NCBI GenBank assembly: GCA_944386475.1
Contig: CALXBH010000073.1
Location: 1 to 64,000, forward strand
From: an uncultured Clostridia bacterium
Lineage (GTDB): Bacteria > Bacillota > Clostridia > Oscillospirales > Ruminococcaceae
Reading direction: 5' to 3'
DNA: 64,000 nucleotides
A program made the translations under genes and the position numbers. Shown here piece after piece: positions 1-64,000 of the stretch (within the stretch, counting starts at the first letter, position 1; each line of letters starts with the position of its first letter). The notes below the pieces were generated by a model. The model saw only the letters and a program-made list of their open reading frames with translations, searched no databases and had not been told where the DNA came from.

Positions 1-2
1 TG

Positions 3-1424
3 GCGGCAGTGATCTGTATCATCCAAAACGCCGTGTATATGGCTGTTCCCTCCGCGCTGTCCGACCCCAATGTGCACCTGCTTTCTCCGCTGGCGCTGCT
101 GGGACTTTTGTGCAACGGGATCGGAAAGCTGTTTTTAGTGGGCCGCACCAGCCTTAACTTCAAGGTGGTCTCCTCGGAGTATGAAAAATACGGCTGCCAT
201 CTGGTGGAAGAGGAAGGAGACGCGGTAGGATATACCCGGGGCCTTTTAAACGATGCGCCGGCGGTAGCCGCCAACCGGAAAGCCGGTTTTTTAAGCGATT
301 TTTTGTTTTATTCCTATGGGGAAGACCTCTCCGACCGGATCAGCAGGCTGCTTACGCCCATTTCCCTGATTGGGGCGGTAGTGCTGGCGGTGGTCGTCCA
401 GTTTATGATCGGGGATTTTTACACCACCCTGTCGGCGTTTACAGCTACTATCTGCCTTTGTTCTCCCATCGGGCTTTTGTTTGCCGTGCATCTTCCCATG
501 CGCCGTGCGGCTGGACGGCTGTACCGGCACGGTGCAGCGGTGTTGGGATACCGGGCGGTGGAGGATTATGTTGATATCAACGCCGCCTTGACAACGGCTT
601 CCAAACTGTTTCCCAAGGGCTCGGTAACCCTTTACGGGATCAAGACCTTTGGGGAGCAGCGGATCGACCAGGCGATTTTAGATGCGGCCAGTGTGGCCTA
701 CCGGGCGGGCAGTATCCTGACCGATGTGTTCATGCAGGTCATCAATGGAAAAATCGGCATTCTAAGCCCGGTGGAAAACCTTTTGTATGAGGATGGCATG
801 GGGGTGAGCGCCTGGGTGGGCAACCGGCGGGTGCTCATCGGCAGCCGGGAGCTGATGCTCAACCACGGGGTGGACGTCCCCTCCCGGGACTACGAAACCC
901 GTTTTTTAGACGACGGGAAAGAGCTTGTGTACCTTTCCACCGGCGGAGAGCTGTCCGGCGTATTTATTGTGGGGCTTTCCGCTGATCCCAGGGTTAAGGC
1001 CGCGCTGAAAAGGCAGGAGCAAAACGACATTTTCCTGTCGGTGAAAAGCGTGGATCCCATCCTTGACCAGAATAAACTGGGGGCGCTGTTTGACGTAGAG
1101 CCTTTGATGTTTAAGATTATCCCCGCCCGGCTGCATGAAGCCTATGAGCGGGAGACCGCTCCGGCGGACAAGGTTTCCTCTCCGGTGGTCAACAACGGGA
1201 GCTTTTATTCTTATATCAGGGCCCTTGTGTGCGCCAAGCGCCTGAAGGGCGCGGTGATGATCGGCATGGTTTTGCAGCTGGCTTCGGTGGTGGCAGGCTA
1301 TGCGCTGCTGTCGGTGTTCGGCGTGCTGCGGGATTTTAGTCAGCTGACCACCCTGGCCCTGACGGTGTACGAAGCCGTGTGGCTTGTTTTGACAATTATC
1401 GGCGCCCATCTGCGGGGTCTGTAA
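3..1424 (+). CDS. P-type-ATPase-like membrane protein, catalytically degenerate, 5' end outside window
   Basis: The frame is open to the left edge, so the true start lies upstream; numbering here counts from the GTG at 9. The visible part keeps the plan of a heavy-metal-type P-ATPase: membrane segments near residues 115-160, then a central cytoplasmic part, then two more segments near 413-440 and 445-468. The stretch GMGVSAWVGNRRVLIGS (263-279) resembles the nucleotide-domain core of that family. The key residues are gone. Where DKTGTLT should follow the M4 helix the protein reads TASKLFP (196-202), with no aspartate at the phosphorylated position. M4 has CLCSPIG (149-155) in place of CPC-type motifs, and no GDGxNDxPAL or HP motif is present. 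It is therefore probably a non-pumping relative, with unknown role. It is followed by its own terminator and then by an EF-G paralogue. Family placement is fairly sure; function is not. Confidence 0.7.
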   Translation, partial: AAVICIIQNAVYMAVPSALSDPNVHLLSPLALLGLLCNGIGKLFLVGRTSLNFKVVSSEYEKYGCHLVEEEGDAVGYTRGLLNDAPAVAANRKAGFLSDFLFYSYGEDLSDRISRLLTPISLIGAVVLAVVVQFMIGDFYTTLSAFTATICLCSPIGLLFAVHLPMRRAAGRLYRHGAAVLGYRAVEDYVDINAALTTASKLFPKGSVTLYGIKTFGEQRIDQAILDAASVAYRAGSILTDVFMQVINGKIGILSPVENLLYEDGMGVSAWVGNRRVLIGSRELMLNHGVDVPSRDYETRFLDDGKELVYLSTGGELSGVFIVGLSADPRVKAALKRQEQNDIFLSVKSVDPILDQNKLGALFDVEPLMFKIIPARLHEAYERETAPADKVSSPVVNNGSFYSYIRALVCAKRLKGAVMIGMVLQLASVVAGYALLSVFGVLRDFSQLTTLALTVYEAVWLVLTIIGAHLRGL

Positions 1425-1453
1425 AGAAAATGAAAAACCGGTTTGTGCATGTT

Positions 1454-1503
1454 AACCATAGGCCAAAGAGAAATTTCTACATCTTTGGCTTATGGTTTTT
1501 TTG
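1454..1503 (+). terminator. Rho-independent terminator after the ATPase-like gene
   Basis: A 16-base arm at 1454-1469 pairs with 1482-1497 across a 12-base loop, and is followed by a run of T (1496-1502). It separates the ATPase-like gene from the EF-G paralogue. Confidence 0.85.
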
Positions 1504-1530
1504 CGTGCATCTGGCGTTTTTCATCATTGT

Positions 1531-1540
1531 GTGGTATAAT
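1531..1540 (+). promoter_or_regulatory. Extended -10 promoter for the EF-G paralogue
   Basis: TGGTATAAT at 1532-1540 is a perfect -10 (1535-1540) with the TGn extension; no good -35 is seen 17 bases upstream. It would give a leader of about 190 bases before the ATG at 1736. That leader holds two short inverted repeats (around 1600-1617 and 1639-1653) but no riboswitch pattern I recognise. Confidence 0.5.
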
Positions 1541-1735
1541 TTTCTTCGTGATTAAGAATATTTGGGCATTTTGTCTATATGTATTTTTAATTTTGCACGG
1601 ACAAATATGCATGTCCAGTTGGGCAGGGACATATAGTATATGGATATACCATAGACGTGCATCAGGGGACGCCGGCCGCATGGGCTTCTTCTGGAAAACA
1701 AAAAATTTACTGATGCGGAGAAATGGCGGGAATTT

Positions 1736-3808
1736 ATGAAACAGTACAAAGCAGATCATATCAAAAATATCGCGGTTGCCGGACACGGCGGTTCGGGAAA
1801 AACGTCCCTGACCGAAAGCTTGTTGTTTCTGACCGGCGCTACCGACCGTTTGGGGACGGTGGCGGACGGGAATACCGTCAGCGATTACGATCCGGAAGAG
1901 ATTAAACGAAAAGCCTCGTTGTCCACTACGGTAGAGCCGCTGGAGTATAACGGTTATAAACTGAATCTTTTGGACACCCCCGGGATGTTTGACTTTGCCG
2001 CCGGCATGTACGAGGGCGTGCGCGCCGCGGAAAGCGTGTTGGTGGTGGTCTCCGGAAAGTCCGGCGTGACGGTGGGGGCAAAAAAAGCCTACCAGCTTGC
2101 CACCCAGTACCATAAGGCCAAGGCGTTTTTCGTCACCAAGCTGGATCGGGAACACGCGGACTTTTACAAGGTGTTGGAGGAACTGAAAACCGCCTTCGGG
2201 CCGTCGGTCTGCCCGGTGGTGGTACCCAAGATGAACAACCATAAGGTGGAGTGCTACATTAACCTCTTGGAGATGAAGGCCTACACCTATGACGACAAGG
2301 GGAATCCCACCGAGGTCCCCATGCCCGAGTCTGAGCACCGGCTGGAGGGGCTTATTACCGCCATCAGCGAAGCGGTGGCGGAGACTGACGAAGCGCTGTT
2401 TGAAAAATATTTCTCCGGTGAAAAGTTTACCCATGAGGAACTGATCCAGGGCATTCATAACGGCGTGCGCTCCGGTGACATTGCGCCGGTGTTCTGTGGT
2501 TCCTCCTTTGATATGTCGGCGCTCAATATGCTTTTGGACGGCGTCACCGAGCTTTTGCCCAGCGCGGCGGAGGCAAGCGGTGAGGAGCTTATAGATGAAA
2601 AGGGTGAGCCGGTAGAGGTTGCCTGTGACGAAGGGCAGCCTTTGGCAGCCTATATTTTTAAAACCATCGCCGACCCCTTTGTGGGCAAGATGTCCTTCTT
2701 TAAAGTGATGTCCGGCATGTTAAAGGCAGACGGCGCCTATTACAACATGACCACCGGGGAAGAAGAGAAGATCGGCAAGCTGTTTTTGGTGCGGGGCAAA
2801 AAGCAGGAGGAGGTCACCCAAATCTCCGCCGGTGATATCGGCGTTGCCTCCAAGCTTTCCGCCAACGCAGGGGATACCCTTTGCGATCCTGCCAGAAAGG
2901 TAAAGGCAAAGCCCACCGAATTCCCCGTTCCGGGCTACAGCATGGCCATCAAGATGAACGGCAAGGGGGATGAAAGCAAGATCTCCCAGGGGATCCACCG
3001 CTTGTTGGAGGAGGATTACACCCTGAAATTCCAGGTCAACGACGAAACCCACGAGCAGGTGCTCACCGGCCTGGGCGACCAGCATCTGGATGTGGCGGTC
3101 TCCAAGCTGAAATCCAAATTCGGCGTGGACGTGTATTTAGCTCCGCCCACCGTCGCCTACCGGGAGACCATCCGCAAAAAAGTGAAAGTACAGGGCCGGC
3201 ATAAAAAACAGACCGGCGGCCACGGCCAGTTCGGCGACGTGTGGATTGAATTCGAGCCCTGCGACAGCACCGATTTAGTGTTTGAGGAAAAGGTGTTCGG
3301 CGGTGCGGTGCCCAAGGGTTTCTTCCCGGCGGTGGAAAAAGGCCTGCGGGAAGCAATGGTAAAAGGCGTTATCGCCGGATATCCCATGGTGGGGCTGAAA
3401 GCCACGCTGGTGGACGGCTCCTACCATCCGGTGGACTCGTCGGAAATGTCCTTTAAAATGGCGGCGGCCATCGCCTACCGGGAGGGCATTCCCCAGGCGT
3501 CCCCTGTACTGCTGGAACCCATCGGATCCTTAAAGGCCTATGTACCGGATGAAAACACCGGCGATATGATGGGCGAGCTTAACAAGCGGCGGGGCCGGGT
3601 TTTGGGAATGAACCCTGCCGGAGACGGCCTTACGCTGATCGAGGCGGAGGTCCCCATGAGCGAGATGCAGGACTTTACCACCTTGGTGCGTCAGATGACC
3701 CATGGCGCGGGCCACTTTACACTGGATTTCCTGCGGTACGAACAGCTTCCTTCCAACCTGGAAGAGCAGGTGATCGAAAACGCCAAGAAGATCCACGGAG
3801 AAGAATAA
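1736..3808 (+). CDS. Elongation factor G-like protein (EF-G paralogue)
   Basis: A 690-residue translational GTPase with the complete EF-G layout: GTPase domain with P-loop GHGGSGKTS (16-24) and DTPG (80-83), domain II around 300-390, and the domain III-V region with GGHGQFGDVWIEF and the C-terminal RRGRVLGM segment. The fourth G motif, normally NKxD, reads TKLD (134-137). The diverged switch I (KASLST, no RGITI) and this motif place it with the EF-G-like group II proteins rather than canonical FusA, which normally sits next to tuf and the S12/S7 genes. Such paralogues are thought to act on the ribosome under particular conditions; the exact role is unknown. It is monocistronic between two terminators. 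Start chosen at the ATG just before the P-loop region, matching the family's usual N terminus. Confidence 0.88.
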   Translation: MKQYKADHIKNIAVAGHGGSGKTSLTESLLFLTGATDRLGTVADGNTVSDYDPEEIKRKASLSTTVEPLEYNGYKLNLLDTPGMFDFAAGMYEGVRAAESVLVVVSGKSGVTVGAKKAYQLATQYHKAKAFFVTKLDREHADFYKVLEELKTAFGPSVCPVVVPKMNNHKVECYINLLEMKAYTYDDKGNPTEVPMPESEHRLEGLITAISEAVAETDEALFEKYFSGEKFTHEELIQGIHNGVRSGDIAPVFCGSSFDMSALNMLLDGVTELLPSAAEASGEELIDEKGEPVEVACDEGQPLAAYIFKTIADPFVGKMSFFKVMSGMLKADGAYYNMTTGEEEKIGKLFLVRGKKQEEVTQISAGDIGVASKLSANAGDTLCDPARKVKAKPTEFPVPGYSMAIKMNGKGDESKISQGIHRLLEEDYTLKFQVNDETHEQVLTGLGDQHLDVAVSKLKSKFGVDVYLAPPTVAYRETIRKKVKVQGRHKKQTGGHGQFGDVWIEFEPCDSTDLVFEEKVFGGAVPKGFFPAVEKGLREAMVKGVIAGYPMVGLKATLVDGSYHPVDSSEMSFKMAAAIAYREGIPQASPVLLEPIGSLKAYVPDENTGDMMGELNKRRGRVLGMNPAGDGLTLIEAEVPMSEMQDFTTLVRQMTHGAGHFTLDFLRYEQLPSNLEEQVIENAKKIHGEE

Positions 3809-3835
3809 GCAAAAAATAGCATGACATGCAGCTGA

Positions 3836-3887
3836 CAAGAAGGCCTCCCGGGAAAGGAACTTATCCTTTTCCCGGGAGGCCTTCTTG
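3836..3887 (+). terminator. First of two tandem hairpins between convergent genes
   Basis: Arms of about 17 bases (3836-3852 with 3871-3887) form a GC-rich hairpin 28 bases after the EF-G-like stop. The T run is weak on the plus strand (GATTGCTTTTG follows). It can work for both converging transcripts. Confidence 0.7.
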
Positions 3888-3898
3888 ATTGCTTTTGC

Positions 3899-3935
3899 AA
3901 ACCAACCCCACCAGTGAAACTGGTGGGGTTGGTTT
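3899..3935 (-). terminator. Second tandem hairpin, 17-bp perfect stem
   Basis: Positions 3899-3915 pair perfectly with 3919-3935 over a three-base loop. The stop codon of the minus-strand acyltransferase (3934-3936) lies at its foot, so it is placed to end that transcript; the plus-strand transcript from EF-G reaches it after the first hairpin. Confidence 0.7.
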
Positions 3936-4746
3936 AATATTCCGATTGCGGCAGCGCTTCCGCGGCGCCGGAGGAAAGCTTGGTGTAAGAAATTTCGGGA
4001 GAGGATTCTTCCCAGCGGATCGCCTCTTGCTGAGGCGAAGGAGGGGTCTCGTCAAACCGGCTTTGTTCCCGCATCAGCTGCTCCATCTTCTGGCGAACCT
4101 CCAGCCCCAGGCGGTGAGCTTCCCGCCGGAGGGAGCTGTCCGTCTTTGGATAAACCGGTTCCCCGGCGGTGATAGTCAGGCAGGGGCGGCGCTTGATGAT
4201 CCGGTAGAGGCCCCGGCGTTTGCGGAAGGTGACCACAGCAGGCACCACCGGGGCCTGCGCCATGGCGGCCACCATAAACGCGCCGTCATGAAACTCCCGC
4301 AAATGCCGGCAAAAGTGGACAAGCTCCCCTTCCGGGTACATCAGCATAATTTCTCCCTGCCGGACGCGCCCGGCCATCTCCCGGAAAAAGTCCTTCATCT
4401 TGCCGGGTTCTTCCGGGACGGGGACGGCGTTTAACAGCCGGATAAGCTGCCCTACCACCGGCCAGGAGAAGGTCTTGGCCATGGAGGTGAAATACCCCCG
4501 CCGGGGACAGAGCAAAAGCCCCTGGGCCACGCAGTCAAAATAATGGTTATGGCTGCATGCGATGACAAACCCTTTCCCTTTAAGCTTTTTGATGTTGCGC
4601 CATCCTTTTACCCGCAGCCCTAAAAACCACTGGGTGCCGAAAAACAACAGCGGGATGGCAATGACATAGTAAAAGAGGAATTTGATAAGCCGCACGATAG
4701 GATTACGGGAGATAATCCCTTTGCGGCCCGCCTTTTTCTGACTCAT
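3934..4746 (-). CDS. 1-acyl-sn-glycerol-3-phosphate acyltransferase family protein (PlsC-like)
   Basis: A 270-residue membrane-bound acyltransferase. A hydrophobic anchor occupies about residues 20-42. The family HX4D catalytic motif is seen as HNHYFD (H66, D71), and the glycerolphosphate-binding motif as YPEG (137-140), where many relatives read FPEGTR. It most likely acylates lysophosphatidate or a similar lysolipid at the inner membrane face. Its start codon overlaps the stop of the upstream glycosyltransferase by four bases (ATGA), so the two are translationally coupled. The pairing suggests membrane glycolipid or phospholipid synthesis. The charged C-terminal tail after about residue 215 has no motif I recognise. 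Confidence 0.85.
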   Translation of the reverse strand: MSQKKAGRKGIISRNPIVRLIKFLFYYVIAIPLLFFGTQWFLGLRVKGWRNIKKLKGKGFVIACSHNHYFDCVAQGLLLCPRRGYFTSMAKTFSWPVVGQLIRLLNAVPVPEEPGKMKDFFREMAGRVRQGEIMLMYPEGELVHFCRHLREFHDGAFMVAAMAQAPVVPAVVTFRKRRGLYRIIKRRPCLTITAGEPVYPKTDSSLRREAHRLGLEVRQKMEQLMREQSRFDETPPSPQQEAIRWEESSPEISYTKLSSGAAEALPQSEY

Positions 4747-5888
4747 TGCCTAACATGGCTTCCTTTCTGAAAATCAGCGATCACTTGTTCAAACATCGCC
4801 TCGGCAGCCCTGACCGACTCGCTGACGCGGAAGCGATTTCCCTGTTCGGCATACCGGCGGGACATCTCCCGCCGCTCAGCGGGATGCTCGATCCAGTAGT
4901 CGATTTTTTTAGCCAGGTCGGAAGAATCGTCTGCTTTAAACAGACTGCGGTCATCCAGAGCAAACTGCACCGTCGCGGATTTGGGGGAGTTGCAGATGAC
5001 GGGTACCAGCCCGCAGGCAAACGCCTCCATACAGGAGATCGCCTCGATTTCAATATAGGAGGCGTGAACATATAAATCGCAGGAATGGATAAGCTTTATA
5101 AGCTCGTCCTTTTCATAAAATCCAAAAGTAGGAGGATGGGGGAGCTTTTTCCCCCGTTTTTCCAATGCTTCCCGGCAGGGGCCCTGCCCAGCCAGATGAA
5201 GCTGGATGCGGCCGGCATATTTGGATTTTTTTACCGCGTCAATCAGTACCCGCTGGCGCTTTTCGGGGGCAAGCCGTCCCACCATCAAAATATGGAACAA
5301 CTCGCCTTCCTCATGAGGAACTTCTTTGGGGGCAAAAGCGTCGTCTACGCCGTTGCTGATTACATGCATTTTTGCCTGGTAGCCGTTTTTCTCAAGCTGG
5401 CCGGCAATAAACCGAGAGGGACAGTGGATGTGCTTAAAATTTTTATAGAAGACGCGGTTAAAAAATTTATAGATGCCCACCGACAAAAAGTCCCAAGGCA
5501 TATGAATGGCGTAGGTTACGTTGTCCGGTTGTAAATGGAAGGCCGCCGAGACGGGGATATTCATCTCCTGGGCGACTTTCAGGGCTTTATGCTCAAACCA
5601 CAGGGGGAGAAGGAAGTGAGCGACATCCGCGCCGGCAAAGGCGCGGCGGAACAGCTCCTCATCCGCTTTGGCAAAGGAGAAGCCCTGTTTGTGGGCGAAG
5701 GAGGTGGCGACAATATAATACTGCTCTTCAGCCCGGTATTCCGGCTCGCACAGGCGGCCGGTAGCTAAAACATGAACCTCATGCCCCCGCTTGCGCAGCA
5801 TCTGAGCAAAGCGATGAGTCGTCATGCAGGTCCCGTTGTTCAGTTCGTCATATACGTCAATCACCAATATGATTTTCACGGGAGGCAC
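4743..5888 (-). CDS. Glycosyltransferase family 4 (possible diacylglycerol glycosyltransferase)
   Basis: A 381-residue GT-B fold enzyme. The N-terminal domain begins with IILVIDVYDELNNGTCMTTH, typical of GT4 enzymes that work on membrane lipids. The C-terminal domain has VGRLAPEKRQ near 208, AGQGPCR near 235, and the EX7E nucleotide-sugar motif within EIEAISCME near 280. No signal peptide or membrane segment is visible, as expected for a peripheral enzyme. It heads a two-gene operon with a PlsC-like acyltransferase (four-base overlap), and a good sigma-A promoter lies about 45 bases upstream. The acceptor could be diacylglycerol, but this rests on family resemblance and context. Confidence 0.85.
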   Translation of the reverse strand: MPPVKIILVIDVYDELNNGTCMTTHRFAQMLRKRGHEVHVLATGRLCEPEYRAEEQYYIVATSFAHKQGFSFAKADEELFRRAFAGADVAHFLLPLWFEHKALKVAQEMNIPVSAAFHLQPDNVTYAIHMPWDFLSVGIYKFFNRVFYKNFKHIHCPSRFIAGQLEKNGYQAKMHVISNGVDDAFAPKEVPHEEGELFHILMVGRLAPEKRQRVLIDAVKKSKYAGRIQLHLAGQGPCREALEKRGKKLPHPPTFGFYEKDELIKLIHSCDLYVHASYIEIEAISCMEAFACGLVPVICNSPKSATVQFALDDRSLFKADDSSDLAKKIDYWIEHPAERREMSRRYAEQGNRFRVSESVRAAEAMFEQVIADFQKGSHVRQ

Positions 5889-5934
5889 CTTCTCTCTTTA
5901 CATTCCCTTAGATGCATTTATATACTAGTGTACT

Positions 5935-5963
5935 ATCATAGCGAAATCGACGGAATTTGTCAA
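5935..5963 (-). promoter_or_regulatory. Sigma-A promoter for the GT4/PlsC operon
   Basis: On the minus strand TTGACA (complement of 5958-5963) and TATGAT (complement of 5935-5940) are separated by exactly 17 bases. This is near consensus and points into the glycosyltransferase gene. Confidence 0.8.
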
Positions 5964-6015
5964 GTTTTAAACGAACAAAACCGGCCCTGCGTTCATATTG
6001 GTCTGTTTTTCCTTT

Positions 6016-6048
6016 AGCGTCCATATTCTAGTACAGAATATGGACGCT
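6016..6048. repeat. 14-bp perfect inverted repeat upstream of the DUF2974 gene
   Basis: AGCGTCCATATTCT (6016-6029) is repeated in inverted form at 6035-6048 with a five-base spacer. No T run follows on either strand, so it does not look like a terminator. It ends 36 bases before the ATG at 6085 and may be an operator or a 5' mRNA hairpin. Confidence 0.6.
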
Positions 6049-6084
6049 GTTCATAAGCAGGAACGGCAGGAGAGAAGGGCTAAT

Positions 6085-7167
6085 ATGACAAATCTGTTTT
6101 CCTATTTAAACGACTGGGGAAACCGTTCCTTCAGAGAGCTTCCCTGGGGCGAGGTGGACGCTTTAATCGCGGCAAAAATTTCCTATTTTCCCTGGAACGG
6201 AATTGTGCCGGAAGATTTTTCCCGGACGATCTCTCTGGGGCAGGCGGCAGGAGAGCTTTTGGAAAACAAGTTGACGGCGGCCCAAATGGAGGATTCCCGG
6301 GATCACAAGCTGCTTTCTGCGCTTATGAAAAGCAGGCGGTTTTCTCCCCTTCCTCTGTGCGGTTTTGTCAGCCGGACGGACGACGGGATGCAAAAGCAGT
6401 TTGCCGCGCTATGCCTGCGGGCAGGGAAAAAGGTGGTGCTAAACTTTCGGGGGACCGACGATACACTGGTAGGCTGGAAAGAAAACTTTAATATGAGCTT
6501 TTCAGCTGGGGTGCCCTCCCAGATGGAAGCTGCCCGCTATGTGAATACGGCGGCGGAGCAGCTAAGGGGCGAGCTTGCCCCCTGCGGCCACTCCAAGGGA
6601 GGGAACCTGGCGGTTTACAGCGGGGCGTTTTGCGCTCCCGCTCACCAGGAGCGGATCAAAGAGATCTGGAACTTTGACGGCCCGGGCTTTATCAAAAAGG
6701 TCACCGAAAAACAAGGGTATAAGGCGGTTTCCGGCCGGATTCGATCCTATGTGCCCGAGTCTTCGGTGGTGGGGCTTTTGCTGGAGCAGGGGGAAGACTA
6801 TACGGTGGTCAAAAGCTCCCAGTCGGGGCTTTTGCAGCATGATCCCTATTCCTGGGAGGTGGAAGGGACCCGTTTTGCAGCTTTGCGATCGGTTACGCCG
6901 GCCAGCAGATTGCTGGATGAGACGATGGGCGACTGGCTTGCCCAGCTGTCCTTAGAGGAGCGGGAGCAGTTTGTGGAGATCCTCTACAGCGTTTTGGAAA
7001 AAACAGGCGCCAAAACCGTCAGCGAGCTTTCGGACAAATGGTATCAAACTGCCGCCAGCGTGCTTTTCTCCCTCCACGGTTTGGACGGGGAGATGAAAAA
7101 AGCGGTGCTGTACGCCTTATGGGCGCTTATAAAATCGGCGGCAGTGAATTTCTTGGAGGAGCTTTAA
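6085..7167 (+). CDS. DUF2974 (Mbeg1-like) alpha/beta hydrolase
   Basis: A 360-residue cytoplasmic protein with the lipase-like nucleophile elbow GHSKGGN (168-174, Ser170) and the family-typical FRGTDDTLVGWKENF (121-135). The N-terminal FSYLNDWGNRSFRELPWGEVD is characteristic of the clostridial DUF2974 proteins. These resemble lipases, but a substrate is not established. I chose the ATG at 6085 because AGGAGAGAAGGG precedes it and the homologous N terminus begins there; the in-frame upstream extension runs through the palindrome. The gene stands alone, and its stop lies five bases from the converging M23 gene. Confidence 0.85.
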   Translation: MTNLFSYLNDWGNRSFRELPWGEVDALIAAKISYFPWNGIVPEDFSRTISLGQAAGELLENKLTAAQMEDSRDHKLLSALMKSRRFSPLPLCGFVSRTDDGMQKQFAALCLRAGKKVVLNFRGTDDTLVGWKENFNMSFSAGVPSQMEAARYVNTAAEQLRGELAPCGHSKGGNLAVYSGAFCAPAHQERIKEIWNFDGPGFIKKVTEKQGYKAVSGRIRSYVPESSVVGLLLEQGEDYTVVKSSQSGLLQHDPYSWEVEGTRFAALRSVTPASRLLDETMGDWLAQLSLEEREQFVEILYSVLEKTGAKTVSELSDKWYQTAASVLFSLHGLDGEMKKAVLYALWALIKSAAVNFLEEL

Positions 7168-7172
7168 AGCGT

Positions 7173-8255
7173 CTATCCGGACGGGGCGGAAGATATTTCG
7201 CCGCTTTGGGGAGTGCTCCCGCCGGATTGCTGTTCATGCGCGGCAGTCCAGGGGTCAAAGAAGGCGTATTTGCGGGTGTATTCCTTGGTTTCGTCGTTTC
7301 GCACCACCGGGGAGGTGTGCTTTTGCAGCAGCCTTACCAGGTTGTATACATCCACCCAGATTTCGTTGTTCCCCTCCTTTTGGGATTCGTCGAAGATAAG
7401 CTGCAAGCCGAAATGCAGGTGGGGCACCTTCATGTTGTTGACGTTTTCCTTGGTGGAATAGCCCGTCATGCCCAGGTAGCCGATGACATCCCCGGCGTTT
7501 ACCACCTGCCCCTCGGTGAGCCCCTCGGCAAAGGGGCGGTCTTTTCGCAGGTGAGCGTAATAGTAATAGCGTTTTTTGTCAAAGCTGCGGATGCCGATGC
7601 GCCAGCCGCCGTATTGGTTCCAGCCGGCCACCTCCACGGTGCCGGACTCCACCGCGATCACCGGCGTGCCGATGCTGCCAATCAGGTCGTTTCCCAAATG
7701 CCTTCTTTGATAGCCGTAGCTGCGGGAGTTGCCGAAGTCGTCGTAATGGGAAAATCCATAGCCATAAGCAATAGGGGAATAGGCCTTTAAGCCGTAGTGG
7801 GTCTCCATCTGGACTTCGGCGCTTTCCGCAACAGGGGCGGTGGAGATCTGGTATTCCCCCACCATGCCGCCCAGCACTGCGTCATAGGCTTCATAATAAT
7901 AGGAATAATACTGCATATCCTGGGCAAGCTCCCGGGTGGTTTTCCCCTGGGAGCGCTGGGTGAAGAATTCATCCATGTCCTTGGCCTTATACCGCCCCCA
8001 CTGCCCGCCGTATTTCGCAGCCAGGTAAGCTAACGTTTCCACCCAGGGGCGGGGATCATTTTTTTCGTTTCCCTGGATGTCGGCGGCCAGGGCTTTTTCC
8101 AGCGCCGCATAGGGGACGGTGAATTCCACCCATTTAATATAGTCCTCCTGGGATCTGGCCCGGACGGACAGGCCTGCCAGATTGACGGCGATCCCGCCCC
8201 ACAGCAAAATGACCGCCATAAAAAAAGAGGCGAGACGGGAGTTTCGGCTTTTCAT
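7173..8255 (-). CDS. Secreted or membrane-anchored M23 family metallopeptidase
   Basis: A 361-residue protein with an N-terminal hydrophobic segment (about residues 8-30) that is a signal anchor or signal peptide, a middle region rich in Tyr and Gln, and a LytM-type domain. The zinc ligands are present: HLGND for the HxxxD motif and HLHF for HxH, with YYAHLRKD between. It is expected to cut peptidoglycan cross-bridges outside the membrane. The C-terminal tail is Ser/Gly/Gln-rich. GGAGGTG lies 13 bases before the ATG, so in-frame TTG codons at 8264 or 8261, better spaced, are possible starts. Convergent with the DUF2974 gene, five bases apart. Confidence 0.88.
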   Translation of the reverse strand: MKSRNSRLASFFMAVILLWGGIAVNLAGLSVRARSQEDYIKWVEFTVPYAALEKALAADIQGNEKNDPRPWVETLAYLAAKYGGQWGRYKAKDMDEFFTQRSQGKTTRELAQDMQYYSYYYEAYDAVLGGMVGEYQISTAPVAESAEVQMETHYGLKAYSPIAYGYGFSHYDDFGNSRSYGYQRRHLGNDLIGSIGTPVIAVESGTVEVAGWNQYGGWRIGIRSFDKKRYYYYAHLRKDRPFAEGLTEGQVVNAGDVIGYLGMTGYSTKENVNNMKVPHLHFGLQLIFDESQKEGNNEIWVDVYNLVRLLQKHTSPVVRNDETKEYTRKYAFFDPWTAAHEQQSGGSTPQSGEISSAPSG

Positions 8256-8343
8256 GCGCAACAAAAAACACCTCCGGGAATAAAGACAAGCTGGATTACA
8301 GTTATCTATATTCACCGAAGGCGGCGTTCATGCGGTTTTATCT

Positions 8344-8392
8344 GCGGCAAACAGCTTAAACGGGAAACGTCCGGGCTGTTTGCCGCTGTTTT
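8344..8392. terminator. Terminator-like hairpin between the AEC transporter and M23 genes
   Basis: GCGGCAAACAGC (8344-8355) pairs with 8375-8386. The T-rich tail (TGTTTTTTA) is on the plus strand, although both flanking genes run on the minus strand, so its orientation is unexpected. It sits immediately after the transporter stop. Confidence 0.5.
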
Positions 8393-9319
8393 TTAAAAGA
8401 GCAGGCCGGCTGCTCCCAGCAGAACAGGGATGGTCAGGATGGAAAACACGGTGGTGATGGCGATGAGCTTGGAGGCGTGGGTGGAATCCTTGTTATAACG
8501 GTTGGCAAACAGCACCGTGCTGGCTCCCGCGGGACAGGCGGTGCCGATTAAATTGACCATGCGCACCGTATCATCGCAGGGGATCAAAAGCAACACCACA
8601 AGCATCAGCCCGGGGACCAGCAGCAGCCGTAGGAAGGATACATAATAAAGCTTCCAGCTTTTAAAAGCGGAGAAGATGTTCATCTGGGCGATGGAAACGC
8701 CGGTGACGATCATGGCTAAGGGGGTGTTTAGATCGCTGACATAGTTAATGGCGCTGGCGATGGGGGCGGGGAGGGAAATACCGGTAAAGAACAAAATAAG
8801 CCCTAAAACGATGCTGATAATGGTGGGGGAGAAAAACACCTTTAAAACGCTTTTCATATCCCGCTCCCCCGAGAGCATGAAAACGCCTTGGGTCCAGGAG
8901 AGAAGGTTAAACACCGTCAGATAAGCGCCGGCGTAAAAAACGCCGTCCGCTCCCAAAACCGCGGAGATCAAGGGTATCGCCATAAACCCACAGTTGGAAT
9001 AAATGGTGGCAAAGCGCTCTACCGGGAGGCGGGGATCGTCCTTTTTGCCGCGCAGGCAGAGATAGCTGACCGCGATCCCGATCAGGTGGCTGATGGCGGC
9101 TAAGAGGAAGGCCCACAAAAGTCCTTTTGCCAAGGCGGCGTCAAAAGGCTTTTGATAGCTTGCCAAAATCAAGGCGGGGGTGACCACGCTGAGCAGGAAG
9201 TTTGAAAGCTGCCGGTTCCCGTGTTTGGAAATCAGTTTTAACCGGTAGCAAAGAATGCCCACTGCGATAAGCAGAAATAAGACGATGACCTGTGTAAAGA
9301 CGTTAAAAGCGAGATCCAT
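8393..9319 (-). CDS. AEC family transporter (auxin efflux carrier type)
   Basis: A 308-residue integral membrane protein with about ten hydrophobic segments in the two-halves arrangement of the AEC/MDR-like carriers (Pfam Mem_trans). The N-terminal half has LFLLIAVGILCYRLKLIS and the C-terminal half has ATTVLF-like sequence seen as GASTVLFANRYN. Members export or import organic anions such as malate; the substrate here cannot be told. I chose the ATG at 9319 because AGAAGGG precedes it and the family N terminus begins with the first membrane helix there; an upstream in-frame ATG would add an 18-residue polar extension. Confidence 0.87.
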   Translation of the reverse strand: MDLAFNVFTQVIVLFLLIAVGILCYRLKLISKHGNRQLSNFLLSVVTPALILASYQKPFDAALAKGLLWAFLLAAISHLIGIAVSYLCLRGKKDDPRLPVERFATIYSNCGFMAIPLISAVLGADGVFYAGAYLTVFNLLSWTQGVFMLSGERDMKSVLKVFFSPTIISIVLGLILFFTGISLPAPIASAINYVSDLNTPLAMIVTGVSIAQMNIFSAFKSWKLYYVSFLRLLLVPGLMLVVLLLIPCDDTVRMVNLIGTACPAGASTVLFANRYNKDSTHASKLIAITTVFSILTIPVLLGAAGLLF

Positions 9320-9433
9320 AGATAAAACCCTTCTCAAGTCAGATAATATGGGGGACGGCATGTCCGCCGTCATCCCGTCCAGACAGACCGTTTTTTATTA
9401 TAAGATGGAACCCGGTGGAAAATCAAGGGGATA

Positions 9434-9462
9434 TTGACGTTTTTACGAGAATACGGTATTAT
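9434..9462 (+). promoter_or_regulatory. Sigma-A promoter for rpe
   Basis: TTGACG (9434-9439), a 17-base spacer and TATTAT (9457-9462) lie 52 bases before the start codon. Confidence 0.8.
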
Positions 9463-9513
9463 AAAAATAGTTATGTCCGAATTTTGTTGTTTTATAAAGG
9501 AGGAACCAATCGG

Positions 9514-10164
9514 ATGATCGTTTCACCATCCCTGCTGGCCAGTGACTTTTCGGATCTTCGGGGGGAAGTGGCCCGGATGGAAAAGGCGGGTGCGGACTGG
9601 CTCCATATCGACGTGATGGACGGGCATTTTGTGCCCAACCTGACCTTGGGCGCGCCGGTGATCCGGTGCCTGCGGGGTAAAACGAGCCTTGTGTTCGACG
9701 TGCATCTGATGATCTCCGACCCTCTTCGGTATATCGACGATTTTGCTGATGCCGGGGCGGATATCATTACCTTCCATCTGGAAAGCGAATCCGACTGTAT
9801 AAAAACCATCCAAAAAATAAAAAGCCGCGGGCTTAAAGCCGGGCTTTCTATTAAACCAAAAACAGGGGAGGAAAAGCTGCGGCCTTTCCTCCCGCTGGTG
9901 GACATGGCGCTGATTATGACGGTGGAACCAGGTTTCGGCGGACAGTCGTTTATGGCGGACATGCTGCCAAAAGTTTCCGCTGTGCGGGATGACTGCCGTC
10001 AAATGGGAAAGAATATCCTTATCCAGGTGGACGGCGGCATTACGGATCAAACCGCGCCTTTGGCAGCAAAAGCGGGCGCGAACGTCCTGGTGGCGGGCTC
10101 CTATGTGTTCGGGGCCAGAGACGCCGCACAAGCGGTAAATGCCCTGAAAGCAGCCGGCCGCTAA
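9514..10164 (+). CDS. rpe: Ribulose-phosphate 3-epimerase
   Basis: A 216-residue TIM-barrel enzyme that interconverts ribulose 5-phosphate and xylulose 5-phosphate in the pentose phosphate pathway. The metal-site motif HIDVMDGHFVPN (near 30-41), DVHLM, MTVEPGFGGQ and the phosphate-binding QVDGGI are all intact, and length is normal for the family. AAAGGAGG lies nine bases before the ATG at 9514. It has its own promoter. Its stop codon interlocks with the stop of the convergent MecA-like gene, leaving no space for an intergenic terminator. Confidence 0.96.
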   Translation: MIVSPSLLASDFSDLRGEVARMEKAGADWLHIDVMDGHFVPNLTLGAPVIRCLRGKTSLVFDVHLMISDPLRYIDDFADAGADIITFHLESESDCIKTIQKIKSRGLKAGLSIKPKTGEEKLRPFLPLVDMALIMTVEPGFGGQSFMADMLPKVSAVRDDCRQMGKNILIQVDGGITDQTAPLAAKAGANVLVAGSYVFGARDAAQAVNALKAAGR

Positions 10165-10757
10165 CGGCAAAGGCGCTCTACAATGGTATCGATGGCGTTA
10201 TTTATAATGAGAGGTTTGGCGTGCTCCTTAATAAAGGCGGACTTGACGGCCCCTTTTCCCATCGCTTCCCCGTACTCGCTTACCAGGGCGGCGATTTTTC
10301 TGTCCAGCTTGAAATAGGAATAAACAAGGAGTATGTAGCTTTGCTCCATTAAATAAAGGGAACTTTTTAGTACCAGATGGCTGTACTGGGTAAACAGCTT
10401 GTCACAGGCGGTAATCAGGTCTTCCGGGTCGGAAAACCGAAAGATCATCGGCGTGTTGAAGCTTCCCCTATACCGTTTGGGCCGGGCGCTTCCCTGGCCT
10501 TGGGCGTCCAGTACGCTGATATACAGGATGCAGCCTCCCTCACGGTGGGGGAACGCCTCGATAAACAGTTTCCCACCGGTGAGGTCCACGTCGGTTTCCT
10601 GACGGACTTTGTGGAGCAGAGCCACAATGGCCCGCTTGGTGCTGGGATCTTTATAGTCCATTTGTTCATAGGTGATGGCCAGATCCTGCATATCGTCCAC
10701 CGACAGCTGGACTTTTACCGTCTGCCGGTCAACCGTCTCGATTTTCAAGTCAATCAA
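10161..10757 (-). CDS. MecA-like adaptor protein
   Basis: A 198-residue acidic protein. The N-terminal half (LSVDDMQDLAITYEQMDYKD, then an amphipathic helix ending before a CILYISVLD strand) resembles the N-terminal and linker part of MecA adaptors, which deliver substrates to the ClpC unfoldase. The C-terminal half has the alternating pattern RFSDPEDLITACDKLF and LYLMEQSYILLVYSYF seen in the MecA C-terminal domain. Identity to characterised MecA appears low, so the partner and targets are uncertain. The gene ends inside the stop of rpe and starts 120 bases from the divergent Rnf-like operon. Confidence 0.6.
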   Translation of the reverse strand: MIDLKIETVDRQTVKVQLSVDDMQDLAITYEQMDYKDPSTKRAIVALLHKVRQETDVDLTGGKLFIEAFPHREGGCILYISVLDAQGQGSARPKRYRGSFNTPMIFRFSDPEDLITACDKLFTQYSHLVLKSSLYLMEQSYILLVYSYFKLDRKIAALVSEYGEAMGKGAVKSAFIKEHAKPLIINNAIDTIVERLCR

Positions 10758-10877
10758 CTCCAGTGAATCTTTGTTAGTTCAGTATATGTCTTTTGAACGT
10801 TTAAGGGCATTTTCGCCTTCCACAAGGCGGAAAACGAAAATACCGGGTAAAGTCCCCGGTGCATTGCAGAAAAGCAG

Positions 10878-11927
10878 GTGAATGCGTTGGGCGAAACCAT
10901 ACAAATAGGAAAATCCAGAAAGAAACAGCCGCTTGACGAGGCTTCCAAGATGCGGCGCAAAAAAAACGGCGACATTTTGTTCGCCTTAATTCCCGTTTTG
11001 CTGATGGCGGTTTATTACTTCGGCGTTCGGTCGCTTTTTCTGGCCGCATATGCCATTATATTCAGCGTGGCCAGCGATTATTTGTGCCTGCGGCTGACCG
11101 GGCAGAAAAAATGGCAGCGATACGACCTTTCTTCCCTGATTTCGCCGCTTATTTTAGTGTTGATCCTGCCGGCCAGCATCCCTTACTGGATCGCGATTGT
11201 CGGTGTATTAATCGCAAACCTGGTGGCAAAATATCCATTTGGAGGATATGGGAAAAATATTTTTAACCCTGCTGCGGTGGCCTTCGCCATTTTGGCCATT
11301 GGCTGGCCGGACAGGGTGTTTGCCTATCCCCAGCCCTTTGACAGCCTGGGGATTTCTTCCACTGTCCAGGCAAGCTTAGGCCAGGGAATCGCCTACCGGC
11401 TCCAGTTGGGCGGCGCGCCCTCCATCTCGGGGATGGACCGGCTGCTGGGGCATTTCGCCGGCCCTATGGGAGCGACCTGCATTCTGGTGCTGATCGCCTG
11501 CGGAATTTATCTGCTGGCCCGCCGGACGATCTCCTGGCAGATCGTTTTGGGGACCCTTGGCTCCTCAGCGCTGATTGCCTTTTTATTCCCCCGGATTTTG
11601 GTGGGACGGCTGGATTCCGTTTCCTTTGAGATGATTGCGGGCATTCTTTTGTTTGGCGCGGTCTTTATGGCTTCTGACCCGGTCACCTCTCCTAAAACCG
11701 GCTGGGGGAAGGCTTTGTACGGCGTTTTGCTGGGTACTTTGACCATGCTGTTCCGGTATTTTGGAAAAATGGAAATTACCTTTGCCTACGCGCTGTTGCT
11801 TTGCAACGCCGTGGCGCCCAAGTGCGACGAGTATATGGCAGTCGCCGTAAAAGGGGTGAAAGCGGGCTGCCGGGCGCTCCTTAAAAAAGCTGGAAGCGAA
11901 ACTTCGCCTCAGGAGGTGCAGCCATGA
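10878..11927 (+). CDS. RnfD/NqrB-like membrane protein lacking the flavinylation site
   Basis: A 349-residue protein with about nine or ten membrane segments. Family hallmarks are GKNIFNPAAVAFA (125-137), GAVFMASDPVTSP and NAVAPKCDEY. In RnfD/NqrB an SGAT(P) motif carries FMN covalently on threonine; the corresponding place reads GGAPS (178-182), so no threonine is available. It leads a four-gene set: the next gene overlaps by four bases (ATGA), then an RnfA-like gene follows, then a DUF4015 protein. RnfB, RnfC and RnfG, needed for ferredoxin:NAD oxidoreductase, are absent from the window. It may be a repurposed transporter or scaffold; that is inference. The upstream 120 bases hold two small hairpins and a divergent MecA-like gene. 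Confidence 0.8.
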   Translation: MNALGETIQIGKSRKKQPLDEASKMRRKKNGDILFALIPVLLMAVYYFGVRSLFLAAYAIIFSVASDYLCLRLTGQKKWQRYDLSSLISPLILVLILPASIPYWIAIVGVLIANLVAKYPFGGYGKNIFNPAAVAFAILAIGWPDRVFAYPQPFDSLGISSTVQASLGQGIAYRLQLGGAPSISGMDRLLGHFAGPMGATCILVLIACGIYLLARRTISWQIVLGTLGSSALIAFLFPRILVGRLDSVSFEMIAGILLFGAVFMASDPVTSPKTGWGKALYGVLLGTLTMLFRYFGKMEITFAYALLLCNAVAPKCDEYMAVAVKGVKAGCRALLKKAGSETSPQEVQP

Positions 11928-12604
11928 TCCGCCGGTTTTATCAGAAACACAAACACACGTTAACCCTGTTTGACGGTTTTTTCCTCAATAACACCGTGTT
12001 GGAGCGGGGGCTGGTGATTGCGCCGATTATTGTGGCGGGCAACACCATGAAAAACGCCGTGATGCTGAGTATTGCGTTTGTCATCATCACCTTTTTTACA
12101 GTGCTTGTCTCTTCGTTTATCCCTAAAAAGCTCCCCTATACCATACGGGCCATTATGCACACGGTGCTAGCGGCGATTTTGTTTATCCCCGTGTCCTATT
12201 TTTTGCAGGGGTACTTTCCGGAAGCGGTATACAAAGCGGGGATTTTTCTTCCTCTTTTGGTGACAAATTCCCTTATTGTTTCTAAAGGTGAGTCCCGCTT
12301 CTTCAAAAAGACCAGAGGAGTCATGGCCGTCGATCTATTGAGCCATGTGCTGGGCTTTAGCCTGGTGGCCTGTATTGTAGGCGCCATCCGGGAGATCTTG
12401 GGAAGCGGCAGTTTTTGGGAGATTCCCCTAGGCCTGGGCGAGACCGCCCCCATGCTTATGTTCCCCTTTGCGGGCTTTATCCTGCTGGGCTTTTTAGCGG
12501 CGGCGCTGCAAAAATTCCGGCTTTATGTAACCCGTGAGCCCAAGGCTCTAGCGAAAGAAGAAACTGCCCCAGACGGTTCCGAACAGCCGGAATCCGCAAA
12601 CTGA
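11924..12604 (+). CDS. RnfE-like membrane protein lacking both cluster cysteines
   Basis: A 226-residue, six-helix protein of the RnfA/RnfE/NqrD/NqrE fold. The C-terminal half is clearly RnfE-like: FLPLLVTNSLIV (109-119), then SLVACIVGAIREILGSG and FPFAGFILLGFLAA. RnfE has two cysteines, in LGLCP and TNC motifs, that help bind a [2Fe-2S] cluster in the membrane. Here they read VIAP (Ala33) and TNS (Ser116). The N-terminal NNTVLERG matches NNPVLVQ of the family. The start overlaps the stop of the RnfD-like gene by four bases, implying coupled translation. Fold assignment is good; an electron-transfer role looks unlikely. Confidence 0.78.
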   Translation: MIRRFYQKHKHTLTLFDGFFLNNTVLERGLVIAPIIVAGNTMKNAVMLSIAFVIITFFTVLVSSFIPKKLPYTIRAIMHTVLAAILFIPVSYFLQGYFPEAVYKAGIFLPLLVTNSLIVSKGESRFFKKTRGVMAVDLLSHVLGFSLVACIVGAIREILGSGSFWEIPLGLGETAPMLMFPFAGFILLGFLAAALQKFRLYVTREPKALAKEETAPDGSEQPESAN

Positions 12605-12658
12605 CAGAAAGGACGCATTTTTTCACTGATCCGGTGATAAAATGGATGGTAAACCGTC

Positions 12659-13276
12659 ATGAGTGAACTGCTAAACAGTTTTGCCTCCTTTTTGGGGGAT
12701 TATGTCACCTATGCCCTGATCGCCATGTTTTTGGAAAACACCATTTTAACCAGGGCGCTGGGAACCTCCACCTCCCTGCTGATTATCCGCAAGCGGTTTT
12801 CATTGGGGCTGTTCTCGCTGATTTTAACGGTAATCACCACCCTTTCGGCGGTGATCGTCTATCTGATTAATCCTCTGCTCAACAGTTTAAGCTTCCGGTA
12901 TTTTATCACGCCGTTAGTCTTTGTACTGATTATTTCGGTGGTTTATGTAGCCGTGCTGCTGTTGACAAACTTCTGCTTTAAAAAGCTGAAAGAAAAAATC
13001 CTGCCCATGGTGCATCTGTCGGCCTTTAACTGTGCCGTTTTGGGAGCGCTTTTGCTGGGAAGCCAGGGAAATATGAACTTCCCGTCGTTTTTAGGCTTTG
13101 GCCTGGGAACCGGCTTGGGGTTTGCTCTGGCGACATTTTTGTTAAGCATTGCCTACGAACGGCTGTACAGCGACCGGGTGCCCCGGGCGTTTCGGGGATT
13201 CCCCGCAATGCTTTTATACATTGGAATTTTATCCCTCTCCTTTTACGGCCTGATCGGCCATGAGATTTCATTTTAA
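12659..13276 (+). CDS. RnfA-like membrane protein with one of two cluster cysteines
   Basis: A 205-residue, six-helix protein. The N-terminal FLENTILTRALGTSTS aligns with the RnfA segment ending LGICPFLG, so the first cluster cysteine is replaced by Ser37. The second motif, normally TTNCAVLG, is kept as AFNCAVLGALL (Cys125). The C-terminal YERLYSDRVPRAFRGFPAMLLYIGILSLSFYGL closely follows RnfA. With the RnfE-like partner this leaves one of the four cysteines expected for the shared [2Fe-2S] cluster. It is 54 bases after the RnfE-like gene and 33 bases before the DUF4015 gene, apparently in one transcript. Confidence 0.78.
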   Translation: MSELLNSFASFLGDYVTYALIAMFLENTILTRALGTSTSLLIIRKRFSLGLFSLILTVITTLSAVIVYLINPLLNSLSFRYFITPLVFVLIISVVYVAVLLLTNFCFKKLKEKILPMVHLSAFNCAVLGALLLGSQGNMNFPSFLGFGLGTGLGFALATFLLSIAYERLYSDRVPRAFRGFPAMLLYIGILSLSFYGLIGHEISF

Positions 13277-13309
13277 CAGACAAGCATATCGGTTGGGAGA
13301 TGATGGTCG

Positions 13310-14521
13310 ATGGCCCGTAAACGGAAAATCCACGGTGGAAAAATTAAAAGAAGCAAACCCAGGAACTTTCGCCGCCAGCGGCGCAGGAAACAAAACCGCG
13401 CCGTTAGGACGGTTTTATTTGTCATTGTGATTCTCGCCCTGTTAATAGGCGCTTACTGCGCCGCCGGGCCGCTGATGGACTGGATCTCCGGCCTTTCCGG
13501 CGGGGGAGGAGATACCTCCTCTGCGCCCGCCCAGTCGGACGTAGCTTCTTTGCCCGCGGAAGAGGGAACGTCTTCCCAGACATCCAGCGAACCCGCCGCC
13601 ACGGCGGCTGCCGGCCGGGTGAAAACCATGCCGTCCTCCACGCTGACGGACTTAAACGCGGTGTCCTCCTTTGCCGCCACGGCGAAAGAGGAAGGGTATA
13701 CGGCGGTAGCTGTGGAACTGAAAAACAACGAGGGCAAGCTCCTTTACGGCTCAGCTTTAGAGCGGGCCAAACGGTACGGCGCGGTTCAAAATGGGGATGT
13801 GGTACTGGCCGACGTGGCCGCCGCCATTAAAGAGCAGGGCCTTACCCCGGTGGCACAGCTTCACATGTTCCGGGACAGCACGGCCGCCAACCGGCAGAAT
13901 AACAACACCTTCATGATCCGGGGACAAAACGTCACCTGGTGGGATAACTCCCCCTCAAACGGCGGAAAGCCCTGGCTCAACCCCTATGAACAGGAAGCGG
14001 TGGACTACCTGCTGGAGATTATCGGCGAGGTAATGGACGGCGGCTTTACCCAGGTGGTGTTGGAGTCTGTACAGTATCCGGACGTGCGCAACACCTCCCA
14101 GATTGATTTCCCCGAAGGCGCCAACGAGCAGACCCATCAGCGGCAGCTGTCCGCGTTTATCGCCCAGGCCCAGACCCTTGCCGGGGAGAAAAACGGTTCG
14201 GTGACCGTCGCCTATGACATGCGGTCGGTTTTAGGCCAAAAGGACAACATTTACTTTGGCAATCCGTTAAATTTAAACGCCTCTTCCATTTCACCGGTGA
14301 TCACCATCTCCCAGTTTACGAACCCCTTGGAGTATGGAGGGCAGACGGTGGAAAATCCCCAGGAGAATCCGGCTCAGGCGGTAACGGCCTTGATCGAGGG
14401 GATCCGCCAGGCGGCTCCTGACGCCCAGATCATCCCCATTCTGGCTTCTGACGCCAAAACCGACGCGGTTCAGGACGCTTTGGAACAGGCGGGGATCACC
14501 CAGGTGATTGAAGAACCGTAA
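13310..14521 (+). CDS. DUF4015 putative glycoside hydrolase, membrane-anchored
   Basis: A 403-residue protein. A strongly basic, Lys/Arg-rich N terminus (1-30) leads into one membrane anchor (about 32-52), followed by a Ser/Gly/Ala-rich linker (58-100) and an extracellular TIM-barrel-like domain. The domain begins KTMPSSTLTDL and has GYTAVAVELKNNEGKLLYGS, QGLTPVAQLHMFRD and DGGFTQVVLESVQYP, matching the DUF4015 family of putative glycoside hydrolases. No substrate is established. It is the last gene of the Rnf-like operon, before a strong terminator, so it may work with those membrane proteins at the cell surface; this is inferred from position only. Confidence 0.8.
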   Translation: MARKRKIHGGKIKRSKPRNFRRQRRRKQNRAVRTVLFVIVILALLIGAYCAAGPLMDWISGLSGGGGDTSSAPAQSDVASLPAEEGTSSQTSSEPAATAAAGRVKTMPSSTLTDLNAVSSFAATAKEEGYTAVAVELKNNEGKLLYGSALERAKRYGAVQNGDVVLADVAAAIKEQGLTPVAQLHMFRDSTAANRQNNNTFMIRGQNVTWWDNSPSNGGKPWLNPYEQEAVDYLLEIIGEVMDGGFTQVVLESVQYPDVRNTSQIDFPEGANEQTHQRQLSAFIAQAQTLAGEKNGSVTVAYDMRSVLGQKDNIYFGNPLNLNASSISPVITISQFTNPLEYGGQTVENPQENPAQAVTALIEGIRQAAPDAQIIPILASDAKTDAVQDALEQAGITQVIEEP

Positions 14522-14547
14522 TTCCCTGAAAACAGCTATAAAATCAA

Positions 14548-14590
14548 AACAACCGGTATAATCTAATTGGATTATACCGGTTGTTTTTTA
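14548..14590 (+). terminator. Rho-independent terminator of the Rnf-like operon
   Basis: A perfect 16-base stem (14548-14563 with 14570-14585), six-base loop and T run (14584-14589). Confidence 0.92.
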
Positions 14591-14630
14591 ATTATCATGA
14601 AAAATCGAACTGCAAAATACCATTTCAGCG

Positions 14631-14670
14631 AAAAAACGCCTGCGCCCCTTGCCAGGGCGCAGGCGTTTTT
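14631..14670. terminator. Bidirectional terminator
   Basis: An 11-bp GC stem (14637-14647 with 14655-14665) is flanked by A6 on the left and T5 on the right, so it can act on both strands. It lies just past the stop of the minus-strand MarR gene. Confidence 0.88.
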
Positions 14671-14695
14671 GGATAACGCGGCCCTTTGCGCCGTA

Positions 14696-15124
14696 TTACG
14701 TTTTGGAGATATCCTCTAAAAGGGTTTTCTGCATCCGCTTTAAGTAGGAGAAAAATTCCTTTCGCTCCTCAGGGGAAAAGTCCCGCAGCACCCGGTTTTC
14801 GACCTGCTGGAAGCACTTGCCCACCTGGGCGGCCACGGCGCTTCCCTTGGGGGTGAGGTAGATATACAGGGAGCGCCGGTCCCCCGGCTTGGTGCGGCGG
14901 GAGATAAGCTCCTGGGATTCCATCGCATCCAGCAGCTTGGAGACGGTGGCGGGCTCAATAGCGCACCAGTCCGCCAGATCCCGCTGGATACAGCCCTCGT
15001 TTTCCATTAAAAAGTACAGGATTTTCGGCTGTCCCTGAGAAAGTCCCAGGTTTTTCCAGGGGGTGACGTCTTTGTCGTAGATGGATTTGGTTTTGGTAAA
15101 TAAAATGTGAAACGGCAGTGACAT
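14696..15124 (-). CDS. MarR family transcriptional regulator
   Basis: A 142-residue winged-helix protein. The recognition helix region is DLADWCAIEPATVSKLLDAMESQ (about 50-72) and the wing is RRTKPGDRRSLYIYLT with the DxR motif shared by MarR proteins. Flanking helices would form the dimer interface. It is downstream of mnmA but separated by that gene's terminator, so it probably has its own promoter close to the start; I could not pick a convincing one. No neighbour is an obvious target. CTGGAGG precedes the start. Confidence 0.92.
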   Translation of the reverse strand: MSLPFHILFTKTKSIYDKDVTPWKNLGLSQGQPKILYFLMENEGCIQRDLADWCAIEPATVSKLLDAMESQELISRRTKPGDRRSLYIYLTPKGSAVAAQVGKCFQQVENRVLRDFSPEERKEFFSYLKRMQKTLLEDISKT

Positions 15125-15148
15125 AATACAGCCTCCAGCTTACAGTTT

Positions 15149-15176
15149 AAAAAACGCCTTTACCCGGGAAGGCGTT
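15149..15176 (-). terminator. Rho-independent terminator after mnmA
   Basis: On the minus strand AACGCCTT and AAGGCGTT arms (plus 15169-15176 and 15153-15160) are followed by a T run given by A15149-A15154. It separates the rnhA-mnmA transcript from the MarR gene. Confidence 0.75.
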
Positions 15177-15188
15177 CCCCGTCGCGGT

Positions 15189-16244
15189 TTAACGCTCCGC
15201 GCCCAGCTCCGATTCAATAAAGCCGCCGCCCAGTACCCGGTTTCCGTCGTAAAGCACTAAAGACTGCCCTTTGGCCGGGGCCCTCTGGGGCTCATCAAAT
15301 ACCACGTTTAAGCGGCCGTTTGGCAATAAAAAGGCCTGCGCGCCGGCGGGGGAAGCCATCGAGCGGATTTTGACCTGGCAGGAAAAATGGTCGGGAAACG
15401 GCAGCCCTGTCACCGAGCACACCCCGGAAATTTCCACCGAACCGGCGTACTCCCCGCCGCCCCAGGCGAGATAGATCCGGTTAGAGTCCGGGTCGATGGA
15501 GCGGATAAACACCGGTTTTCCCAGGGCGATGCCCAGGTGTTTGCGCTGGCCCACCGTGTAGTGGATGATCCCCTGGTGGGTGCCGCAGGCCTCCCCTTCC
15601 GGGGAGATGAATTCTCCCTGGGGGGATTTTCCCAACCGCTCTTCAATATACCCGGCGTAGTTTCCGTCGGGGATAAAGCAGATCTCCTGGCTGTCCGGCT
15701 TGTCCGCGCAGCTAAGGCCGATGGTGCGGGCAATCTCCCGCACCTGGGGCTTGGGGAGGGCCGCCAGGGGAAGCAGCAGCCGGGACAAAACGTCCTGCCC
15801 CAGCCGGTAGAGCATGTAAGATTGATCCCGTTTGAGGTTTTCCCCTTTTTCCAGGTAAAAAAGGCCGTCTTCCTGGGTGATTTTAGCATAATGGCCGGTG
15901 GCGATGTACTCGTACCCATGCTCATCAGCCGCATCCAACAGCGCCCGAAACTTTACAGTGGGGTTACAGACAACGCAGGGATTGGGGGTGCGTCCCCGGC
16001 GGTATTCATCGATAAAATACGAGACGACGTTTTGTTCAAAAGCCCCCTGCATATCCTTGACAAACAGCGGGACGGACAAAGCCGAGGCCGCCTGCTTAGC
16101 TGCCTGTACGGTTTCCTCGTGGGCGGGGGACATTTTCAGCACCAGGCCGGCTACGTCGTACCCTTTTTGCTTCAGCAGATGGACGCACACCGAGGAATCC
16201 ACCCCGCCGGAGAGGGCGACCAGCACTTTTTTACTGTTTTGCAT
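15189..16244 (-). CDS. mnmA: tRNA-specific 2-thiouridylase MnmA
   Basis: A 351-residue enzyme that puts sulfur on U34 of tRNA for Lys, Glu and Gln. The PP-loop SGGVDSSV (12-19) binds ATP; the two catalytic cysteines are Cys93 in VVCNPTVKF and Cys189 in SQEICFIPDGNY; GGGFIES ends the protein. Length is normal. The start at 16244 has AAAGGAGAA upstream and begins directly at the family N terminus; a longer in-frame extension overlapping rnhA is not credible. It is 26 bases downstream of rnhA in the same direction, probably co-transcribed, and ends at a terminator. Confidence 0.96.
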   Translation of the reverse strand: MQNSKKVLVALSGGVDSSVCVHLLKQKGYDVAGLVLKMSPAHEETVQAAKQAASALSVPLFVKDMQGAFEQNVVSYFIDEYRRGRTPNPCVVCNPTVKFRALLDAADEHGYEYIATGHYAKITQEDGLFYLEKGENLKRDQSYMLYRLGQDVLSRLLLPLAALPKPQVREIARTIGLSCADKPDSQEICFIPDGNYAGYIEERLGKSPQGEFISPEGEACGTHQGIIHYTVGQRKHLGIALGKPVFIRSIDPDSNRIYLAWGGGEYAGSVEISGVCSVTGLPFPDHFSCQVKIRSMASPAGAQAFLLPNGRLNVVFDEPQRAPAKGQSLVLYDGNRVLGGGFIESELGAER

Positions 16245-16270
16245 GTGATTCTCCTTTGCGGTTTTGGGCG

Positions 16271-16723
16271 TTAAGATTCTGCATACCGGCGGGACTGGGC
16301 CACCGCCAAAGCGTCGCACCGCTCGTTTTCCGGGTGCCCCGCGTGGCCTTTTACCCAGACAAAGGTCACCTGATGGGTCTTTAACAGGGATAAAAGGGCC
16401 TCCCACAGATCGGGGTTTAAGGCCTTGTCCTTTTTGTTGCGCATCCAGCCGTTTTGCTTCCACTTTTCCGCCCAGCCCTGGGTGACCGCATCTACAATGT
16501 ATTTGCTGTCGCTGTAGACGGTGACGGCGCAGGGCTCTTTCAGAGCGGACAGGCCGGCGATCACGGCGGAAAGCTCCATACGGTTGTTGGTGGTGTTTCC
16601 TTCGCCCCCTGAAAGCTCCTTCTCATGAGGGCCGAACCGGAGGATCGCCCCCCAGCCTCCCGCCCCCGGGTTGCCGCTGCAGGCGCCGTCGGTATAAAGC
16701 TCCACCTGTTTTAATGCTGCCAT
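16271..16723 (-). CDS. rnhA: Ribonuclease HI
   Basis: A 150-residue type 1 RNase H that cuts RNA in RNA-DNA hybrids. Catalytic residues are all present: Asp12 in [11 protein letters not shown], Glu50 in NNRMELSA, Asp72 in YSDSKYI, His127 in VKGHAGH and Asp137 in ERCDALA. The basic handle region [20 protein letters not shown] is also kept. It leads a two-gene unit with mnmA and has a sigma-A promoter about 45 bases upstream. Confidence 0.96.
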
Positions 16724-16767
16724 GTTTTTGCCGGTCCTTTCTGCTCATCAAAATACTATCCGATCTA

Positions 16768-16796
16768 ATTATACTGTAAATGTCGCTTTTATACAA
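16768..16796 (-). promoter_or_regulatory. Sigma-A promoter for rnhA-mnmA
   Basis: Minus-strand TTGTAT (complement of 16791-16796) and TATAAT (complement of 16768-16773) with a 17-base spacer. Confidence 0.75.
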
Positions 16797-16912
16797 CATA
16801 AAATTTCGGACAAGAGGAATCTCCCGGGAATACCGGTCAAGGGGGATGAATAGATATAGCAAAGGACGAGTACAGCATGGACGCCCCAGCGTTCCGAAGA
16901 TAGGAGAGTAGG

Positions 16913-19681
16913 ATGGCTTTGAAAGTAGTGGATATTTTGCAGCAGGATTTATCCCAGGCGCCGCCCAAAAGAGAGGGGACCGAAGGGCTTACCTCCTCCG
17001 AGGCCAGGGAGCTTTTGGAGCAGGAGGGGGAAAACACCCTTCGGGGAGGGCATACCGTCCATCCGGTGAAGATCTTTGCCTCCCAGTTTAAGGACATGAT
17101 GGTGATGATCCTGCTTGTGTGCACGGCGGTTTCGGTGTTTATGGGAGAATTCACCGAAGCGGTGGCCATCGCCATCATTGTGTTTATTAATGCCCTGCTT
17201 GGCTTTTTCCAGGAGCTGAAAACCGAAAAGACCCTGGAGGCCTTAAAAAACATGGCGGCGCCCCAGGCATCGGTATACCGGGACGGCGCTCTCTGCAAGC
17301 TCCCCGCCACCCAGCTGGTGCGGGGGGACGTCATCACGGTGGAGGCAGGCGACCGGGTGCCGGCGGACTGCGTTATCCTGGACGCGGTGAGCCTTGCCGC
17401 TGAGGAGGCGGTGCTCACTGGGGAGAGCGTGCCGGTAGACAAAAAAGCCGGTGCGAACAAAGGGAGCGAACAGCTTTCTGAGCAAAACGAGCTTAACCGG
17501 GCCGACCTGTTATACATGGGGACGACGATCACCAAAGGCCGGGCCAAGGCCCGGGTGATCGCCACCGGGATGAAAACCCAGATGGGAAAGATCGCCGGGA
17601 TGCTCAACGAAATCGAGGAGGAGCCCACACCCCTGCAAAAGCGGCTGGCACAGCTGGGAAAATACATAGCGGCAGGATGCCTGATTATCTGTTTGATTGT
17701 CTCGGCCGCCGGGCTTTTGCGGGGCGAAAATTTCCTGGATATGCTCATCACCGGCGTATCCTTGGCAGTGGCCGCCGTTCCCGAGGGCCTGCCGGCCATC
17801 GTCACCATCGCGCTGGCGCTGGCGGTGGGGCGGATGGTTAAGCGCAAGGCGCTTATCCGCAAGCTCCACGCAGTGGAGACGCTGGGCTGCGCCAGCGTGA
17901 TCTGCTCGGATAAAACCGGTACGCTCACCCAAAACAAAATGACCGTCAAAGCGGTCTGCACCATGAGCCACTCTTTAACCGTCACCGGGGACGGTTACGA
18001 AAAAGCCGGGGGATTTGAATCGGATGGACGGCGGTTTTACGCCGCTCAGGACGGGGATGTGAAGCGTCTTATGGAGATTGCCGTTTTGTGCAACAATGCC
18101 CAGCTAAAGTCGGAAAAAGGCGGCTTTGTCAGCCGGGATCGGGCGGTCAACAAGGCCAAGGGTGTCCATCAGGTGTTGGGCGATCCCACCGAAGCCGCCC
18201 TTTTGGTGATGGCGGCCAAGGCGGGGATCCTGGCGGGTGACCTTGCCCTTGAGTACGAAAAGATAGCGGAAAACCCTTTTGATTCCGAGCGCAAATGCAT
18301 GTCGGTGGTGGTTCGGGACAAGAGCGGGAAGCGGTTTTTGCTGGTTAAGGGCGCCTGCGACGTCATCCTAAACCGGTGCTCCTCCTATCAGAAAGAGGGA
18401 GCGGTATCGGTGCTCACCGGCCCTGCCAAAAAGGAGATTTTAGCCCGCAACGACCAGATGGCCAATGAAGCTCTGCGGGTTTTGGGATTTGCCTACCGGC
18501 CGGTTCCGGAGGGGAGCGGGGATTACAAAGAGGATAACCTGATCTTTGTGGGGTTAACCGGCATGATCGATCCGCCCCGGCGGGAGGCAAAGGAAGCGGT
18601 CAAAACCTGCCGCCGGGCGGGGATCAAAACCATCATGATCACCGGCGACCATCTGGCCACCGCCCGGGCGATCGCCGCCCAGATCGGCATTTGGCACAAG
18701 GGGGATCATGTGTTTACCGGCGCCCAGCTGGATCAAATGGACGACGAGGAGCTGGCCGGGGTGGTGGAAAACACCACTGTGTTTGCCCGGGTTTCCCCTC
18801 ATCACAAGCTGCGGATTGTGCGGGCGCTGAAACAACACGGCCATGTGGTGGCTATGACCGGGGATGGGGTCAACGACGCCCCGGCCATCAAGGAAGCGGA
18901 CATCGGTGTGTCCATGGGAATTTCGGGAACGGATGTGACCAAAGAGGCCAGCGAGGTGATCTTACTGGACGACAACTTTGCCACCCTGGTGACGGCGGTG
19001 GAGGAAGGCAGGGTGATCTACTCCAACATCCGCAAGTTTATCCGGTACCTGTTGTCCTGCAACATTGGCGAGGTGCTCACGATGTTTTTGGGGATGCTCA
19101 TGGGGCTTCCGGTGGTGCTGCTGCCCATCCAGATTTTGCTTGTCAACCTGGTGACCGACGGGCTTCCCGCCATCGCCCTGGGGTTAGAGCCGCCGGAAAA
19201 GGATATTATGAATAAAAAGCCCCGCAAAGCGTCTGACAGCGTGTTTTCCGACGGCCTTTTAACCACGATCATCTTCCGGGGATGCCTCATCGGCCTTACC
19301 ACCCTGGCGATTTTTGTCACCCTGTTTCGCATGAGCCTCAGCGTGGATGTGGCCCGGACAGGGGCGTTTTTGGGGCTGGTGATGGCCCAGCTCATCCATG
19401 TGTTCGAGTGCAAAAGCGAAGTGAAAAATGTTTTCACCGTGCCTTACCTAAACAACATTAAATTGGTGCTGGCGGCGTCCCTTTCGGGCATCACCATCTT
19501 TTCGGTGATCTACATAAAAGCGCTTCGGCCGATTTTTTCCACTGTGCCGCTGACAGGAACCCATGTGCTGGTGGTGATCGGGTTCTGCCTGGCGGCGCCG
19601 GTTCTAAGCGCAGTATTCAGCCTGTTTCGGCGCAAAAAGTCCGGAGATATTACCCTGGATATGACCGGAAAACTGGGGTAG
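16913..19681 (+). CDS. Calcium-transporting P-type ATPase (type IIA)
   Basis: A 922-residue ten-helix pump with every catalytic motif: LTGESVPV in the actuator domain, DKTGTLT with the phosphorylated Asp333, TGDH and MTGDGVNDAPAIKEADIGVSMG. The ion-binding helices match SERCA-type pumps: PEGLPAIVT in M4, SCNIGEVLTMFLG in M5 (Asn and Glu) and LVNLVTDGLPA in M6 (Asn, Thr, Asp), with a Glu in the M8 segment HVFECKS. This supports ATP-driven Ca2+ export. TAGGAGAGTAGG precedes the ATG. The gene stands alone between the divergent rnhA and a DUF4830 gene. It contrasts with the degenerate P-type relative at the left edge of the window. Confidence 0.94.
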   Translation: MALKVVDILQQDLSQAPPKREGTEGLTSSEARELLEQEGENTLRGGHTVHPVKIFASQFKDMMVMILLVCTAVSVFMGEFTEAVAIAIIVFINALLGFFQELKTEKTLEALKNMAAPQASVYRDGALCKLPATQLVRGDVITVEAGDRVPADCVILDAVSLAAEEAVLTGESVPVDKKAGANKGSEQLSEQNELNRADLLYMGTTITKGRAKARVIATGMKTQMGKIAGMLNEIEEEPTPLQKRLAQLGKYIAAGCLIICLIVSAAGLLRGENFLDMLITGVSLAVAAVPEGLPAIVTIALALAVGRMVKRKALIRKLHAVETLGCASVICSDKTGTLTQNKMTVKAVCTMSHSLTVTGDGYEKAGGFESDGRRFYAAQDGDVKRLMEIAVLCNNAQLKSEKGGFVSRDRAVNKAKGVHQVLGDPTEAALLVMAAKAGILAGDLALEYEKIAENPFDSERKCMSVVVRDKSGKRFLLVKGACDVILNRCSSYQKEGAVSVLTGPAKKEILARNDQMANEALRVLGFAYRPVPEGSGDYKEDNLIFVGLTGMIDPPRREAKEAVKTCRRAGIKTIMITGDHLATARAIAAQIGIWHKGDHVFTGAQLDQMDDEELAGVVENTTVFARVSPHHKLRIVRALKQHGHVVAMTGDGVNDAPAIKEADIGVSMGISGTDVTKEASEVILLDDNFATLVTAVEEGRVIYSNIRKFIRYLLSCNIGEVLTMFLGMLMGLPVVLLPIQILLVNLVTDGLPAIALGLEPPEKDIMNKKPRKASDSVFSDGLLTTIIFRGCLIGLTTLAIFVTLFRMSLSVDVARTGAFLGLVMAQLIHVFECKSEVKNVFTVPYLNNIKLVLAASLSGITIFSVIYIKALRPIFSTVPLTGTHVLVVIGFCLAAPVLSAVFSLFRRKKSGDITLDMTGKLG

Positions 19682-19759
19682 CTGGAATCTTTTGCATCAT
19701 GGCCGCATACAATTCCAATACAGGCTTAGTGAAACAATTGTTGGAAAAGGGGTGCGGGG

Positions 19760-20239
19760 ATGTTTGTTTGTTCTATGAAAATGTCCAGAATCAAAATATT
19801 TGCGGTGTTTGCCGTGGTGCTGATAGCGGCGCTCATCGGCATCGGCGTTTTGGTGTCCTCCCGGGGGGAAGCAAATACTTCCGCCAGCGCCCAGACGCCA
19901 AAACTTTTGGCCGAAACGAATGAACAGCGGATCGATTTTCTCAAGCAGTTCGGATGGGAAGTCTCCGCCGAACCGGTAGAGGTGGTGGAGGTAGTCATCC
20001 CCACCGAATTTGACCAGACCTATGAAAAATACAACATTATCCAGAAAAAACAGGGGTTTGATCTGGAGGATTATAAAGGGAAGCGGGTCAAACGCTGGAC
20101 CTATGAGATCACAAACTACCCGGACGGCAAAACAGGTGTCAGGGCCAATCTTTTGGTGCTGGATGACAAGATCATCGGCGGGGATATAAGCTCGGTGGAG
20201 CTCGACGGCTTTATGCACGGCTTTCAGCTGGAGGAATAG
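19760..20239 (+). CDS. DUF4830 domain-containing membrane-anchored protein
   Basis: A 159-residue protein with a single N-terminal membrane segment (about 10-31) and a short extracellular domain. The stretch NEQRIDFLKQFGWEVSAEPV followed by VVIPTEFDQTYEKYNIIQKK is the typical DUF4830 pattern. The family has no established function. Two further in-frame ATG codons (residues 6 and 8) could be the start; the first is kept because GGGGTGCGGGG precedes it. It ends at a strong terminator and lies 78 bases after the Ca2+ ATPase. Confidence 0.8.
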   Translation: MFVCSMKMSRIKIFAVFAVVLIAALIGIGVLVSSRGEANTSASAQTPKLLAETNEQRIDFLKQFGWEVSAEPVEVVEVVIPTEFDQTYEKYNIIQKKQGFDLEDYKGKRVKRWTYEITNYPDGKTGVRANLLVLDDKIIGGDISSVELDGFMHGFQLEE

Positions 20240-20248
20240 GGATTATAT

Positions 20249-20284
20249 AAAGGAGGTTGCAGCCAAAAGCTGCAACCTCCTTTT
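20249..20284 (+). terminator. Rho-independent terminator
   Basis: A perfect 15-base stem (20249-20263 with 20269-20283), loop CAAAA and a short T4 tail. Confidence 0.85.
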
Positions 20285-20325
20285 GGATATGTCCCATTTG
20301 TGATAACGCGGCATTATTTTTCTGT

Positions 20326-20796
20326 TTACGGCTCTTTCCGCTCTTTTTGGACAAATCCCAGAGCAAGAATACCGCAAACAATAGCTAGCATCAGCAAAGG
20401 AAGCTCGAAAGCCAAGGCGCTATAGCCCCAGGATTTCATACTGATATGCCAAAGAGAAATACCGCTGCCAAGCAGGATAAACAGGATTCCCAGAACTTTA
20501 TACTGCTTTTTAAGGGGAGGTTTTGCAATCAAAAGCAGGACAAACCAGACGGATGCGATAATCAGCCTGGGAGCGTTAAACTCGACCAAGAAACTAAGCC
20601 AATGAGAATCACCACTAAACAAATAAACAATGTACCCAAAGTTCCTTGCAAATGTTAGGAAACAGAGAAACAGATAAACGCCGGACAAAATACGGCATAG
20701 GGACCACTTGCTCATATCCGGAAGGGTATTTCCGCATTTTCCGCACCACTTGCTTTTAGAGGGATTTTCCGCGCCGCAGTTTGGGCAAACCGCCAT
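20326..20796 (-). CDS. Zinc-ribbon membrane protein, single ribbon
   Basis: A 156-residue protein. The N terminus is a zinc ribbon, CPNCGAENPSKSKWCGKCG (4-22), with two CxxC pairs. Four hydrophobic segments follow (about 33-60, 76-92, 100-120 and 128-148). Small ribbon-plus-membrane proteins of this kind are common in clostridia and unassigned. It is downstream of a second zinc-ribbon gene on the same strand, 23 bases away, and both likely share the promoter at 21408-21435. Confidence 0.8.
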   Translation of the reverse strand: MAVCPNCGAENPSKSKWCGKCGNTLPDMSKWSLCRILSGVYLFLCFLTFARNFGYIVYLFSGDSHWLSFLVEFNAPRLIIASVWFVLLLIAKPPLKKQYKVLGILFILLGSGISLWHISMKSWGYSALAFELPLLMLAIVCGILALGFVQKERKEP

Positions 20797-20819
20797 TTTT
20801 TGAACACTCCTTTCCGCCT

Positions 20820-21353
20820 CTATTCAAACATGGATAAAAACGACGACAGCCATGATAGTATTTTTCCGCCGGCAATCAGCATGGTAAGCACCCACAATAC
20901 CAACCAGACAACAGCCGCCACACAGGCCCAGGTTATCAGCTTGGCGGACAGTTTTTTCTGCCCCCGGAAAGGGGTGAGAGAAACCAGAAGCCCCAAAATA
21001 AGGCCGGTTAATGGGATAAAAATACAGTGGAGATACAGAATGAATTTGACTACTCCTTTTTCCAAAATACCGTCTGAAAAGGCGTTTTGCGGGGACCAAA
21101 AAGCCTCTCTTTCTCGTTCTTCCGGGTTTAATTGAGGATTGGTAAAATCCATCATATCCGCGCCGCATTTAATGCAGAAACGATTATCCTCTGCGTTTTG
21201 AATCCCGCAATAGGGACACTTTTTTGTTGCACTTTTTGGTGTTTGAGTTACCGTGCCCGCCGCTTGTGTCATATTCACTATATCCGCGCCGCATTTGACA
21301 CAAAACTGGAAATCATCCGGATTTTGATGACCGCAATAGGGACAGCTTTTCAT
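20820..21353 (-). CDS. Zinc-ribbon membrane protein, two ribbons
   Basis: A 177-residue protein. Two zinc ribbons stand in tandem: CPYCGHQNPDDFQFCVKCG (4-22) and CPYCGIQNAEDNRFCIKCG (46-64), nearly the same in sequence, which points to an internal duplication. A charged linker and two to three membrane helices (about 98-125 and 137-168) follow. Function unknown. It is the first gene of a two-gene unit with another ribbon protein and is divergent from an XRE regulator. Confidence 0.8.
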   Translation of the reverse strand: MKSCPYCGHQNPDDFQFCVKCGADIVNMTQAAGTVTQTPKSATKKCPYCGIQNAEDNRFCIKCGADMMDFTNPQLNPEEREREAFWSPQNAFSDGILEKGVVKFILYLHCIFIPLTGLILGLLVSLTPFRGQKKLSAKLITWACVAAVVWLVLWVLTMLIAGGKILSWLSSFLSMFE

Positions 21354-21407
21354 GTTGCTCCACTCCTCGGATTTTTTATTTTATATAGTTGCCGCAGGTT
21401 TATCTTC

Positions 21408-21435
21408 ATTATAGCAAATATTTCGCAAAAATCAA
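21408..21435 (-). promoter_or_regulatory. Sigma-A promoter for the zinc-ribbon pair
   Basis: Minus-strand TTGATT (complement of 21430-21435), 16-base spacer and TATAAT (complement of 21408-21413), in an AT-rich intergenic region shared with the divergent XRE gene. Confidence 0.7.
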
Positions 21436-21514
21436 TATTAATAGCTAAAAATATAGTTATAAGTTTCTTTTAACTTACAGTTATCACTATCAAAATTAAC
21501 TTGAGGTGATAGTC

Positions 21515-21853
21515 ATGAGTGTGGATTATAAATTGATCGGCAGCCGGATTAAGGCCAAGCGAAAGGCCGCCGGAAAAACCCAGGAGCAGCTGGCGGAAAA
21601 GCTCTCCGTCAGTGTGGGATATATCAGCCAATTAGAGCGCGGCGTTACAAAAATAAGCCTGGATACCCTGTCGGAAATTTGCTCGATTTTAAACTGTGAT
21701 ATGCCTTTTTTTATTACAGGGGCCTCTACGGGACAAAATGCCTATTTGCAGGCAGAATTATTGGATAAATATGCTGCCCTTAACCAAATCCAAAAAAGAA
21801 TCGTATTGGAGTTTATAGATATTCTCGTTAAACACAGCGGCGTTAATTCTTAA
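21515..21853 (+). CDS. XRE family transcriptional regulator
   Basis: A 112-residue protein with one N-terminal helix-turn-helix of the Cro/CI type: IKAKRKAAGKTQEQLAEKLS then VGYISQLERGVTKISLDTLSEIC (about 10-55). The C-terminal helices have no effector domain. TTGAGGTGA precedes the ATG at 21515; a GTG three codons upstream falls inside the ribosome site. It is divergent from the zinc-ribbon pair across 160 AT-rich bases. A short inverted repeat, TATCAC (21482-21487) and GTGATA (21506-21511), lies just before the start. Regulation of the neighbouring pair is plausible but not shown. Confidence 0.9.
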   Translation: MSVDYKLIGSRIKAKRKAAGKTQEQLAEKLSVSVGYISQLERGVTKISLDTLSEICSILNCDMPFFITGASTGQNAYLQAELLDKYAALNQIQKRIVLEFIDILVKHSGVNS

Positions 21854-21936
21854 AACATGTGCAGTTGCCAAAAGCCGGACGCTTGTGATAAAATAAACAC
21901 ATATCTGCATATATCTGCCGGAACGGAGGGGAATGG

Positions 21937-22668
21937 ATGCCGGATGCTGTCATGCGGCTGGATAAATTTTTTTCCAGCCAGTCGATTTTAAGCCGTAAAG
22001 AAACGGCGAAGTGCGTCCGCCAGGGACGGATCACCGTCAACGGGGAACCTGCCCGGGCCTGCGATCAAAAAATAAGCCCCGGCCGGGACCGGATCGCCCT
22101 GGACGGCCAGGAGGTAGGCTTTAAACAGCATGTTTACCTGATGCTCAACAAGCCCGCCGGGGTGGTGAGCGCGACCGAGGACAGCCGGTATCCCACCGTG
22201 CTGGATCTTGTGCCCCCCGAGCTGTACCGCAAAGGCCTTTTTCCCGCCGGGCGGCTGGATAAGGATACCGAGGGCTTTGTCCTTTTGACCGACGACGGGG
22301 AATTTGCCCACGCAATGTTATCTCCCCGGCATCATGTCCCCAAGGTGTACGAGGCGGTTTTGGACGGGCCGGTGGGCCCCAGAGAGCAGGAACTGTTCGC
22401 CGCGGGAATGACCCTGGCCTCCGGCGAGGTATGCGCTCCCGCCGGACTTAGGGTGCTGTCTGGGGGGGAGCATCCGCTGGTGGAAGTCACTTTGGTGGAG
22501 GGAAAATACCATCAGATCAAGCGGATGTTCGGGGCGGTGGGCCGCCGGGTGGAGGCCTTAAAGCGTGTAAAAATCGGCGGCCTTATTTTGGACAAAACGC
22601 TTCAAAAAGGCGATTGCCGAGCCCTTTCCCCCCAGGAGGTTGAGGCGGTTATAAGTAGAATTTTATAA
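21937..22668 (+). CDS. Pseudouridine synthase, RsuA/RluB/RluF family
   Basis: A 243-residue rRNA-modifying enzyme. An S4 RNA-binding domain (about 6-50, MRLDKFFSSQSILSRKE) is followed by the catalytic domain, with the active-site Asp in GRLDKDTEGFVLLTDDG (near 107-123) and the C-terminal EGKYHQIKRMF. Relatives of this length with an S4 domain isomerise a uridine in 16S or 23S rRNA; RsuA is the closest type by length, but the target base cannot be decided. The start could also be the ATG four codons later (MRLDKFF); CGGAGGGGAATGG suits the first. Confidence 0.92.
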   Translation: MPDAVMRLDKFFSSQSILSRKETAKCVRQGRITVNGEPARACDQKISPGRDRIALDGQEVGFKQHVYLMLNKPAGVVSATEDSRYPTVLDLVPPELYRKGLFPAGRLDKDTEGFVLLTDDGEFAHAMLSPRHHVPKVYEAVLDGPVGPREQELFAAGMTLASGEVCAPAGLRVLSGGEHPLVEVTLVEGKYHQIKRMFGAVGRRVEALKRVKIGGLILDKTLQKGDCRALSPQEVEAVISRIL

Positions 22669-22865
22669 AAAAAATGCACTTGAATTCTGTTTTTTTGATG
22701 CGTTAGGCAAAGTACATAAAGCTATTTTGCAAAGTTTGGGTAATCGGTGACTGTTATTTTATCCCCGACTTTGTTATAGTATTAGTTGTAATTCGTGTAT
22801 ACTTGCGTACTTTTATATGTTGAAATACTGTATACCGATTGAAAAACAATCTAGGAGGTCCTTTC

Positions 22866-24008
22866 ATGGCAAGTTTGTCGCTTCGAAACATTTATAAAAG
22901 ATATCCGGGCGGCGTCACCGCTGTATCCGATTTCAATCTCGAAATTAAGGATAAAGAATTCGTTATCCTGGTCGGTCCTTCCGGCTGCGGTAAATCCACA
23001 ACCCTTCGCATGATCGCCGGCTTGGAGGAAATCTCCGATGGTGAGCTGTATATCGGCAACAAGCTGGTCAACGACGTAGCGCCTAAAGACCGCGATATCG
23101 CGATGGTGTTCCAGAACTACGCGCTGTATCCGCACATGACCGTGTTTGAAAACATGGCGTTCGGCTTGAAACTGCGCAAAACCCCGAAAGATGAAATCAA
23201 AAAGCGCGTGGCGGAAGCTGCCCGCATTTTGGATATTGAGCATCTGCTCGACCGTAAGCCCAAGGCGTTGTCCGGTGGTCAGCGTCAGCGTGTTGCGCTG
23301 GGCCGTGCTATCGTTCGTGAGCCTCAGGTCTTCCTTCTGGACGAGCCGCTGTCCAACTTGGACGCAAAACTCCGTGCCCAGATGCGGACCGAGTTGTCCA
23401 AACTCCATCAGCGCCTGGGAACCACCTTCATCTACGTTACCCATGACCAGACCGAAGCTATGACCATGGCTGACCGGATCGTTGTCATGAAAGACGGCGT
23501 TATTCAGCAGGTGGATTCTCCTCAAAAACTGTATGCAGAGCCTGCCAACGTATTCGTCGCCGGCTTTATTGGATCTCCTCAAATGAACTTTATCGACGCG
23601 ATGCTGTTTGAAAAAGACGGCAAAATGTATGTGGAGTTCGGCTCTGAAGATACCAAGAATAGACGGGGTAAAAAATTCCAGGTTGAGCTTCCCGAGAGCA
23701 AGCTGAAAAATCCGGAGATTAAAAATTACGTAAATAAAGAGGTTATCGTGGGCGTCCGTCCTGAGTGCATCCACGACGAGGAGATGTTCTTAGCTTCGGC
23801 GACCACCGGCTTTATCGACTGCGTTGTAGAGGTCACCGAGCGCATGGGTGCGGAGACTTACTTGTACCTCAACTGTGAAGGCACCTCTCTGACTGCCCGC
23901 GTTTCTCCTCGGAACACTTCCCGTGCTGAAGATGAGATCCGTATGGCTATCGATCCCCAGAAGGTTCACATCTTCGACAAGGAAACCGAAAAGATCATTA
24001 TCAACTAA
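22866..24008 (+). CDS. Carbohydrate ABC transporter ATP-binding protein (MsmK/UgpC type), orphan
   Basis: A 380-residue ATPase of the CUT1 sugar importers. Walker [10 protein letters not shown] (about 38-46), the Q-loop [12 protein letters not shown], signature [15 protein letters not shown] and Walker [17 protein letters not shown] are intact. After residue 240 comes the regulatory TOBE/MalK-type domain. No permease or sugar-binding gene lies nearby, which fits the single shared ATPase that serves several sugar importers in many Firmicutes. TAGGAGGTCC precedes the ATG. Many GGT, CGT, GCT and ATC codons set it apart from neighbours and suggest high expression. It is monocistronic with its own terminator; a CdaR-type regulator follows. 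Confidence 0.93.
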
Positions 24009-24028
24009 TTCGGTTGTCTGAACATAGT

Positions 24029-24065
24029 AAAAACGGATCCGCTTACAGGCGGGTCCGTTTTTTTA
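24029..24065 (+). terminator. Rho-independent terminator
   Basis: AAACGGATCCGC (24031-24042) pairs with GCGGGTCCGTTT (24049-24060, one G-T pair), followed by T7. The next 170 bases are AT-rich and contain no gene that I can see. Confidence 0.88.
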
Positions 24066-24236
24066 TTTGATAGAAAAGTTAAAGGAAACTTCTTCATTTA
24101 ACAGGGAGTTAACAAATAGATGCTCAAAATGTGTTACAATTTGTAATAAATTCGCAGAAATTGTTTCCAATTCGAAATTTATCAAGAGAGATCGAGCTTT
24201 TTTATAAAATTTTTTGATAATGTGCCGTAAAACCGG

Positions 24237-24265
24237 TTGCAAAAATTGGTGTTTTTAGTTAAAAT
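24237..24265 (+). promoter_or_regulatory. Sigma-A promoter for the CdaR-type regulator
   Basis: TTGCAA (24237-24242), 17-base spacer and TAAAAT (24260-24265), 77 bases before the ATG. It could also feed ftsEX, since no terminator separates them. Confidence 0.65.
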
Positions 24266-24342
24266 AAAACTAACTAGGCATGTAAAGCTGTCGTAAAATG
24301 TTAAGGCGGCTGAAAAATTTTATAAAAAAGAAGGAGATTAAC

Positions 24343-25428
24343 ATGTCCAACCGACTTTTTCAAGGCGTCGTCCATCAAATGCGGGATGCAATCGACCGGG
24401 TCATTGGCGTCGTAGATGAAACGGCGACCATCATTGCCTGCAGTGAGCTTTCCAAAATCGGCATTACCCACGAATTTATCTCGTTGGATATGGCGGATTC
24501 CCATGACACCTTTATCCGCGACGGCTATACGTATAAGCCGTTTGGGCCTCATATCAAACCTGATTATGCCGTTTTTGTGGAAGGTGTGGATGAAACTGCG
24601 TCCAAATACGCGCAGATTCTGGCGATCACTCTGTCGAGCATCAAGCAGTATTACGACGAGAAATACGACCGGAACAACTTTATCAAAAACGTTGTTTTGG
24701 ACAACATCCTGCCGGGGGATATCTATGTCAAGGCCAGGGAGCTTCACTTTAACACCGACGTCAGCCGGGTGGCCCTGCTGATTAAGGTGATCTCTTCCAA
24801 TGATGTCAGCGCTTATGACGTCATCCAGAATCTGTTCCCTGACAAGCAAAAGGACTTTGTTTTTAACATCAGCGAAAGCGATATCGTCTTGATTAAAGAG
24901 ATCAAGGCCGGCATTGATTCCAAGGATCTGGAAAAGCTGGCCCGTTCGATTGTGGATACGTTAAGCAGCGAATTTTACACCCGGGCTACGGTAGGCATCG
25001 GCACCGCGGTGGTGGGCGTGAAGGACTTGGCCCGTTCGTTTAAGGAAGCGCAGGTGGCGCTGGAAGTGGGCAAGGTGTTTGACACCGAGAAAGCGATTGT
25101 CAGCTATGACAATTTGGGCATTGCCCGGCTGATTTACCAGCTTCCCACAACGCTGTGCGAAACCTTTTTAAAGGAAGTTTTCAAACAGGGCTCTATTGAG
25201 TCTCTGGATCATGAGACGCTGTTTACCATTCAAAAATTCTTTGAAAACAACCTGAACGTTTCCGAGACTTCCCGCAAGCTGTTTGTCCACCGCAATACGC
25301 TGGTTTACCGTCTGGAGAAGATCAAAAAACTCACCGGTCTGGACCTGCGGGAATTCGACCATGCGATTATCTTTAAAATCGCGCTGATGGTGAAAAAATA
25401 TCTGACATCCAATCCGGTGAAATTCTAA
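24343..25428 (+). CDS. CdaR/PucR-type transcriptional regulator
   Basis: A 361-residue protein. The N-terminal part (1-130) resembles the sugar-diacid-recognition region of CdaR-type regulators, the middle is a GGDEF-like non-catalytic domain (ATVGIGTAVVGVKDLARSFKEAQVAL, near 219-244), and the C terminus is a PucR helix-turn-helix (NLNVSETSRKLFVHRNTLVYRLEKI, about 302-326). Such proteins usually activate carbohydrate or acid-metabolism genes. AAGAAGGAGATT precedes the ATG at 24343. It lies between the orphan sugar ATPase and ftsE (27 bases), without a terminator before ftsE. The target set is unknown. Confidence 0.88.
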   Translation: MSNRLFQGVVHQMRDAIDRVIGVVDETATIIACSELSKIGITHEFISLDMADSHDTFIRDGYTYKPFGPHIKPDYAVFVEGVDETASKYAQILAITLSSIKQYYDEKYDRNNFIKNVVLDNILPGDIYVKARELHFNTDVSRVALLIKVISSNDVSAYDVIQNLFPDKQKDFVFNISESDIVLIKEIKAGIDSKDLEKLARSIVDTLSSEFYTRATVGIGTAVVGVKDLARSFKEAQVALEVGKVFDTEKAIVSYDNLGIARLIYQLPTTLCETFLKEVFKQGSIESLDHETLFTIQKFFENNLNVSETSRKLFVHRNTLVYRLEKIKKLTGLDLREFDHAIIFKIALMVKKYLTSNPVKF

Positions 25429-25455
25429 CCAAGTAAGGTTTAGGAGCAGTTGTAG

Positions 25456-26148
25456 ATGATTGATTTAATTAATGTAAGCTTTTCATATGACAACGGGACA
25501 ACCGCTCTTAAGGATGTTAACCTAAAGATTGACAGCGGGGAGTTTGCCTTTGTAGTAGGTGCATCCGGAGCGGGCAAAAGCTCCCTGCTAAAGCTTTTGC
25601 TCAGGGAAAATGTAGCAAATTCCGGCACGGTGATTGTCAACGGGTTTAACTTAAACAAACTCAAGCGCCGGGAGATTCCGAAATTCCGCCGCTCTATCGG
25701 GGTGGTGTTCCAGGACTTCCGCCTGATTCCCACCATGACGGTGTTTGACAACATCGCTTTCAGCTTAAGGGTAACCGATGCGTCCAACAAGTTTATCCGC
25801 AGCCGGGTTCCCTATGTGTTGGAGCTGATGGGACTTACCGACAAGGTCAAGCGGTTCCCCAACGAGCTTTCAGGCGGGGAGCAGCAGCGTGTGGCTTTAG
25901 CCAGAGCGCTGGTCAACGACCCCACGCTGCTCATTGCCGACGAGCCTACCGGAAACGTTGACCCAGAGCTCAGCTATGAAATTTTAGAGTTGCTGCGGGA
26001 GATTAACAACTGCGGCGTTACCGTGCTCATGGTTACCCATGAGCACGATTTAGTGCGCTATTTTGGCGGACGAACGATTAATATTGAAAACGGGAAAGTC
26101 GCTTTCGATGGAATTATAGGAGGCCAGGATGAAAGGGAGCAGCTTTAA
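25456..26148 (+). CDS. ftsE: Cell division ATP-binding protein FtsE
   Basis: A 230-residue ABC ATPase. Walker A GASGAGKSS (35-43), FQDFRLIPTMTVFDN, signature LSGGEQQRVALARALV and Walker B LLIADEPTGNVDPE are present; the tight match of FRLIPTMTVFDN is characteristic of FtsE. With FtsX it forms the type VII ABC complex that transmits ATP hydrolysis across the membrane to peptidoglycan hydrolases. The ftsX start lies 20 bases inside its 3' end, so the pair is coupled. Confidence 0.96.
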   Translation: MIDLINVSFSYDNGTTALKDVNLKIDSGEFAFVVGASGAGKSSLLKLLLRENVANSGTVIVNGFNLNKLKRREIPKFRRSIGVVFQDFRLIPTMTVFDNIAFSLRVTDASNKFIRSRVPYVLELMGLTDKVKRFPNELSGGEQQRVALARALVNDPTLLIADEPTGNVDPELSYEILELLREINNCGVTVLMVTHEHDLVRYFGGRTINIENGKVAFDGIIGGQDEREQL

Positions 26149-27034
26149 ATACCTTGTGGGCGAAGGCGCTAAAAACGTCTGGTATAACCGGCTGATGTCG
26201 TTCGCCTCGGTAGGGGTCCTGACCACCTGTCTGCTGCTGGTTGGCTTTGCCATGCTGTTTACCATGAACGTCAACAGCATGGTGGGCTATGTGGAGCAGC
26301 AAAACGAGGCGGTGGTGTTTATTGAGGACGCCGCCACGGATGAGCAGATCGAAGCCTTGCGGCAGGAACTTTTGGATACAGGAAACGTCGGCAACATTGA
26401 ATATATCTCCAAGGAAGACGCTCTGGCGGAACAGAAATCTGCCATGGGTGAGGACGGCGATCTTTTGGATGGCATCGGCGAGGATGTGTTCCCCGCGTCG
26501 TTTCGGATCCAGATTACGGACCTGTCCCAGATGGCTTCCACGGTGAGTACCATCGAGGGGATGGACAATGTGCTTAAGGTTAATGCCTCCGCCGAAATGG
26601 GACAGGCTCTTACTTCGGTCAAGCAGCTTGTCAACACCTTTGGCCTTGTGGTAATCGGGGCGCTGATTATCGTTTCCATCGTCATTATTGCCAATACCAT
26701 CCGGGCGTCGGTATTTTCCCGCCGCCGGGAGATCAATATTATGAAATATGTGGGCGCCACCGACGGCTTTATCCGGCTGCCCTTTGTGGTGGAAGGCTTG
26801 CTGCTCGGCTTAGTCTCGGCGGTGGTGGCGTTTTTTGTGATCTGGGGCGCTTATACGGGGCTTGTCCATCTGATTACAGGGGAGAGTTCTTCCCTGTGGC
26901 TGCGGATGATGTTCCAAAGCGTTGTCCCTTTCCGGGATGTGGCGTGGCAGCTGGGGCTTTCGTTCGCCGGCGCCGGCATGGTGACAGGTGCTATCGGAAG
27001 CGCGTTTTGCATCAGCAGCCATTTGAAAGTGTAG
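26129..27034 (+). CDS. ftsX: Cell division membrane protein FtsX
   Basis: A 301-residue protein with a first membrane helix (about 24-46), a large extracellular domain (50-175) that in relatives binds the hydrolase or its adaptor, then three helices (about 178-200, 225-250 and 275-297). RASVFSRRREINIMKYVGATD is the family signature before helix three. The start lies inside ftsE, preceded by TAGGAGGCC. Two coiled-coil M23 hydrolases follow directly, the expected partners of FtsEX. Confidence 0.95.
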   Translation: MKGSSFKYLVGEGAKNVWYNRLMSFASVGVLTTCLLLVGFAMLFTMNVNSMVGYVEQQNEAVVFIEDAATDEQIEALRQELLDTGNVGNIEYISKEDALAEQKSAMGEDGDLLDGIGEDVFPASFRIQITDLSQMASTVSTIEGMDNVLKVNASAEMGQALTSVKQLVNTFGLVVIGALIIVSIVIIANTIRASVFSRRREINIMKYVGATDGFIRLPFVVEGLLLGLVSAVVAFFVIWGAYTGLVHLITGESSSLWLRMMFQSVVPFRDVAWQLGLSFAGAGMVTGAIGSAFCISSHLKV

Positions 27035-27064
27035 GTTTATGTTCCGGCAGCAAGGAGGCGCGTC

Positions 27065-28423
27065 ATGGCTTTTCCTCACAGCAAACGGTTTTGGGCAAGG
27101 GCCTTTTCCCTGGGATTGGCGGTTGCCGTCGCGGCTGGGGTGCTTAATCCCTTGACCTTACATACCAGCGCCCAGGACGTTTCCTCCGACCTGACCCAGA
27201 AAATCAATGATCTGGAACAGCAGCAGAAAGAGATTCAGGAGCGCTTAAAGCAGACTCAAAGCGATATCGATAAGCAGGAAGAATACCAGCAGGAGCTTGA
27301 CCGGCAGATTGACGTGACCCAGCAGCAGGTGGTTTTGTTAAACCAAAAGATCGCCGAGAGCAACCAGGCTATCGAGGAACAAAACAAGGCGGTGGCGGAA
27401 AAACAGGCTCAGGTGGATCAGACGACGGAGGATTTCCGTCAGCGGATGCGGGCGATGTACATGTCGGAAGACCCGTCCATGCTTTCGGTTTTGTTTGAAT
27501 CCGAGGGGATCGGGGACTTTTTGTCCCGGATGGAGACCATTCGCCGGGTGTCCCAGCACGATCAGGATTTGATCGACAGGCTGCGGAAGGAAAAACAAGA
27601 GCTGCAAGACGCCCAGTCCCTGTTAGAACAGGAAAACAAAGAGCTGGAACAGACCAGGGCCTCGGTGGACTTTAAGCAGAAGCAGCTGGAGGAAGCCTAC
27701 AGCCAGAGCGAAACCGCCACCCTGGACTTAAACCGCATGTACGAGCAGTACCAGGCGAATAAAGAAGAGATTGATCAGGCGATGGAAGCGGCGGAGCAGG
27801 AGGTCCAGGAGATCATCCGCAAGGCTCAGGAGGAAGAGGAACGGCGCAAGCAGGAACAAGCCCAGCAGAACCCCTCCTCAGACAGTACCGGCAGCGGGCA
27901 GGAGGGGGAAACCTCTTCCGGCAGCTCCGGGGAAGAAGGAACGGATTCCGGCGGAGAAAATTCCTCTGGGGAAAGCTCTTCCGGGGGGAATTCCTCCGAA
28001 GACGCAACTCAGCCGGACAACGGAAAATTCACCTGGCCGGTGCCGGGGTTTACCTATTATTCCAACTACGGTTGGCGCACCTGGCCGGACGGCAGCAAGG
28101 AATTTCATAAGGGAATCGATATTTCCGGCGGCGGCATTTACGGCCACGACATTGTGGCCGCTGCTGACGGGGAAGTGATTTTAGCCCGCAACTGGGATCC
28201 GGGAGCGGGAAGCTACGGAAAAGAAGTGATGATTAATCACGGCGACGGCATTGTCACCCTGTATGGCCACGCCAGCGAGGTGGTGGTAACCACAGGGCAG
28301 CAGGTGAAAAAAGGACAGGTGATTGCTAAAGTGGGGAGCACTGGCTGGTCTACCGGCCCGCATCTGCACTTTGAGGTCCGGATCAACGGACAGCACACCA
28401 ATCCGGAACCTTATTTGTTTTAA
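27065..28423 (+). CDS. Coiled-coil M23 peptidoglycan hydrolase (EnvC/PcsB-like), copy 1
   Basis: A 452-residue secreted protein. A signal peptide (1-37, ending before AQDVSS) is followed by a long Gln/Glu/Lys-rich coiled coil (about 40-265), a Ser/Gly/Glu low-complexity linker (268-322) and a LytM domain. The zinc ligands are intact: HKGID and HLHF. The FRQRMRAMYMSEDPSM block (about 126-141) breaks the coiled coil as in PcsB/EnvC-like proteins, where such a region controls access to the active site. Unlike E. coli EnvC, which is an inactive activator, this protein should itself cut cross-links. It follows ftsX by 30 bases and is paralogous to the next gene. Confidence 0.92.
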   Translation: MAFPHSKRFWARAFSLGLAVAVAAGVLNPLTLHTSAQDVSSDLTQKINDLEQQQKEIQERLKQTQSDIDKQEEYQQELDRQIDVTQQQVVLLNQKIAESNQAIEEQNKAVAEKQAQVDQTTEDFRQRMRAMYMSEDPSMLSVLFESEGIGDFLSRMETIRRVSQHDQDLIDRLRKEKQELQDAQSLLEQENKELEQTRASVDFKQKQLEEAYSQSETATLDLNRMYEQYQANKEEIDQAMEAAEQEVQEIIRKAQEEEERRKQEQAQQNPSSDSTGSGQEGETSSGSSGEEGTDSGGENSSGESSSGGNSSEDATQPDNGKFTWPVPGFTYYSNYGWRTWPDGSKEFHKGIDISGGGIYGHDIVAAADGEVILARNWDPGAGSYGKEVMINHGDGIVTLYGHASEVVVTTGQQVKKGQVIAKVGSTGWSTGPHLHFEVRINGQHTNPEPYLF

Positions 28424-28455
28424 CCTTATTCTGTGGAAAAGAGGAGATTGTATCC

Positions 28456-29661
28456 ATGCAAAGCCGTAGGCGCAAGCTTTTAAAAATAGCTTCCTTTATC
28501 GTCGTTTTGTCGATGGTTTGGGTTTCCAATTTTCATTTTTTTGATATAGCAAACACCGTCAGCGCGGCATCCATCAATGATTTGCAGGACGAATACAACC
28601 GGCTGGAGCAGCAGCAGCGGGAAATCCAGGAAAAGATGAAACAGACTGAAAGCGAGCAGGCTGCGGAACAAGAACGTCAAAATCAACTGGACGAACAGAT
28701 TCAGGTCACACAGGATCAAATTGACCTGTTGACCCAGCAGATTGCCCAGATTAACGAGGAACTGGAACAGAAGGAACAAGACATTGCCCTCAAAACCGAG
28801 GAGCTTAACGAGACCACCGAGCAGTTTAAACAGCGGATGCGGGCGATGTATATGTCGGAAGATCCTTCGATGCTTTCCATTTTGTTTGAGTCCGAGGGAA
28901 TCGGGGATTTCCTCTCCCGGGTGGAGATGGTCCGGCGTGTGTCCGAGCATGACAACGAGCTGATTGATACGCTGGAGCGGCAAAGGACCGAGCTGGAAGA
29001 GGAAAAGGCCCAGGTGGAACAAGATAAAAAAGCGTTGGAAGACTCCCAAGCGGCTATGGAGGTAAAACAGCAGCAGTTAAATGCCGCTTATGAGGAAAGC
29101 CAAAATGCCGTGTTGGATCTGCAAAGGCTGGAGGAACGCTATCAGGCCAACAAGGAACAGATTGACGCGGAGATGGCTCAGGCCGAGGAGGAGATCCAAG
29201 AAGCCATTCGGGCGGCACAGGGATCTTCCGGCGACAGCGCTGCGGAAGGGGTTCCTATTCAAGCGGAAGGGACGTTTATCTGGCCGGTTCCCGGGTATAC
29301 CAATATCACCTCCGGCTTTGGCTACCGTTGGGGGACCACTCATAAAGGCATCGATATTTCCAGCGGCGGTATTTATGGGAAAACCATTGTAGCTTCCGAT
29401 TCCGGCACGGTTATTAAGGTTGTCACCAACGATATCCCCGGTTACAGCTACGGAAAATATGTGATGATCGATCACGGCGGCGGAAGGGTGACCTTGTACG
29501 GTCACTGCAGCGCCATTTTGGTAAGCACGGGCCAGCAGGTGACTCAAGGACAGGCCATTGCCCGGGTGGGCAATACCGGCAACAGCACCGGCCCTCACTG
29601 CCACTTTGAAGTGCGTATTAACGGCGTAGCCCAAAACCCGCTTAACTATGTATCTCCGTAA
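28456..29661 (+). CDS. Coiled-coil M23 peptidoglycan hydrolase (EnvC/PcsB-like), copy 2
   Basis: A 401-residue secreted protein with the same plan as the gene before it: signal sequence (1-38, SAASIND after it), coiled coil (about 39-262), short linker and LytM domain with HKGID and HCHF zinc ligands. The block RMRAMYMSEDPSML then LFESEGIGDFLSR is almost identical to copy 1, whereas the linker is much shorter and lacks the Ser/Gly run. Tandem duplication followed by divergence is the simplest reading. The pair lies in the ftsEX unit, 33 bases apart, so they may serve different division or growth stages. Confidence 0.92.
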   Translation: MQSRRRKLLKIASFIVVLSMVWVSNFHFFDIANTVSAASINDLQDEYNRLEQQQREIQEKMKQTESEQAAEQERQNQLDEQIQVTQDQIDLLTQQIAQINEELEQKEQDIALKTEELNETTEQFKQRMRAMYMSEDPSMLSILFESEGIGDFLSRVEMVRRVSEHDNELIDTLERQRTELEEEKAQVEQDKKALEDSQAAMEVKQQQLNAAYEESQNAVLDLQRLEERYQANKEQIDAEMAQAEEEIQEAIRAAQGSSGDSAAEGVPIQAEGTFIWPVPGYTNITSGFGYRWGTTHKGIDISSGGIYGKTIVASDSGTVIKVVTNDIPGYSYGKYVMIDHGGGRVTLYGHCSAILVSTGQQVTQGQAIARVGNTGNSTGPHCHFEVRINGVAQNPLNYVSP

Positions 29662-29692
29662 CAGCTTGTAGCCTTGGAAGACAGAATACATT

Positions 29693-29723
29693 ATTCGTGT
29701 GGAAGAAATTCTTCCACACGAAT
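29693..29723 (+). repeat. 15-bp perfect inverted repeat before ctpA
   Basis: ATTCGTGTGGAAGAA (29693-29707) and its inverse (29709-29723) are separated by one base, giving a strong hairpin. The following sequence has no T run, so partial attenuation or RNA processing between the M23 pair and ctpA is more likely than full termination. Confidence 0.6.
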
Positions 29724-29760
29724 TACTTTACCCTATTGATAAAGGACGGCGAACGTATCC

Positions 29761-30957
29761 ATGAACAAAAAAATCTCACTGGGTGCTGCGATCAGCTTTA
29801 TGGCGATTGTGGCGGCGATCACTTTCACCCTGACGATGATCTTCTCCCTGAATATCTTTAACTCGAAGATCCTTAACGTTAACGACCGGGAAAATCTCTA
29901 CACAAAATTGTCGGAGATTGACAGCATGGTTCGCCAGAACTATCAGGGTACGATCGATGAAGACCTGCTGCTGGACGCCATCGCCGACGGTTATGTTAAC
30001 GGCCTGGATGACCGGTACGCCGCTTATTATACGGCGGAAGAGATGAAAAAAGAGACGCAGGCCAACAACGGGGAACTGGTAGGGATCGGCGTAACGGTGA
30101 CCGAGGATGAAAGCGGTTATATCCGGGTAGTCGGCGTATACGACGACTCTCCCGCTTCGGTGGCGGGCATCCAGGCGGACGACCTGATTATCCAGGTGGA
30201 CGGAGAGGATGTAAAAAGCATTGGGTATTCCCGGGCTACCGATAATATCCAGGGAGACGAAGGCACCAAAGTGCGGCTTTTGACCCGGCGGGACGGCGTG
30301 GATCAGGCGGAGATGGAGCTTGTCCGCAAACGGGTGGAAATCCCCAGCGTCAGCTACCGGATGATCGGGACGAACGGCTACGTGAAAATCGACGGGTTCA
30401 GCGGCAGCACGGTGGATCAGTTCAGCAACGTAGTGGACAGCTTGATTGACGAGGGCGCTCAGGCTTTGATCTTTGATGTGCGCAACAATTCGGGCGGTAC
30501 GCTGGACTCGGTTGTCAAAATGCTGGATAAGCTGCTTCCTGCGGGGGTGATTGCCACCTCCACCACGGCGGACGGCACCACCACAGAACTGGCCCGTTCG
30601 GATGCCAGCGAGATTACCCTACCCATGGTGACGCTGACAAACGCCAACACCGCCAGCGCGGCCGAGCTGTTTGTGGCGGCGCTGCGGGATTATGAGAAAA
30701 CCGAAGTGGTGGGGACGACCACCTTCGGCAAGGGCGTCATGCAGACCACCTACACCCTCACCGACGGCAGCGGCATTAAATTTACCACCGCAAAATTTAA
30801 CCCGCCGGTAAGCGAAAACTTTGACGGCGTGGGAATTACGCCGGACTATGAAGTGACATTGACGGCGGATCAGGAAAAGAATTTTGAAAATCTGGATGAG
30901 ACGACTGATCCCCAGCTGCAAAAAGCGGTGGAAGTTGCCAACGCCCTGCAAAACTAA
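29761..30957 (+). CDS. C-terminal processing peptidase, S41 family
   Basis: A 398-residue protease with an N-terminal membrane anchor (about 8-33), a PDZ domain (about 110-190, GVYDDSPASVAGIQADDLIIQVDG) and a tail-specific protease domain. The catalytic Ser is in NTASAAELF and the Lys in TFGKGVMQ; the RNNSGG motif is also kept. In other bacteria CtpA-type proteases trim cell-wall hydrolases or other exported proteins. Its place directly after FtsEX and two M23 proteins fits a role in limiting them. Start: ATG with weak upstream GGACGGCGAACG. Confidence 0.94.
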   Translation: MNKKISLGAAISFMAIVAAITFTLTMIFSLNIFNSKILNVNDRENLYTKLSEIDSMVRQNYQGTIDEDLLLDAIADGYVNGLDDRYAAYYTAEEMKKETQANNGELVGIGVTVTEDESGYIRVVGVYDDSPASVAGIQADDLIIQVDGEDVKSIGYSRATDNIQGDEGTKVRLLTRRDGVDQAEMELVRKRVEIPSVSYRMIGTNGYVKIDGFSGSTVDQFSNVVDSLIDEGAQALIFDVRNNSGGTLDSVVKMLDKLLPAGVIATSTTADGTTTELARSDASEITLPMVTLTNANTASAAELFVAALRDYEKTEVVGTTTFGKGVMQTTYTLTDGSGIKFTTAKFNPPVSENFDGVGITPDYEVTLTADQEKNFENLDETTDPQLQKAVEVANALQN

Positions 30958-30998
30958 ACAAGTCGTAAAAACCACTTTGACTGCATATATTCCTGAAG

Positions 30999-31832
30999 AT
31001 GGGAAAAATAGAGCAGGATAAGGTGGTTTTTCGATTGTTCAGCGTGCTTATGGAGAGAAAGCCTCCGGCCGGGGCGTTTTTACGGCTGTTTTTAAAACCG
31101 GCAGTTACGCTTATCGACCAGCGGCCGGCGCGGTTTGCCGTTGTGACCCTGCCCAACAAACAGCATGTGGACTGGCGGGAAATACAGGCGCTTTTGGGGC
31201 GCACAGCTTCCAATATAGTGCTGGGAGAGGGGATTATCCTCCCCGAAGGGAGCGGCCTGTCCCCGGTGGACACTTCTCCCTTATCCCGCCGGACGCTGCT
31301 GACGGCCCTTGGCAGCCTGCTTAGGCAGGCGGACATCTCGTTGCAGCAGATGGATACAGCCCTTATCGATCCCGGCGGCAAAGGAATTTCCTATGCCAAG
31401 GTGCTTGTAAAGTACAGCGGCCGGCTTCGGGTCGTCACCGCCGCCACCGACCTGTATGAGGATTTTTCCAGCCGGATGCTGGAGGAATACGGCGCGGTGG
31501 TTACCGTAGACGCCGGGCCCGGCGGTATACTGGGAAGCCGCCTGGTTGCAGCGCCCTTTGGGCTGCCGCAGGGTTTCGCGAAAAAAATCACCGCGCCGGT
31601 ACTGTCGGCGCTCCCCTCCGGCGCACAAAACGGCTATGATTCCTTTGAAAGCGACTTACCCTCTCCTTTCCGGGAATTAAAGCCGGAGGGGGTGCCCCCC
31701 TTTGTTTTCCAGGCGGCGCTGTACGGGGCGTGCCATATTGAATTCTTGGGCGAAGCGCCTGTCCTCACCTGCCGGCGCCGGGGGGAGAAAATTCCGCTGG
31801 AGCAGGCGGCCTGGGAGATATTTAAAACTTGA
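30999..31832 (+). CDS. Unrecognised 277-residue protein
   Basis: I do not recognise the family. The sequence alternates strands and helices, with a Rossmann-like segment near 145-175 (VVTAATDLYEDFSSRMLEEYGAVVTVDAG) and an ISYAKVLVKYSGRLRVVT strand region before it. No signal peptide or membrane helix is evident. It starts 42 bases after ctpA on the same strand, with only a weak ribosome site; a second ATG at 31050 is possible. The greA promoter begins within its stop codon. It is probably a real gene, since it fills the space with family-like codon use and ends cleanly. Confidence 0.65.
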   Translation: MGKIEQDKVVFRLFSVLMERKPPAGAFLRLFLKPAVTLIDQRPARFAVVTLPNKQHVDWREIQALLGRTASNIVLGEGIILPEGSGLSPVDTSPLSRRTLLTALGSLLRQADISLQQMDTALIDPGGKGISYAKVLVKYSGRLRVVTAATDLYEDFSSRMLEEYGAVVTVDAGPGGILGSRLVAAPFGLPQGFAKKITAPVLSALPSGAQNGYDSFESDLPSPFRELKPEGVPPFVFQAALYGACHIEFLGEAPVLTCRRRGEKIPLEQAAWEIFKT

Positions 31833-31857
31833 CAGCGGCGGCGCTTGCTAATATAAT
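31829..31857 (+). promoter_or_regulatory. Consensus sigma-A promoter for greA
   Basis: TTGACA (31829-31834), 17-base spacer and TATAAT (31852-31857): a perfect consensus. The -35 overlaps the stop codon of the upstream gene. The leader of about 100 bases contains a hairpin (TTGCCTTT with AAAGGCAA, 31874-31895). Confidence 0.88.
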
Positions 31858-31964
31858 AAAAGTTATTATCCGATTGCCTTTATGCCCCAAAGGCAACCCG
31901 GATTTTATTGGATATACCGCTTTTTTACAAAAGAATGAAATAGAGTGCAAGGAGGAACACAAGC

Positions 31965-32441
31965 GTGGCAGACAAGCAGATCATTTTAACGGATGAGGGC
32001 CTCAAAAAACTGGAAGACGAACTGGAGGAACTGAAAACCGTTAAACGGAAGGAAGTCGCGGCGAAAATCAAGGTAGCCCTCTCGTTCGGCGACCTGTCCG
32101 AGAACAGCGCATATGACGAGGCGAAAAACGAGCAGGCGATGGTAGAGGCGAGAATCGCCCAGCTGGAGGCAATGCTCAAAAACGTCAAGGTGCTCGACGA
32201 GGAAGAACTGACCACCGATACCGTGTCCGTAGGCTCCAAGGTGCGGGTTAAAGACGTAGAAATGAACGAGGAGCTTACCTATCAGATCGTGGGTTCCACC
32301 GAGGCGGATCCCATGGAAAACCGTATTTCGGATGAAAGCCCTGTGGGAAAAAGCCTGCTGGGACACCGGGCGGGCGATGTTGTGGAGGTCGAGGTGCCGG
32401 TAGGCGTCATCACCTACGAGGTGCTGGAGATCTCTAAGTAA
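31965..32441 (+). CDS. greA: Transcription elongation factor GreA
   Basis: A 158-residue protein that rescues backtracked RNA polymerase by stimulating transcript cleavage. The N-terminal coiled coil carries the catalytic acidic tip in [13 protein letters not shown] (Asp43, Glu46); the C-terminal FKBP-like domain has [21 protein letters not shown]. The start is GTG at 31965 after CAAGGAGG. A consensus promoter drives it, and lysS follows 102 bases downstream, a common clostridial order. Confidence 0.96.
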
Positions 32442-32457
32442 CGGAAGGTGAGGGCTA

Positions 32458-32480
32458 AAGCGGGCGTCGTGCGCCCGCTT
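32458..32480 (+). repeat. Small GC hairpin between greA and lysS
   Basis: AAAGCGGGCG (32458-32467) pairs with CGCCCGCTTT (32472-32481 region) around a short loop. No T run follows, so termination is doubtful; it could reduce read-through into lysS. Confidence 0.45.
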
Positions 32481-32543
32481 TGCTGCTATGATAGCATAGC
32501 CCCGCAGACAGGGTAAACGATAAAAAGGGAAAGGACGTACACA

Positions 32544-34040
32544 ATGAGCGAAAATCAGACCGCCACGCCGGAAGCTGAGCTGGATTTAGGGGAGCAGATG
32601 GTCATCCGCCGCCAAAAGCTGTTGGCTTTGCAGTCCGAGGGCAAAGATCCTTTTGAAATCACAAAGTATCATCAAACCCATCACAGTGTTGAGATCAAAG
32701 AAAATTTTGAAGCGCTGGAGGGACAAACCGTCAGCGTTGCAGGACGTATGATGTCCAAACGCGTTATGGGCAAGGCGTCGTTTTGCAATCTGCAGGATCT
32801 TCAGGGGAATATCCAGTCGTATGTTGCCCGGGACGCAGTGGGCGAAGACCCCTACAAGATGTTTAAAAAGCTTGATATCGGGGATATTATCGGCATCAAG
32901 GGAGAGGTGTTCAAGACCAAAACAGGCGAGATTTCCATTCACGCCACCGAGGTTACCCTCCTTTCCAAAAGCCTTCAGGTCCTTCCTGAAAAATTTCACG
33001 GTCTTACCAACACCGACATGCGCTACCGTCAGCGTTATGTTGACCTGATTATGAACAGCGAGGTTAAAACAACCTTTATTACCCGTTCCAAAATTATCAG
33101 CGCGGTTCGCCGTTATCTGGACGGTCAGGGCTTTATGGAAGTGGAAACTCCCATGCTGGTTTCTAATGCGGGCGGCGCGGCGGCAAGACCCTTTGAAACG
33201 CATTTTAACGCCCTTGACACAGATGTGAAACTGCGGATTTCGCTTGAGCTGTATTTGAAAAGACTGATCGTAGGCGGTATGGAACGTGTTTATGAAATCG
33301 GGCGGGTATTCCGCAACGAGGGCCTGGACACACGTCATAACCCTGAGTTCACCCTTATGGAGCTGTATCAGGCTTATACCGACTATCACGGCATGATGGA
33401 TTTGACCGAAAATCTCTATCGCTATGTGGCCAAGGAGGTTTTGGGGACTACGAAAATTACCTATAACGGGATTGAAATGGACCTGGGTAAGCCGTTTGAG
33501 CGGATTACCATGGTTGACGCAGTCAAGAAATATTCGGGCGTTGATTTTAATGAGATTAAAACTCTGGACGAGGCTAGGGCGGCGGCCAAAGAGCATAAGG
33601 TAGAGTATGAGGAGCGCCATAAAAAGGGCGATATCCTCAACCTGTTCTTCGAGGCCTTTGTAGAGGAGCATCTCATTCAGCCCACCTTTGTGATGGATCA
33701 TCCCATCGAGATTTCGCCCCTTACCAAGAAAAAGCCGGACAACCCCGACTATGTTGAACGGTTTGAGTTCTTTATGAACGGCTGGGAGATGGCGAACGCT
33801 TATTCCGAGCTTAACGATCCTATTGATCAGCGGGAGCGTTTTAAAGCTCAGGAAGAGCTGCTGGCTCAGGGCGATGAAGAGGCGAACACCACCGATGAGG
33901 ATTTCCTCTATGCGCTTGAGCTGGGGATGCCTCCCACGGGCGGAATCGGGTTCGGCATTGATCGTATGGTGATGCTGTTAACCGACTCCCCGGCGATTCG
34001 GGACGTGCTGTTGTTCCCCACCATGAAGCCAAAAGAATAG
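32544..34040 (+). CDS. lysS: Lysyl-tRNA synthetase, class II
   Basis: A 498-residue cytoplasmic enzyme that charges tRNA-Lys. The OB-fold anticodon-binding domain (about 60-150) is followed by the class II catalytic domain: motif 2 in [18 protein letters not shown] and motif 3 in [21 protein letters not shown]. Length is normal. AAAGGGAAAGGACG precedes the ATG. No T-box leader is seen upstream. Confidence 0.97.
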
Positions 34041-34080
34041 ATCGTACAAGCGCTGGCTTTCCGCGAAAGGAGGAAACGCC

Positions 34081-34893
34081 GTGTCGGATTTTGACGAGCA
34101 GGAAAAAAAGGATCAGGAATACCGGAAAGAACTAATCGAGCTTAAAAAGGTGCGCCAGGGACAGCTCCCCAACGTGTATGCAGAGGAGCGGGCCGAGGAG
34201 GAACAAAAGCCTAAAGCGCCTATGACCTTTAAGCAGAAAATCGCCAATTTCTGGTACCATTACCGGGGGACTGTGATCGTGGTTGTGGTGCTGCTGGCGA
34301 TTATGGGGTATCTGGTAGGCGATCTTTTGTTTGAAGAAAAATATGACCTGACGGTGGTGGTGTCCACCTCCTATCCCATGAGCACTATCCAGGCGCCTTT
34401 GGAGACGGTGCTGGAAGAGTATGCGACGGATTACGACGGCAACGGCGAGGTCAATGTGGGAGTCAGTGTTGTCAATATCAGGGATCCCGAAAGCGGCGGA
34501 AGCGATACCGAGATGGATATCGCCAGCAAGGCCAAGATTATCGGGATGCTCACCACAGGGGACCCCATCCTGTTTTTGGTGGACGATGTTTCCTATGAAT
34601 ATATGTACAATGGGGATTTCTTCACCGACCTGTCCGGTTATGCCAAGGACGGCAGCGAGGACAGCAAAAATATCAAGGAAAAACGCTTTTATATTGGCGA
34701 CACGACCTTTGAGGACGACCTGATGGAAGAAGGCGGGTTAATACGGGAGGAATTTCCCGATGATCTGACCTTTGTCCTTCGGGATTTCGAGGGCCTTAAC
34801 ACAGATGACAGTGATGTCAAAAAGAACTATGAATACACCGAGTCGGTGGTAACCAATCTGGTCAACGGCGTTCACGCCGGAAACAGCCAGTAA
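34081..34893 (+). CDS. Membrane-anchored protein of unknown function
   Basis: A 270-residue protein with a charged cytoplasmic N terminus (1-57), one membrane helix (about 63-82) and an acidic extracellular domain. The domain contains [19 protein letters not shown] and [17 protein letters not shown], a pattern found in many clostridial proteins of unknown role, and [15 protein letters not shown]. No catalytic motif is visible. The start is GTG after AAAGGAGGAAACGCC. It lies between lysS and ilvD, with short gaps on both sides, and may share their transcript. Confidence 0.75.
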
Positions 34894-34919
34894 GCTGTAA
34901 GAAAGGAAAGGGAATCGTT

Positions 34920-36578
34920 ATGAGAAGTGACCGCATTAAACAAGGCGTTAACGCTGCGCCTCAGCGCGCGCTGCTGTATGCGCTGGGCCTGACGGATGAA
35001 GAGATTAATAAGCCACTTATCGGTATTGTCAGCTCCCAGAACGAAATCGTTCCGGGGCATATGAATATTGATAAAATTGTGGAGGCTGTCAAACAGGGCG
35101 TGGCCCTGGCAGGCGGCGTTCCCATTGTATTCCCCGCTATCGCGGTGTGCGACGGCATCGCCATGGGCCATCAGGGGATGAAATACTCTTTAGTTACCCG
35201 GGAACTGATCGCCGATTCCACCGAGGCCATGGCCACCGCTCATCCCTTTGACGGCCTGGTGATGGTCCCCAACTGCGACAAAAACGTCCCCGGCCTGTTG
35301 ATGGCGGCGGCCCGTTTAAACATCCCCTCGATCTTTGTCAGCGGCGGTCCCATGCTGGCGGGCACCATGTCCGGCGGCAAGATCAGCTACTCCAACGTCT
35401 CCGAGGCGGTCAGCCGCTTTAAAGTGGGCGAAATCGACGAGCAGGGGCTTTGGGAGTGCGAGCATAAAGCCTGCCCCACCTGCGGCAGCTGCTCCGGCAT
35501 GTTTACCGCCAACAGCATGAACTGCCTGACCGAGGTTTTGGGCATGGGCCTTTCCGGCAACGGCACCATCCCTGCGGTGTATTCCGAGCGGCTTCGCCTG
35601 GCCAAACACGCGGGCATGCAGATCATGGAGCTTGTAAAAAACGATATCAAGCCCCGGGATATCATGACCAAAAATGCGTTTTTGAATGCTTTAACCATTG
35701 ATATGGCATTAGGATGCAGCACCAACAGCATGTTACATATTCCGGCTATTGCTCACGAGTGCGGCATCGACCTGGATTTAGAGCTGGCAAACGACATCTC
35801 GGCCCACACTCCCAACCTGTGCCATTTAGCGCCGGCGGGCAACCATTATATCGAGCAGCTCAACGAGGCGGGCGGCATTTACGCAGTGATGCACGAGATC
35901 AATAAATTAGGGCTTCTGCACACCGAATGTTTGACCTGCACCGGTAAAACGGTGGCCGAAAACATCGAAGGCCGGGAGATCAAAGACACTGAAATTATCC
36001 GCACTGTTGATAATCCGTATAGTAAAACAGGCGGTATAGCTGTTTTGAAGGGCAATCTGGCTCCGGACGGCTGTGTGGTCAAGCGTTCCGCCGTGGCGGA
36101 GGAAATGATGCACCACAAGGGCAAAGCCCGGGTGTTTGACTGCGAGGAGGACGCTTTGCAGGCCATCTACGACGGAAAAATCAACCCCGGCGAGGTGGTT
36201 ATCATCCGGTATGAAGGCCCCAAGGGCGGCCCCGGTATGCGGGAGATGCTCAACCCCACCTCGGCTATTATGGGAAGCGGCCTTGGCAACAGCGTGGCGC
36301 TGATTACCGACGGGCGGTTTTCCGGAGCTACCCGGGGCGCGGCTATCGGCCATGTATCGCCGGAAGCGGCGGTGGGCGGCAACATCGCCCTGGTGGAAGA
36401 AGGGGATATCATTGAGATCGACATCCCTGCCAATACCATCAACGTGCTGATCTCCGATGAGGAGATGGAGGCCCGGCGGGCGAAATGGCAGCCCAGAGAG
36501 CCCAGGATCACCACCGGCTATCTGGCCCGGTATGCCAAGAGCGTGACCTCCGGCTCTACCGGCGCTGTGCTGAAATAA
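34920..36578 (+). CDS. ilvD: Dihydroxy-acid dehydratase
   Basis: A 552-residue iron-sulfur enzyme that dehydrates dihydroxy acids to 2-keto acids in valine, isoleucine and pantothenate synthesis. Cluster cysteines are in PNCDKNVPG (Cys119) and [12 protein letters not shown] (Cys191 in its place). The position that holds a third cysteine in the [2Fe-2S] type reads EIVPGHMN (Gly46), which favours the oxygen-sensitive [4Fe-4S] type, suitable for an anaerobe. GAAAGGAAAGGG precedes the ATG and a terminator follows. Other ilv genes are not in the window. Confidence 0.96.
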
Positions 36579-36588
36579 GCTTTGTTTG

Positions 36589-36626
36589 ACGGCTGCCGCC
36601 ATGAAGGAGTTGGCGGCAGCCGTTTT
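36589..36626 (+). terminator. Rho-independent terminator after ilvD
   Basis: ACGGCTGCCGCC (36589-36600) pairs with 36612-36623, followed by TTT. Confidence 0.82.
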
Positions 36627-36680
36627 GCGCTTTACAAAAAGTATTTGCGAGGAATTCATAAAATAGGGGAGGGCTAAAAC

Positions 36681-37619
36681 ATGCAGGCGAAAATGTCGCT
36701 GATCGTGCCTTGTTATAATGAGGAAGCGTGTATCCCGCTTTTTTATGCCGAGGTCAACAAGGTGTACGAAGGGGAATTAAAGCAGCGGGAAATCGAACTG
36801 GAGTACGTTTTTGTGGACGACGGCAGCAGTGACCAGACGCTGCCGGTGGTTAAATCGCTGGCGGAAAAGGATGACCGGGTGCACTTTGTTTCCTTTTCTC
36901 GAAATTTTGGCAAGGAGGCAGCCATGTACGCGGGGCTTCAGGCCGCTACAGGGGATTATGTGGCCATTATGGACGTGGATTTGCAAGACCCGCCGGCCCT
37001 GCTGCCGCAGATGGTAGACGCCATTCAAAACGAGGGTTACGACTGCGTGGCAACCAAACGAGGCACCCGTAAGGGAGAGCCGCCGGTGCGGTCGTTTTTT
37101 GCCCGGCTGTTTTACCGGATGATCAACAAAATGACCACGACCAAAATTGTGGACGGCGCCCGGGATTACCGGCTGATGGTGCGGCCTATGGTGGACGCCA
37201 TTTTGTCCGATCGAGAATACAACCGGTTTTCCAAGGGGATTTTCAGCTGGGTGGGCTTTAAAACCAAGTGGCTGGAGTATGAGAATATCGAGCGCAGCGC
37301 CGGCAAGACCAAGTGGTCGTTTTGGAAGCTGTTTTTATATTCCATCGACGGGATTTTGGCCTACTCCACCGCGCCGCTGGCGCTGGTGTCGGTGATCGGC
37401 ATTATCCTTTGCTTTGTCGCATTTATCGCCCTTTGCTTTGTGGTGATCCGGGCGCTGATCTTTGGCGATCCGGTGGCGGGTTGGCCTTCCATGATCAGTA
37501 TTATGGTCTTTATTGGGGGAATCCAGCTTCTTTGCCTGGGCATCATCGGGCTGTATATTTCCAAGATCTATCTGGAGACTAAAAAACGCCCGATCTATAT
37601 TGTAAAGGAGAAAAAATAG
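36681..37619 (+). CDS. GT2 polyprenyl-phosphate glycosyltransferase (CsbB/GtrB-like)
   Basis: A 312-residue enzyme. The GT-A domain has SLIVPCYNEEACIPLFY, VFVDDGSSD and the metal-binding MDVDLQDPP (near 93-101); two C-terminal membrane helices (about 230-258 and 272-297) anchor it. Members load a sugar from UDP onto undecaprenyl phosphate. It is followed five bases later by a YfhO-like gene; in B. subtilis CsbB makes the lipid-linked GlcNAc that YfhO transfers to lipoteichoic acid, so this looks like the same two-part system. GGGGAGGGC precedes the ATG. Confidence 0.92.
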   Translation: MQAKMSLIVPCYNEEACIPLFYAEVNKVYEGELKQREIELEYVFVDDGSSDQTLPVVKSLAEKDDRVHFVSFSRNFGKEAAMYAGLQAATGDYVAIMDVDLQDPPALLPQMVDAIQNEGYDCVATKRGTRKGEPPVRSFFARLFYRMINKMTTTKIVDGARDYRLMVRPMVDAILSDREYNRFSKGIFSWVGFKTKWLEYENIERSAGKTKWSFWKLFLYSIDGILAYSTAPLALVSVIGIILCFVAFIALCFVVIRALIFGDPVAGWPSMISIMVFIGGIQLLCLGIIGLYISKIYLETKKRPIYIVKEKK

Positions 37620-37624
37620 GGGCA

Positions 37625-39154
37625 ATGGACAAACTGCGAAAAAATTGGTACCGGTATGCCCTGGCCTTTGTTATCCCTATTATATTGCTGTTTGTTTTTC
37701 TGGCGTGGAACGGCATCTATCCTTTTGGGGATATTTCCAACCTGCGGGATGATCTGGAAATACAATATGCCGACTATTTTACGTTTTACCGCAATGTCTT
37801 GCTGGGAAACGGCGACATTGGTTATTCCTTTACAAAGTCCCTAGGCGGGCCGCTGGTATCCCTGTGGGGGTATTATCTGGCTTCCCCGTTTAATCTGCTG
37901 GTGGTCTTTTTCAGGCCGGATCAGATACAGCTGTTTGTGTTTGTGATCACCGCGCTGAAGCTGGGACTTAGTGGGCTGACGTTTTACCTGTTTGCCCGGT
38001 ACAAGTTTACCAAAGCGCCCTGGTACGCCTTATTGTTTTTGACGGCCGCTTATGGGTTTACCCAGTACAATGTGGGCCAGATGGCAAATCTAAACTGGCT
38101 CGACGGGATGTATATGCTGCCTTTGATGCTGTTGGGCGTCGCTAAGTATGTGCGGGAAGGGAAACGGTCGCTGTTTTTTGTCTCCACGGCGTGCAGTATT
38201 ATTTTTAACTGGTACACCGGTTATATGAACTGCATTTTCGTCATGCTTTACTTTTGGTACGAGCAGTCCCTGACGGATTACCGCCAGGGGATACTGGGCG
38301 GCAAGCGGATTATAAAGAAAACAGTCGGTTTCGGATTGCTGGAGATTTTAAGCGTCGCTGTGAGTATGGCGGCCTTTTTGCCGGTGTTGTTGGGACAGGC
38401 CGGAGGGCGGACATTTGCCGAAGACATTTTTGAATTTGGCACGAATGGAAGCTTTCTTGACATTCTCAGAGGCTTTATGATCGGCAGCGCCAACCCCAGC
38501 CGGAATATCACGCTGTTTTGTTCTGTCCTGCTTTTGTTGTTTGCCGCTTATTTTTTCTGGGACAAACGAATTGGCAAGGCGGAAAAAATCGCGCTGGGAA
38601 GCTTTTTAGGCCTTATGGCGGCGTCGCTGTTTTTCTGGCCGCTGGAACACATCTGGTGCGGCTTTCGGACCGAAGGAAGTTATGCATACCGCTTTTTGTA
38701 CCTGGCCATCGTCGTTTTGCTTTTGATGGCAGGGAGCGTGTTGGAGCATTTCGACGCGCTGGAACGAAAACCGCTGTTTTATGTGACGGCGGGGCTGATC
38801 GGGATGTTTTTAATCCTGGATATGCAGGACAGCTTTGATGCCAAAAGGCTTTGGCGGCAGCTTGCGCTGCTGGTTATCTATTGTCTGCTTTTAACTGTCA
38901 GCCAAAAGACCCGCCTGAGAAGGCCGCTGGCGCTTTTGTGCGTATGCGTTTTGTTTTTGGGAGAGCTTTCCTGGAACGCAAGACTTGTCAGCGGCGGGGC
39001 CTATACCTTTGACGCCGCGCAGACTGCGTCTTATATCGCAGACGAACAAAAGCTGATGGACGAGGTCAAGGCGCGGGATAACAGATTTTACCGGATGGAA
39101 AAAACCCTCAACCGGGATCAAAACCAGGCGCACAACTCGTTTTATTCCAATTAA
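37625..39154 (+). CDS. YfhO family GT-C glycosyltransferase, N-terminal part, interrupted by stop
   Basis: 509 residues with about a dozen membrane helices. The first extracellular loop, GIYPFGDISNLRDDLEIQYADYF (about 26-48), is the conserved acidic loop of YfhO. The frame stops at TAA (39152-39154) in the middle of the family's usual sequence, and the same frame continues at once through the next gene (TAA, TCC, ATG). Adding both parts gives about 843 residues, normal for YfhO. The simplest reading is a nonsense mutation, perhaps CAA to TAA; a sequencing error, read-through or two-part expression remain possible. It follows the GT2 gene by five bases. Confidence 0.85.
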   Translation: MDKLRKNWYRYALAFVIPIILLFVFLAWNGIYPFGDISNLRDDLEIQYADYFTFYRNVLLGNGDIGYSFTKSLGGPLVSLWGYYLASPFNLLVVFFRPDQIQLFVFVITALKLGLSGLTFYLFARYKFTKAPWYALLFLTAAYGFTQYNVGQMANLNWLDGMYMLPLMLLGVAKYVREGKRSLFFVSTACSIIFNWYTGYMNCIFVMLYFWYEQSLTDYRQGILGGKRIIKKTVGFGLLEILSVAVSMAAFLPVLLGQAGGRTFAEDIFEFGTNGSFLDILRGFMIGSANPSRNITLFCSVLLLLFAAYFFWDKRIGKAEKIALGSFLGLMAASLFFWPLEHIWCGFRTEGSYAYRFLYLAIVVLLLMAGSVLEHFDALERKPLFYVTAGLIGMFLILDMQDSFDAKRLWRQLALLVIYCLLLTVSQKTRLRRPLALLCVCVLFLGELSWNARLVSGGAYTFDAAQTASYIADEQKLMDEVKARDNRFYRMEKTLNRDQNQAHNSFYSN

Positions 39155-39157
39155 TCC

Positions 39158-40156
39158 ATGGCCTATAACACCTTTGGCATTCAGCACTATTCCTCCTCGT
39201 ATGACGGGGTGACGGCGGACTTTATTAAAAACCTGGGATATTGCAGCGGCAGTTTCCCGAGCTTTTATCACGCGCCGATCCTGCCGGCGGATTCCTTGCT
39301 GGGAGTAAAGTACCTGTTGTCCGAAAGGGAGTACGACGGATTCCTTCCGTTAGAGGGAATGAGCTCGTACAACGATAAAGAGATTTATGAAAATCCCTAT
39401 GCGCTGCCCCTGGCGTTTTCATCCTCCGGTGATATCCTGCAAAACATTTCGGCTCAAAGCGCCAATGCGTTTGACTATATAAACCGGATCTACAGCTCGA
39501 TTTTGGGGGAGGATGTGGCTCTCTTTACCCCCTATACCGATTATGAGACGGTGACCGGGGAAGATGGGGTGACCTATCAGTTTGACAGTACAGACGAGGA
39601 TGAACTCCTGTTTGTCAGCCTTAAGGCCGGCAGCTTGGATGTTTACCTGTACTGGGATGAGGCGTTTTTAACCCAGTACCGCACAGGGTGGTTAAATCAC
39701 GATGTACTCCCGCTGGGAAACAGGGGAGAAGCCCATGAGCTGCGGCTTCAAAATCTTCCGGAGGACGGCCAGGTGAGCTTTTATTCCATGAGCTTACAGC
39801 ATTTTGGTGAAGTCATAGAAGCGGTTAAGAGACAGTCCCAGGTATCGGATATCCAGGTGGAAAACGGTAACGTCCGGTTTATGTCCTCCGGCAGCGAGAC
39901 CGGCTATGTCCTGCTGACAGTCCCCTATGACGAGGGGTGGGATGTCACCGTCAACGGTCAGCCGGTGGAGGCCAAAATGGGTGCGGATGCGCTTACCGTT
40001 ATTCCCGTTCCGGAGGGAGAAGCAGTTGTGGCCATGCGCTATCAGGTCAAGGGCGTCACTGTGGGGATCGGCGTTACCGTGGCGTCGGCAGTGATTTTTG
40101 CTGCATGGCAGCTTTTGTCACGAAGAAAAAAGAAGTCAAAACTGTCCGGTCGATGA
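39158..40156 (+). CDS. YfhO family protein, C-terminal part in the same frame
   Basis: 332 residues forming the extracellular C-terminal part of YfhO plus its last membrane helix (about 301-322) and a basic tail. It begins with MAYNTFGIQHYSSSYDGVTADF, which in intact relatives is internal sequence, and ends with the family-typical LLTVPYDEGWDVTVNGQPVE. The ATG lies three bases after the stop of the first part, and no ribosome binding site precedes it, so separate expression would need re-initiation. It is best seen as the second half of an interrupted gene. Confidence 0.85.
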   Translation: MAYNTFGIQHYSSSYDGVTADFIKNLGYCSGSFPSFYHAPILPADSLLGVKYLLSEREYDGFLPLEGMSSYNDKEIYENPYALPLAFSSSGDILQNISAQSANAFDYINRIYSSILGEDVALFTPYTDYETVTGEDGVTYQFDSTDEDELLFVSLKAGSLDVYLYWDEAFLTQYRTGWLNHDVLPLGNRGEAHELRLQNLPEDGQVSFYSMSLQHFGEVIEAVKRQSQVSDIQVENGNVRFMSSGSETGYVLLTVPYDEGWDVTVNGQPVEAKMGADALTVIPVPEGEAVVAMRYQVKGVTVGIGVTVASAVIFAAWQLLSRRKKKSKLSGR

Positions 40157-40194
40157 TCGTATCGGGTGCAGATAAAATCCCTGCTTTAGGGAAA

Positions 40195-40243
40195 AAGCCA
40201 AGGAGCCGGGGAGGGCTTAAAGCCCTCCCCGGCTCCTTGGCTT
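40195..40243 (-). terminator. 24-bp GC-rich terminator hairpin
   Basis: Positions 40195-40218 are the perfect inverse of 40220-40243. The minus strand has a T run after it (GGCTTTTTCCC), suiting the ABC-2 permease gene; the plus-strand YfhO transcript also meets it. Confidence 0.85.
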
Positions 40244-40288
40244 AATGGGGGTTTGAGGGTAACTATCGAAAGGAAACAGATAGCAAAG

Positions 40289-41977
40289 TTAATTTTTCAC
40301 GTCTCGCTTTTGGAAGACAATGGTGGTAACGATCACACAAATAACCGACAAAGCGGACAAAAGGATCGCGCCATAGATGGGCGAGATCGGAAGGGCGGTG
40401 CCAAACATGCCGGATGCTCCGCTTACAACAAATCCGCCCATATAGTAGAAGGGGAAGATGGTGTAGGCAATCCAAGACCAGCCGAGATCCATCGCCATCG
40501 CTGTGACAATTGAGCCGGACAGGGTGGCGAAGATGGTCAGGCCTACTGCCAACGCCGTGTTTTTAAACAGGGTGGACAGGGCGATGGCGAGGCAGGAAGC
40601 AAACAGGACATTGATCCCTGCAAACAGCCCGGCTGCAACATACCACAGGATAAAAGGGACTTCGGTGACCGCGCCGCCCATCATCATAAGAACAGGGGTG
40701 AGCAGGTCGGAGAAACCGTAAATAATGCCGCCGGCAATCGCCTGCACAAGGCCGCTGGCAGCCATGCAGCAGAGCCCGAAGAGCAGGGTGCATACGAATT
40801 TTGACATAATGATCTTCCAGCGGGATACCGGCCGCAGCATCAGCAGCCGCACCGTGCCCTTGGAGTATTCCGACGACATAATGCCGCCGCCCACCATGAT
40901 GCAGATGACCATCACCAGCAGGGTAAATACCAGTCCGCCTGCCAGCAGGTTGCGGGTGCCGTCGTTATTCTCCATCATGGGGGTGCCCTTTTCCAGGGAG
41001 TATTCGCACAAAGCGATCTGATCTTCGGCTTCTTTCCGGGACTTCTCGACGCTTTCTACATATTGCTCGTAGGATGAATACCGGTAGTTATATCCTTGGT
41101 CCCAGAACTCTTCCTGGGTGACAGGAGATTCGTTGGCATTTGCCGTTTGGGCATAGAGGGATAAAAGGGTGTTGTGCCGCCAGTCGTCCGGGTCATACAT
41201 CACTTCGTGGTCGATGCGGTACTGGATGATTTCCCGTTCTGTTTTTATCAGCGTCAGCTGGTAGTTTAGCTGCTCCTTTACGGTATCTTCCAGCCCGGGC
41301 TGTTTTAACTGTTCTTCCAGCATGGTTATATTCTCGTTGGCGGCGGGCAAAAGGTCTTTTTTCAGGTGGCCCACATAATCATTTTGAACGATCGCCTGGT
41401 AGTACTCGTTGACTTTTTGGATGTTCTCGTCATACTGTTTTTGCAGGTCCTCTTTGGGAAGGGCGGCCATCTCCTGAAGGAAGGTGTCGTCTCCGGTCCC
41501 GGATTGGTCAACACTATACGTATAGTTCATGCCTTCTACCGCCCGGTAGATTTCCTCCACGGATTCCCCGTCCAGCAGCATTTTTTGAACGGCCGCCAGC
41601 ATATGGGTGTCTCTCAATGTAGACATCTCCTCCGAGCGCCAGTCCGGATACCCGATTTTATAATCCTGGCACATTTGATAATAATCCACATCCAGGTCCA
41701 TGAGCTGTTGGGCAAGGGCTTGTTCCTTGTCGGTTAAGCCGGAATTTTTCAGCATTTCCTCTTGTATTTCCCGGTAGGTTTCCCCGTCAGCCAGTTCTCC
41801 GTTCTGATAATAGGAGAATGCCGGATAGAATTGGTTTTCAGAAATGTTCTGCACAATCAGCTTCAGGATGGGATAAGCGGCAGACAGCACCAAAAGAATG
41901 ATAATCATCACAATCACGCTGACTTTTTTCAGCTGTTTTGTCAGCTCGTTTTGCACCAAATGGATAAACTTCATCAT
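40289..41977 (-). CDS. ABC-2 type transporter permease
   Basis: A 562-residue permease. One N-terminal helix (about 18-38) is followed by a large extracellular domain (about 45-345) rich in charged residues, then five or six helices, beginning GGLVFTLLVMVICIMVGGGIM and including the YSKGTVRLLMLRPVSRWKI motif typical of ABC-2 exporters. GGGAGGAG lies 11 bases before the start; two ATG codons are adjacent. Its partner ATPase is just upstream on the same strand (20 bases). The exported substrate is unknown. Confidence 0.92.
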   Translation of the reverse strand: MMKFIHLVQNELTKQLKKVSVIVMIIILLVLSAAYPILKLIVQNISENQFYPAFSYYQNGELADGETYREIQEEMLKNSGLTDKEQALAQQLMDLDVDYYQMCQDYKIGYPDWRSEEMSTLRDTHMLAAVQKMLLDGESVEEIYRAVEGMNYTYSVDQSGTGDDTFLQEMAALPKEDLQKQYDENIQKVNEYYQAIVQNDYVGHLKKDLLPAANENITMLEEQLKQPGLEDTVKEQLNYQLTLIKTEREIIQYRIDHEVMYDPDDWRHNTLLSLYAQTANANESPVTQEEFWDQGYNYRYSSYEQYVESVEKSRKEAEDQIALCEYSLEKGTPMMENNDGTRNLLAGGLVFTLLVMVICIMVGGGIMSSEYSKGTVRLLMLRPVSRWKIIMSKFVCTLLFGLCCMAASGLVQAIAGGIIYGFSDLLTPVLMMMGGAVTEVPFILWYVAAGLFAGINVLFASCLAIALSTLFKNTALAVGLTIFATLSGSIVTAMAMDLGWSWIAYTIFPFYYMGGFVVSGASGMFGTALPISPIYGAILLSALSVICVIVTTIVFQKRDVKN

Positions 41978-41997
41978 AACTGCTCACTCCTCCCTCT

Positions 41998-42927
41998 TTA
42001 TCGAAGCTGTGTTTTGGAGCCGTGGGTAATGTCCATAAATTCGTCCTCCAGGCTCTTGTGGACGGGGGACAGCTCATAAACCAACAAGCCGTTTTCAATC
42101 CAGGCCTTGTTGAGGTTGGCCACCTCTTCCCGAGTGGCGGAAAGATCGATGCAGTTGCCGTCGATGGAGGGCGCCGAATCGGGTATAAGCTCGGCCGCGA
42201 TCTTGGAGGCGCGCTCGATGTCGCTTACTTCCAGATGGTAGCGGGCGAGGTTTTGCTCGTTTAGCTGGATGGAGTCCATGGTCTTGATGTCGATGATCTT
42301 GCCGTTGTCGATGATGCCGAACCGGTCGCACATCAGTTCCATTTCGCTGAGCAGGTGGCTGGACACCAGCACCGCCACGCCCTGTTCCCGAGACAGGGTG
42401 TGCAGGGTGTCCCGCAGTTCCTTGATACCCACCGGATCCAGGCCGTTGGTGGGCTCGTCGAGCACCAGCAGGTTGGGACGGTGCAGGATGGCCTGGGCGA
42501 CACCTAAACGCTGGCGCATGCCCAGGGAATACCGCTTTACTTTATCGTCAATGCGGTTGCCCAGTTTAACCATTTCGATAGTCTCCTGAAAACGGGCGTC
42601 GTCCACATTGCCGTGCATCCGGCTGTAGATTTTCAAATTGGTGCGGCCGGTGAGATATCCGTACATCTCCGGATTCTCAATGATGCCGCCCACCCGGGCC
42701 ATCGCCTTTTCAAAATTTTTGGCCACGTTGTAGCCGTTGACAAAAATCTCGCCTTCGTCGATCCGGATGAGCCCGGTAATCATTTTGATAACGGTGGTTT
42801 TTCCCGCGCCGTTGGGACCTAAGAACCCGAAGATTTCCCCCTCGTTGACCGAGAAGCTCACGTGATCCACGACGGTTTTTTTGCCAAAGTGTTTGCAGAC
42901 GTTTTTGATCTCCAAAACTGCCGCCAT
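41998..42927 (-). CDS. ABC transporter ATP-binding protein (NatA/BcrA type)
   Basis: A 309-residue ATPase: Walker A GPNGAGKTT (near 41-49), signature YSLGMRQRLGVAQAI and Walker B LLVLDEPTNGLDPVG, followed by the H-loop SSHLLSEMELMCDR. The 70-residue C-terminal extension is common in drug and antibiotic exporters. I chose the ATG at 42927 (MAAVLEIKNV) because it gives the family N terminus; a 42-residue extension upstream crosses the promoter. It forms a two-gene exporter operon with the permease. Confidence 0.93.
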   Translation of the reverse strand: MAAVLEIKNVCKHFGKKTVVDHVSFSVNEGEIFGFLGPNGAGKTTVIKMITGLIRIDEGEIFVNGYNVAKNFEKAMARVGGIIENPEMYGYLTGRTNLKIYSRMHGNVDDARFQETIEMVKLGNRIDDKVKRYSLGMRQRLGVAQAILHRPNLLVLDEPTNGLDPVGIKELRDTLHTLSREQGVAVLVSSHLLSEMELMCDRFGIIDNGKIIDIKTMDSIQLNEQNLARYHLEVSDIERASKIAAELIPDSAPSIDGNCIDLSATREEVANLNKAWIENGLLVYELSPVHKSLEDEFMDITHGSKTQLR

Positions 42928-42961
42928 AACAAAGTCTCCCTTCCTTCGTGTTTTCATCCAT

Positions 42962-42990
42962 AGTGTATCGCAGTTTTTAGGAGAATACAA
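42962..42990 (-). promoter_or_regulatory. Sigma-A promoter for the ABC exporter
   Basis: Minus-strand TTGTAT (complement of 42985-42990), 17-base spacer and TACACT (complement of 42962-42967), 35 bases before the ATPase start. Confidence 0.72.
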
Positions 42991-43095
42991 TCGGTTTCGG
43001 CGCTTTGTAAGAAAGCCGTTTGTAATCGTAAGAAACGGATCGAAAAAATTCATTTATTTGTCATAATTATCGGGCGTATACAGACGGGAGAACAC

Positions 43096-43124
43096 TTGAC
43101 AAACCGTTTTTTCTGTTGTATCAT
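43096..43124 (+). promoter_or_regulatory. Sigma-A promoter for the DUF6530 gene
   Basis: TTGACA (43096-43101), 17-base spacer and TATCAT (43119-43124). The -10 lies within the left arm of the large palindrome. Confidence 0.85.
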
Positions 43125-43155
43125 TTAGTAAATTAGTAATTTACTAAATGATACA
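43117..43155. promoter_or_regulatory. 39-bp near-perfect palindromic operator over promoter
   Basis: Eighteen-base arms (43117-43134 and 43138-43155) are exact inverses around a three-base AGT centre; the core reads TTTAGTAAATT. It covers the -10 and the expected transcription start, so a bound dimer or tetramer would block transcription. The AT-rich form resembles MarR- or TetR-type sites, but the regulator is not identified. Confidence 0.8.
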
Positions 43156-43171
43156 TAAGGAGAGGACGAAC

Positions 43172-43657
43172 ATGAAAATTCCTTGCACGCTAAAGCACAA
43201 GCCGGTGATCGTATCGGAAAACTATGAAAACATCGACGGACGAAACGCCTACCACTCGGACGCCAAGGGACTCTCACTGGGCCTTGCCCAGTGGAACGAC
43301 CGGGGCAAGGTGGACATTTCCGCCAAGGTGTGGCGGTATACGGGGGAAAAATGGTCCCGTCAGTCGGAGGAACTGCCTATGCATCGGGTGATCGACCTGG
43401 CGATTTTGATCTGCCGGGCCAAGGCCCACTTCCGGGAGGCGTACCAGTACCCCAAACTGTATGATGAGGAGCATCCAGTGATCGACCGGGTGGGGCTTCA
43501 GGGAGACGCGATGACAGTGGCAGTCTGCACCGACAATCCCATGATCGACGAGGATATCCAGCTGTTTTCCAAGGTGCTCAGCGAGGATGACGAGATGATC
43601 AGCGAGCGGCTGCGGGTATTGGGCCAGCTGTTAAAGGATATGGGATATGTGCGGTAG
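43172..43657 (+). CDS. DUF6530 family protein
   Basis: A 161-residue acidic cytoplasmic protein with the family-like opening CTLKHKPVIVSENYENIDGRNAYHSDAKGLS and the segment LSLGLAQWNDRGKVDISAKVWRYTGEKWSRQSEE. No catalytic motif is known to me. The ATG at 43172 follows AAGGAGAGG; an upstream in-frame ATG lies within the operator. It is transcribed alone from a strong promoter that carries a 39-bp palindrome, so its expression is probably tightly controlled, perhaps by a stress or ligand-sensing repressor encoded elsewhere. Confidence 0.8.
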   Translation: MKIPCTLKHKPVIVSENYENIDGRNAYHSDAKGLSLGLAQWNDRGKVDISAKVWRYTGEKWSRQSEELPMHRVIDLAILICRAKAHFREAYQYPKLYDEEHPVIDRVGLQGDAMTVAVCTDNPMIDEDIQLFSKVLSEDDEMISERLRVLGQLLKDMGYVR

Positions 43658-43719
43658 AGAGCGGAACGCCTTTGAGACGGTGGGAAGATAGAAAACAAAA
43701 ATATTTTTCCAGCAGATAC

Positions 43720-43748
43720 TTGACAGCATGCAGCCTATATGGTATTTT
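43720..43748 (+). promoter_or_regulatory. Sigma-A promoter for the GPP34-MerR unit
   Basis: TTGACA (43720-43725), 17-base spacer and TATTTT (43743-43748). Directly downstream is a short tandem repeat, GTAAGTA twice (43755-43768), of unknown meaning. Confidence 0.75.
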
Positions 43749-43804
43749 TATATCGTAAGTAGTAAGTAATAAGCATTGTGTGCGATTTACCAGGAGGGGC
43801 TGTT

Positions 43805-44455
43805 ATGAAAGATCTGTCACTCACCCAGGAATATCTCCTTTGCACCCTAAACGAGAAGGGAAAGTACTCCTCTTTTGATATGGAAAAGGGGGCATGTCTG
43901 GTAGCAGGCGGCGTTTTGGAGCTTTTGATGGACGGCGTGGTTTGCCTGGACGGCAAAAAGATAGCCACCACCGGGCAGCTGCCGGTGGAAAAAGAGTATC
44001 TGCGCACAGTGTATGAATATATCCGGCGGGAAGAACCGGTGAAACTGGAATCGGTGATGGAGCATTTCTCCTTTAGTTTCAGCGATAAAGACCTGTATGC
44101 GCTGATGGGAGATGTGGGAGACACGCTGGCCGAAGCCGGCTGCGTCCAAAAAGGGATGGCCGGTTTGCTTGGAAAAACGGTGGTCTATCTGCCCGACCCT
44201 CAGGCAAAGGACGGGGTGATCCAAAAGATCCGGGCAGAACTGCTGGAAGACGGGGAACTCTCGGAGGATATCGTCGCGCTTACCGCGCTGCTTCAAAAAA
44301 GCGGCGAATTGTCCCGGTATTTTTCCGCCTACGAGAAAAAGGCTTTAAAAGCGCGGCTAAAAAGCATCAAAGACAGCTGTGAAAATCAACTGGTGACCAA
44401 GATGGTAGAATATATCGAAAGCCTGTTTATGATGGCCATCATCGCGTCCACCTGA
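43805..44455 (+). CDS. GPP34 (GOLPH3-like) domain protein
   Basis: A 216-residue mostly helical protein. The opening LSLTQEYLLCTLNEKGKY and the GACLVAGGVLELLMDGVV segment match the GPP34 family, whose eukaryotic member GOLPH3 binds phosphatidylinositol 4-phosphate; bacterial relatives have no fixed role. The C terminus contains a predicted helix FMMAIIAS. CAGGAGGGG precedes the ATG at 43805. A MerR-type gene follows 18 bases later in the same transcript. Confidence 0.82.
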   Translation: MKDLSLTQEYLLCTLNEKGKYSSFDMEKGACLVAGGVLELLMDGVVCLDGKKIATTGQLPVEKEYLRTVYEYIRREEPVKLESVMEHFSFSFSDKDLYALMGDVGDTLAEAGCVQKGMAGLLGKTVVYLPDPQAKDGVIQKIRAELLEDGELSEDIVALTALLQKSGELSRYFSAYEKKALKARLKSIKDSCENQLVTKMVEYIESLFMMAIIAST

Positions 44456-44473
44456 TGAAAGAAGGCGCGTCAT

Positions 44474-44743
44474 ATGGCGAGACAGCGAAGCATGGAGGCT
44501 ATTTTAGCTTCGGATTATGTGACGATCGGGGAATTGGTCCGACTGACCGGCGCCCGTTACAGCACCCTAAAGTTCTATACCGAGGAGGGCTTTCTCCCCT
44601 TTAAGCAGGAGGAGCAGGGTTTAACCCGCCGGTATAAACGGGAGCAAACGGTGGAGCGCATTTTATACATCAAATCCTTGCGCGGCGAGGGGAAGACCAT
44701 CCCCCAGATCAGGGAGATCTTAGAAGGCAAAGAGGACAGTTAA
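44474..44743 (+). CDS. MerR family helix-turn-helix protein, short
   Basis: An 89-residue protein with a MerR-type DNA-binding domain: YVTIGELVRLTGARYSTLKFYTEEGFLPF (about 15-43) with recognition helix and the following wing RRYKREQTVERILYIKSLRGEGKTIPQIREIL. The dimerising coiled coil and effector domain of full-length MerR proteins are absent. It is coupled with the GPP34 gene and ends at a strong terminator; it might regulate that gene, but no operator is seen apart from the repeat near 43755. Confidence 0.87.
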   Translation: MARQRSMEAILASDYVTIGELVRLTGARYSTLKFYTEEGFLPFKQEEQGLTRRYKREQTVERILYIKSLRGEGKTIPQIREILEGKEDS

Positions 44744-44744
44744 A

Positions 44745-44783
44745 AAGGGGCTGCTGCAAAACTTTCGTTTGCAGCAGCCCCTT
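44745..44783. terminator. Bidirectional terminator between MerR and purD
   Basis: A perfect 16-base stem (44745-44760 with 44768-44783) with a seven-base loop lies between the convergent MerR and purD genes. It can serve both. Confidence 0.85.
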
Positions 44784-44797
44784 GGCATGTATGAAAT

Positions 44798-46060
44798 TTA
44801 TTTACGGCCGATGTCTTTGCGGTAGTGGCAGTTGTCGAAATGGATCGACTCAACGCCTGCATAAGCCTTTTCCAGCGCCTCGTCCAGAGTGGGAGCAGTG
44901 GCGGTGACGCCCAGCACCCGTCCGCCGGAGGTCAGGATATTGTCGCCGTCCAGCTTGGTGCCCGCGTGGAACACGGTGACGCCGGGAGCCTGGCCGGTTT
45001 CATCCAATCCCGAGATGGGAAGCCCGGTGGCGTATTTTTTGGGATAGCCGCCGCTGGCCATTACCACACAGGCGGCGCAGCCGTCCTGCCACTGGACGTC
45101 GATCCGGGCCAGTCGCTCGTCCCGCACCGCCTGGAAGATCTCAAACAGGTCGGTTTTTAACAGCGGGAGCACAACCTGGGTTTCGGGGTCGCCGAAACGG
45201 CAGTTGTATTCGATCACCTTGGGGCCCTTGGGGGTGAGCATAAGGCCAAAGTATAAGCAGCCTTTAAAGGGACGGCCTTCCTCTTTCATCGCCTGCACGG
45301 TGGGCAGGAAAATGGTGTCCATGCACTGCTTGGCGATCTCGGGGGTGTAATAGGGGTTGGGGGCGATGGTGCCCATGCCGCCGGTGTTGGGGCCGGTATC
45401 CCCGTCGCCCACCCGCTTGTGGTCCATGGATGAGACCATGGGGGCGATGGTGTAGCCGTCGGTAAAGCACAGAACACTTACCTCCGGGCCGGTGAGGAAC
45501 TCCTCCACCACCACTTTGTTGCCGCTGGTGCCGAAAATCTTATCCTCCATGATCGAGTGAAGGGCCTGGGCGGCCTCTTCCTCATTCTGGGCGATGACAA
45601 CGCCTTTTCCCAGCGCCAGCCCATCCGCCTTGACCACCGCCGGATAGGTGTTTTGCTCCTTGATATAGGCAAGCGCCTGGGCCGGATCGTCAAAGACTTC
45701 ATAGGCAGCGGTGGGAATGCCGTATTTTTTCATGAGGTTTTTGGAAAATACCTTGCTGCCCTCAATGATGGCCGCCGCTTTGTTGGGGCCAAAGCACCGG
45801 ACACCGACGGCTTCCAGAGCGTCTACCATCCCCAGGCAGAGGGGATCGTCAGGCGCCACCACGGCGAAGTCGATGGCGTTTTTCTGGGCAAACGCCACCA
45901 TGCCGTCGATATCGCAGGCGCCGATGTTTACACAGGTGGCGTCCTTGGCAATGCCGCCGTTGCCGGGCGCGCAGAAAAGCGCCGCAATTTTTTTGCTTTC
46001 TTTTAGTTTCCGGATAATCGCGTGTTCCCGGCCGCCGCCGCCGATGACCAATACTTTCAT
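44798..46060 (-). CDS. purD: Phosphoribosylamine-glycine ligase
   Basis: A 420-residue ATP-grasp enzyme for step 2 of purine synthesis. It has the N-terminal GGGGREHAI, ATP-binding KADGLALGKGVVIA and the substrate-site DGDTGPNTGGMG, plus FGDPETQ near the Mg2+ site. It is the last gene of the minus-strand purine operon, 37 bases after the AICAR transformylase gene, and ends at a bidirectional terminator. Confidence 0.96.
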   Translation of the reverse strand: MKVLVIGGGGREHAIIRKLKESKKIAALFCAPGNGGIAKDATCVNIGACDIDGMVAFAQKNAIDFAVVAPDDPLCLGMVDALEAVGVRCFGPNKAAAIIEGSKVFSKNLMKKYGIPTAAYEVFDDPAQALAYIKEQNTYPAVVKADGLALGKGVVIAQNEEEAAQALHSIMEDKIFGTSGNKVVVEEFLTGPEVSVLCFTDGYTIAPMVSSMDHKRVGDGDTGPNTGGMGTIAPNPYYTPEIAKQCMDTIFLPTVQAMKEEGRPFKGCLYFGLMLTPKGPKVIEYNCRFGDPETQVVLPLLKTDLFEIFQAVRDERLARIDVQWQDGCAACVVMASGGYPKKYATGLPISGLDETGQAPGVTVFHAGTKLDGDNILTSGGRVLGVTATAPTLDEALEKAYAGVESIHFDNCHYRKDIGRK

Positions 46061-46097
46061 ATTCTTTCAATCCCTCGTTTCAATGGTGCCAAATCTC

Positions 46098-47276
46098 TTA
46101 ATGATGGAATAAACGGATGCCGGTAAACGCCATGGCGATGCCGAACTTATTGCAGGTTTCGATGACGTTGTCGTCCCGGATGGAGCCGCCGGGCTGGGCG
46201 ATGTACTCCACGCCGCTGCGGTGGGCGCGCTCGATGTTGTCCCCAAAGGGGAAGAAGGCGTCAGACCCTAACGCCACGCCGCTTAATGTGTCAAGCCAGG
46301 CGCGTTTTTCCTCCCGGGTAATAGGCTCCGGCTTTTCGGTGAAAAAGTTCTCCCACACGCCGTCGGCCAAAACGTCCATATAATCGTCGGAGATATACAC
46401 GTCGATGGTGTTGTCACGGTCGGGGCGGCGGATGTCCGCTTTAAAGGGCAGATTCAGGACCTTGGGATGCTGGCGCAAAAACCAGATATCCGCTTTGTTG
46501 CCCGCCAGACGGGTGCAGTGGATGCGGGACTGCTGCCCTGCGCCGATGCCGATGGCCTGGCCGTCCTTGGCATAGCACACCGAGTTGGACTGGGTGTATT
46601 TCAAGGTGATCAGGGCTAAAACCAGATCCTGCTTGGCGCTGTCCGGGATGTTTTTGTTGTCGGTTACGATCTCGTTTAAAAGGTTCCCGTCGATTTTCAG
46701 CTCGTTGCGGCCCTGCTCAAAGGTGACGCCGTAGATGTTGCGCCGCTCGATGGGATTGGGGGTGTAGGCGGGGTCAATCTGGATGATGTTGTAATTCCCC
46801 TTACGTTTTCCCTTTAAGATCTCCAGGGCTTTATCGGTATAGCCGGGAGCGATGATGCCGTCGGATACCTCCCGGGCGATCATGGCAGCCGTCTGCTCAT
46901 CGCAGGTGTCCGACAGGGCGATGAAATCCCCATAAGAGGACATCCGGTCGGCACCCCGGGCCTTGGCATAGGCGCAGGCCAGAGGGGAAAGCTCCAGATC
47001 ATCCACAAAGTAGATCTTTTTTAAGGTGTCGGACAACGGGGTTCCCACCGCTGCGCCCGCCGGGCTTACATGCTTGAAGGAAGCGGCCGCAGGAAGGCCG
47101 GTGGCCTCCTTTAACTCCTTGACCAGCTGCCAGCTGTTAAAGGCGTCCATAAAATTGATGTAGCCGGGCTTGCCGTTTAACACCTGGATGGGAAGCTCGC
47201 CGCCGTCCTGCATAAAAATGCGGGAGGGCTTTTGGTTGGGGTTACAGCCGTACTTTAAAGAAAGTTCGTTTGCCAT
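46098..47276 (-). CDS. purH: AICAR transformylase, stand-alone PurH C-terminal type
   Basis: A 392-residue protein that equals only the formyltransferase half of bifunctional PurH, transferring formyl from 10-formyl-THF to AICAR (step 9). The catalytic LKYTQSNSVCYAK and IGAGQQSRIHCTRLAG motifs are clear. The N-terminal IMP cyclohydrolase domain of normal PurH is missing; the gene immediately upstream supplies that step with an unrelated PurO-type enzyme. The ATG at 47276 (MANELSLKYG) gives the natural N terminus; the seven-residue extension upstream is less likely. Confidence 0.93.
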   Translation of the reverse strand: MANELSLKYGCNPNQKPSRIFMQDGGELPIQVLNGKPGYINFMDAFNSWQLVKELKEATGLPAAASFKHVSPAGAAVGTPLSDTLKKIYFVDDLELSPLACAYAKARGADRMSSYGDFIALSDTCDEQTAAMIAREVSDGIIAPGYTDKALEILKGKRKGNYNIIQIDPAYTPNPIERRNIYGVTFEQGRNELKIDGNLLNEIVTDNKNIPDSAKQDLVLALITLKYTQSNSVCYAKDGQAIGIGAGQQSRIHCTRLAGNKADIWFLRQHPKVLNLPFKADIRRPDRDNTIDVYISDDYMDVLADGVWENFFTEKPEPITREEKRAWLDTLSGVALGSDAFFPFGDNIERAHRSGVEYIAQPGGSIRDDNVIETCNKFGIAMAFTGIRLFHH

Positions 47277-47297
47277 GACAATACCTCCATCGAACAA

Positions 47298-47999
47298 CTA
47301 AACGTTTTTGTTGACAATCCGGGTGACCGTCTCGCCGGTTTTCACATCAATAAACCGGGTGAACAGGGAGACTTTGTTGTCCAGATTGAGATTGTCCCAC
47401 ACAAGATCGGTGAACTCGTCGATGTCGCCTTTGATCTCCACCAGTGTAGGCTCCCCTTCAAACGAGGGGATGGGGTTTCCGTCGCAGCGGTAGGTGTGGA
47501 TGAAATGGCCCTGGCCCGCTAAGGGGGCGGTGTATTCAAAGAAATACCGCTGGGTAGAAGCCGGATTCCCATCCGCGCTTTTTAGGATGGATAGCCGGTA
47601 GTTTTCCCCTTCCACCATGCCGGAGATACGGGGGGTGAAGTTGGGCTCGTCCGGCTCAAACGTCCGGGTGCGCAAAGCGTCCTCAAAGGTTTTTCCCTGG
47701 GCGAGAAAATCATAAACGGTGTCCGTCTGGTCGCCGTTGGTGACGATGGTCTTTGAGTCTAATACCCGCACGGGGGAATAGATGATTAAGGACGGATCGG
47801 TGAGTTTTTGAGGGTCAAACGCCTGGGTGCGGATGCCTTCTTCCTGGGGGACGAACACCCGGTTGCGGCTGTTTTCACTGCGCCCCATGATAAAATAGGC
47901 GATGACCATATGGTTTTTGTCTTCGCTTTTTCCGAGGATGATTCCCCGGCCGGGATAGGTGTTTCCCGCAAGCTCTTTGGCTAAATCACAAGGTTTCAT
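47298..47999 (-). CDS. purO: IMP cyclohydrolase, PurO type
   Basis: A 233-residue enzyme for the final ring closure of FAICAR to IMP. The opening NTYPGRGIILGKSEDKNH and the IMGRSENSRNRVF motif match the PurO family (Pfam IMP_cyclohyd), first known from archaea and present in some clostridia, not the PurH N-terminal fold. It precedes the AICAR transformylase gene by 21 bases, so the two act in series. The gene lies in the middle of the purine operon with similar composition to its neighbours. Confidence 0.9.
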   Translation of the reverse strand: MKPCDLAKELAGNTYPGRGIILGKSEDKNHMVIAYFIMGRSENSRNRVFVPQEEGIRTQAFDPQKLTDPSLIIYSPVRVLDSKTIVTNGDQTDTVYDFLAQGKTFEDALRTRTFEPDEPNFTPRISGMVEGENYRLSILKSADGNPASTQRYFFEYTAPLAGQGHFIHTYRCDGNPIPSFEGEPTLVEIKGDIDEFTDLVWDNLNLDNKVSLFTRFIDVKTGETVTRIVNKNV

Positions 48000-48040
48000 A
48001 AAGTACCTCCCGCCGCGGCAGCGGCTTTCTGTCGCATCTA

Positions 48041-48667
48041 TTATTCCAGTACGACGGCTTTGCCGTCTTGTATCTCAATTTTTCCCTGGCAGAACAAAGA
48101 GACGGCCTTGGGCAGGATCTTCCACTCGGCCTGTTCCATCACCCGTTTTTGCAGGATCTCGGGGGTGTCGCCGTTTTTGACCTCCACGGCCTTTTGCAGG
48201 ATAATCGCTCCGGCGTCCGCCTGTTCGTTGACAAAGTGAACGGTGGCTCCGGTGAGCTTGACGCCGTAGGAAAGCGCCGCTTCATGCACCCGCAGCCCGT
48301 AAAATCCTTCCCCGCAAAAGCTGGGGATTAAAGCCGGGTGGACGTTGATGATCTTGTTTTCGAAGGCCTTGATGACCTTTTCTCCCAAAATCAGCATAAA
48401 GCCTGCCAATACCACCAGATCCGCTTTGGCGCGCTGCAGCGCCTCCAGGATTTTTTGGTCAAATTCCTCCCGGCTGCCGCAGGCCTTGCGGTCGATAACC
48501 TCCCAGGGGATGCCGGCGTTTTCCGCGCGGGTTAACGCATAAGCGCCGGGCTTGGAGGAAATCACCCGGGTGATCTTTCCGCCGGTGATCTCGCCCCGGT
48601 TTTGGGCGTCGATTAATGCCTGCAAGTTGGTGCCTCCGCCCGAGACCAGCACCACGACGTTTAGCAT
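48041..48667 (-). CDS. purN: Phosphoribosylglycinamide formyltransferase
   Basis: A 208-residue enzyme that formylates GAR with 10-formyl-THF (step 3). [13 protein letters not shown] is the N-terminal phosphate site, and the catalytic Asn, His and Asp are in [11 protein letters not shown] and [11 protein letters not shown]. The ATG at 48667 lies within the purM 3' end (seven-base overlap), giving translational coupling; a longer in-frame extension into purM is not credible. Confidence 0.95.
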
Positions 48668-49695
48668 ATAACCACTCCTTCGCCGCTTTCGATCAGGGAG
48701 CCGATCACATAGGCGTCCTCCCCGGCGGCGCGAAGAGCCTCCACCGCTTTGTCCGCATCCGCTTTGTCCACCACCACGCACATGCCAACGCCCATGTTAA
48801 AGGTGTTAAACATATCCCGCTCAGGGATGTTGCCGGTTTTGGCGATCAGGTCAAAGATGGGCAGCACTTTCACTGCGCTGCGGTCGATTTTCGCCGCGAT
48901 GCCGTCGGGCAGGCTGCGGGGGATGTTTTCGTAAAAGCCGCCGCCGGTGATGTGGGAAATGCTCTTGACCGGCACCTTCTCGAGCAAAGAGAGGATGGCT
49001 TTTACATAGATCTTGGTGGGGGTGAGCAGGGCCTCGCCCAAGGGGGAGCCCAACTCGTCATAGTATACCGAAAGGTTTTCCCGGTTTACGTCAAACACCT
49101 TGCGCACCAGGGAAAAGCCGTTGGAATGCACGCCGGAGGAGGCGATGCCGATGATTACGTCGCCCGGCTTTTGGGAGTCGGGGTTTAAAATCTTCGCCTT
49201 GTCCACAACGCCCACCGAGAAACCGGCCAGGTCGTATTCATCCTCAGGATAAAAGCCGGGCATCTCAGCGGTCTCGCCGCCGATCAAAGCACACCCCGCC
49301 TGCACGCAGCCTTCCGCCACGCCTGAGACGATCTGGGCCACCTTTTCGGGCACGTTTTTGCCCACCGCCACATAGTCTAAAAAGAACTGGGGCTTTGCGC
49401 CGCAGCAGATGATGTCGTTGACGCACATAGCCACGCAGTCGATTCCCACGGTGTCATGCTTGTCCATCAAAAAGGCGAGCTTTAATTTGGTGCCTACGCC
49501 GTCGGTGCCCGAAACCAGCACCGGTTTTTCCATCCCGGTGACATCCAGTTCAAAAAGGCCGCCGAACCCGCCGATGCCGGACAAAACGCCGCTTGTCATG
49601 GTGCGGGCCACATGCTGCTTCATAAGCTCTACCGCTTTGTAACCGGCGGTGACGTCAACGCCCGCCGCCTTGTAGCTGTCGCTGTAACTTTTCAT
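48661..49695 (-). CDS. purM: Phosphoribosylformylglycinamidine cyclo-ligase
   Basis: A 344-residue enzyme that closes the imidazole ring to give AIR (step 5, ATP-dependent). [17 protein letters not shown] and the [19 protein letters not shown] and [21 protein letters not shown] motifs are characteristic. It is 24 bases after the PurF-like gene and overlaps purN by seven bases. Its substrate FGAM needs the purL group, which is not in the window. Confidence 0.96.
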
Positions 49696-49719
49696 AAACG
49701 TTTCCTTTCCTTGTCACGA

Positions 49720-51126
49720 TTATTCCATTCCGGTCCAGCAATAGGTACATACATGATCCGGGTCGATGCCGATGGAATCCAGCATCCCTTTCAGCGTCTG
49801 GTATTTTAAGGAGGTTACCTTCATCTTCTCGCAGATACCCTCCACCATAGCGGCGTACCGCTTGGATTTGGCGTCGCAGTATTCATCCAGATGCTTTAAG
49901 CCCTCTTCACCCTCCAGCTCGTCGATCACCCGGCGGCTGATTAAATCCATATCCGAGGTGGAGCGGGAGAAGTTTAAGTATTTGCAGCCGAACATAATAG
50001 GCGGACATGCCGGGCGGAAGTGGACTTCCTTGGCGCCGCTGTCGTATAAAAATTCCACCGTTTCCCGCATCTGGGTGCCCCGCACCACCGAGTCGTCGAT
50101 AAACAAAAGCTTTTTATCCCGGATCAGGGAATCCACGGGGATCAGCTTCATGTGGGCGATCTGGTTGCGCATGGACTGGTTCTGGGGCATAAAGCTCCGG
50201 GGCCAGGTGGGGGTGTATTTGATAAACGGCCGGGCGAAGGGGATGCCCGACTGGTTGGCGTAGCCAACGGCGTGGGCAGTGCCCGAGTCGGGGACGCCGG
50301 CTACAAAGTCCACGTCGGTGCCGGTGTCATGCTCCGCCAGGATCTGGCCGCAGCGGTAACGCATTTCCTCCACGTTGACACCCTCGTAGCAGGAGGTGGG
50401 GTAACCAAAATAGGTCCAAAGGAACGCGCAGATCTTCATCTTCTCCCCGGGCTGCTTTAACACTTCGTATCCGTCGGCGGTGAGGAAATCAATCTCTCCC
50501 GCGCCCAGATAGTGCTCGTCTTTATAGCCCAAGTTCAGATAGGCGAAGGACTCAAAGGAGACGCAGTAGGCCCCCTCCTTTTTCCCGATGACTAAGGGCG
50601 TGCGGCCCATTTTATCCCGGGCGGCGTATAAGCCGTCCTTGGTGAGGATCAGCATGGTCATGCTGCCGTCGATCAAGTCCTGGGCGTGCTGGATGCCCTC
50701 CAGAATGGTGTCCTTCTGGTTGACAAGGCAGGCCACCAGCTCGGTGGCATTGACCCGGCCGCCGCTCATCTCCAAAAAGTGGGAGCTTCCGTTTTTAAAC
50801 GCCTCATCCACCAGCTCTTCCAGATTGTTGATGCGTCCCACCGTGGTGATCGCATAGTTCCCCAAGTGGGAGCGGACAATCAACGGCTGGGGCTCGGTAT
50901 CGCTGATGCAGCCGATGCCCATCAATCCGTGCATATCCTCGATATCCCGCTCAAATTTGGTGCGGAAGGGGGAGTTTTCGATGTTGTGGATGGCCCGCTC
51001 AAAGCCTGTTTTGCTGTAGACGGCCAGTCCGCCCCGGCGGGTTCCCAGATGGGAGTGGTAGTCCACGCCGAAGAAAAGATCCATAATACAGTCCTGCTTG
51101 GCAGTCACGCCAAATAATCCGCCCAT
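49720..51126 (-). CDS. PurF-like protein lacking the glutaminase cysteine
   Basis: A 468-residue second member of the amidophosphoribosyltransferase family, next to a complete purF. In PurF the mature enzyme starts with catalytic Cys (CGVFG); here the start is MGGLFGV, so the nucleophile is Gly. The phosphoribosyltransferase motif LLFIDDSVVRGTQMR is intact, and the cluster cysteines of the B. subtilis type seem kept (KICAF, FGCKYLNF and CTYCWTG). It might use free ammonia, form a complex with true PurF, or regulate it; all are inference. The ATG at 51126 has GGAAAGG 11 bases upstream; an ATG four codons earlier also exists. Confidence 0.88.
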   Translation of the reverse strand: MGGLFGVTAKQDCIMDLFFGVDYHSHLGTRRGGLAVYSKTGFERAIHNIENSPFRTKFERDIEDMHGLMGIGCISDTEPQPLIVRSHLGNYAITTVGRINNLEELVDEAFKNGSSHFLEMSGGRVNATELVACLVNQKDTILEGIQHAQDLIDGSMTMLILTKDGLYAARDKMGRTPLVIGKKEGAYCVSFESFAYLNLGYKDEHYLGAGEIDFLTADGYEVLKQPGEKMKICAFLWTYFGYPTSCYEGVNVEEMRYRCGQILAEHDTGTDVDFVAGVPDSGTAHAVGYANQSGIPFARPFIKYTPTWPRSFMPQNQSMRNQIAHMKLIPVDSLIRDKKLLFIDDSVVRGTQMRETVEFLYDSGAKEVHFRPACPPIMFGCKYLNFSRSTSDMDLISRRVIDELEGEEGLKHLDEYCDAKSKRYAAMVEGICEKMKVTSLKYQTLKGMLDSIGIDPDHVCTYCWTGME

Positions 51127-51146
51127 ATAAAATACCATGCCTTTCC

Positions 51147-51178
51147 GGTTTTCCGGGACATCTATCTCGCGGAAAACC
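51147..51178 (-). repeat. Intercistronic hairpin before the PurF-like gene
   Basis: Nine-base arms (51147-51155 and 51170-51178) are exact inverses. On the minus-strand mRNA the hairpin ends right at the ribosome site (51140-51146) of the PurF-like gene, so it may tune translation or protect one part of the transcript. No T run follows. Confidence 0.55.
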
Positions 51179-51198
51179 TAATTGATTTTCTTGCTTTC

Positions 51199-52626
51199 TT
51201 ATTTGCTTCGTCCGATGGGATGTTCAAACTTATCTTTGGCCACCGCTTTGGGCGTTTCGGCCGGATAACAGCCGGTAAAACAGCCGTCGCAGAATTCGCA
51301 TCCGGCGTTTTCCGCGATCTGATGAACGTTTTGCACGCTTAAATAGCCCAGTGTGTCCGCACCGATAGCTTTGGCGATTTCCTCCACCGGCATTTTGCAG
51401 GCGATGAGGTTTTCCCGGCTGTCGATGTCGGTGCCGAAGTAACAGGGGTTTGTAAACGGCGGGGAGGAAATCCGCATGTGGACCTCCTTGGCGCCGGATT
51501 CCTGCAAAAGGCGGACGATCCGGGCGCTGGTGGTTCCCCGCACGATGCTGTCGTCGATTAAGACCACCCGTTTTCCCTCTACCGTGGACTTGATGGCGTT
51601 TAACTTGATACGCACGGCGTTTTCCCGCTCTCCCTGAGTGGGCTGGATAAACGTGCGGCCCACATAGCGGTTTTTAATAAATCCCACCCCGTAGGGGATC
51701 CCCGACTGGTGGGAGTAGCCCAGCGCCGCGTCCAGGCCAGAGTCGGGCACGCCGATGACCACATCGGCCTGCACCGGGTGTTCCAGCGCCAAAAACGCGC
51801 CGGCCCGCTGCCGGGCCCGGTGGACGCTGGCGCCTTCGATCACGCTGTCCGGCCGGGCGAAATAGACGAACTCAAACACGCAGAATTTTCCCTTGCTGCC
51901 GCAGTGGGTGGTGATGGAGCGCACGCCTTCGTCGCTTACCACCACGATCTCCCCGGGCTTGATATCCCGGATGAAGGCAGCCCCCAAACTGTCCAAAGCA
52001 CAGCTTTCCGAAGCGAAGATGATCTCGCCGTTTTTGGTTTCCCCCATGCACAAAGGGCGAAAGCCTACCGGGTCTCTTGCCGCAATCAGCTTGCGGGGGG
52101 ACATGATGACCAAGGAGTAAGCGCCCTTTAAATCATACATGGCCTGCTCCACCGCGGATTCGATGGAACCGGTTTGCAGGCGCTTTTGGGTGATGGTATA
52201 AGCGATAGCCTCGGTGTCGTTGGTGGTGTGAAAAATCCCGCCGCCAAGCTCGACTTTTTCCCGCAGTTCCCGGGCGTTTGTAAGGTTTCCGTTGTGAGCC
52301 AGGGCAAGAGGGCCCTTTACATGCCGGACTACTAAGGGCTGGGCGTTTGTCCGGCTTTTCATGCCGGTGGTGGAATAGCGCACGTGTCCCACGGCGATAT
52401 TCCCTGTTCCCAGCTTGCGAAGGGTGTCGGCGTCGAATACCTCGGGGACAAGCCCTATGTCCTTGTGGGACGAAAAGACGCCGTCGTCATTGACGGCAAT
52501 GCCGCAGCTTTCCTGCCCCCGGTGCTGGAGGGCGTAAAGCGCGAGATAGGTGGACATGGCAACATCGGTGTTCGTCTTTGAAAAAATCCCGAATACGCCG
52601 CATTCTTCATGGAGTTGGTCGAACAT
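51199..52626 (-). CDS. purF: Amidophosphoribosyltransferase
   Basis: A 475-residue enzyme for step 1: PRPP plus glutamine to phosphoribosylamine. A short propeptide (MFDQLHEE) precedes the nucleophile Cys9 in ECGVFGIF. The PRPP loop is VVLIDDSIVRGTTS. The four-cysteine [4Fe-4S] type of B. subtilis is seen in KFCVFE, TNPCYFG and CEFCDGCFTGC. Follows purC in the operon by 69 bases and precedes its inactive-looking paralogue by 72 bases. Confidence 0.96.
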   Translation of the reverse strand: MFDQLHEECGVFGIFSKTNTDVAMSTYLALYALQHRGQESCGIAVNDDGVFSSHKDIGLVPEVFDADTLRKLGTGNIAVGHVRYSTTGMKSRTNAQPLVVRHVKGPLALAHNGNLTNARELREKVELGGGIFHTTNDTEAIAYTITQKRLQTGSIESAVEQAMYDLKGAYSLVIMSPRKLIAARDPVGFRPLCMGETKNGEIIFASESCALDSLGAAFIRDIKPGEIVVVSDEGVRSITTHCGSKGKFCVFEFVYFARPDSVIEGASVHRARQRAGAFLALEHPVQADVVIGVPDSGLDAALGYSHQSGIPYGVGFIKNRYVGRTFIQPTQGERENAVRIKLNAIKSTVEGKRVVLIDDSIVRGTTSARIVRLLQESGAKEVHMRISSPPFTNPCYFGTDIDSRENLIACKMPVEEIAKAIGADTLGYLSVQNVHQIAENAGCEFCDGCFTGCYPAETPKAVAKDKFEHPIGRSK

Positions 52627-52695
52627 AAAGGAAAAGATGCCTCCTGTTTTTTCATGCGGTTTCGTAGTTTACAAATAGGAAAGTGGTGTCGGGGA

Positions 52696-53406
52696 TTATT
52701 CGCCCAGCAGACGGCGCATGACTTCCTGATACGCTTCCTCTTCGCCGCCCATGTTCCGGCGGAAACGGTCTTTGTCCAGCTTTTCGTTGGTGTTTACATC
52801 CCACAGACGGCAGGTGTCGGGAGAGATTTCGTCCGCCAGGATGATGGTGCCGTCGGGCAGGCGGCCGAACTCGATCTTAAAGTCGATGAGCTTGATGCCG
52901 ACAGTGAGGAAATATTTCTTCAAAAATTCGTTGACCTTGCGGGTGTACTTTTTAATGGTGTCGATCTCCTCCTGGGTGGCAAGGCCCAGGGCCAGGGCAT
53001 AATCATCGTTGATAAACGGGTCGCCCAGATCGTCGTTTTTATAGCTGAATTCCAAAATGGGGCACAAAAGCTCCTTGCCCTCTTCCACGCCCATGCGCTT
53101 GGAAAAGCTGCCGGCGGCCACGTTGCGGACGATCACTTCCAGCGGGACGATGGAAACTTTTTTTACAGCGGTCTCCCGGTCGCTTAACTCCTCCACAAAG
53201 TGGGTGGGGACGCCTTCTTTTTCCAGCATCTGAAACACATAGTTGGTCATCCGGTTGTTGATGACGCCTTTGCCCAGGATGGTGCCTTTTTTCTCGCCGT
53301 TAAAGGCGGTGGCGTCGTCCTTGTAATCCACGATGACGACTCCGTCCACGTCGGTGGCGAAGACCTTTTTGGCTTTTCCTTCATAAAGCTGTTCCAGTTT
53401 TTTCAT
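52696..53406 (-). CDS. purC: SAICAR synthase
   Basis: A 236-residue enzyme that joins CAIR and aspartate (step 7, ATP-dependent). The opening [13 protein letters not shown], the [18 protein letters not shown] motif and SPDTCRLWD are family signatures. The ATG at 53406 follows GGGAGGAATT; the nine-residue extension upstream is not needed. A small membrane-protein gene lies 44 bases upstream, then purE. Confidence 0.96.
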
Positions 53407-53450
53407 TGATAATTCCTCCCAGTTGATAATCAATCAATCAATCGTGTTTT

Positions 53451-53645
53451 TTATTTGTCGTTTGAACTTTCCGCCGGGGCTGTTTCGAGCAGGGCGGTGT
53501 CTTCCTCGAGCTTTTTTTGCTCAAAATAATCCTGTATGCCGTTACGCACGCCCGCGCGGATGATCTGGTATAAGATGTAGAACCCAAGTATCAGGAAAAG
53601 CAGGCCAAAAACAAGGCCTGTACAGATTAAAATCAGTTCTTCCAT
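53451..53645 (-). CDS. Small single-pass membrane protein within the purine operon
   Basis: A 64-residue protein with one long hydrophobic helix (about 4-29) and a charged C-terminal tail ending in SSNDK. I do not recognise a family. It sits between purE and purC on the same strand with short gaps (34 and 44 bases), which argues that it is expressed with the operon. A ribosome site GAGGGGGATGG precedes the ATG. Its job is unknown; a link to purine uptake or to assembly at the membrane is speculation. Confidence 0.65.
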   Translation of the reverse strand: MEELILICTGLVFGLLFLILGFYILYQIIRAGVRNGIQDYFEQKKLEEDTALLETAPAESSNDK

Positions 53646-53679
53646 TAAGCCATCCCCCTCGGTTATTGTCTATCTAATT

Positions 53680-54183
53680 TTAATCCTCCAGCTTGTCCTG
53701 AAGGGCCTTGTCTTTTTCCTCCACCTCTTTGGCCATGCTCACCTTCATCTCCATGAGCTGGCGGGCGATGTCCTCATCCGAGACCGCCAAGATCTGGGCG
53801 GCCAAGATTGCCGCGTTGGCCGCACCGTCAATGGCTACGGTGGCCACCGGGATGCCGGAGGGCATCTGCACGGTGGCGAGCAGGGCGTCCAGCCCGTCCA
53901 GAGTGGAGGATTTTACCGGGATGCCGATGACCGGAAGGGTGGTGTGCGCCGCTAAAACGCCGGCCAAATGGGCGGCCTTTCCCGCGGCGGCGATGATCAC
54001 GCCAAAGCCGTTGTCCTTGGCGGACGAGGCGAACCGGCAGGCTGTTTCCGGCGTGCGGTGAGCGCTCATCACATGGACCTCCACCGGGATGCCAAAGCTT
54101 TTGAGCTTTGTGATCGCAGCTTTTACCACCGGCAGGTCGCTGTCGCTTCCCATGATGACCGCTACTTTCTTTTTGTTTTCCAT
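53680..54183 (-). CDS. purE: N5-carboxyaminoimidazole ribonucleotide mutase
   Basis: A 167-residue PurE. IMGSDSDLP near the N terminus, SAHRTP with the catalytic His, and AGKAAHLAGVLAAHTTLPVIGIPV are the family core; it appears to be class I, which normally works with PurK, but no purK is in the window. It is the first protein gene of the ten-gene purine operon, and GCGGAGGT precedes the ATG. A structured small RNA with a terminator lies just upstream. Confidence 0.95.
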   Translation of the reverse strand: MENKKKVAVIMGSDSDLPVVKAAITKLKSFGIPVEVHVMSAHRTPETACRFASSAKDNGFGVIIAAAGKAAHLAGVLAAHTTLPVIGIPVKSSTLDGLDALLATVQMPSGIPVATVAIDGAANAAILAAQILAVSDEDIARQLMEMKVSMAKEVEEKDKALQDKLED

Positions 54184-54215
54184 ATTGATACCTCCGCTGT
54201 GGTGTTTTTAACAAA

Positions 54216-54423
54216 ATAAATAAGCTGCGGCCTAAACCGCAGCTATACTAATGGCAGAAAGATGGAATCCGCTTATGGGAGGACGGACAGGTACACCCCG
54301 CCCCCATGCCGACAGATGCAACGCGGCCCTTTGCAAGATACGCTGAATATGTGCGTAAACATAAAGCTGCCATAAAGCCACCTCCGCAAAGGGATTTCCG
54401 TATGAACTATTTATAAACCAGAT
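54216..54423 (-). ncRNA. Structured small RNA upstream of purE, possible 6S RNA
   Basis: The minus strand between a strong promoter and a terminator hairpin (AGCTGCGG pairing with CCGCAGCT, plus 54222-54245, then TATTTATTTTG) gives a transcript of about 205 bases with no credible ORF. Pairings visible by eye: CCCTTTGC with GCAAAGGG, an ATGGG...CCCAT hairpin with GG(C)GG inside, and an outer GGAAATCCCTT with AAGCGGATTCC. Size, own promoter, own terminator and the position before purE fit 6S RNA, which I recall being linked with purE in several clostridia. A purine riboswitch core was searched for and not seen. The 6S call is moderate. Confidence 0.5.
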
Positions 54424-54429
54424 AATAAT

Positions 54430-54458
54430 ATTGTAAATCATGCAGGGGTAAATTTCAA
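54430..54458 (-). promoter_or_regulatory. Sigma-A promoter for the small RNA and purine operon
   Basis: Minus-strand TTGAAA (complement of 54453-54458), 17-base spacer and TACAAT (complement of 54430-54435). An 8-bp inverted repeat (AACAATTA 54471-54478, TAATTGTT 54498-54505) lies just upstream. Confidence 0.75.
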
Positions 54459-54558
54459 CGCCTAATATTTAACAATTACAATCGGGTTTCCTGTCGTTAA
54501 TTGTTGAAACTGCTAAGGCCTTGGGGCTCTCGGCGGAAGGAAGACCATAGCTTTTTCA

Positions 54559-54588
54559 TTGACAAACGGGGGCGGGAAGGATTATCAT
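54559..54588 (+). promoter_or_regulatory. Sigma-A promoter for the aldo/keto reductase
   Basis: TTGACA (54559-54564), 18-base spacer and TATCAT (54583-54588), 85 bases before the ATG. Confidence 0.75.
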
Positions 54589-54672
54589 GGACACAGGCGG
54601 AAACGCCTGAAAATACAGGTATTTTATCCTTTAATATACTGGTTGCGGAAAACGCGAAAGGAGATTTGACAG

Positions 54673-55680
54673 ATGATTTATCGGGAACTGGGAAAAAGCG
54701 GGATCAAAGTGTCCGCCATCGGCCTGGGCACCTGGGCTATGGGCGGCGGCGAATGGTGGAGCGGCGCGGACGACGAGCGCTCTGCCGAAACGATCCAAAA
54801 AGCGCTGGATGCGGGGATCAACCTGGTGGACACCGCGCCGGGCTACGGGTATGGTAAAAGCGAAACCGTGGTGGGCAAGGCGATTAAAAACCGCCGGGAT
54901 GAGGTAATCCTCTCTACCAAATGCGGCCTGTGGTGGCTGGACGAGCGGGGAACCGATTTCTTTTCCATCGACGGGGTGGACGTGCGCCGCTGCCTGGAGC
55001 CGGACACCATCAAACGGGAGATCGAGCTGTCCTTGAAGCGGCTGGACACCGATCATATCGACGTCTATTTTACCCATTGGCAGTCGGCGCCTCCGTACTT
55101 TACGCCCATTAAGGACACTATGAAATGCCTGATGGAGCTCAAAGAACAGGGCCTTATCCGGGCCATCGGCGCCTCCAACGTCAACGCGGGACATATTAAG
55201 GAATACTGTGAATACGGCCAGCTGGATGTAATCCAGGAAAAATACAGCATGCTCGACCGGCGGATCGAGGAGGAGCTGTTCCCCACCTGTGAGCAGTATG
55301 GGATTTCGGTGATGGCCTATTCCCCTCTGGAGCAGGGCCTTTTAACCGGCAAGATCCGGATGGACACGGTGGTTCCCGAAAAGGAATCCCGCAACCGGAT
55401 CCCCTGGGTGTACGATCTGTCCGACCGGAAAAAGGTGCTGGACATGCTGGATAGCTGGAGCGATCTGACCGCCAAATACGCCTGCTCTTTGTCCGACCTG
55501 GTGGTGGCCTGGACGATGAACCAGCCGGGGATCACCACGGTGCTTTGCGGCGCCAGAAAGCCGGAGCATATTTTGGAAAACGCCAAGGCGGCGGACGTAT
55601 CCCTGACGGCGGAGGAAATCGCCCGGATGCGCCGGGACGTGCTGGCGTTGGGCACACCCAAGGGCGAATACCGGGGTTAA
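54673..55680 (+). CDS. Aldo/keto reductase
   Basis: A 335-residue TIM-barrel NAD(P)H-dependent oxidoreductase. The catalytic tetrad is present: Asp53 and Tyr58 in LVDTAPGYGYG, Lys83 in LSTKCG, and His in YFTHWQ. The later VMAYSPLEQGLLTGK and the cofactor region near GARKPEHILENA are typical. Substrate cannot be predicted, though the WWSGADDE insert resembles sugar- or inositol-type AKRs. AAAGGAGATT precedes the ATG. It is monocistronic, with a promoter and a terminator. Confidence 0.92.
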   Translation: MIYRELGKSGIKVSAIGLGTWAMGGGEWWSGADDERSAETIQKALDAGINLVDTAPGYGYGKSETVVGKAIKNRRDEVILSTKCGLWWLDERGTDFFSIDGVDVRRCLEPDTIKREIELSLKRLDTDHIDVYFTHWQSAPPYFTPIKDTMKCLMELKEQGLIRAIGASNVNAGHIKEYCEYGQLDVIQEKYSMLDRRIEEELFPTCEQYGISVMAYSPLEQGLLTGKIRMDTVVPEKESRNRIPWVYDLSDRKKVLDMLDSWSDLTAKYACSLSDLVVAWTMNQPGITTVLCGARKPEHILENAKAADVSLTAEEIARMRRDVLALGTPKGEYRG

Positions 55681-55702
55681 AGGCGCGGAGTAAAACGCAA
55701 AC

Positions 55703-55740
55703 AAAAGCCGAGGGCTGTGTGCAGCCCTCGGCTTTTATAT
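55703..55740 (+). terminator. Rho-independent terminator
   Basis: A perfect 15-base stem (55703-55717 with 55722-55736), TGTG loop and T4 within the arm. Confidence 0.88.
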
Positions 55741-55920
55741 AGAAAAATGTTTTTCGAAAAGCGCCGGGAACCGACAACATTCCCGCCGTGCAAAGAGTAA
55801 AATAAATAGGAAAACGGAGCGCCGTTTTCATTGACAATTCCCCCTTCCATATATTATGATGAAAAGGAAAGAAAAATTGTTTTGCCCCAGGGGCTTACTG
55901 ATGGGAAAGGAATGACGGAT

Positions 55921-57639
55921 ATGACAGAAATGGAAGCATATACCCTTTGGACGTCCCAAAACCTGGAGGATCGGGATTTAACAGAAGAATTGGCGGCGAT
56001 CAAAGGCGATGTGGAAGCTATCAAGGATCGCTTTTACTGTGATCTGGAGTTTGGCACCGGCGGTCTGCGGGGCGTGATCGGGGCCGGAACAAACCGGATG
56101 AACATTTATACTGTCCGGCGGGCGACCCAGGGCCTGGCGGATTATTTAAACGAGCGTTATCCCTCCCCCCGGGCGGCGATCAGCTATGACAGCCGGATTA
56201 AATCGGATGTTTTCGCCAAAGAAGCGGCCCGGGTGCTGGCGGCCAACGGGGTGAAGGTGCATATTTATAAACAACTGATGCCCACCCCCTGCCTGTCCTT
56301 TGCGGTGCGGGAGTTAAAATGCCAGGCGGGTGTCATGGTGACGGCCAGCCACAATCCCGCCAAGTATAACGGGTACAAATGCTATGGCGAGGACGGCTGC
56401 CAGATGACTAATCTGGCGGCGGATGCGGTCACGGCCAAGATCGAAAAGGTGGATCTGTTCCGGGACGTGCGGCTGGTGGATTTTGAGGACGCCGTTAAGG
56501 ACGGTATGATCGAGTACATCGGCGACGAGGTATTTGAAAAGTTTATTCAAAACGTCAAGGCCCAGGCGATCCATCCGGGCGTTTGCAGCGGCGCGGGGCT
56601 TAAGGTAGTGTACACCCCCTTAAACGGCACGGGCAATATCCCGGTGCGCACGATCTTAAAGGAGATCGGCGTGGAGGATATTATCATCGTCAAGGAGCAG
56701 GAGCTCCCCGACGGTAATTTCACCACCTGCCCCTTCCCCAATCCCGAGATCAAAGAGGCCCTTGCTTTAGGATTAGAAGTCTGCCGGAAGGAAAAGGCGG
56801 ATCTGTTGCTGGCCACCGACCCGGACTGCGACCGGGTGGGCATCGCCGTGCCGGATAAAAACGGGGACTATGTGCTCATCACCGGCAACGAGGACGGCGC
56901 TCTTTTGTTCCAGTATATCTGTGAGGGCCGCACAGAAGCGGGCACCATGCCGGAGCGGCCGGTGGCGGTCAAGACCATCGTCACCAGCGAGATCATTACC
57001 AAAATCGCCGCCCGGTACGGGGTGGAACTGCGCAATGTGCTCACCGGCTTTAAATACATCGGCGAGCAGATCGGCTACCTGGAAAAAGACGGGGAGGAAA
57101 ACCGGTATATCTTCGGCTTTGAGGAAAGCTACGGCTACCTGGCGGGCACCTATGTGCGGGATAAAGACGCGGTGGTGGCCAGTATGCTCATTTGTGAGAT
57201 GGCTGCCTATTATAAAACCCAGGGGATCAGCGTACTGGATGCGCTGAAGTCCATCTACGACACCTATGGGGTTTATGTCCATTCCCAGGGGAACTTTGTC
57301 TGCGAAGGCGAGCAGGGCATGGAGCAGATGCTTGAGACCATGGACCGCCTGCGCAAAAATCCCCCCAAGGCCATCGGCGGGCTGCCGGTAGAGGTTTTCG
57401 CCGATTACGAGACCCAGGAGAAAACCGACCTTAAAAAAGGCACCAAGGAGGCAATTAACCTGCCTAAATCCAACGTTTTAGGTTTCGATCTGGCAGACGG
57501 CGCCAGCGTGGTGATCCGTCCCTCGGGAACCGAGCCCAAGATGAAAGCCTACTACACCGCCACGGCTGCCACCTTTGAGGAGGCAAAAGCACTGGAGCAG
57601 AAAATCGCGGAGGATTTTAAAGCGCGCCTTGGGTTTTAA
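55921..57639 (+). CDS. Phospho-sugar mutase (alpha-phosphoglucomutase type)
   Basis: A 572-residue enzyme that shifts phosphate between C1 and C6 of hexose. Active-site Ser in VTASHNPAKYNGYK (about 140-153), Mg loop ATDPDCDRVG, sugar-binding GFEESYGYLAGT and phosphate loop RPSGTEPKMKAYY are all present. The length fits PgcA-type enzymes that make glucose 1-phosphate for wall and glycolipid synthesis. The ATG at 55921 has AAAGGA ten bases upstream; ATG codons at 55912 and 55930 are close alternatives, and an upstream extension to 55831 is unlikely. Confidence 0.93.
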   Translation: MTEMEAYTLWTSQNLEDRDLTEELAAIKGDVEAIKDRFYCDLEFGTGGLRGVIGAGTNRMNIYTVRRATQGLADYLNERYPSPRAAISYDSRIKSDVFAKEAARVLAANGVKVHIYKQLMPTPCLSFAVRELKCQAGVMVTASHNPAKYNGYKCYGEDGCQMTNLAADAVTAKIEKVDLFRDVRLVDFEDAVKDGMIEYIGDEVFEKFIQNVKAQAIHPGVCSGAGLKVVYTPLNGTGNIPVRTILKEIGVEDIIIVKEQELPDGNFTTCPFPNPEIKEALALGLEVCRKEKADLLLATDPDCDRVGIAVPDKNGDYVLITGNEDGALLFQYICEGRTEAGTMPERPVAVKTIVTSEIITKIAARYGVELRNVLTGFKYIGEQIGYLEKDGEENRYIFGFEESYGYLAGTYVRDKDAVVASMLICEMAAYYKTQGISVLDALKSIYDTYGVYVHSQGNFVCEGEQGMEQMLETMDRLRKNPPKAIGGLPVEVFADYETQEKTDLKKGTKEAINLPKSNVLGFDLADGASVVIRPSGTEPKMKAYYTATAATFEEAKALEQKIAEDFKARLGF

Positions 57640-57699
57640 GGTCTAACACGGTTTATTTTAAGGAATTTGTTGTAAAATGCAGGAAATTTCAAAAAATCC

Positions 57700-57728
57700 T
57701 TGCATTTTGCATTGTTGTGTGATATCAT
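57700..57728 (+). promoter_or_regulatory. Sigma-A promoter for rpmE, overlapped by a hairpin
   Basis: TTGCAT (57700-57705), 17-base spacer and TATCAT (57723-57728). The -35 overlaps a terminator-like hairpin for the mutase gene (AAAATGCAGGA 57674-57684 with TCCTTGCATTTT 57697-57708, one bulge). Confidence 0.65.
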
Positions 57729-57770
57729 AAGACTTCGAGAGATTCTTCCGGAGAAAGAGGTGACCAGAGA

Positions 57771-57977
57771 ATGAAACAGGGAATTCATCCGAAATATGAA
57801 GCAACGACCATCAAATGCGCTTGCGGCAATGTGATCGAGACCCGTTCCACCAAAAGCGACATCAAGGTTGAAATTTGTTCTAAATGCCATCCGTTCTTCA
57901 CCGGCAGACAGAAATTGGTGGATACCGGCGGACGGGTTGACCGCTTCAACAAGCGTTTTGGCCTTAACAACAAATAA
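57771..57977 (+). CDS. rpmE: 50S ribosomal protein L31, zinc-binding type
   Basis: A 68-residue ribosomal protein. The zinc ligands are in place: Cys16 and Cys18 in IKCACGN, Cys36 and Cys39 in [15 protein letters not shown]. This is the C-plus form; many bacteria replace it with a cysteine-free paralogue under zinc shortage, and none is seen here. GAAAGAGGTGACC precedes the ATG. It has its own promoter and terminator. Confidence 0.96.
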
Positions 57978-57990
57978 ATTGTTGCGATGT

Positions 57991-58024
57991 AAACGGCGTG
58001 GAAAGCCTTCCACGCCGTTTTGTT
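57991..58024 (+). terminator. Rho-independent terminator after rpmE
   Basis: AAACGGCGTGGAA (57991-58003) pairs with 58008-58020 across an AGCC loop, followed by TGTTTTG. Confidence 0.85.
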
Positions 58025-58059
58025 TTGTCAAGTCATTTTTATGAAAGGAGGCGCCGTAT

Positions 58060-58698
58060 ATGCTGGAATATCAGACAATTCAAGGCCCGGCAGAGGACCG
58101 GTTTACCGAAAAAAAGTCCGAGTTTATCGGCCGCATCTCCCCGGTGTCCACCGAGCAGGACGCTTTGGCATTTATTGAAGGCATCCGCCGGGAAAACCGG
58201 GAGGCGCGCCATCACGTGTACGCCTACCGGCTGCGAAACGGCGTGACCCGCTGCTCCGACGATGGGGAGCCCCAGGGCACCGGCGGCGTACCGGTGTTAA
58301 ACGTGCTGCAAAAAGAGGAGCTTATTGACGTCTGCCTGGTGGTGACCCGGTATTTCGGCGGGATCTTATTGGGAGGCGGGGGGCTGACCCGGGCCTATTC
58401 CCACGGGGCGGCTCTGGCGGTGGCAGCTGCCTCCCGGCTGGTGATGACGCCCTGCGCCGTTTTGCGCCGCCGGGTGGCCTATCCGTTGTACGGGAAGGTG
58501 ACCTTTTTGCTCCCCCGGTTCGGCGTCAAGGTGCTTCAGTCGGATTTTGGGGAGGATGTGATCCTGGAGCTGGCGGTGCGGGAAGACCGGCGGGAAGGGC
58601 TGTGCGGCCAGCTCACCGAGCTTTCCGGCGGCAGCGCAGAGATCGTTTTAAAAGAGGAAGTCTATCTGGACGAGCGGGAAGTGGAGCCGCAGTCATAA
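58060..58698 (+). CDS. YigZ/IMPACT family protein
   Basis: A 212-residue protein. The N-terminal UPF0029 domain is clear (about 16-120: FTEKKSEFIGRISPV, HHVYAYRL, SDDGEPQGTGGVPVL, VVTRYFGGILLGGGGL), followed by a small ferredoxin-like domain. The family includes eukaryotic IMPACT, a translation regulator; the bacterial role is not settled. AAAGGAGGCG precedes the ATG. It follows the rpmE terminator. Confidence 0.93.
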   Translation: MLEYQTIQGPAEDRFTEKKSEFIGRISPVSTEQDALAFIEGIRRENREARHHVYAYRLRNGVTRCSDDGEPQGTGGVPVLNVLQKEELIDVCLVVTRYFGGILLGGGGLTRAYSHGAALAVAAASRLVMTPCAVLRRRVAYPLYGKVTFLLPRFGVKVLQSDFGEDVILELAVREDRREGLCGQLTELSGGSAEIVLKEEVYLDEREVEPQS

Positions 58699-58868
58699 AT
58701 TCAGTACAAGAGATTGACTTCTTATTAAAGCAAAACTGTATAAAACGCTGAAACTGATTTAAAAAAGCAGGATTTTTGTGTCGGCAACGGTATATAGATA
58801 GTGAAAGTTGTATGGAAAAGGGCAACTTCTGTTAGAAAGACAGGCTGGCGGCAAAGGAGGGACAAGCT

Positions 58869-59861
58869 GTGAATGTGCGGGAAAAAACCGAGATGATCGA
58901 GGCGTCGACGCTAAGCGAGTATGCCGCCCTTTCCATGCGGACAAAGGGGCGGATTAAGCCGGACACCCCCTGTGACATCCGCACCGAGTACCAGCGGGAC
59001 AGGGACCGGATTATCCACTGCAACGCCTTCCGGCGGCTCAAACACAAAACTCAGGTGTTTTTGGCTCCCCAGGGGGACCATTACCGCACCCGGCTGACCC
59101 ATACCCTAGAGGTTTCCCAGATCGCCCGCACCATTGCCCGGGCCCTGCGGCTCAACGAAGATCTCACCGAGGCCATCGCTTTGGGGCACGATTTGGGGCA
59201 TACCCCCTTCGGCCACGCGGGGGAGCGGGCGCTTAACGAGGTCTGCCCCTTCGGGTTCAGCCACAGCATGCAGAGCGTGCGGGTGGTAAGCTTTTTGGAA
59301 AAGGACGGCAAGGGGCTCAATCTCACCTATGAGGTCAAAAACGGCATCGCCTGCCACACCGACGGCAAAGCCGCCACCCTGGAAGGCCGGGTGGTGAAGC
59401 TGTCGGACAAGGTAGCGTATGTCAACCACGATATTGAGGACGCCGTGCGGGCGGGACTTTTGTCTCCTTCCGAGCTTCCCTATGACTGCCTGTACATATT
59501 GGGACGGACCAAAAGCGAGCGGATTACCACCATCGTCCGCTCGGTGATCGAGCACAGCTCGGACGACATCTGTATGGCGCCCGAGGTGGAAAAGGCCCAT
59601 TTGGCCCTGCGGCAGTTTTTGTTTGACACCCTGTATATAAACCCCATTGCCAAGGGGGAAGAGGGGAAGGCCCAGGACGTGGTGAAGGCTATGTATGCCC
59701 ATTTTGCCGCCCATCCGGAAAAGATGCCGGCGTTTTACCGGCAGATTGCGGAGCAAAGCAGCAACGAGCGTGCCGCCTGCGATTACATCGCGGGGATGAG
59801 CGACAGCTACGCGGTGAAAATATATAAGGATTTGTTTATTCCCAAGGGGTGGGAGTTTTAA
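58869..59861 (+). CDS. dgt: dNTP triphosphohydrolase, Dgt type
   Basis: A 330-residue HD-domain enzyme expected to cleave dNTPs, mainly dGTP, to nucleoside and triphosphate. HD motif: RLTHTLEV, then LGHDLGHTPFGHAGE, and a later Asp in KLSDKVAYVNHDIEDA. The opening RDRIIHCNAFRRLKHKTQVF is typical. The start is GTG at 58869, with AAAGGAGGG upstream; an ATG 24 bases later would remove part of the normal N terminus. It lies just before dnaG and sigA, a frequent clostridial order. Confidence 0.94.
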   Translation: MNVREKTEMIEASTLSEYAALSMRTKGRIKPDTPCDIRTEYQRDRDRIIHCNAFRRLKHKTQVFLAPQGDHYRTRLTHTLEVSQIARTIARALRLNEDLTEAIALGHDLGHTPFGHAGERALNEVCPFGFSHSMQSVRVVSFLEKDGKGLNLTYEVKNGIACHTDGKAATLEGRVVKLSDKVAYVNHDIEDAVRAGLLSPSELPYDCLYILGRTKSERITTIVRSVIEHSSDDICMAPEVEKAHLALRQFLFDTLYINPIAKGEEGKAQDVVKAMYAHFAAHPEKMPAFYRQIAEQSSNERAACDYIAGMSDSYAVKIYKDLFIPKGWEF

Positions 59862-59957
59862 GGCTCCGATTCTCGTCCCGGAGATTTCCGGCGGCGAGGA
59901 TTTCCTCAAGGGAATGGGGGAATTTTCTCCAAAATGGGGAATGGGAGGTGAGCGGCG

Positions 59958-61715
59958 ATGGCAATTCCCCAGAGCTTTATTGAACAGCTGCGGATGTCCT
60001 GCGATATTGAGGACGTCATTTCGTCCTATGTGCCCCTAAAGCGGGCGGGACGGAACAAAACCTGCCTGTGCCCGTTTCACTCTGAAAAATCCCCTTCCTT
60101 AGTGGTGTACGAAGACACCCAGTCTTTTTACTGCTTCGGGTGCGGCGCAGGGGGAGATGTGATTACCTTTATCCGGCGGATTGAAAACCTGGATTATGTG
60201 GAAGCGGTAAAGCTTTTAGCCGCCCGGGCGGGGCTCACCGTTCCGGAGGACGGGGAAAGCAGCCGGGCCTCCCATTTAAAGCAGCGGGTGCTGGAATTAA
60301 ACCGGGAGGCGGCGCGGTTTTTCCACGCCTGTTTAAAATCCCCGGCGGGCAAGGCGGGGATGGATTACTTTTTAGGCCGGGGGCTCACTCCCAAGACTAT
60401 CACTGCCTACGGGCTTGGATATGCGCCGGACAGCTGGGACAGCCTTCGCAAGCATTTGCTTCAAAAGGGCTTTCGCGACGAGGAGATGTTTGCCGCCGCC
60501 GTGGTGGCAAAGGGGCGGAGCGGCTCCTATTACGATCAGTTCCGGGGGAGGGTGATGTTTCCCATCATCGACCTGCGGGGCAACGTGATCGCCTTCGGCG
60601 GCCGGGTGTTAGGGGACGGGAAACCCAAATATTTAAACTCCGCGGACACGCCGGTGTTTAAAAAAAGCCGGAACCTGTTTTCTCTAAACTTCGCCAAAAA
60701 CGAGACGGGGGGCAGGCTGATTCTGGCGGAAGGGTATATGGATGTGATCGCCATCTGGCAGGCGGGCTTTCACAACGTGGTGGCCACCCTGGGTACCGCG
60801 CTGACCGCTGAGCAGGCGCGGCTTATCTCCCAGTACGCCAAAGAGGTGATCATTGCCTACGACAGCGACGGCCCGGGACAGGCGGCCACCCAGCGGGCGG
60901 TGGGCCTGTTTGAAGAGGTGGGGGTCGCCGCCAAGGTGCTGGGGATCACCGGCGCCAAAGACCCCGACGAATACATTAAAAAATTTGGCGCCACCCGTTT
61001 TAAAATGCTCCTGGACGGCGCCGATTCGGTGACGGATTTTGAGCTTTCCAAGCTGCGGCGGGAGGCCGACCTTGACACCGAGACCGGCAAGGTGGAATAC
61101 TTAAAAAAAACCGTCCAGTTTTTAAGCGATCTTCACAATCCCTTGGAGCGGGAGGTGTACGCCGGGAAGATCGCCGAGGAGATCGGCGTTTCCCGGGAGA
61201 CGGTTCTCACCCAGGCCAAAGCGCTGGCCGCGAAAAAGAAGCGGGCCCAGGACAAGCGGGAATGGCGGGAGATCGAAACCAACAGGGCCGCCTATCGGGA
61301 CAGGATCAATCCCCAGCGGGCAAAATTTTTAAAGGAAGCCAAAGCGGAGGAGGGAATCCTCGCCTTCCTTTACAAAAACCCGGACAGCCTGGAGTACATT
61401 TTGAACCGGCTGGGGGAGAATGGCTTTGTCACCGACTTTAACGCTAAGGTGTTTCGTATATTTGCCGGGAAAATACAAAACAATATAACGCTCGACCTCA
61501 CGGCGGTGGCCGGGGATTTTTCCAATGAGGAGATGGGCCGGATCGCGGGGATTATCGCTTCGGCGGAGGATTCCGGCAATGCAAAAAAACAGCTGGATGA
61601 TTATATAGACGTGTTGATCCAGCATAAAAATAGAGTGGATTCCGAGACGGTCGCACAGCTTACGCCCCAGGAGATCTATCAGCGGATCCGTCAAAACAAG
61701 CAGAAAGACAGCTGA
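59958..61715 (+). CDS. dnaG: DNA primase
   Basis: A 585-residue enzyme that makes RNA primers for replication. The CHC2 zinc finger is complete: Cys38, His41, Cys59 and Cys62. The Toprim core shows LAEGYMDVIA and YDSDGPGQAA with the acidic metal-binding residues. The C-terminal helicase-binding region begins about residue 430. GGGAGGTGAGC precedes the ATG. It is followed by sigA after 83 bases. Confidence 0.96.
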   Translation: MAIPQSFIEQLRMSCDIEDVISSYVPLKRAGRNKTCLCPFHSEKSPSLVVYEDTQSFYCFGCGAGGDVITFIRRIENLDYVEAVKLLAARAGLTVPEDGESSRASHLKQRVLELNREAARFFHACLKSPAGKAGMDYFLGRGLTPKTITAYGLGYAPDSWDSLRKHLLQKGFRDEEMFAAAVVAKGRSGSYYDQFRGRVMFPIIDLRGNVIAFGGRVLGDGKPKYLNSADTPVFKKSRNLFSLNFAKNETGGRLILAEGYMDVIAIWQAGFHNVVATLGTALTAEQARLISQYAKEVIIAYDSDGPGQAATQRAVGLFEEVGVAAKVLGITGAKDPDEYIKKFGATRFKMLLDGADSVTDFELSKLRREADLDTETGKVEYLKKTVQFLSDLHNPLEREVYAGKIAEEIGVSRETVLTQAKALAAKKKRAQDKREWREIETNRAAYRDRINPQRAKFLKEAKAEEGILAFLYKNPDSLEYILNRLGENGFVTDFNAKVFRIFAGKIQNNITLDLTAVAGDFSNEEMGRIAGIIASAEDSGNAKKQLDDYIDVLIQHKNRVDSETVAQLTPQEIYQRIRQNKQKDS

Positions 61716-61798
61716 CACGGGGCGTTTTAATCATAGATATATTTCCATTTCGGATGAGGCCTTTGTAAAAAGGCAGGCAGAAAGGCTTGGTACTGATT

Positions 61799-62884
61799 AT
61801 GAGCAACACAGAAAAAAAATCCGCAGTAACAGAATTGATGGAACAGGGCAAGGCGAAGGGAAAACTCACCACCCAGGAGATCACCGACGCGCTGGAGGAA
61901 CTGGACTTTGACGTGGAGCAGATGGATAAGCTCTATGATTCCTTAGAGAGCTTAAACATCGAAATCATCGACGACTTCCCCCAGGAAGTGGATCTTGACT
62001 TCCCGCTGGATGTAAACTTAGGGGAGGACGACGAGAACGCGCCGGCCGATGCGGTGAACATCGACGACCCGGTAAAGGTCTATCTGAAGGAGATCGGCCG
62101 GGTGCCGCTGCTCTCCGCTGAGGAGGAGATCGAGCTTGCCACCCGGATGGCCAACGGCGACCCCTATGCCAGAAAGCGCCTGTCCGAGGCGAACCTGCGG
62201 CTGGTGGTCAGCATCGCCAAGCGGTATGTGGGCCGGGGCATGCAGTTTTTGGATCTGATCCAGGAGGGCAACCTGGGACTGATTAAGGCGGTGGAAAAAT
62301 TCGACCACACCAAGGGCTTTAAATTTTCCACCTATGCCACCTGGTGGATCCGCCAGGCCATCACCCGTGCCATCGCCGACCAGGCCCGCACCATCCGTAT
62401 TCCGGTGCACATGGTGGAGACCATCAACAAGGTTAAAAAAGTCTCCAGCCAGCTGCTTCACAAAAACGGGCATGAGCCCAGCGCTGAGGAGATTGCCGCA
62501 GAGCTGGACATGCCGCTGGAAAAGGTCCGGGAGATTATCCGGGTGTCCCAGGAACCGGTCTCCCTGGAAACCCCTATCGGCGAGGAGGAAGACAGCCATT
62601 TGGGCGACTTTATCCAGGACGATGACGCCCCCGCGCCTCAGGAGGTGGCCAGCCACACCCTGTTAAAAGAACAGCTGGGAGATGTTTTGTCCACCCTGAC
62701 CGAGCGGGAGGAAAAGGTGCTCCGCCTGCGGTTCGGGCTGGAGGACGGCCGGTCCCGCACCCTGGAAGAGGTGGGTAAGGAGTTTAACGACACCCGGGAG
62801 CGTATCCGTCAGATCGAGGCCAAGGCTCTGCGGAAGCTCCGCCATCCCAGCCGGAGCAAAAAGCTCAAGGACTTTTTGGATTAA
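61799..62884 (+). CDS. sigA: Primary sigma factor SigA (RpoD)
   Basis: A 361-residue housekeeping sigma factor. Region 1.1 is short (about 8-60), region 1.2 has [18 protein letters not shown], region 2 [21 protein letters not shown] and [16 protein letters not shown] (the -10-binding part), region 3 and region 4 with [19 protein letters not shown] and the helix-turn-helix [18 protein letters not shown]. It makes the TTGACA/TATAAT promoters seen throughout this window readable. The start at 61799 (MSNTEKKS) is chosen; an in-frame TTG 12 bases upstream is possible. No terminator is visible before the Rrf2 promoter. Confidence 0.96.
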
Positions 62885-62896
62885 AGTTGACTCCTG

Positions 62897-62925
62897 TTGA
62901 CAAAACGCCCTTCCCGGGGTATAAT
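62897..62925 (+). promoter_or_regulatory. Consensus sigma-A promoter for the Rrf2 gene
   Basis: TTGACA (62897-62902), 17-base spacer and TATAAT (62920-62925), starting only 12 bases after the sigA stop. Confidence 0.92.
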
Positions 62926-62926
62926 T

Positions 62927-62955
62927 AAATAGTAATTTGGTATAGATTATTATTT
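62927..62955. promoter_or_regulatory. Imperfect inverted repeat after the Rrf2 promoter, possible operator
   Basis: AAATAGTAAT (62927-62936) and ATTATTATTT (62946-62955) match as inverse repeats in nine of ten positions with a nine-base spacer. It covers the transcription start, as expected for autoregulation by Rrf2-type dimers. Confidence 0.6.
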
Positions 62956-62991
62956 TATCCAGTTTATCCAGGGAAGCGGGTGAAAGGGAAC

Positions 62992-63399
62992 ATGCACATT
63001 ACACGAGAGGCGGATTACGCGGTACGGATCATTATCTGCCTGTCGGAGGCGGGGCGCCGGATGGATGCCGGCTCCATTTCAGAGCGCACAGACGTCACGC
63101 TGCGGTTTGCGCTGAAGATCCTGCGCAAGCTGGTATCTCAGGGGATCGTTAAGTCCTTTAAAGGGACCCAGGGCGGCTACGAGCTGGAGCGGGAGCCCTC
63201 CCAGATCACCCTGCGGGAAGTGGTGGAAACGGTGGAGGGGACTTACTACCTCAGCCGCTGTTTAAATCCGCTGACCCCCTGTGAACGCTCCTGTTTCTGC
63301 AAAGCGCAGAAAGTTTACGGGGAGATCTCCACGGTGGTCCGTGAACAGTTGGAAAAAGTGACCTTTGACCAGCTGATCGGTTCCTGTGAGAAAGGGTAA
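62992..63399 (+). CDS. Rrf2 family transcriptional regulator with cysteine cluster
   Basis: A 135-residue winged-helix protein. The N-terminal MHITREADYAVRIIICLSE and KGTQGGYELEREPSQITL segments are typical of Rrf2. Cys90, Cys97, Cys101 and Cys103 in RCLNPLTPCERSCFC lie in the place of the IscR iron-sulfur ligands, so it probably senses a cluster or redox state. The ATG at 62992 follows AAAGGGAAC; a GTG upstream is less likely. No isc or suf genes follow in the window; the gene ends at a terminator and probably represses its own promoter. Confidence 0.9.
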   Translation: MHITREADYAVRIIICLSEAGRRMDAGSISERTDVTLRFALKILRKLVSQGIVKSFKGTQGGYELEREPSQITLREVVETVEGTYYLSRCLNPLTPCERSCFCKAQKVYGEISTVVREQLEKVTFDQLIGSCEKG

Positions 63400-63453
63400 T
63401 AATGATACATAACAAACGCGCGGCCTAAATGATGAGGCGCCACAACGAAGGTT

Positions 63454-63491
63454 AAAAAAGGATGCCGTTCACCAGAACAGCATCCTTTTTT
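63454..63491 (+). terminator. Rho-independent terminator after the Rrf2 gene
   Basis: AAAAAAGGATGC (about 63454-63465) pairs with GCATCCTTTTTT (63480-63491) with an inner GTTC/GAAC extension. Confidence 0.85.
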
Positions 63492-63574
63492 GCGGATTTA
63501 CTTTCCAAAAGCATGTAACCCACTAGACGTTTTCGGACTATTCTCCCGCAAAGATGTCATACGGGAGAACAGGT

Positions 63575-64000
63575 TCATTTCGTTGTGATTGAGTTGAATT
63601 CAAAATCCAAAATGCTCATTATTATGTCAGAATAGTATCTTCCTTCTATTAACGCGCTTTCCCGTAAGATGCCCTCTTTTTTAAATCCGCATTTTTCATA
63701 ACAACGAATTCCCCTTAGGTTATAATCCAATACTTTTAAATCAATTCTATGCCACTTACAAACCGTAAAGCCATATCCTAATAAAAGCTTTGTAACTTCA
63801 GTCCCGATTCCTTTGGAATGTAAGTTTGAATCAAAAATACCAATGCGATATGTTGCGGAGTTGTCTTTGTCGGAAATATGATGAAAACCAGCGGAACCAA
63901 TACAATGTCCGTTATATTCAATTATCCATGAATACTCTGCATTCTTTTGCCCTTCATACCACTCTACCCATACTTCTCGGTTCGGGTATTCTATTTGGGC
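63575..64000 (-). CDS. GNAT family N-acetyltransferase, 5' end outside window
   Basis: The minus strand is open from the right edge to the stop at 63575-63577, giving 141 residues; the start lies beyond the window. The acetyl-CoA-binding segment SKGIGTEVTKLLLGYGF and the following RIDLKVLDYNLRGIRCYEKCGFKKEGILRES are typical of RimJ/SpeG-like acetyltransferases. The substrate is not known. The DNA is clearly AT-richer than the rest of the window, and codons such as AAA, ATT, TTA and GAA are frequent, suggesting recent transfer. Confidence 0.85.
   Translation of the reverse strand, partial: AQIEYPNREVWVEWYEGQKNAEYSWIIEYNGHCIGSAGFHHISDKDNSATYRIGIFDSNLHSKGIGTEVTKLLLGYGFTVCKWHRIDLKVLDYNLRGIRCYEKCGFKKEGILRESALIEGRYYSDIIMSILDFEFNSITTK

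Follow-up and report, generated by a model that had tools for sequence, protein, structure and literature searches.

A conserved RnfD-RnfE-RnfA paralogue of gut Clostridia without the covalent-flavin and iron-sulfur cluster sites of the Rnf complex

INTRODUCTION

Why should a bacterium keep the membrane subunits of a respiratory ion pump when residues that hold its redox cofactors are gone? The question is raised by three adjacent genes in the window, the 64,000-nucleotide stretch of DNA from an uncultured Clostridia bacterium (Ruminococcaceae) analysed here. The initial annotation described them as an RnfD-RnfE-RnfA trio stripped of its redox centres and conserved for a new function. Structures of the complete Rnf complex, RnfCDGEAB, are available from C. 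tetanomorphum (7zc6), A. vinelandii (8ahx), and A. woodii (9eri). Its E/A pair alternates between inward-open and outward-open states and is gated by a [2Fe-2S] cluster (PMC12174285, PMC11889175). Coupling in Rnf and NQR is debated, the ion path being placed either in RnfD/NqrB or in RnfA-RnfE (PMC12174285, PMC11889175).

RESULTS

The RnfD-like gene (D; 10878..11927, plus strand) starts with GTG and encodes 349 amino acids that match PF03116 with 247.8 bits. It is followed on the same strand by an RnfE-like gene (E; 11924..12604; 226 amino acids) and an RnfA-like gene (A; 12659..13276; 205 amino acids), whose products match PF02508 with 101 and 82.8 bits, respectively. All three reading frames are intact and run where the initial annotation had placed them. 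A fourth plus-strand gene (13310..14521) encodes a DUF4015 protein of 403 amino acids (PF13200, 83 bits, E 2.7e-23), and a terminator-like hairpin with 19 pairs and a T tail, which is a consensus match only, lies at 14546..14587 (plus strand). D and E overlap by 4 bases, gaps of 54 and 33 bases separate E from A and A from the DUF4015 gene, and the hairpin closes the series. Thus, the four genes most likely form one transcription unit. No riboswitch or other known RNA was found near it.

The window D, E, and A proteins score far under the NCBIfam cut-offs for every Rnf/Nqr subunit family, E reaching 75.7 against the cut-off of 213.4 for rnfE and A 72.4 against 229.3 for rnfA. In PDB profile matches, the E family profile found RnfE (7zc6_E, 5e-33) and the A family profile RnfA (9eri_A, 1.1e-36). 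Structure models cover D and the DUF4015 protein as single proteins; the AlphaFold2 model of D (pLDDT 91) had RnfD (7zc6_D) as its top PDB match, with TM scores of 0.73/0.83, and urea transporters matched it weakly (TM 0.35). Pfam, PDB profiles, and the D model agree with the initial assignment of three adjacent genes to the RnfD, RnfE, and RnfA folds. PF03116 is the sole Pfam domain of D, without a PF00175 fusion, and the locus has no FMN_bind gene. The absence of RnfB, RnfC, and RnfG, also noted initially, was confirmed, as no rnfB, rnfC, or rnfG was found near the trio.

An ordinary rnf locus is present on another contig of the host genome (C10), with rnfC (truncated at the end of the contig), an rnfD-FMN_bind fusion, rnfE, rnfA, and rnfB; the window trio is therefore a second copy. 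Its E and A are 27% and 30% identical to the host's ordinary copies. In two genera, that of the window and a related one, the ordinary RnfD carries the RnfG-like FMN_bind domain at its C-terminus as a D-G fusion of 496-502 amino acids; this rests on Pfam for the C10 gene (L053:9075-10565) and on length plus the missing rnfG for L110 and L109.

In the alignments, E-Ala33, E-Ser116, A-Ser37, and A-Cys125 occupy the columns of the four cysteines that hold the membrane [2Fe-2S] cluster. Two cysteines are thus replaced in E and one in A, where Cys125 is kept, exactly as first described. In the window D, QASLGQGIAYR stands opposite the flavinylation motif D-x-[VI]-T-[GST]-A-T-P-L, at Gly170, so that the covalent-FMN site is lost. 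The initial annotation had also called this site lost, but from a wrong pairing: GGAPS (D residues 178-182), which it set against SGATP, corresponds to a GG-x-LP stretch of ordinary RnfD downstream of the flavinylation site. The Glu of the GxxGE motif is replaced by Ala199. Two ligands of the non-covalent riboflavin, Asn130 and Asp267, are retained in D. Their counterparts in A. woodii RnfD, N123 and D249, hydrogen-bond riboflavin (PMC11889175) and are spaced by 126 residues, as in the host's own ordinary RnfD. The description "stripped of redox centres" is accordingly right for the covalent FMN and the [2Fe-2S] cluster and overstated for D. The window E retains R67 and E115, in A. woodii a Na+-linked ion pair tied to Na+ entry, where an E115A change was tolerated (PMC11889175). 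Both residues of A that interact with the last cluster of RnfB, R154 and E158, are replaced.

A sample of 61 related genomes, together with a reading of the gene surroundings, gave 36 reduced loci (one of them from a separate search) and 53 ordinary rnf loci. The first cluster cysteine of RnfE was found in 0/35 reduced and 53/53 ordinary loci, the second in 0/36 and 52/53, and the first cluster cysteine of RnfA in 0/34 and 52/53, respectively. Thr occupied the FMN-Thr column in none of 35 reduced loci versus 50 of 52 ordinary ones, and the buried Glu of the D GxxGE motif was kept in 1/35 versus 51/52. No more than about half of the reduced loci, the window's included, retain the second RnfA cysteine. 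On these counts, chance is excluded as the source of the pattern, because the residues separate the 36 reduced from the 53 ordinary loci. Neither RnfB nor RnfG occurs in any of the 36 reduced loci. An RnfC-like gene lies upstream of D in 14 of them and is missing from 22, so that the proposed conserved order without RnfB, RnfC, and RnfG held for the order, RnfB, and RnfG and failed for RnfC. Besides these genes, the reduced loci share neighbours: upstream of the window trio (9415-10757) lie rpe, encoding ribulose-phosphate epimerase, and a MecA-like gene on the opposite strand; among about 31 reduced loci inspected, 29 have an rpe homologue upstream of the trio and about half the MecA-like cluster.

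Cofactor residues at shifted positions were considered and rejected, since neither motif searches nor cysteine counts revealed other sites for them. Half of the E proteins from reduced loci without RnfC (11/22) have at most one cysteine, and shifted ligands therefore cannot rebuild a four-cysteine cluster. An extra set of loci had Thr at the FMN column in 4 of 19 cases and the D-x-x-[ST]-[GA]-A-T context in none of 19. Some relatives carry a Thr one position later (SPAYT type), which the window lacks; in the tiny genomes described below, ApbE was not detected.

Other functional residues are kept unevenly. The riboflavin Asn is present in 14/14 reduced D proteins with RnfC, 10/21 without RnfC, and 19/19 of the extra set, and the Asp in 13/14, 14/21, and 18/19, respectively. 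E proteins of the loci without RnfC retain R67 in 18/21 and E115 in 19/22 cases, those of the RnfC-bearing loci in 9/14 and 4/14, and about half of the extra loci do not retain the pair. RnfA R154 and E158 are replaced in the reduced loci without RnfC.

In a family profile search, reduced D proteins were found at E <= 1e-85, a threshold set beyond the best ordinary D of the class search (1.3e-80), in at least 139 of the family's 198 genomes and in 97 of 126 genera. Strong reduced-D matches in a class-wide sample all came from the same order. Matches in Syntrophomonadaceae were set aside as a different thing, namely solo RnfD genes with a flavinylation motif: the MAGs (L035-L051) have an RnfD-like gene and no rnfE, rnfA, rnfG, or rnfB in the stretch examined, and the member examined in full has an ATPL-type motif (L036:7998-8855).

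In an unrooted tree of concatenated D, E, and A, a single branch parts the reduced from the ordinary loci (SH-aLRT 99), and an unrooted tree built from D only, outgroups from other orders included, gave the same split (97/85). With the residue counts, the trees reveal the separate clade with shared losses that the initial annotation had predicted, and none of the 53 ordinary loci places a full rnf operon inside it. Independent loss in each genus was rejected because the tree needs only one change between ordinary and reduced. For the window genome and a congener, dN/dS was 0.138, 0.123, and 0.100 for the reduced D, E, and A, compared with values of 0.153, 0.142, and 0.042 in the ordinary copies, at a dS near 1 to 1.5 that is partly saturated. 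Judged by these ratios, D, E, and A are under purifying selection, which, together with their retention in highly reduced genomes, agrees with the initial view of a conserved new function and not decay. Distances among the reduced complexes track those among the ordinary Rnf of the same 26 genomes (Mantel rho 0.67; 0/2000 permutations as high), which indicates that the reduced locus has been inherited vertically. The reduced proteins evolve faster than the ordinary ones of the same genomes (mean difference 0.68 vs 0.41).

The reduced loci have the order C-D-E-A(-DUF4015) in 14 cases and D-E-A(-DUF4015) in the others, including the window. All 14 RnfC-like proteins have both CxxCxxxC ([4Fe-4S]) motifs, and SLBB is kept. 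The GMGGAxFP loop of the NADH/FMN domain is lost in all 14, and Nuo51/RnfC_N matches are weak or missing. Five ordinary rnfCDGEAB operons from the same taxonomic order have a DUF4015 match shortly downstream of rnfB (L074, L086, L088, L106, and, weakly, L099). In the reduced loci, RnfC is remodelled or lost, and the RnfC-bearing ones represent an intermediate state. The simplest order of events is that B, G, and the redox sites were lost first and C afterwards, more than once; the polarity from ordinary to reduced is argued from the distribution and the relic RnfC, as the trees are unrooted.

An ordinary rnf locus accompanies the reduced one in 29 of 34 genomes. In G002 and G023, E and A are only of the reduced type, and ordinary E and A were not found. 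Four genomes of 0.7-0.9 Mb (88-97% complete) have no ordinary Rnf; D, E, and A without the cofactor sites persist in G395, G481, and G468, each gene at a place of its own, and G377, in a search of E and A, keeps both in reduced form. None of the four has the cluster-site cysteines in E and A. A profile search found no FMN_bind gene in G002, G023, or the tiny genomes, and the four tiny drafts agree in having no detected FMN_bind, ApbE, lumazine synthase, or flavokinase (riboflavin kinase). The riboflavin Asn and Asp persist in D of the three tiny genomes that keep D; as these have no detected flavokinase, ApbE, or FMN_bind, the two residues may be structural. Because the subunits are kept even where their genes are scattered, they presumably work together and not by flavin-based electron transfer. 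This argues for cooperation of D, E, and A in non-flavin work in the tiny genomes, with gaps in draft genomes as a caveat.

The scattered genes of the tiny genomes (L179, L181, L199-L202, L206-L209) have neighbours of their own. A is adjoined by a conserved lipoprotein of 478-487 amino acids without a Pfam match over cut-off, and D by a conserved 384-amino-acid protein without a family. The latter was considered as a degenerate RnfC upstream of D and rejected, as it is not RnfC-like. In L199, a polysaccharide-biosynthesis epimerase adjoins E.

The DUF4015 gene directly follows A in 29 of the 33 reduced loci whose contig does not end first, and by its position it is the predicted fourth gene of the D-E-A unit. 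It is missing from four reduced loci on continuing contigs and is thus not an obligatory partner. The protein is predicted to have a basic N-terminus, one membrane helix, and an extracytoplasmic, TIM-barrel-like domain of glycosidase type. Its model (pLDDT 84.5) matches the folds of 4s1a, PgaB, and Cwp19 in the PDB, 4s1a also by profile. DUF4015 has been observed in fusion with a YkyA domain, which occurs in fusions with polysaccharide deacetylases as well (PMC12700454). The likeness to PF13200/4s1a and to PgaB/Cwp19-type glycan hydrolases thus lies in family match and fold; unlike those hydrolases, the DUF4015 proteins of reduced loci keep the conserved Asp of the FDYIRFP-type motif in only 7 of 29 cases. 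Catalysis is doubtful because this Asp is mostly lost, and the protein may bind glycans rather than cut them. At two reduced loci, an MBOAT gene and a DHHW/AlgX-type gene, a pair of the polysaccharide O-acetylation type, lie a few kb upstream of D (L057:1302-3896, L060:3661-6237), a hint of an envelope-glycan setting.

DISCUSSION

We favour, with moderate confidence, the reading that the window genes are a paralogue of the Rnf membrane core, conserved and passed on vertically, in which electron transfer across the membrane has been lost and which would now form a non-redox membrane complex. There is good support for the loss of redox chemistry, and the sequences make a redox function of D-E-A very unlikely; the new job would be that of a transporter or a scaffold. 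Counted against the reading is the loss of the buried GxxGE Glu in 34 of 35 reduced loci. The riboflavin Asn and Asp, which are mostly kept and not obviously needed in a flavin-free D, likewise speak against a D without flavin.

These two residues are the starting point for two other readings. D might bind riboflavin in a residual redox module and, with RnfC, exchange electrons with the two [4Fe-4S] clusters of the latter on the cytoplasmic side, as a sensor or short relay. Retention of Asn and Asp in most reduced D proteins and of both CxxCxxxC motifs in every RnfC-like protein fits such a module, and a redox role has been proposed for a D-like protein without covalent FMN in Nqr/Rnf-like systems (PMC11334425). 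We nevertheless consider it unlikely, as the locus has no FMN_bind partner, RnfC is lost in the window lineage, and three tiny genomes keep Asn and Asp without detected flavokinase, ApbE, or FMN_bind. The kept ligands would also suit a riboflavin transporter on the RnfD fold, which is related to the urea/ammonium family (PMC12174285). However, the subunits are kept where riboflavin kinase and lumazine synthase were not detected, most genomes tested have ECF substrate components, the D model resembles urea transporters only weakly, and no riboswitch was found in the region. Such a transporter is quite improbable.

The frequent co-occurrence with an ordinary rnf locus and the identical folds could mean that D, E, and A are accessory, regulatory, or decoy subunits of the cell's ordinary Rnf. 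G002 and G023, with E and A of the reduced type only, the four small genomes without ordinary Rnf, and the replacement of RnfB-contacting residues render this improbable. A decaying rnf duplicate on its way to loss would explain the faster evolution of the reduced proteins. It is refuted as a general explanation, and we give it next to no chance, by dN/dS values of 0.10-0.14, by frames and gene order that are intact across tens of genera, and by the retention of the subunits in genomes of 0.7-0.9 Mb.

For the preferred non-redox complex, a working picture can be drawn from the Rnf mechanism. With the cluster, B, and G gone, electrons can no longer drive the E/A pair. The inverted pair would still rock between inward-open and outward-open states as in Rnf, in a cycle powered by an ion gradient or substrate binding in place of cluster reduction. 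D would be a structural or substrate-binding partner, and the complex may act on, or signal to, the cell envelope by way of the DUF4015 protein, which is membrane-anchored and resembles glycan hydrolases. A respiratory ion pump could thereby have become an envelope component, either an alternating-access transporter driven purely by ions or substrate or a mechanical device, uncoupled from electrons and kept throughout a large family of gut Clostridia, even in genomes of 0.7-0.9 Mb without ordinary Rnf or detected flavin-cofactor enzymes. We offer this proposal tentatively. Ion coupling in particular is weakly supported, because the RnfC-bearing class and about half of the extra loci do not keep the R67-E115 pair, and because the E115A change was tolerated in A. 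woodii.

With the Rnf complex, the reduced loci share homologous D, E, and A of the same fold and gene order, the D residues that hold riboflavin in A. woodii, R67-E115 of RnfE in the window's class, and, where an RnfC is present, its two [4Fe-4S] motifs. In contrast to Rnf, they have no RnfB, RnfG, covalent-FMN motif, or membrane [2Fe-2S] ligands, their RnfC relic is without the FMN/NADH loop, and they are linked to DUF4015. Nqr/Rnf-like flavinylation systems (PMC8238504, PMC11334425) are likewise partial derivatives with an NqrB/RnfD-type domain that has no covalent flavin site. In those systems, which are built for electron transfer, the membrane domain is fused to PF00175 and has a flavinylated extracytosolic partner and no E/A pair, whereas the reduced loci lack PF00175 and FMN_bind and keep E and A. 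Urea/ammonium channels are distant fold relatives of RnfD/NqrB (PMC12174285), to which the D model is far closer. We found no description of a cofactor-free D-E-A core in the open-access literature searched.

A natural D-E-A core without the cluster and the covalent flavin, maintained by purifying selection in dozens of genera, provides a ready-made split of the mechanical from the redox part of Rnf. It also affects genome annotation: counting PF03116 and PF02508 genes as Rnf overcalls electron transport in gut Clostridia, and G002 and G023, for example, would be scored as Rnf carriers. Many gut Clostridia have a second, inherited Rnf membrane core without the electron-carrying parts, usually alongside a normal Rnf pump.
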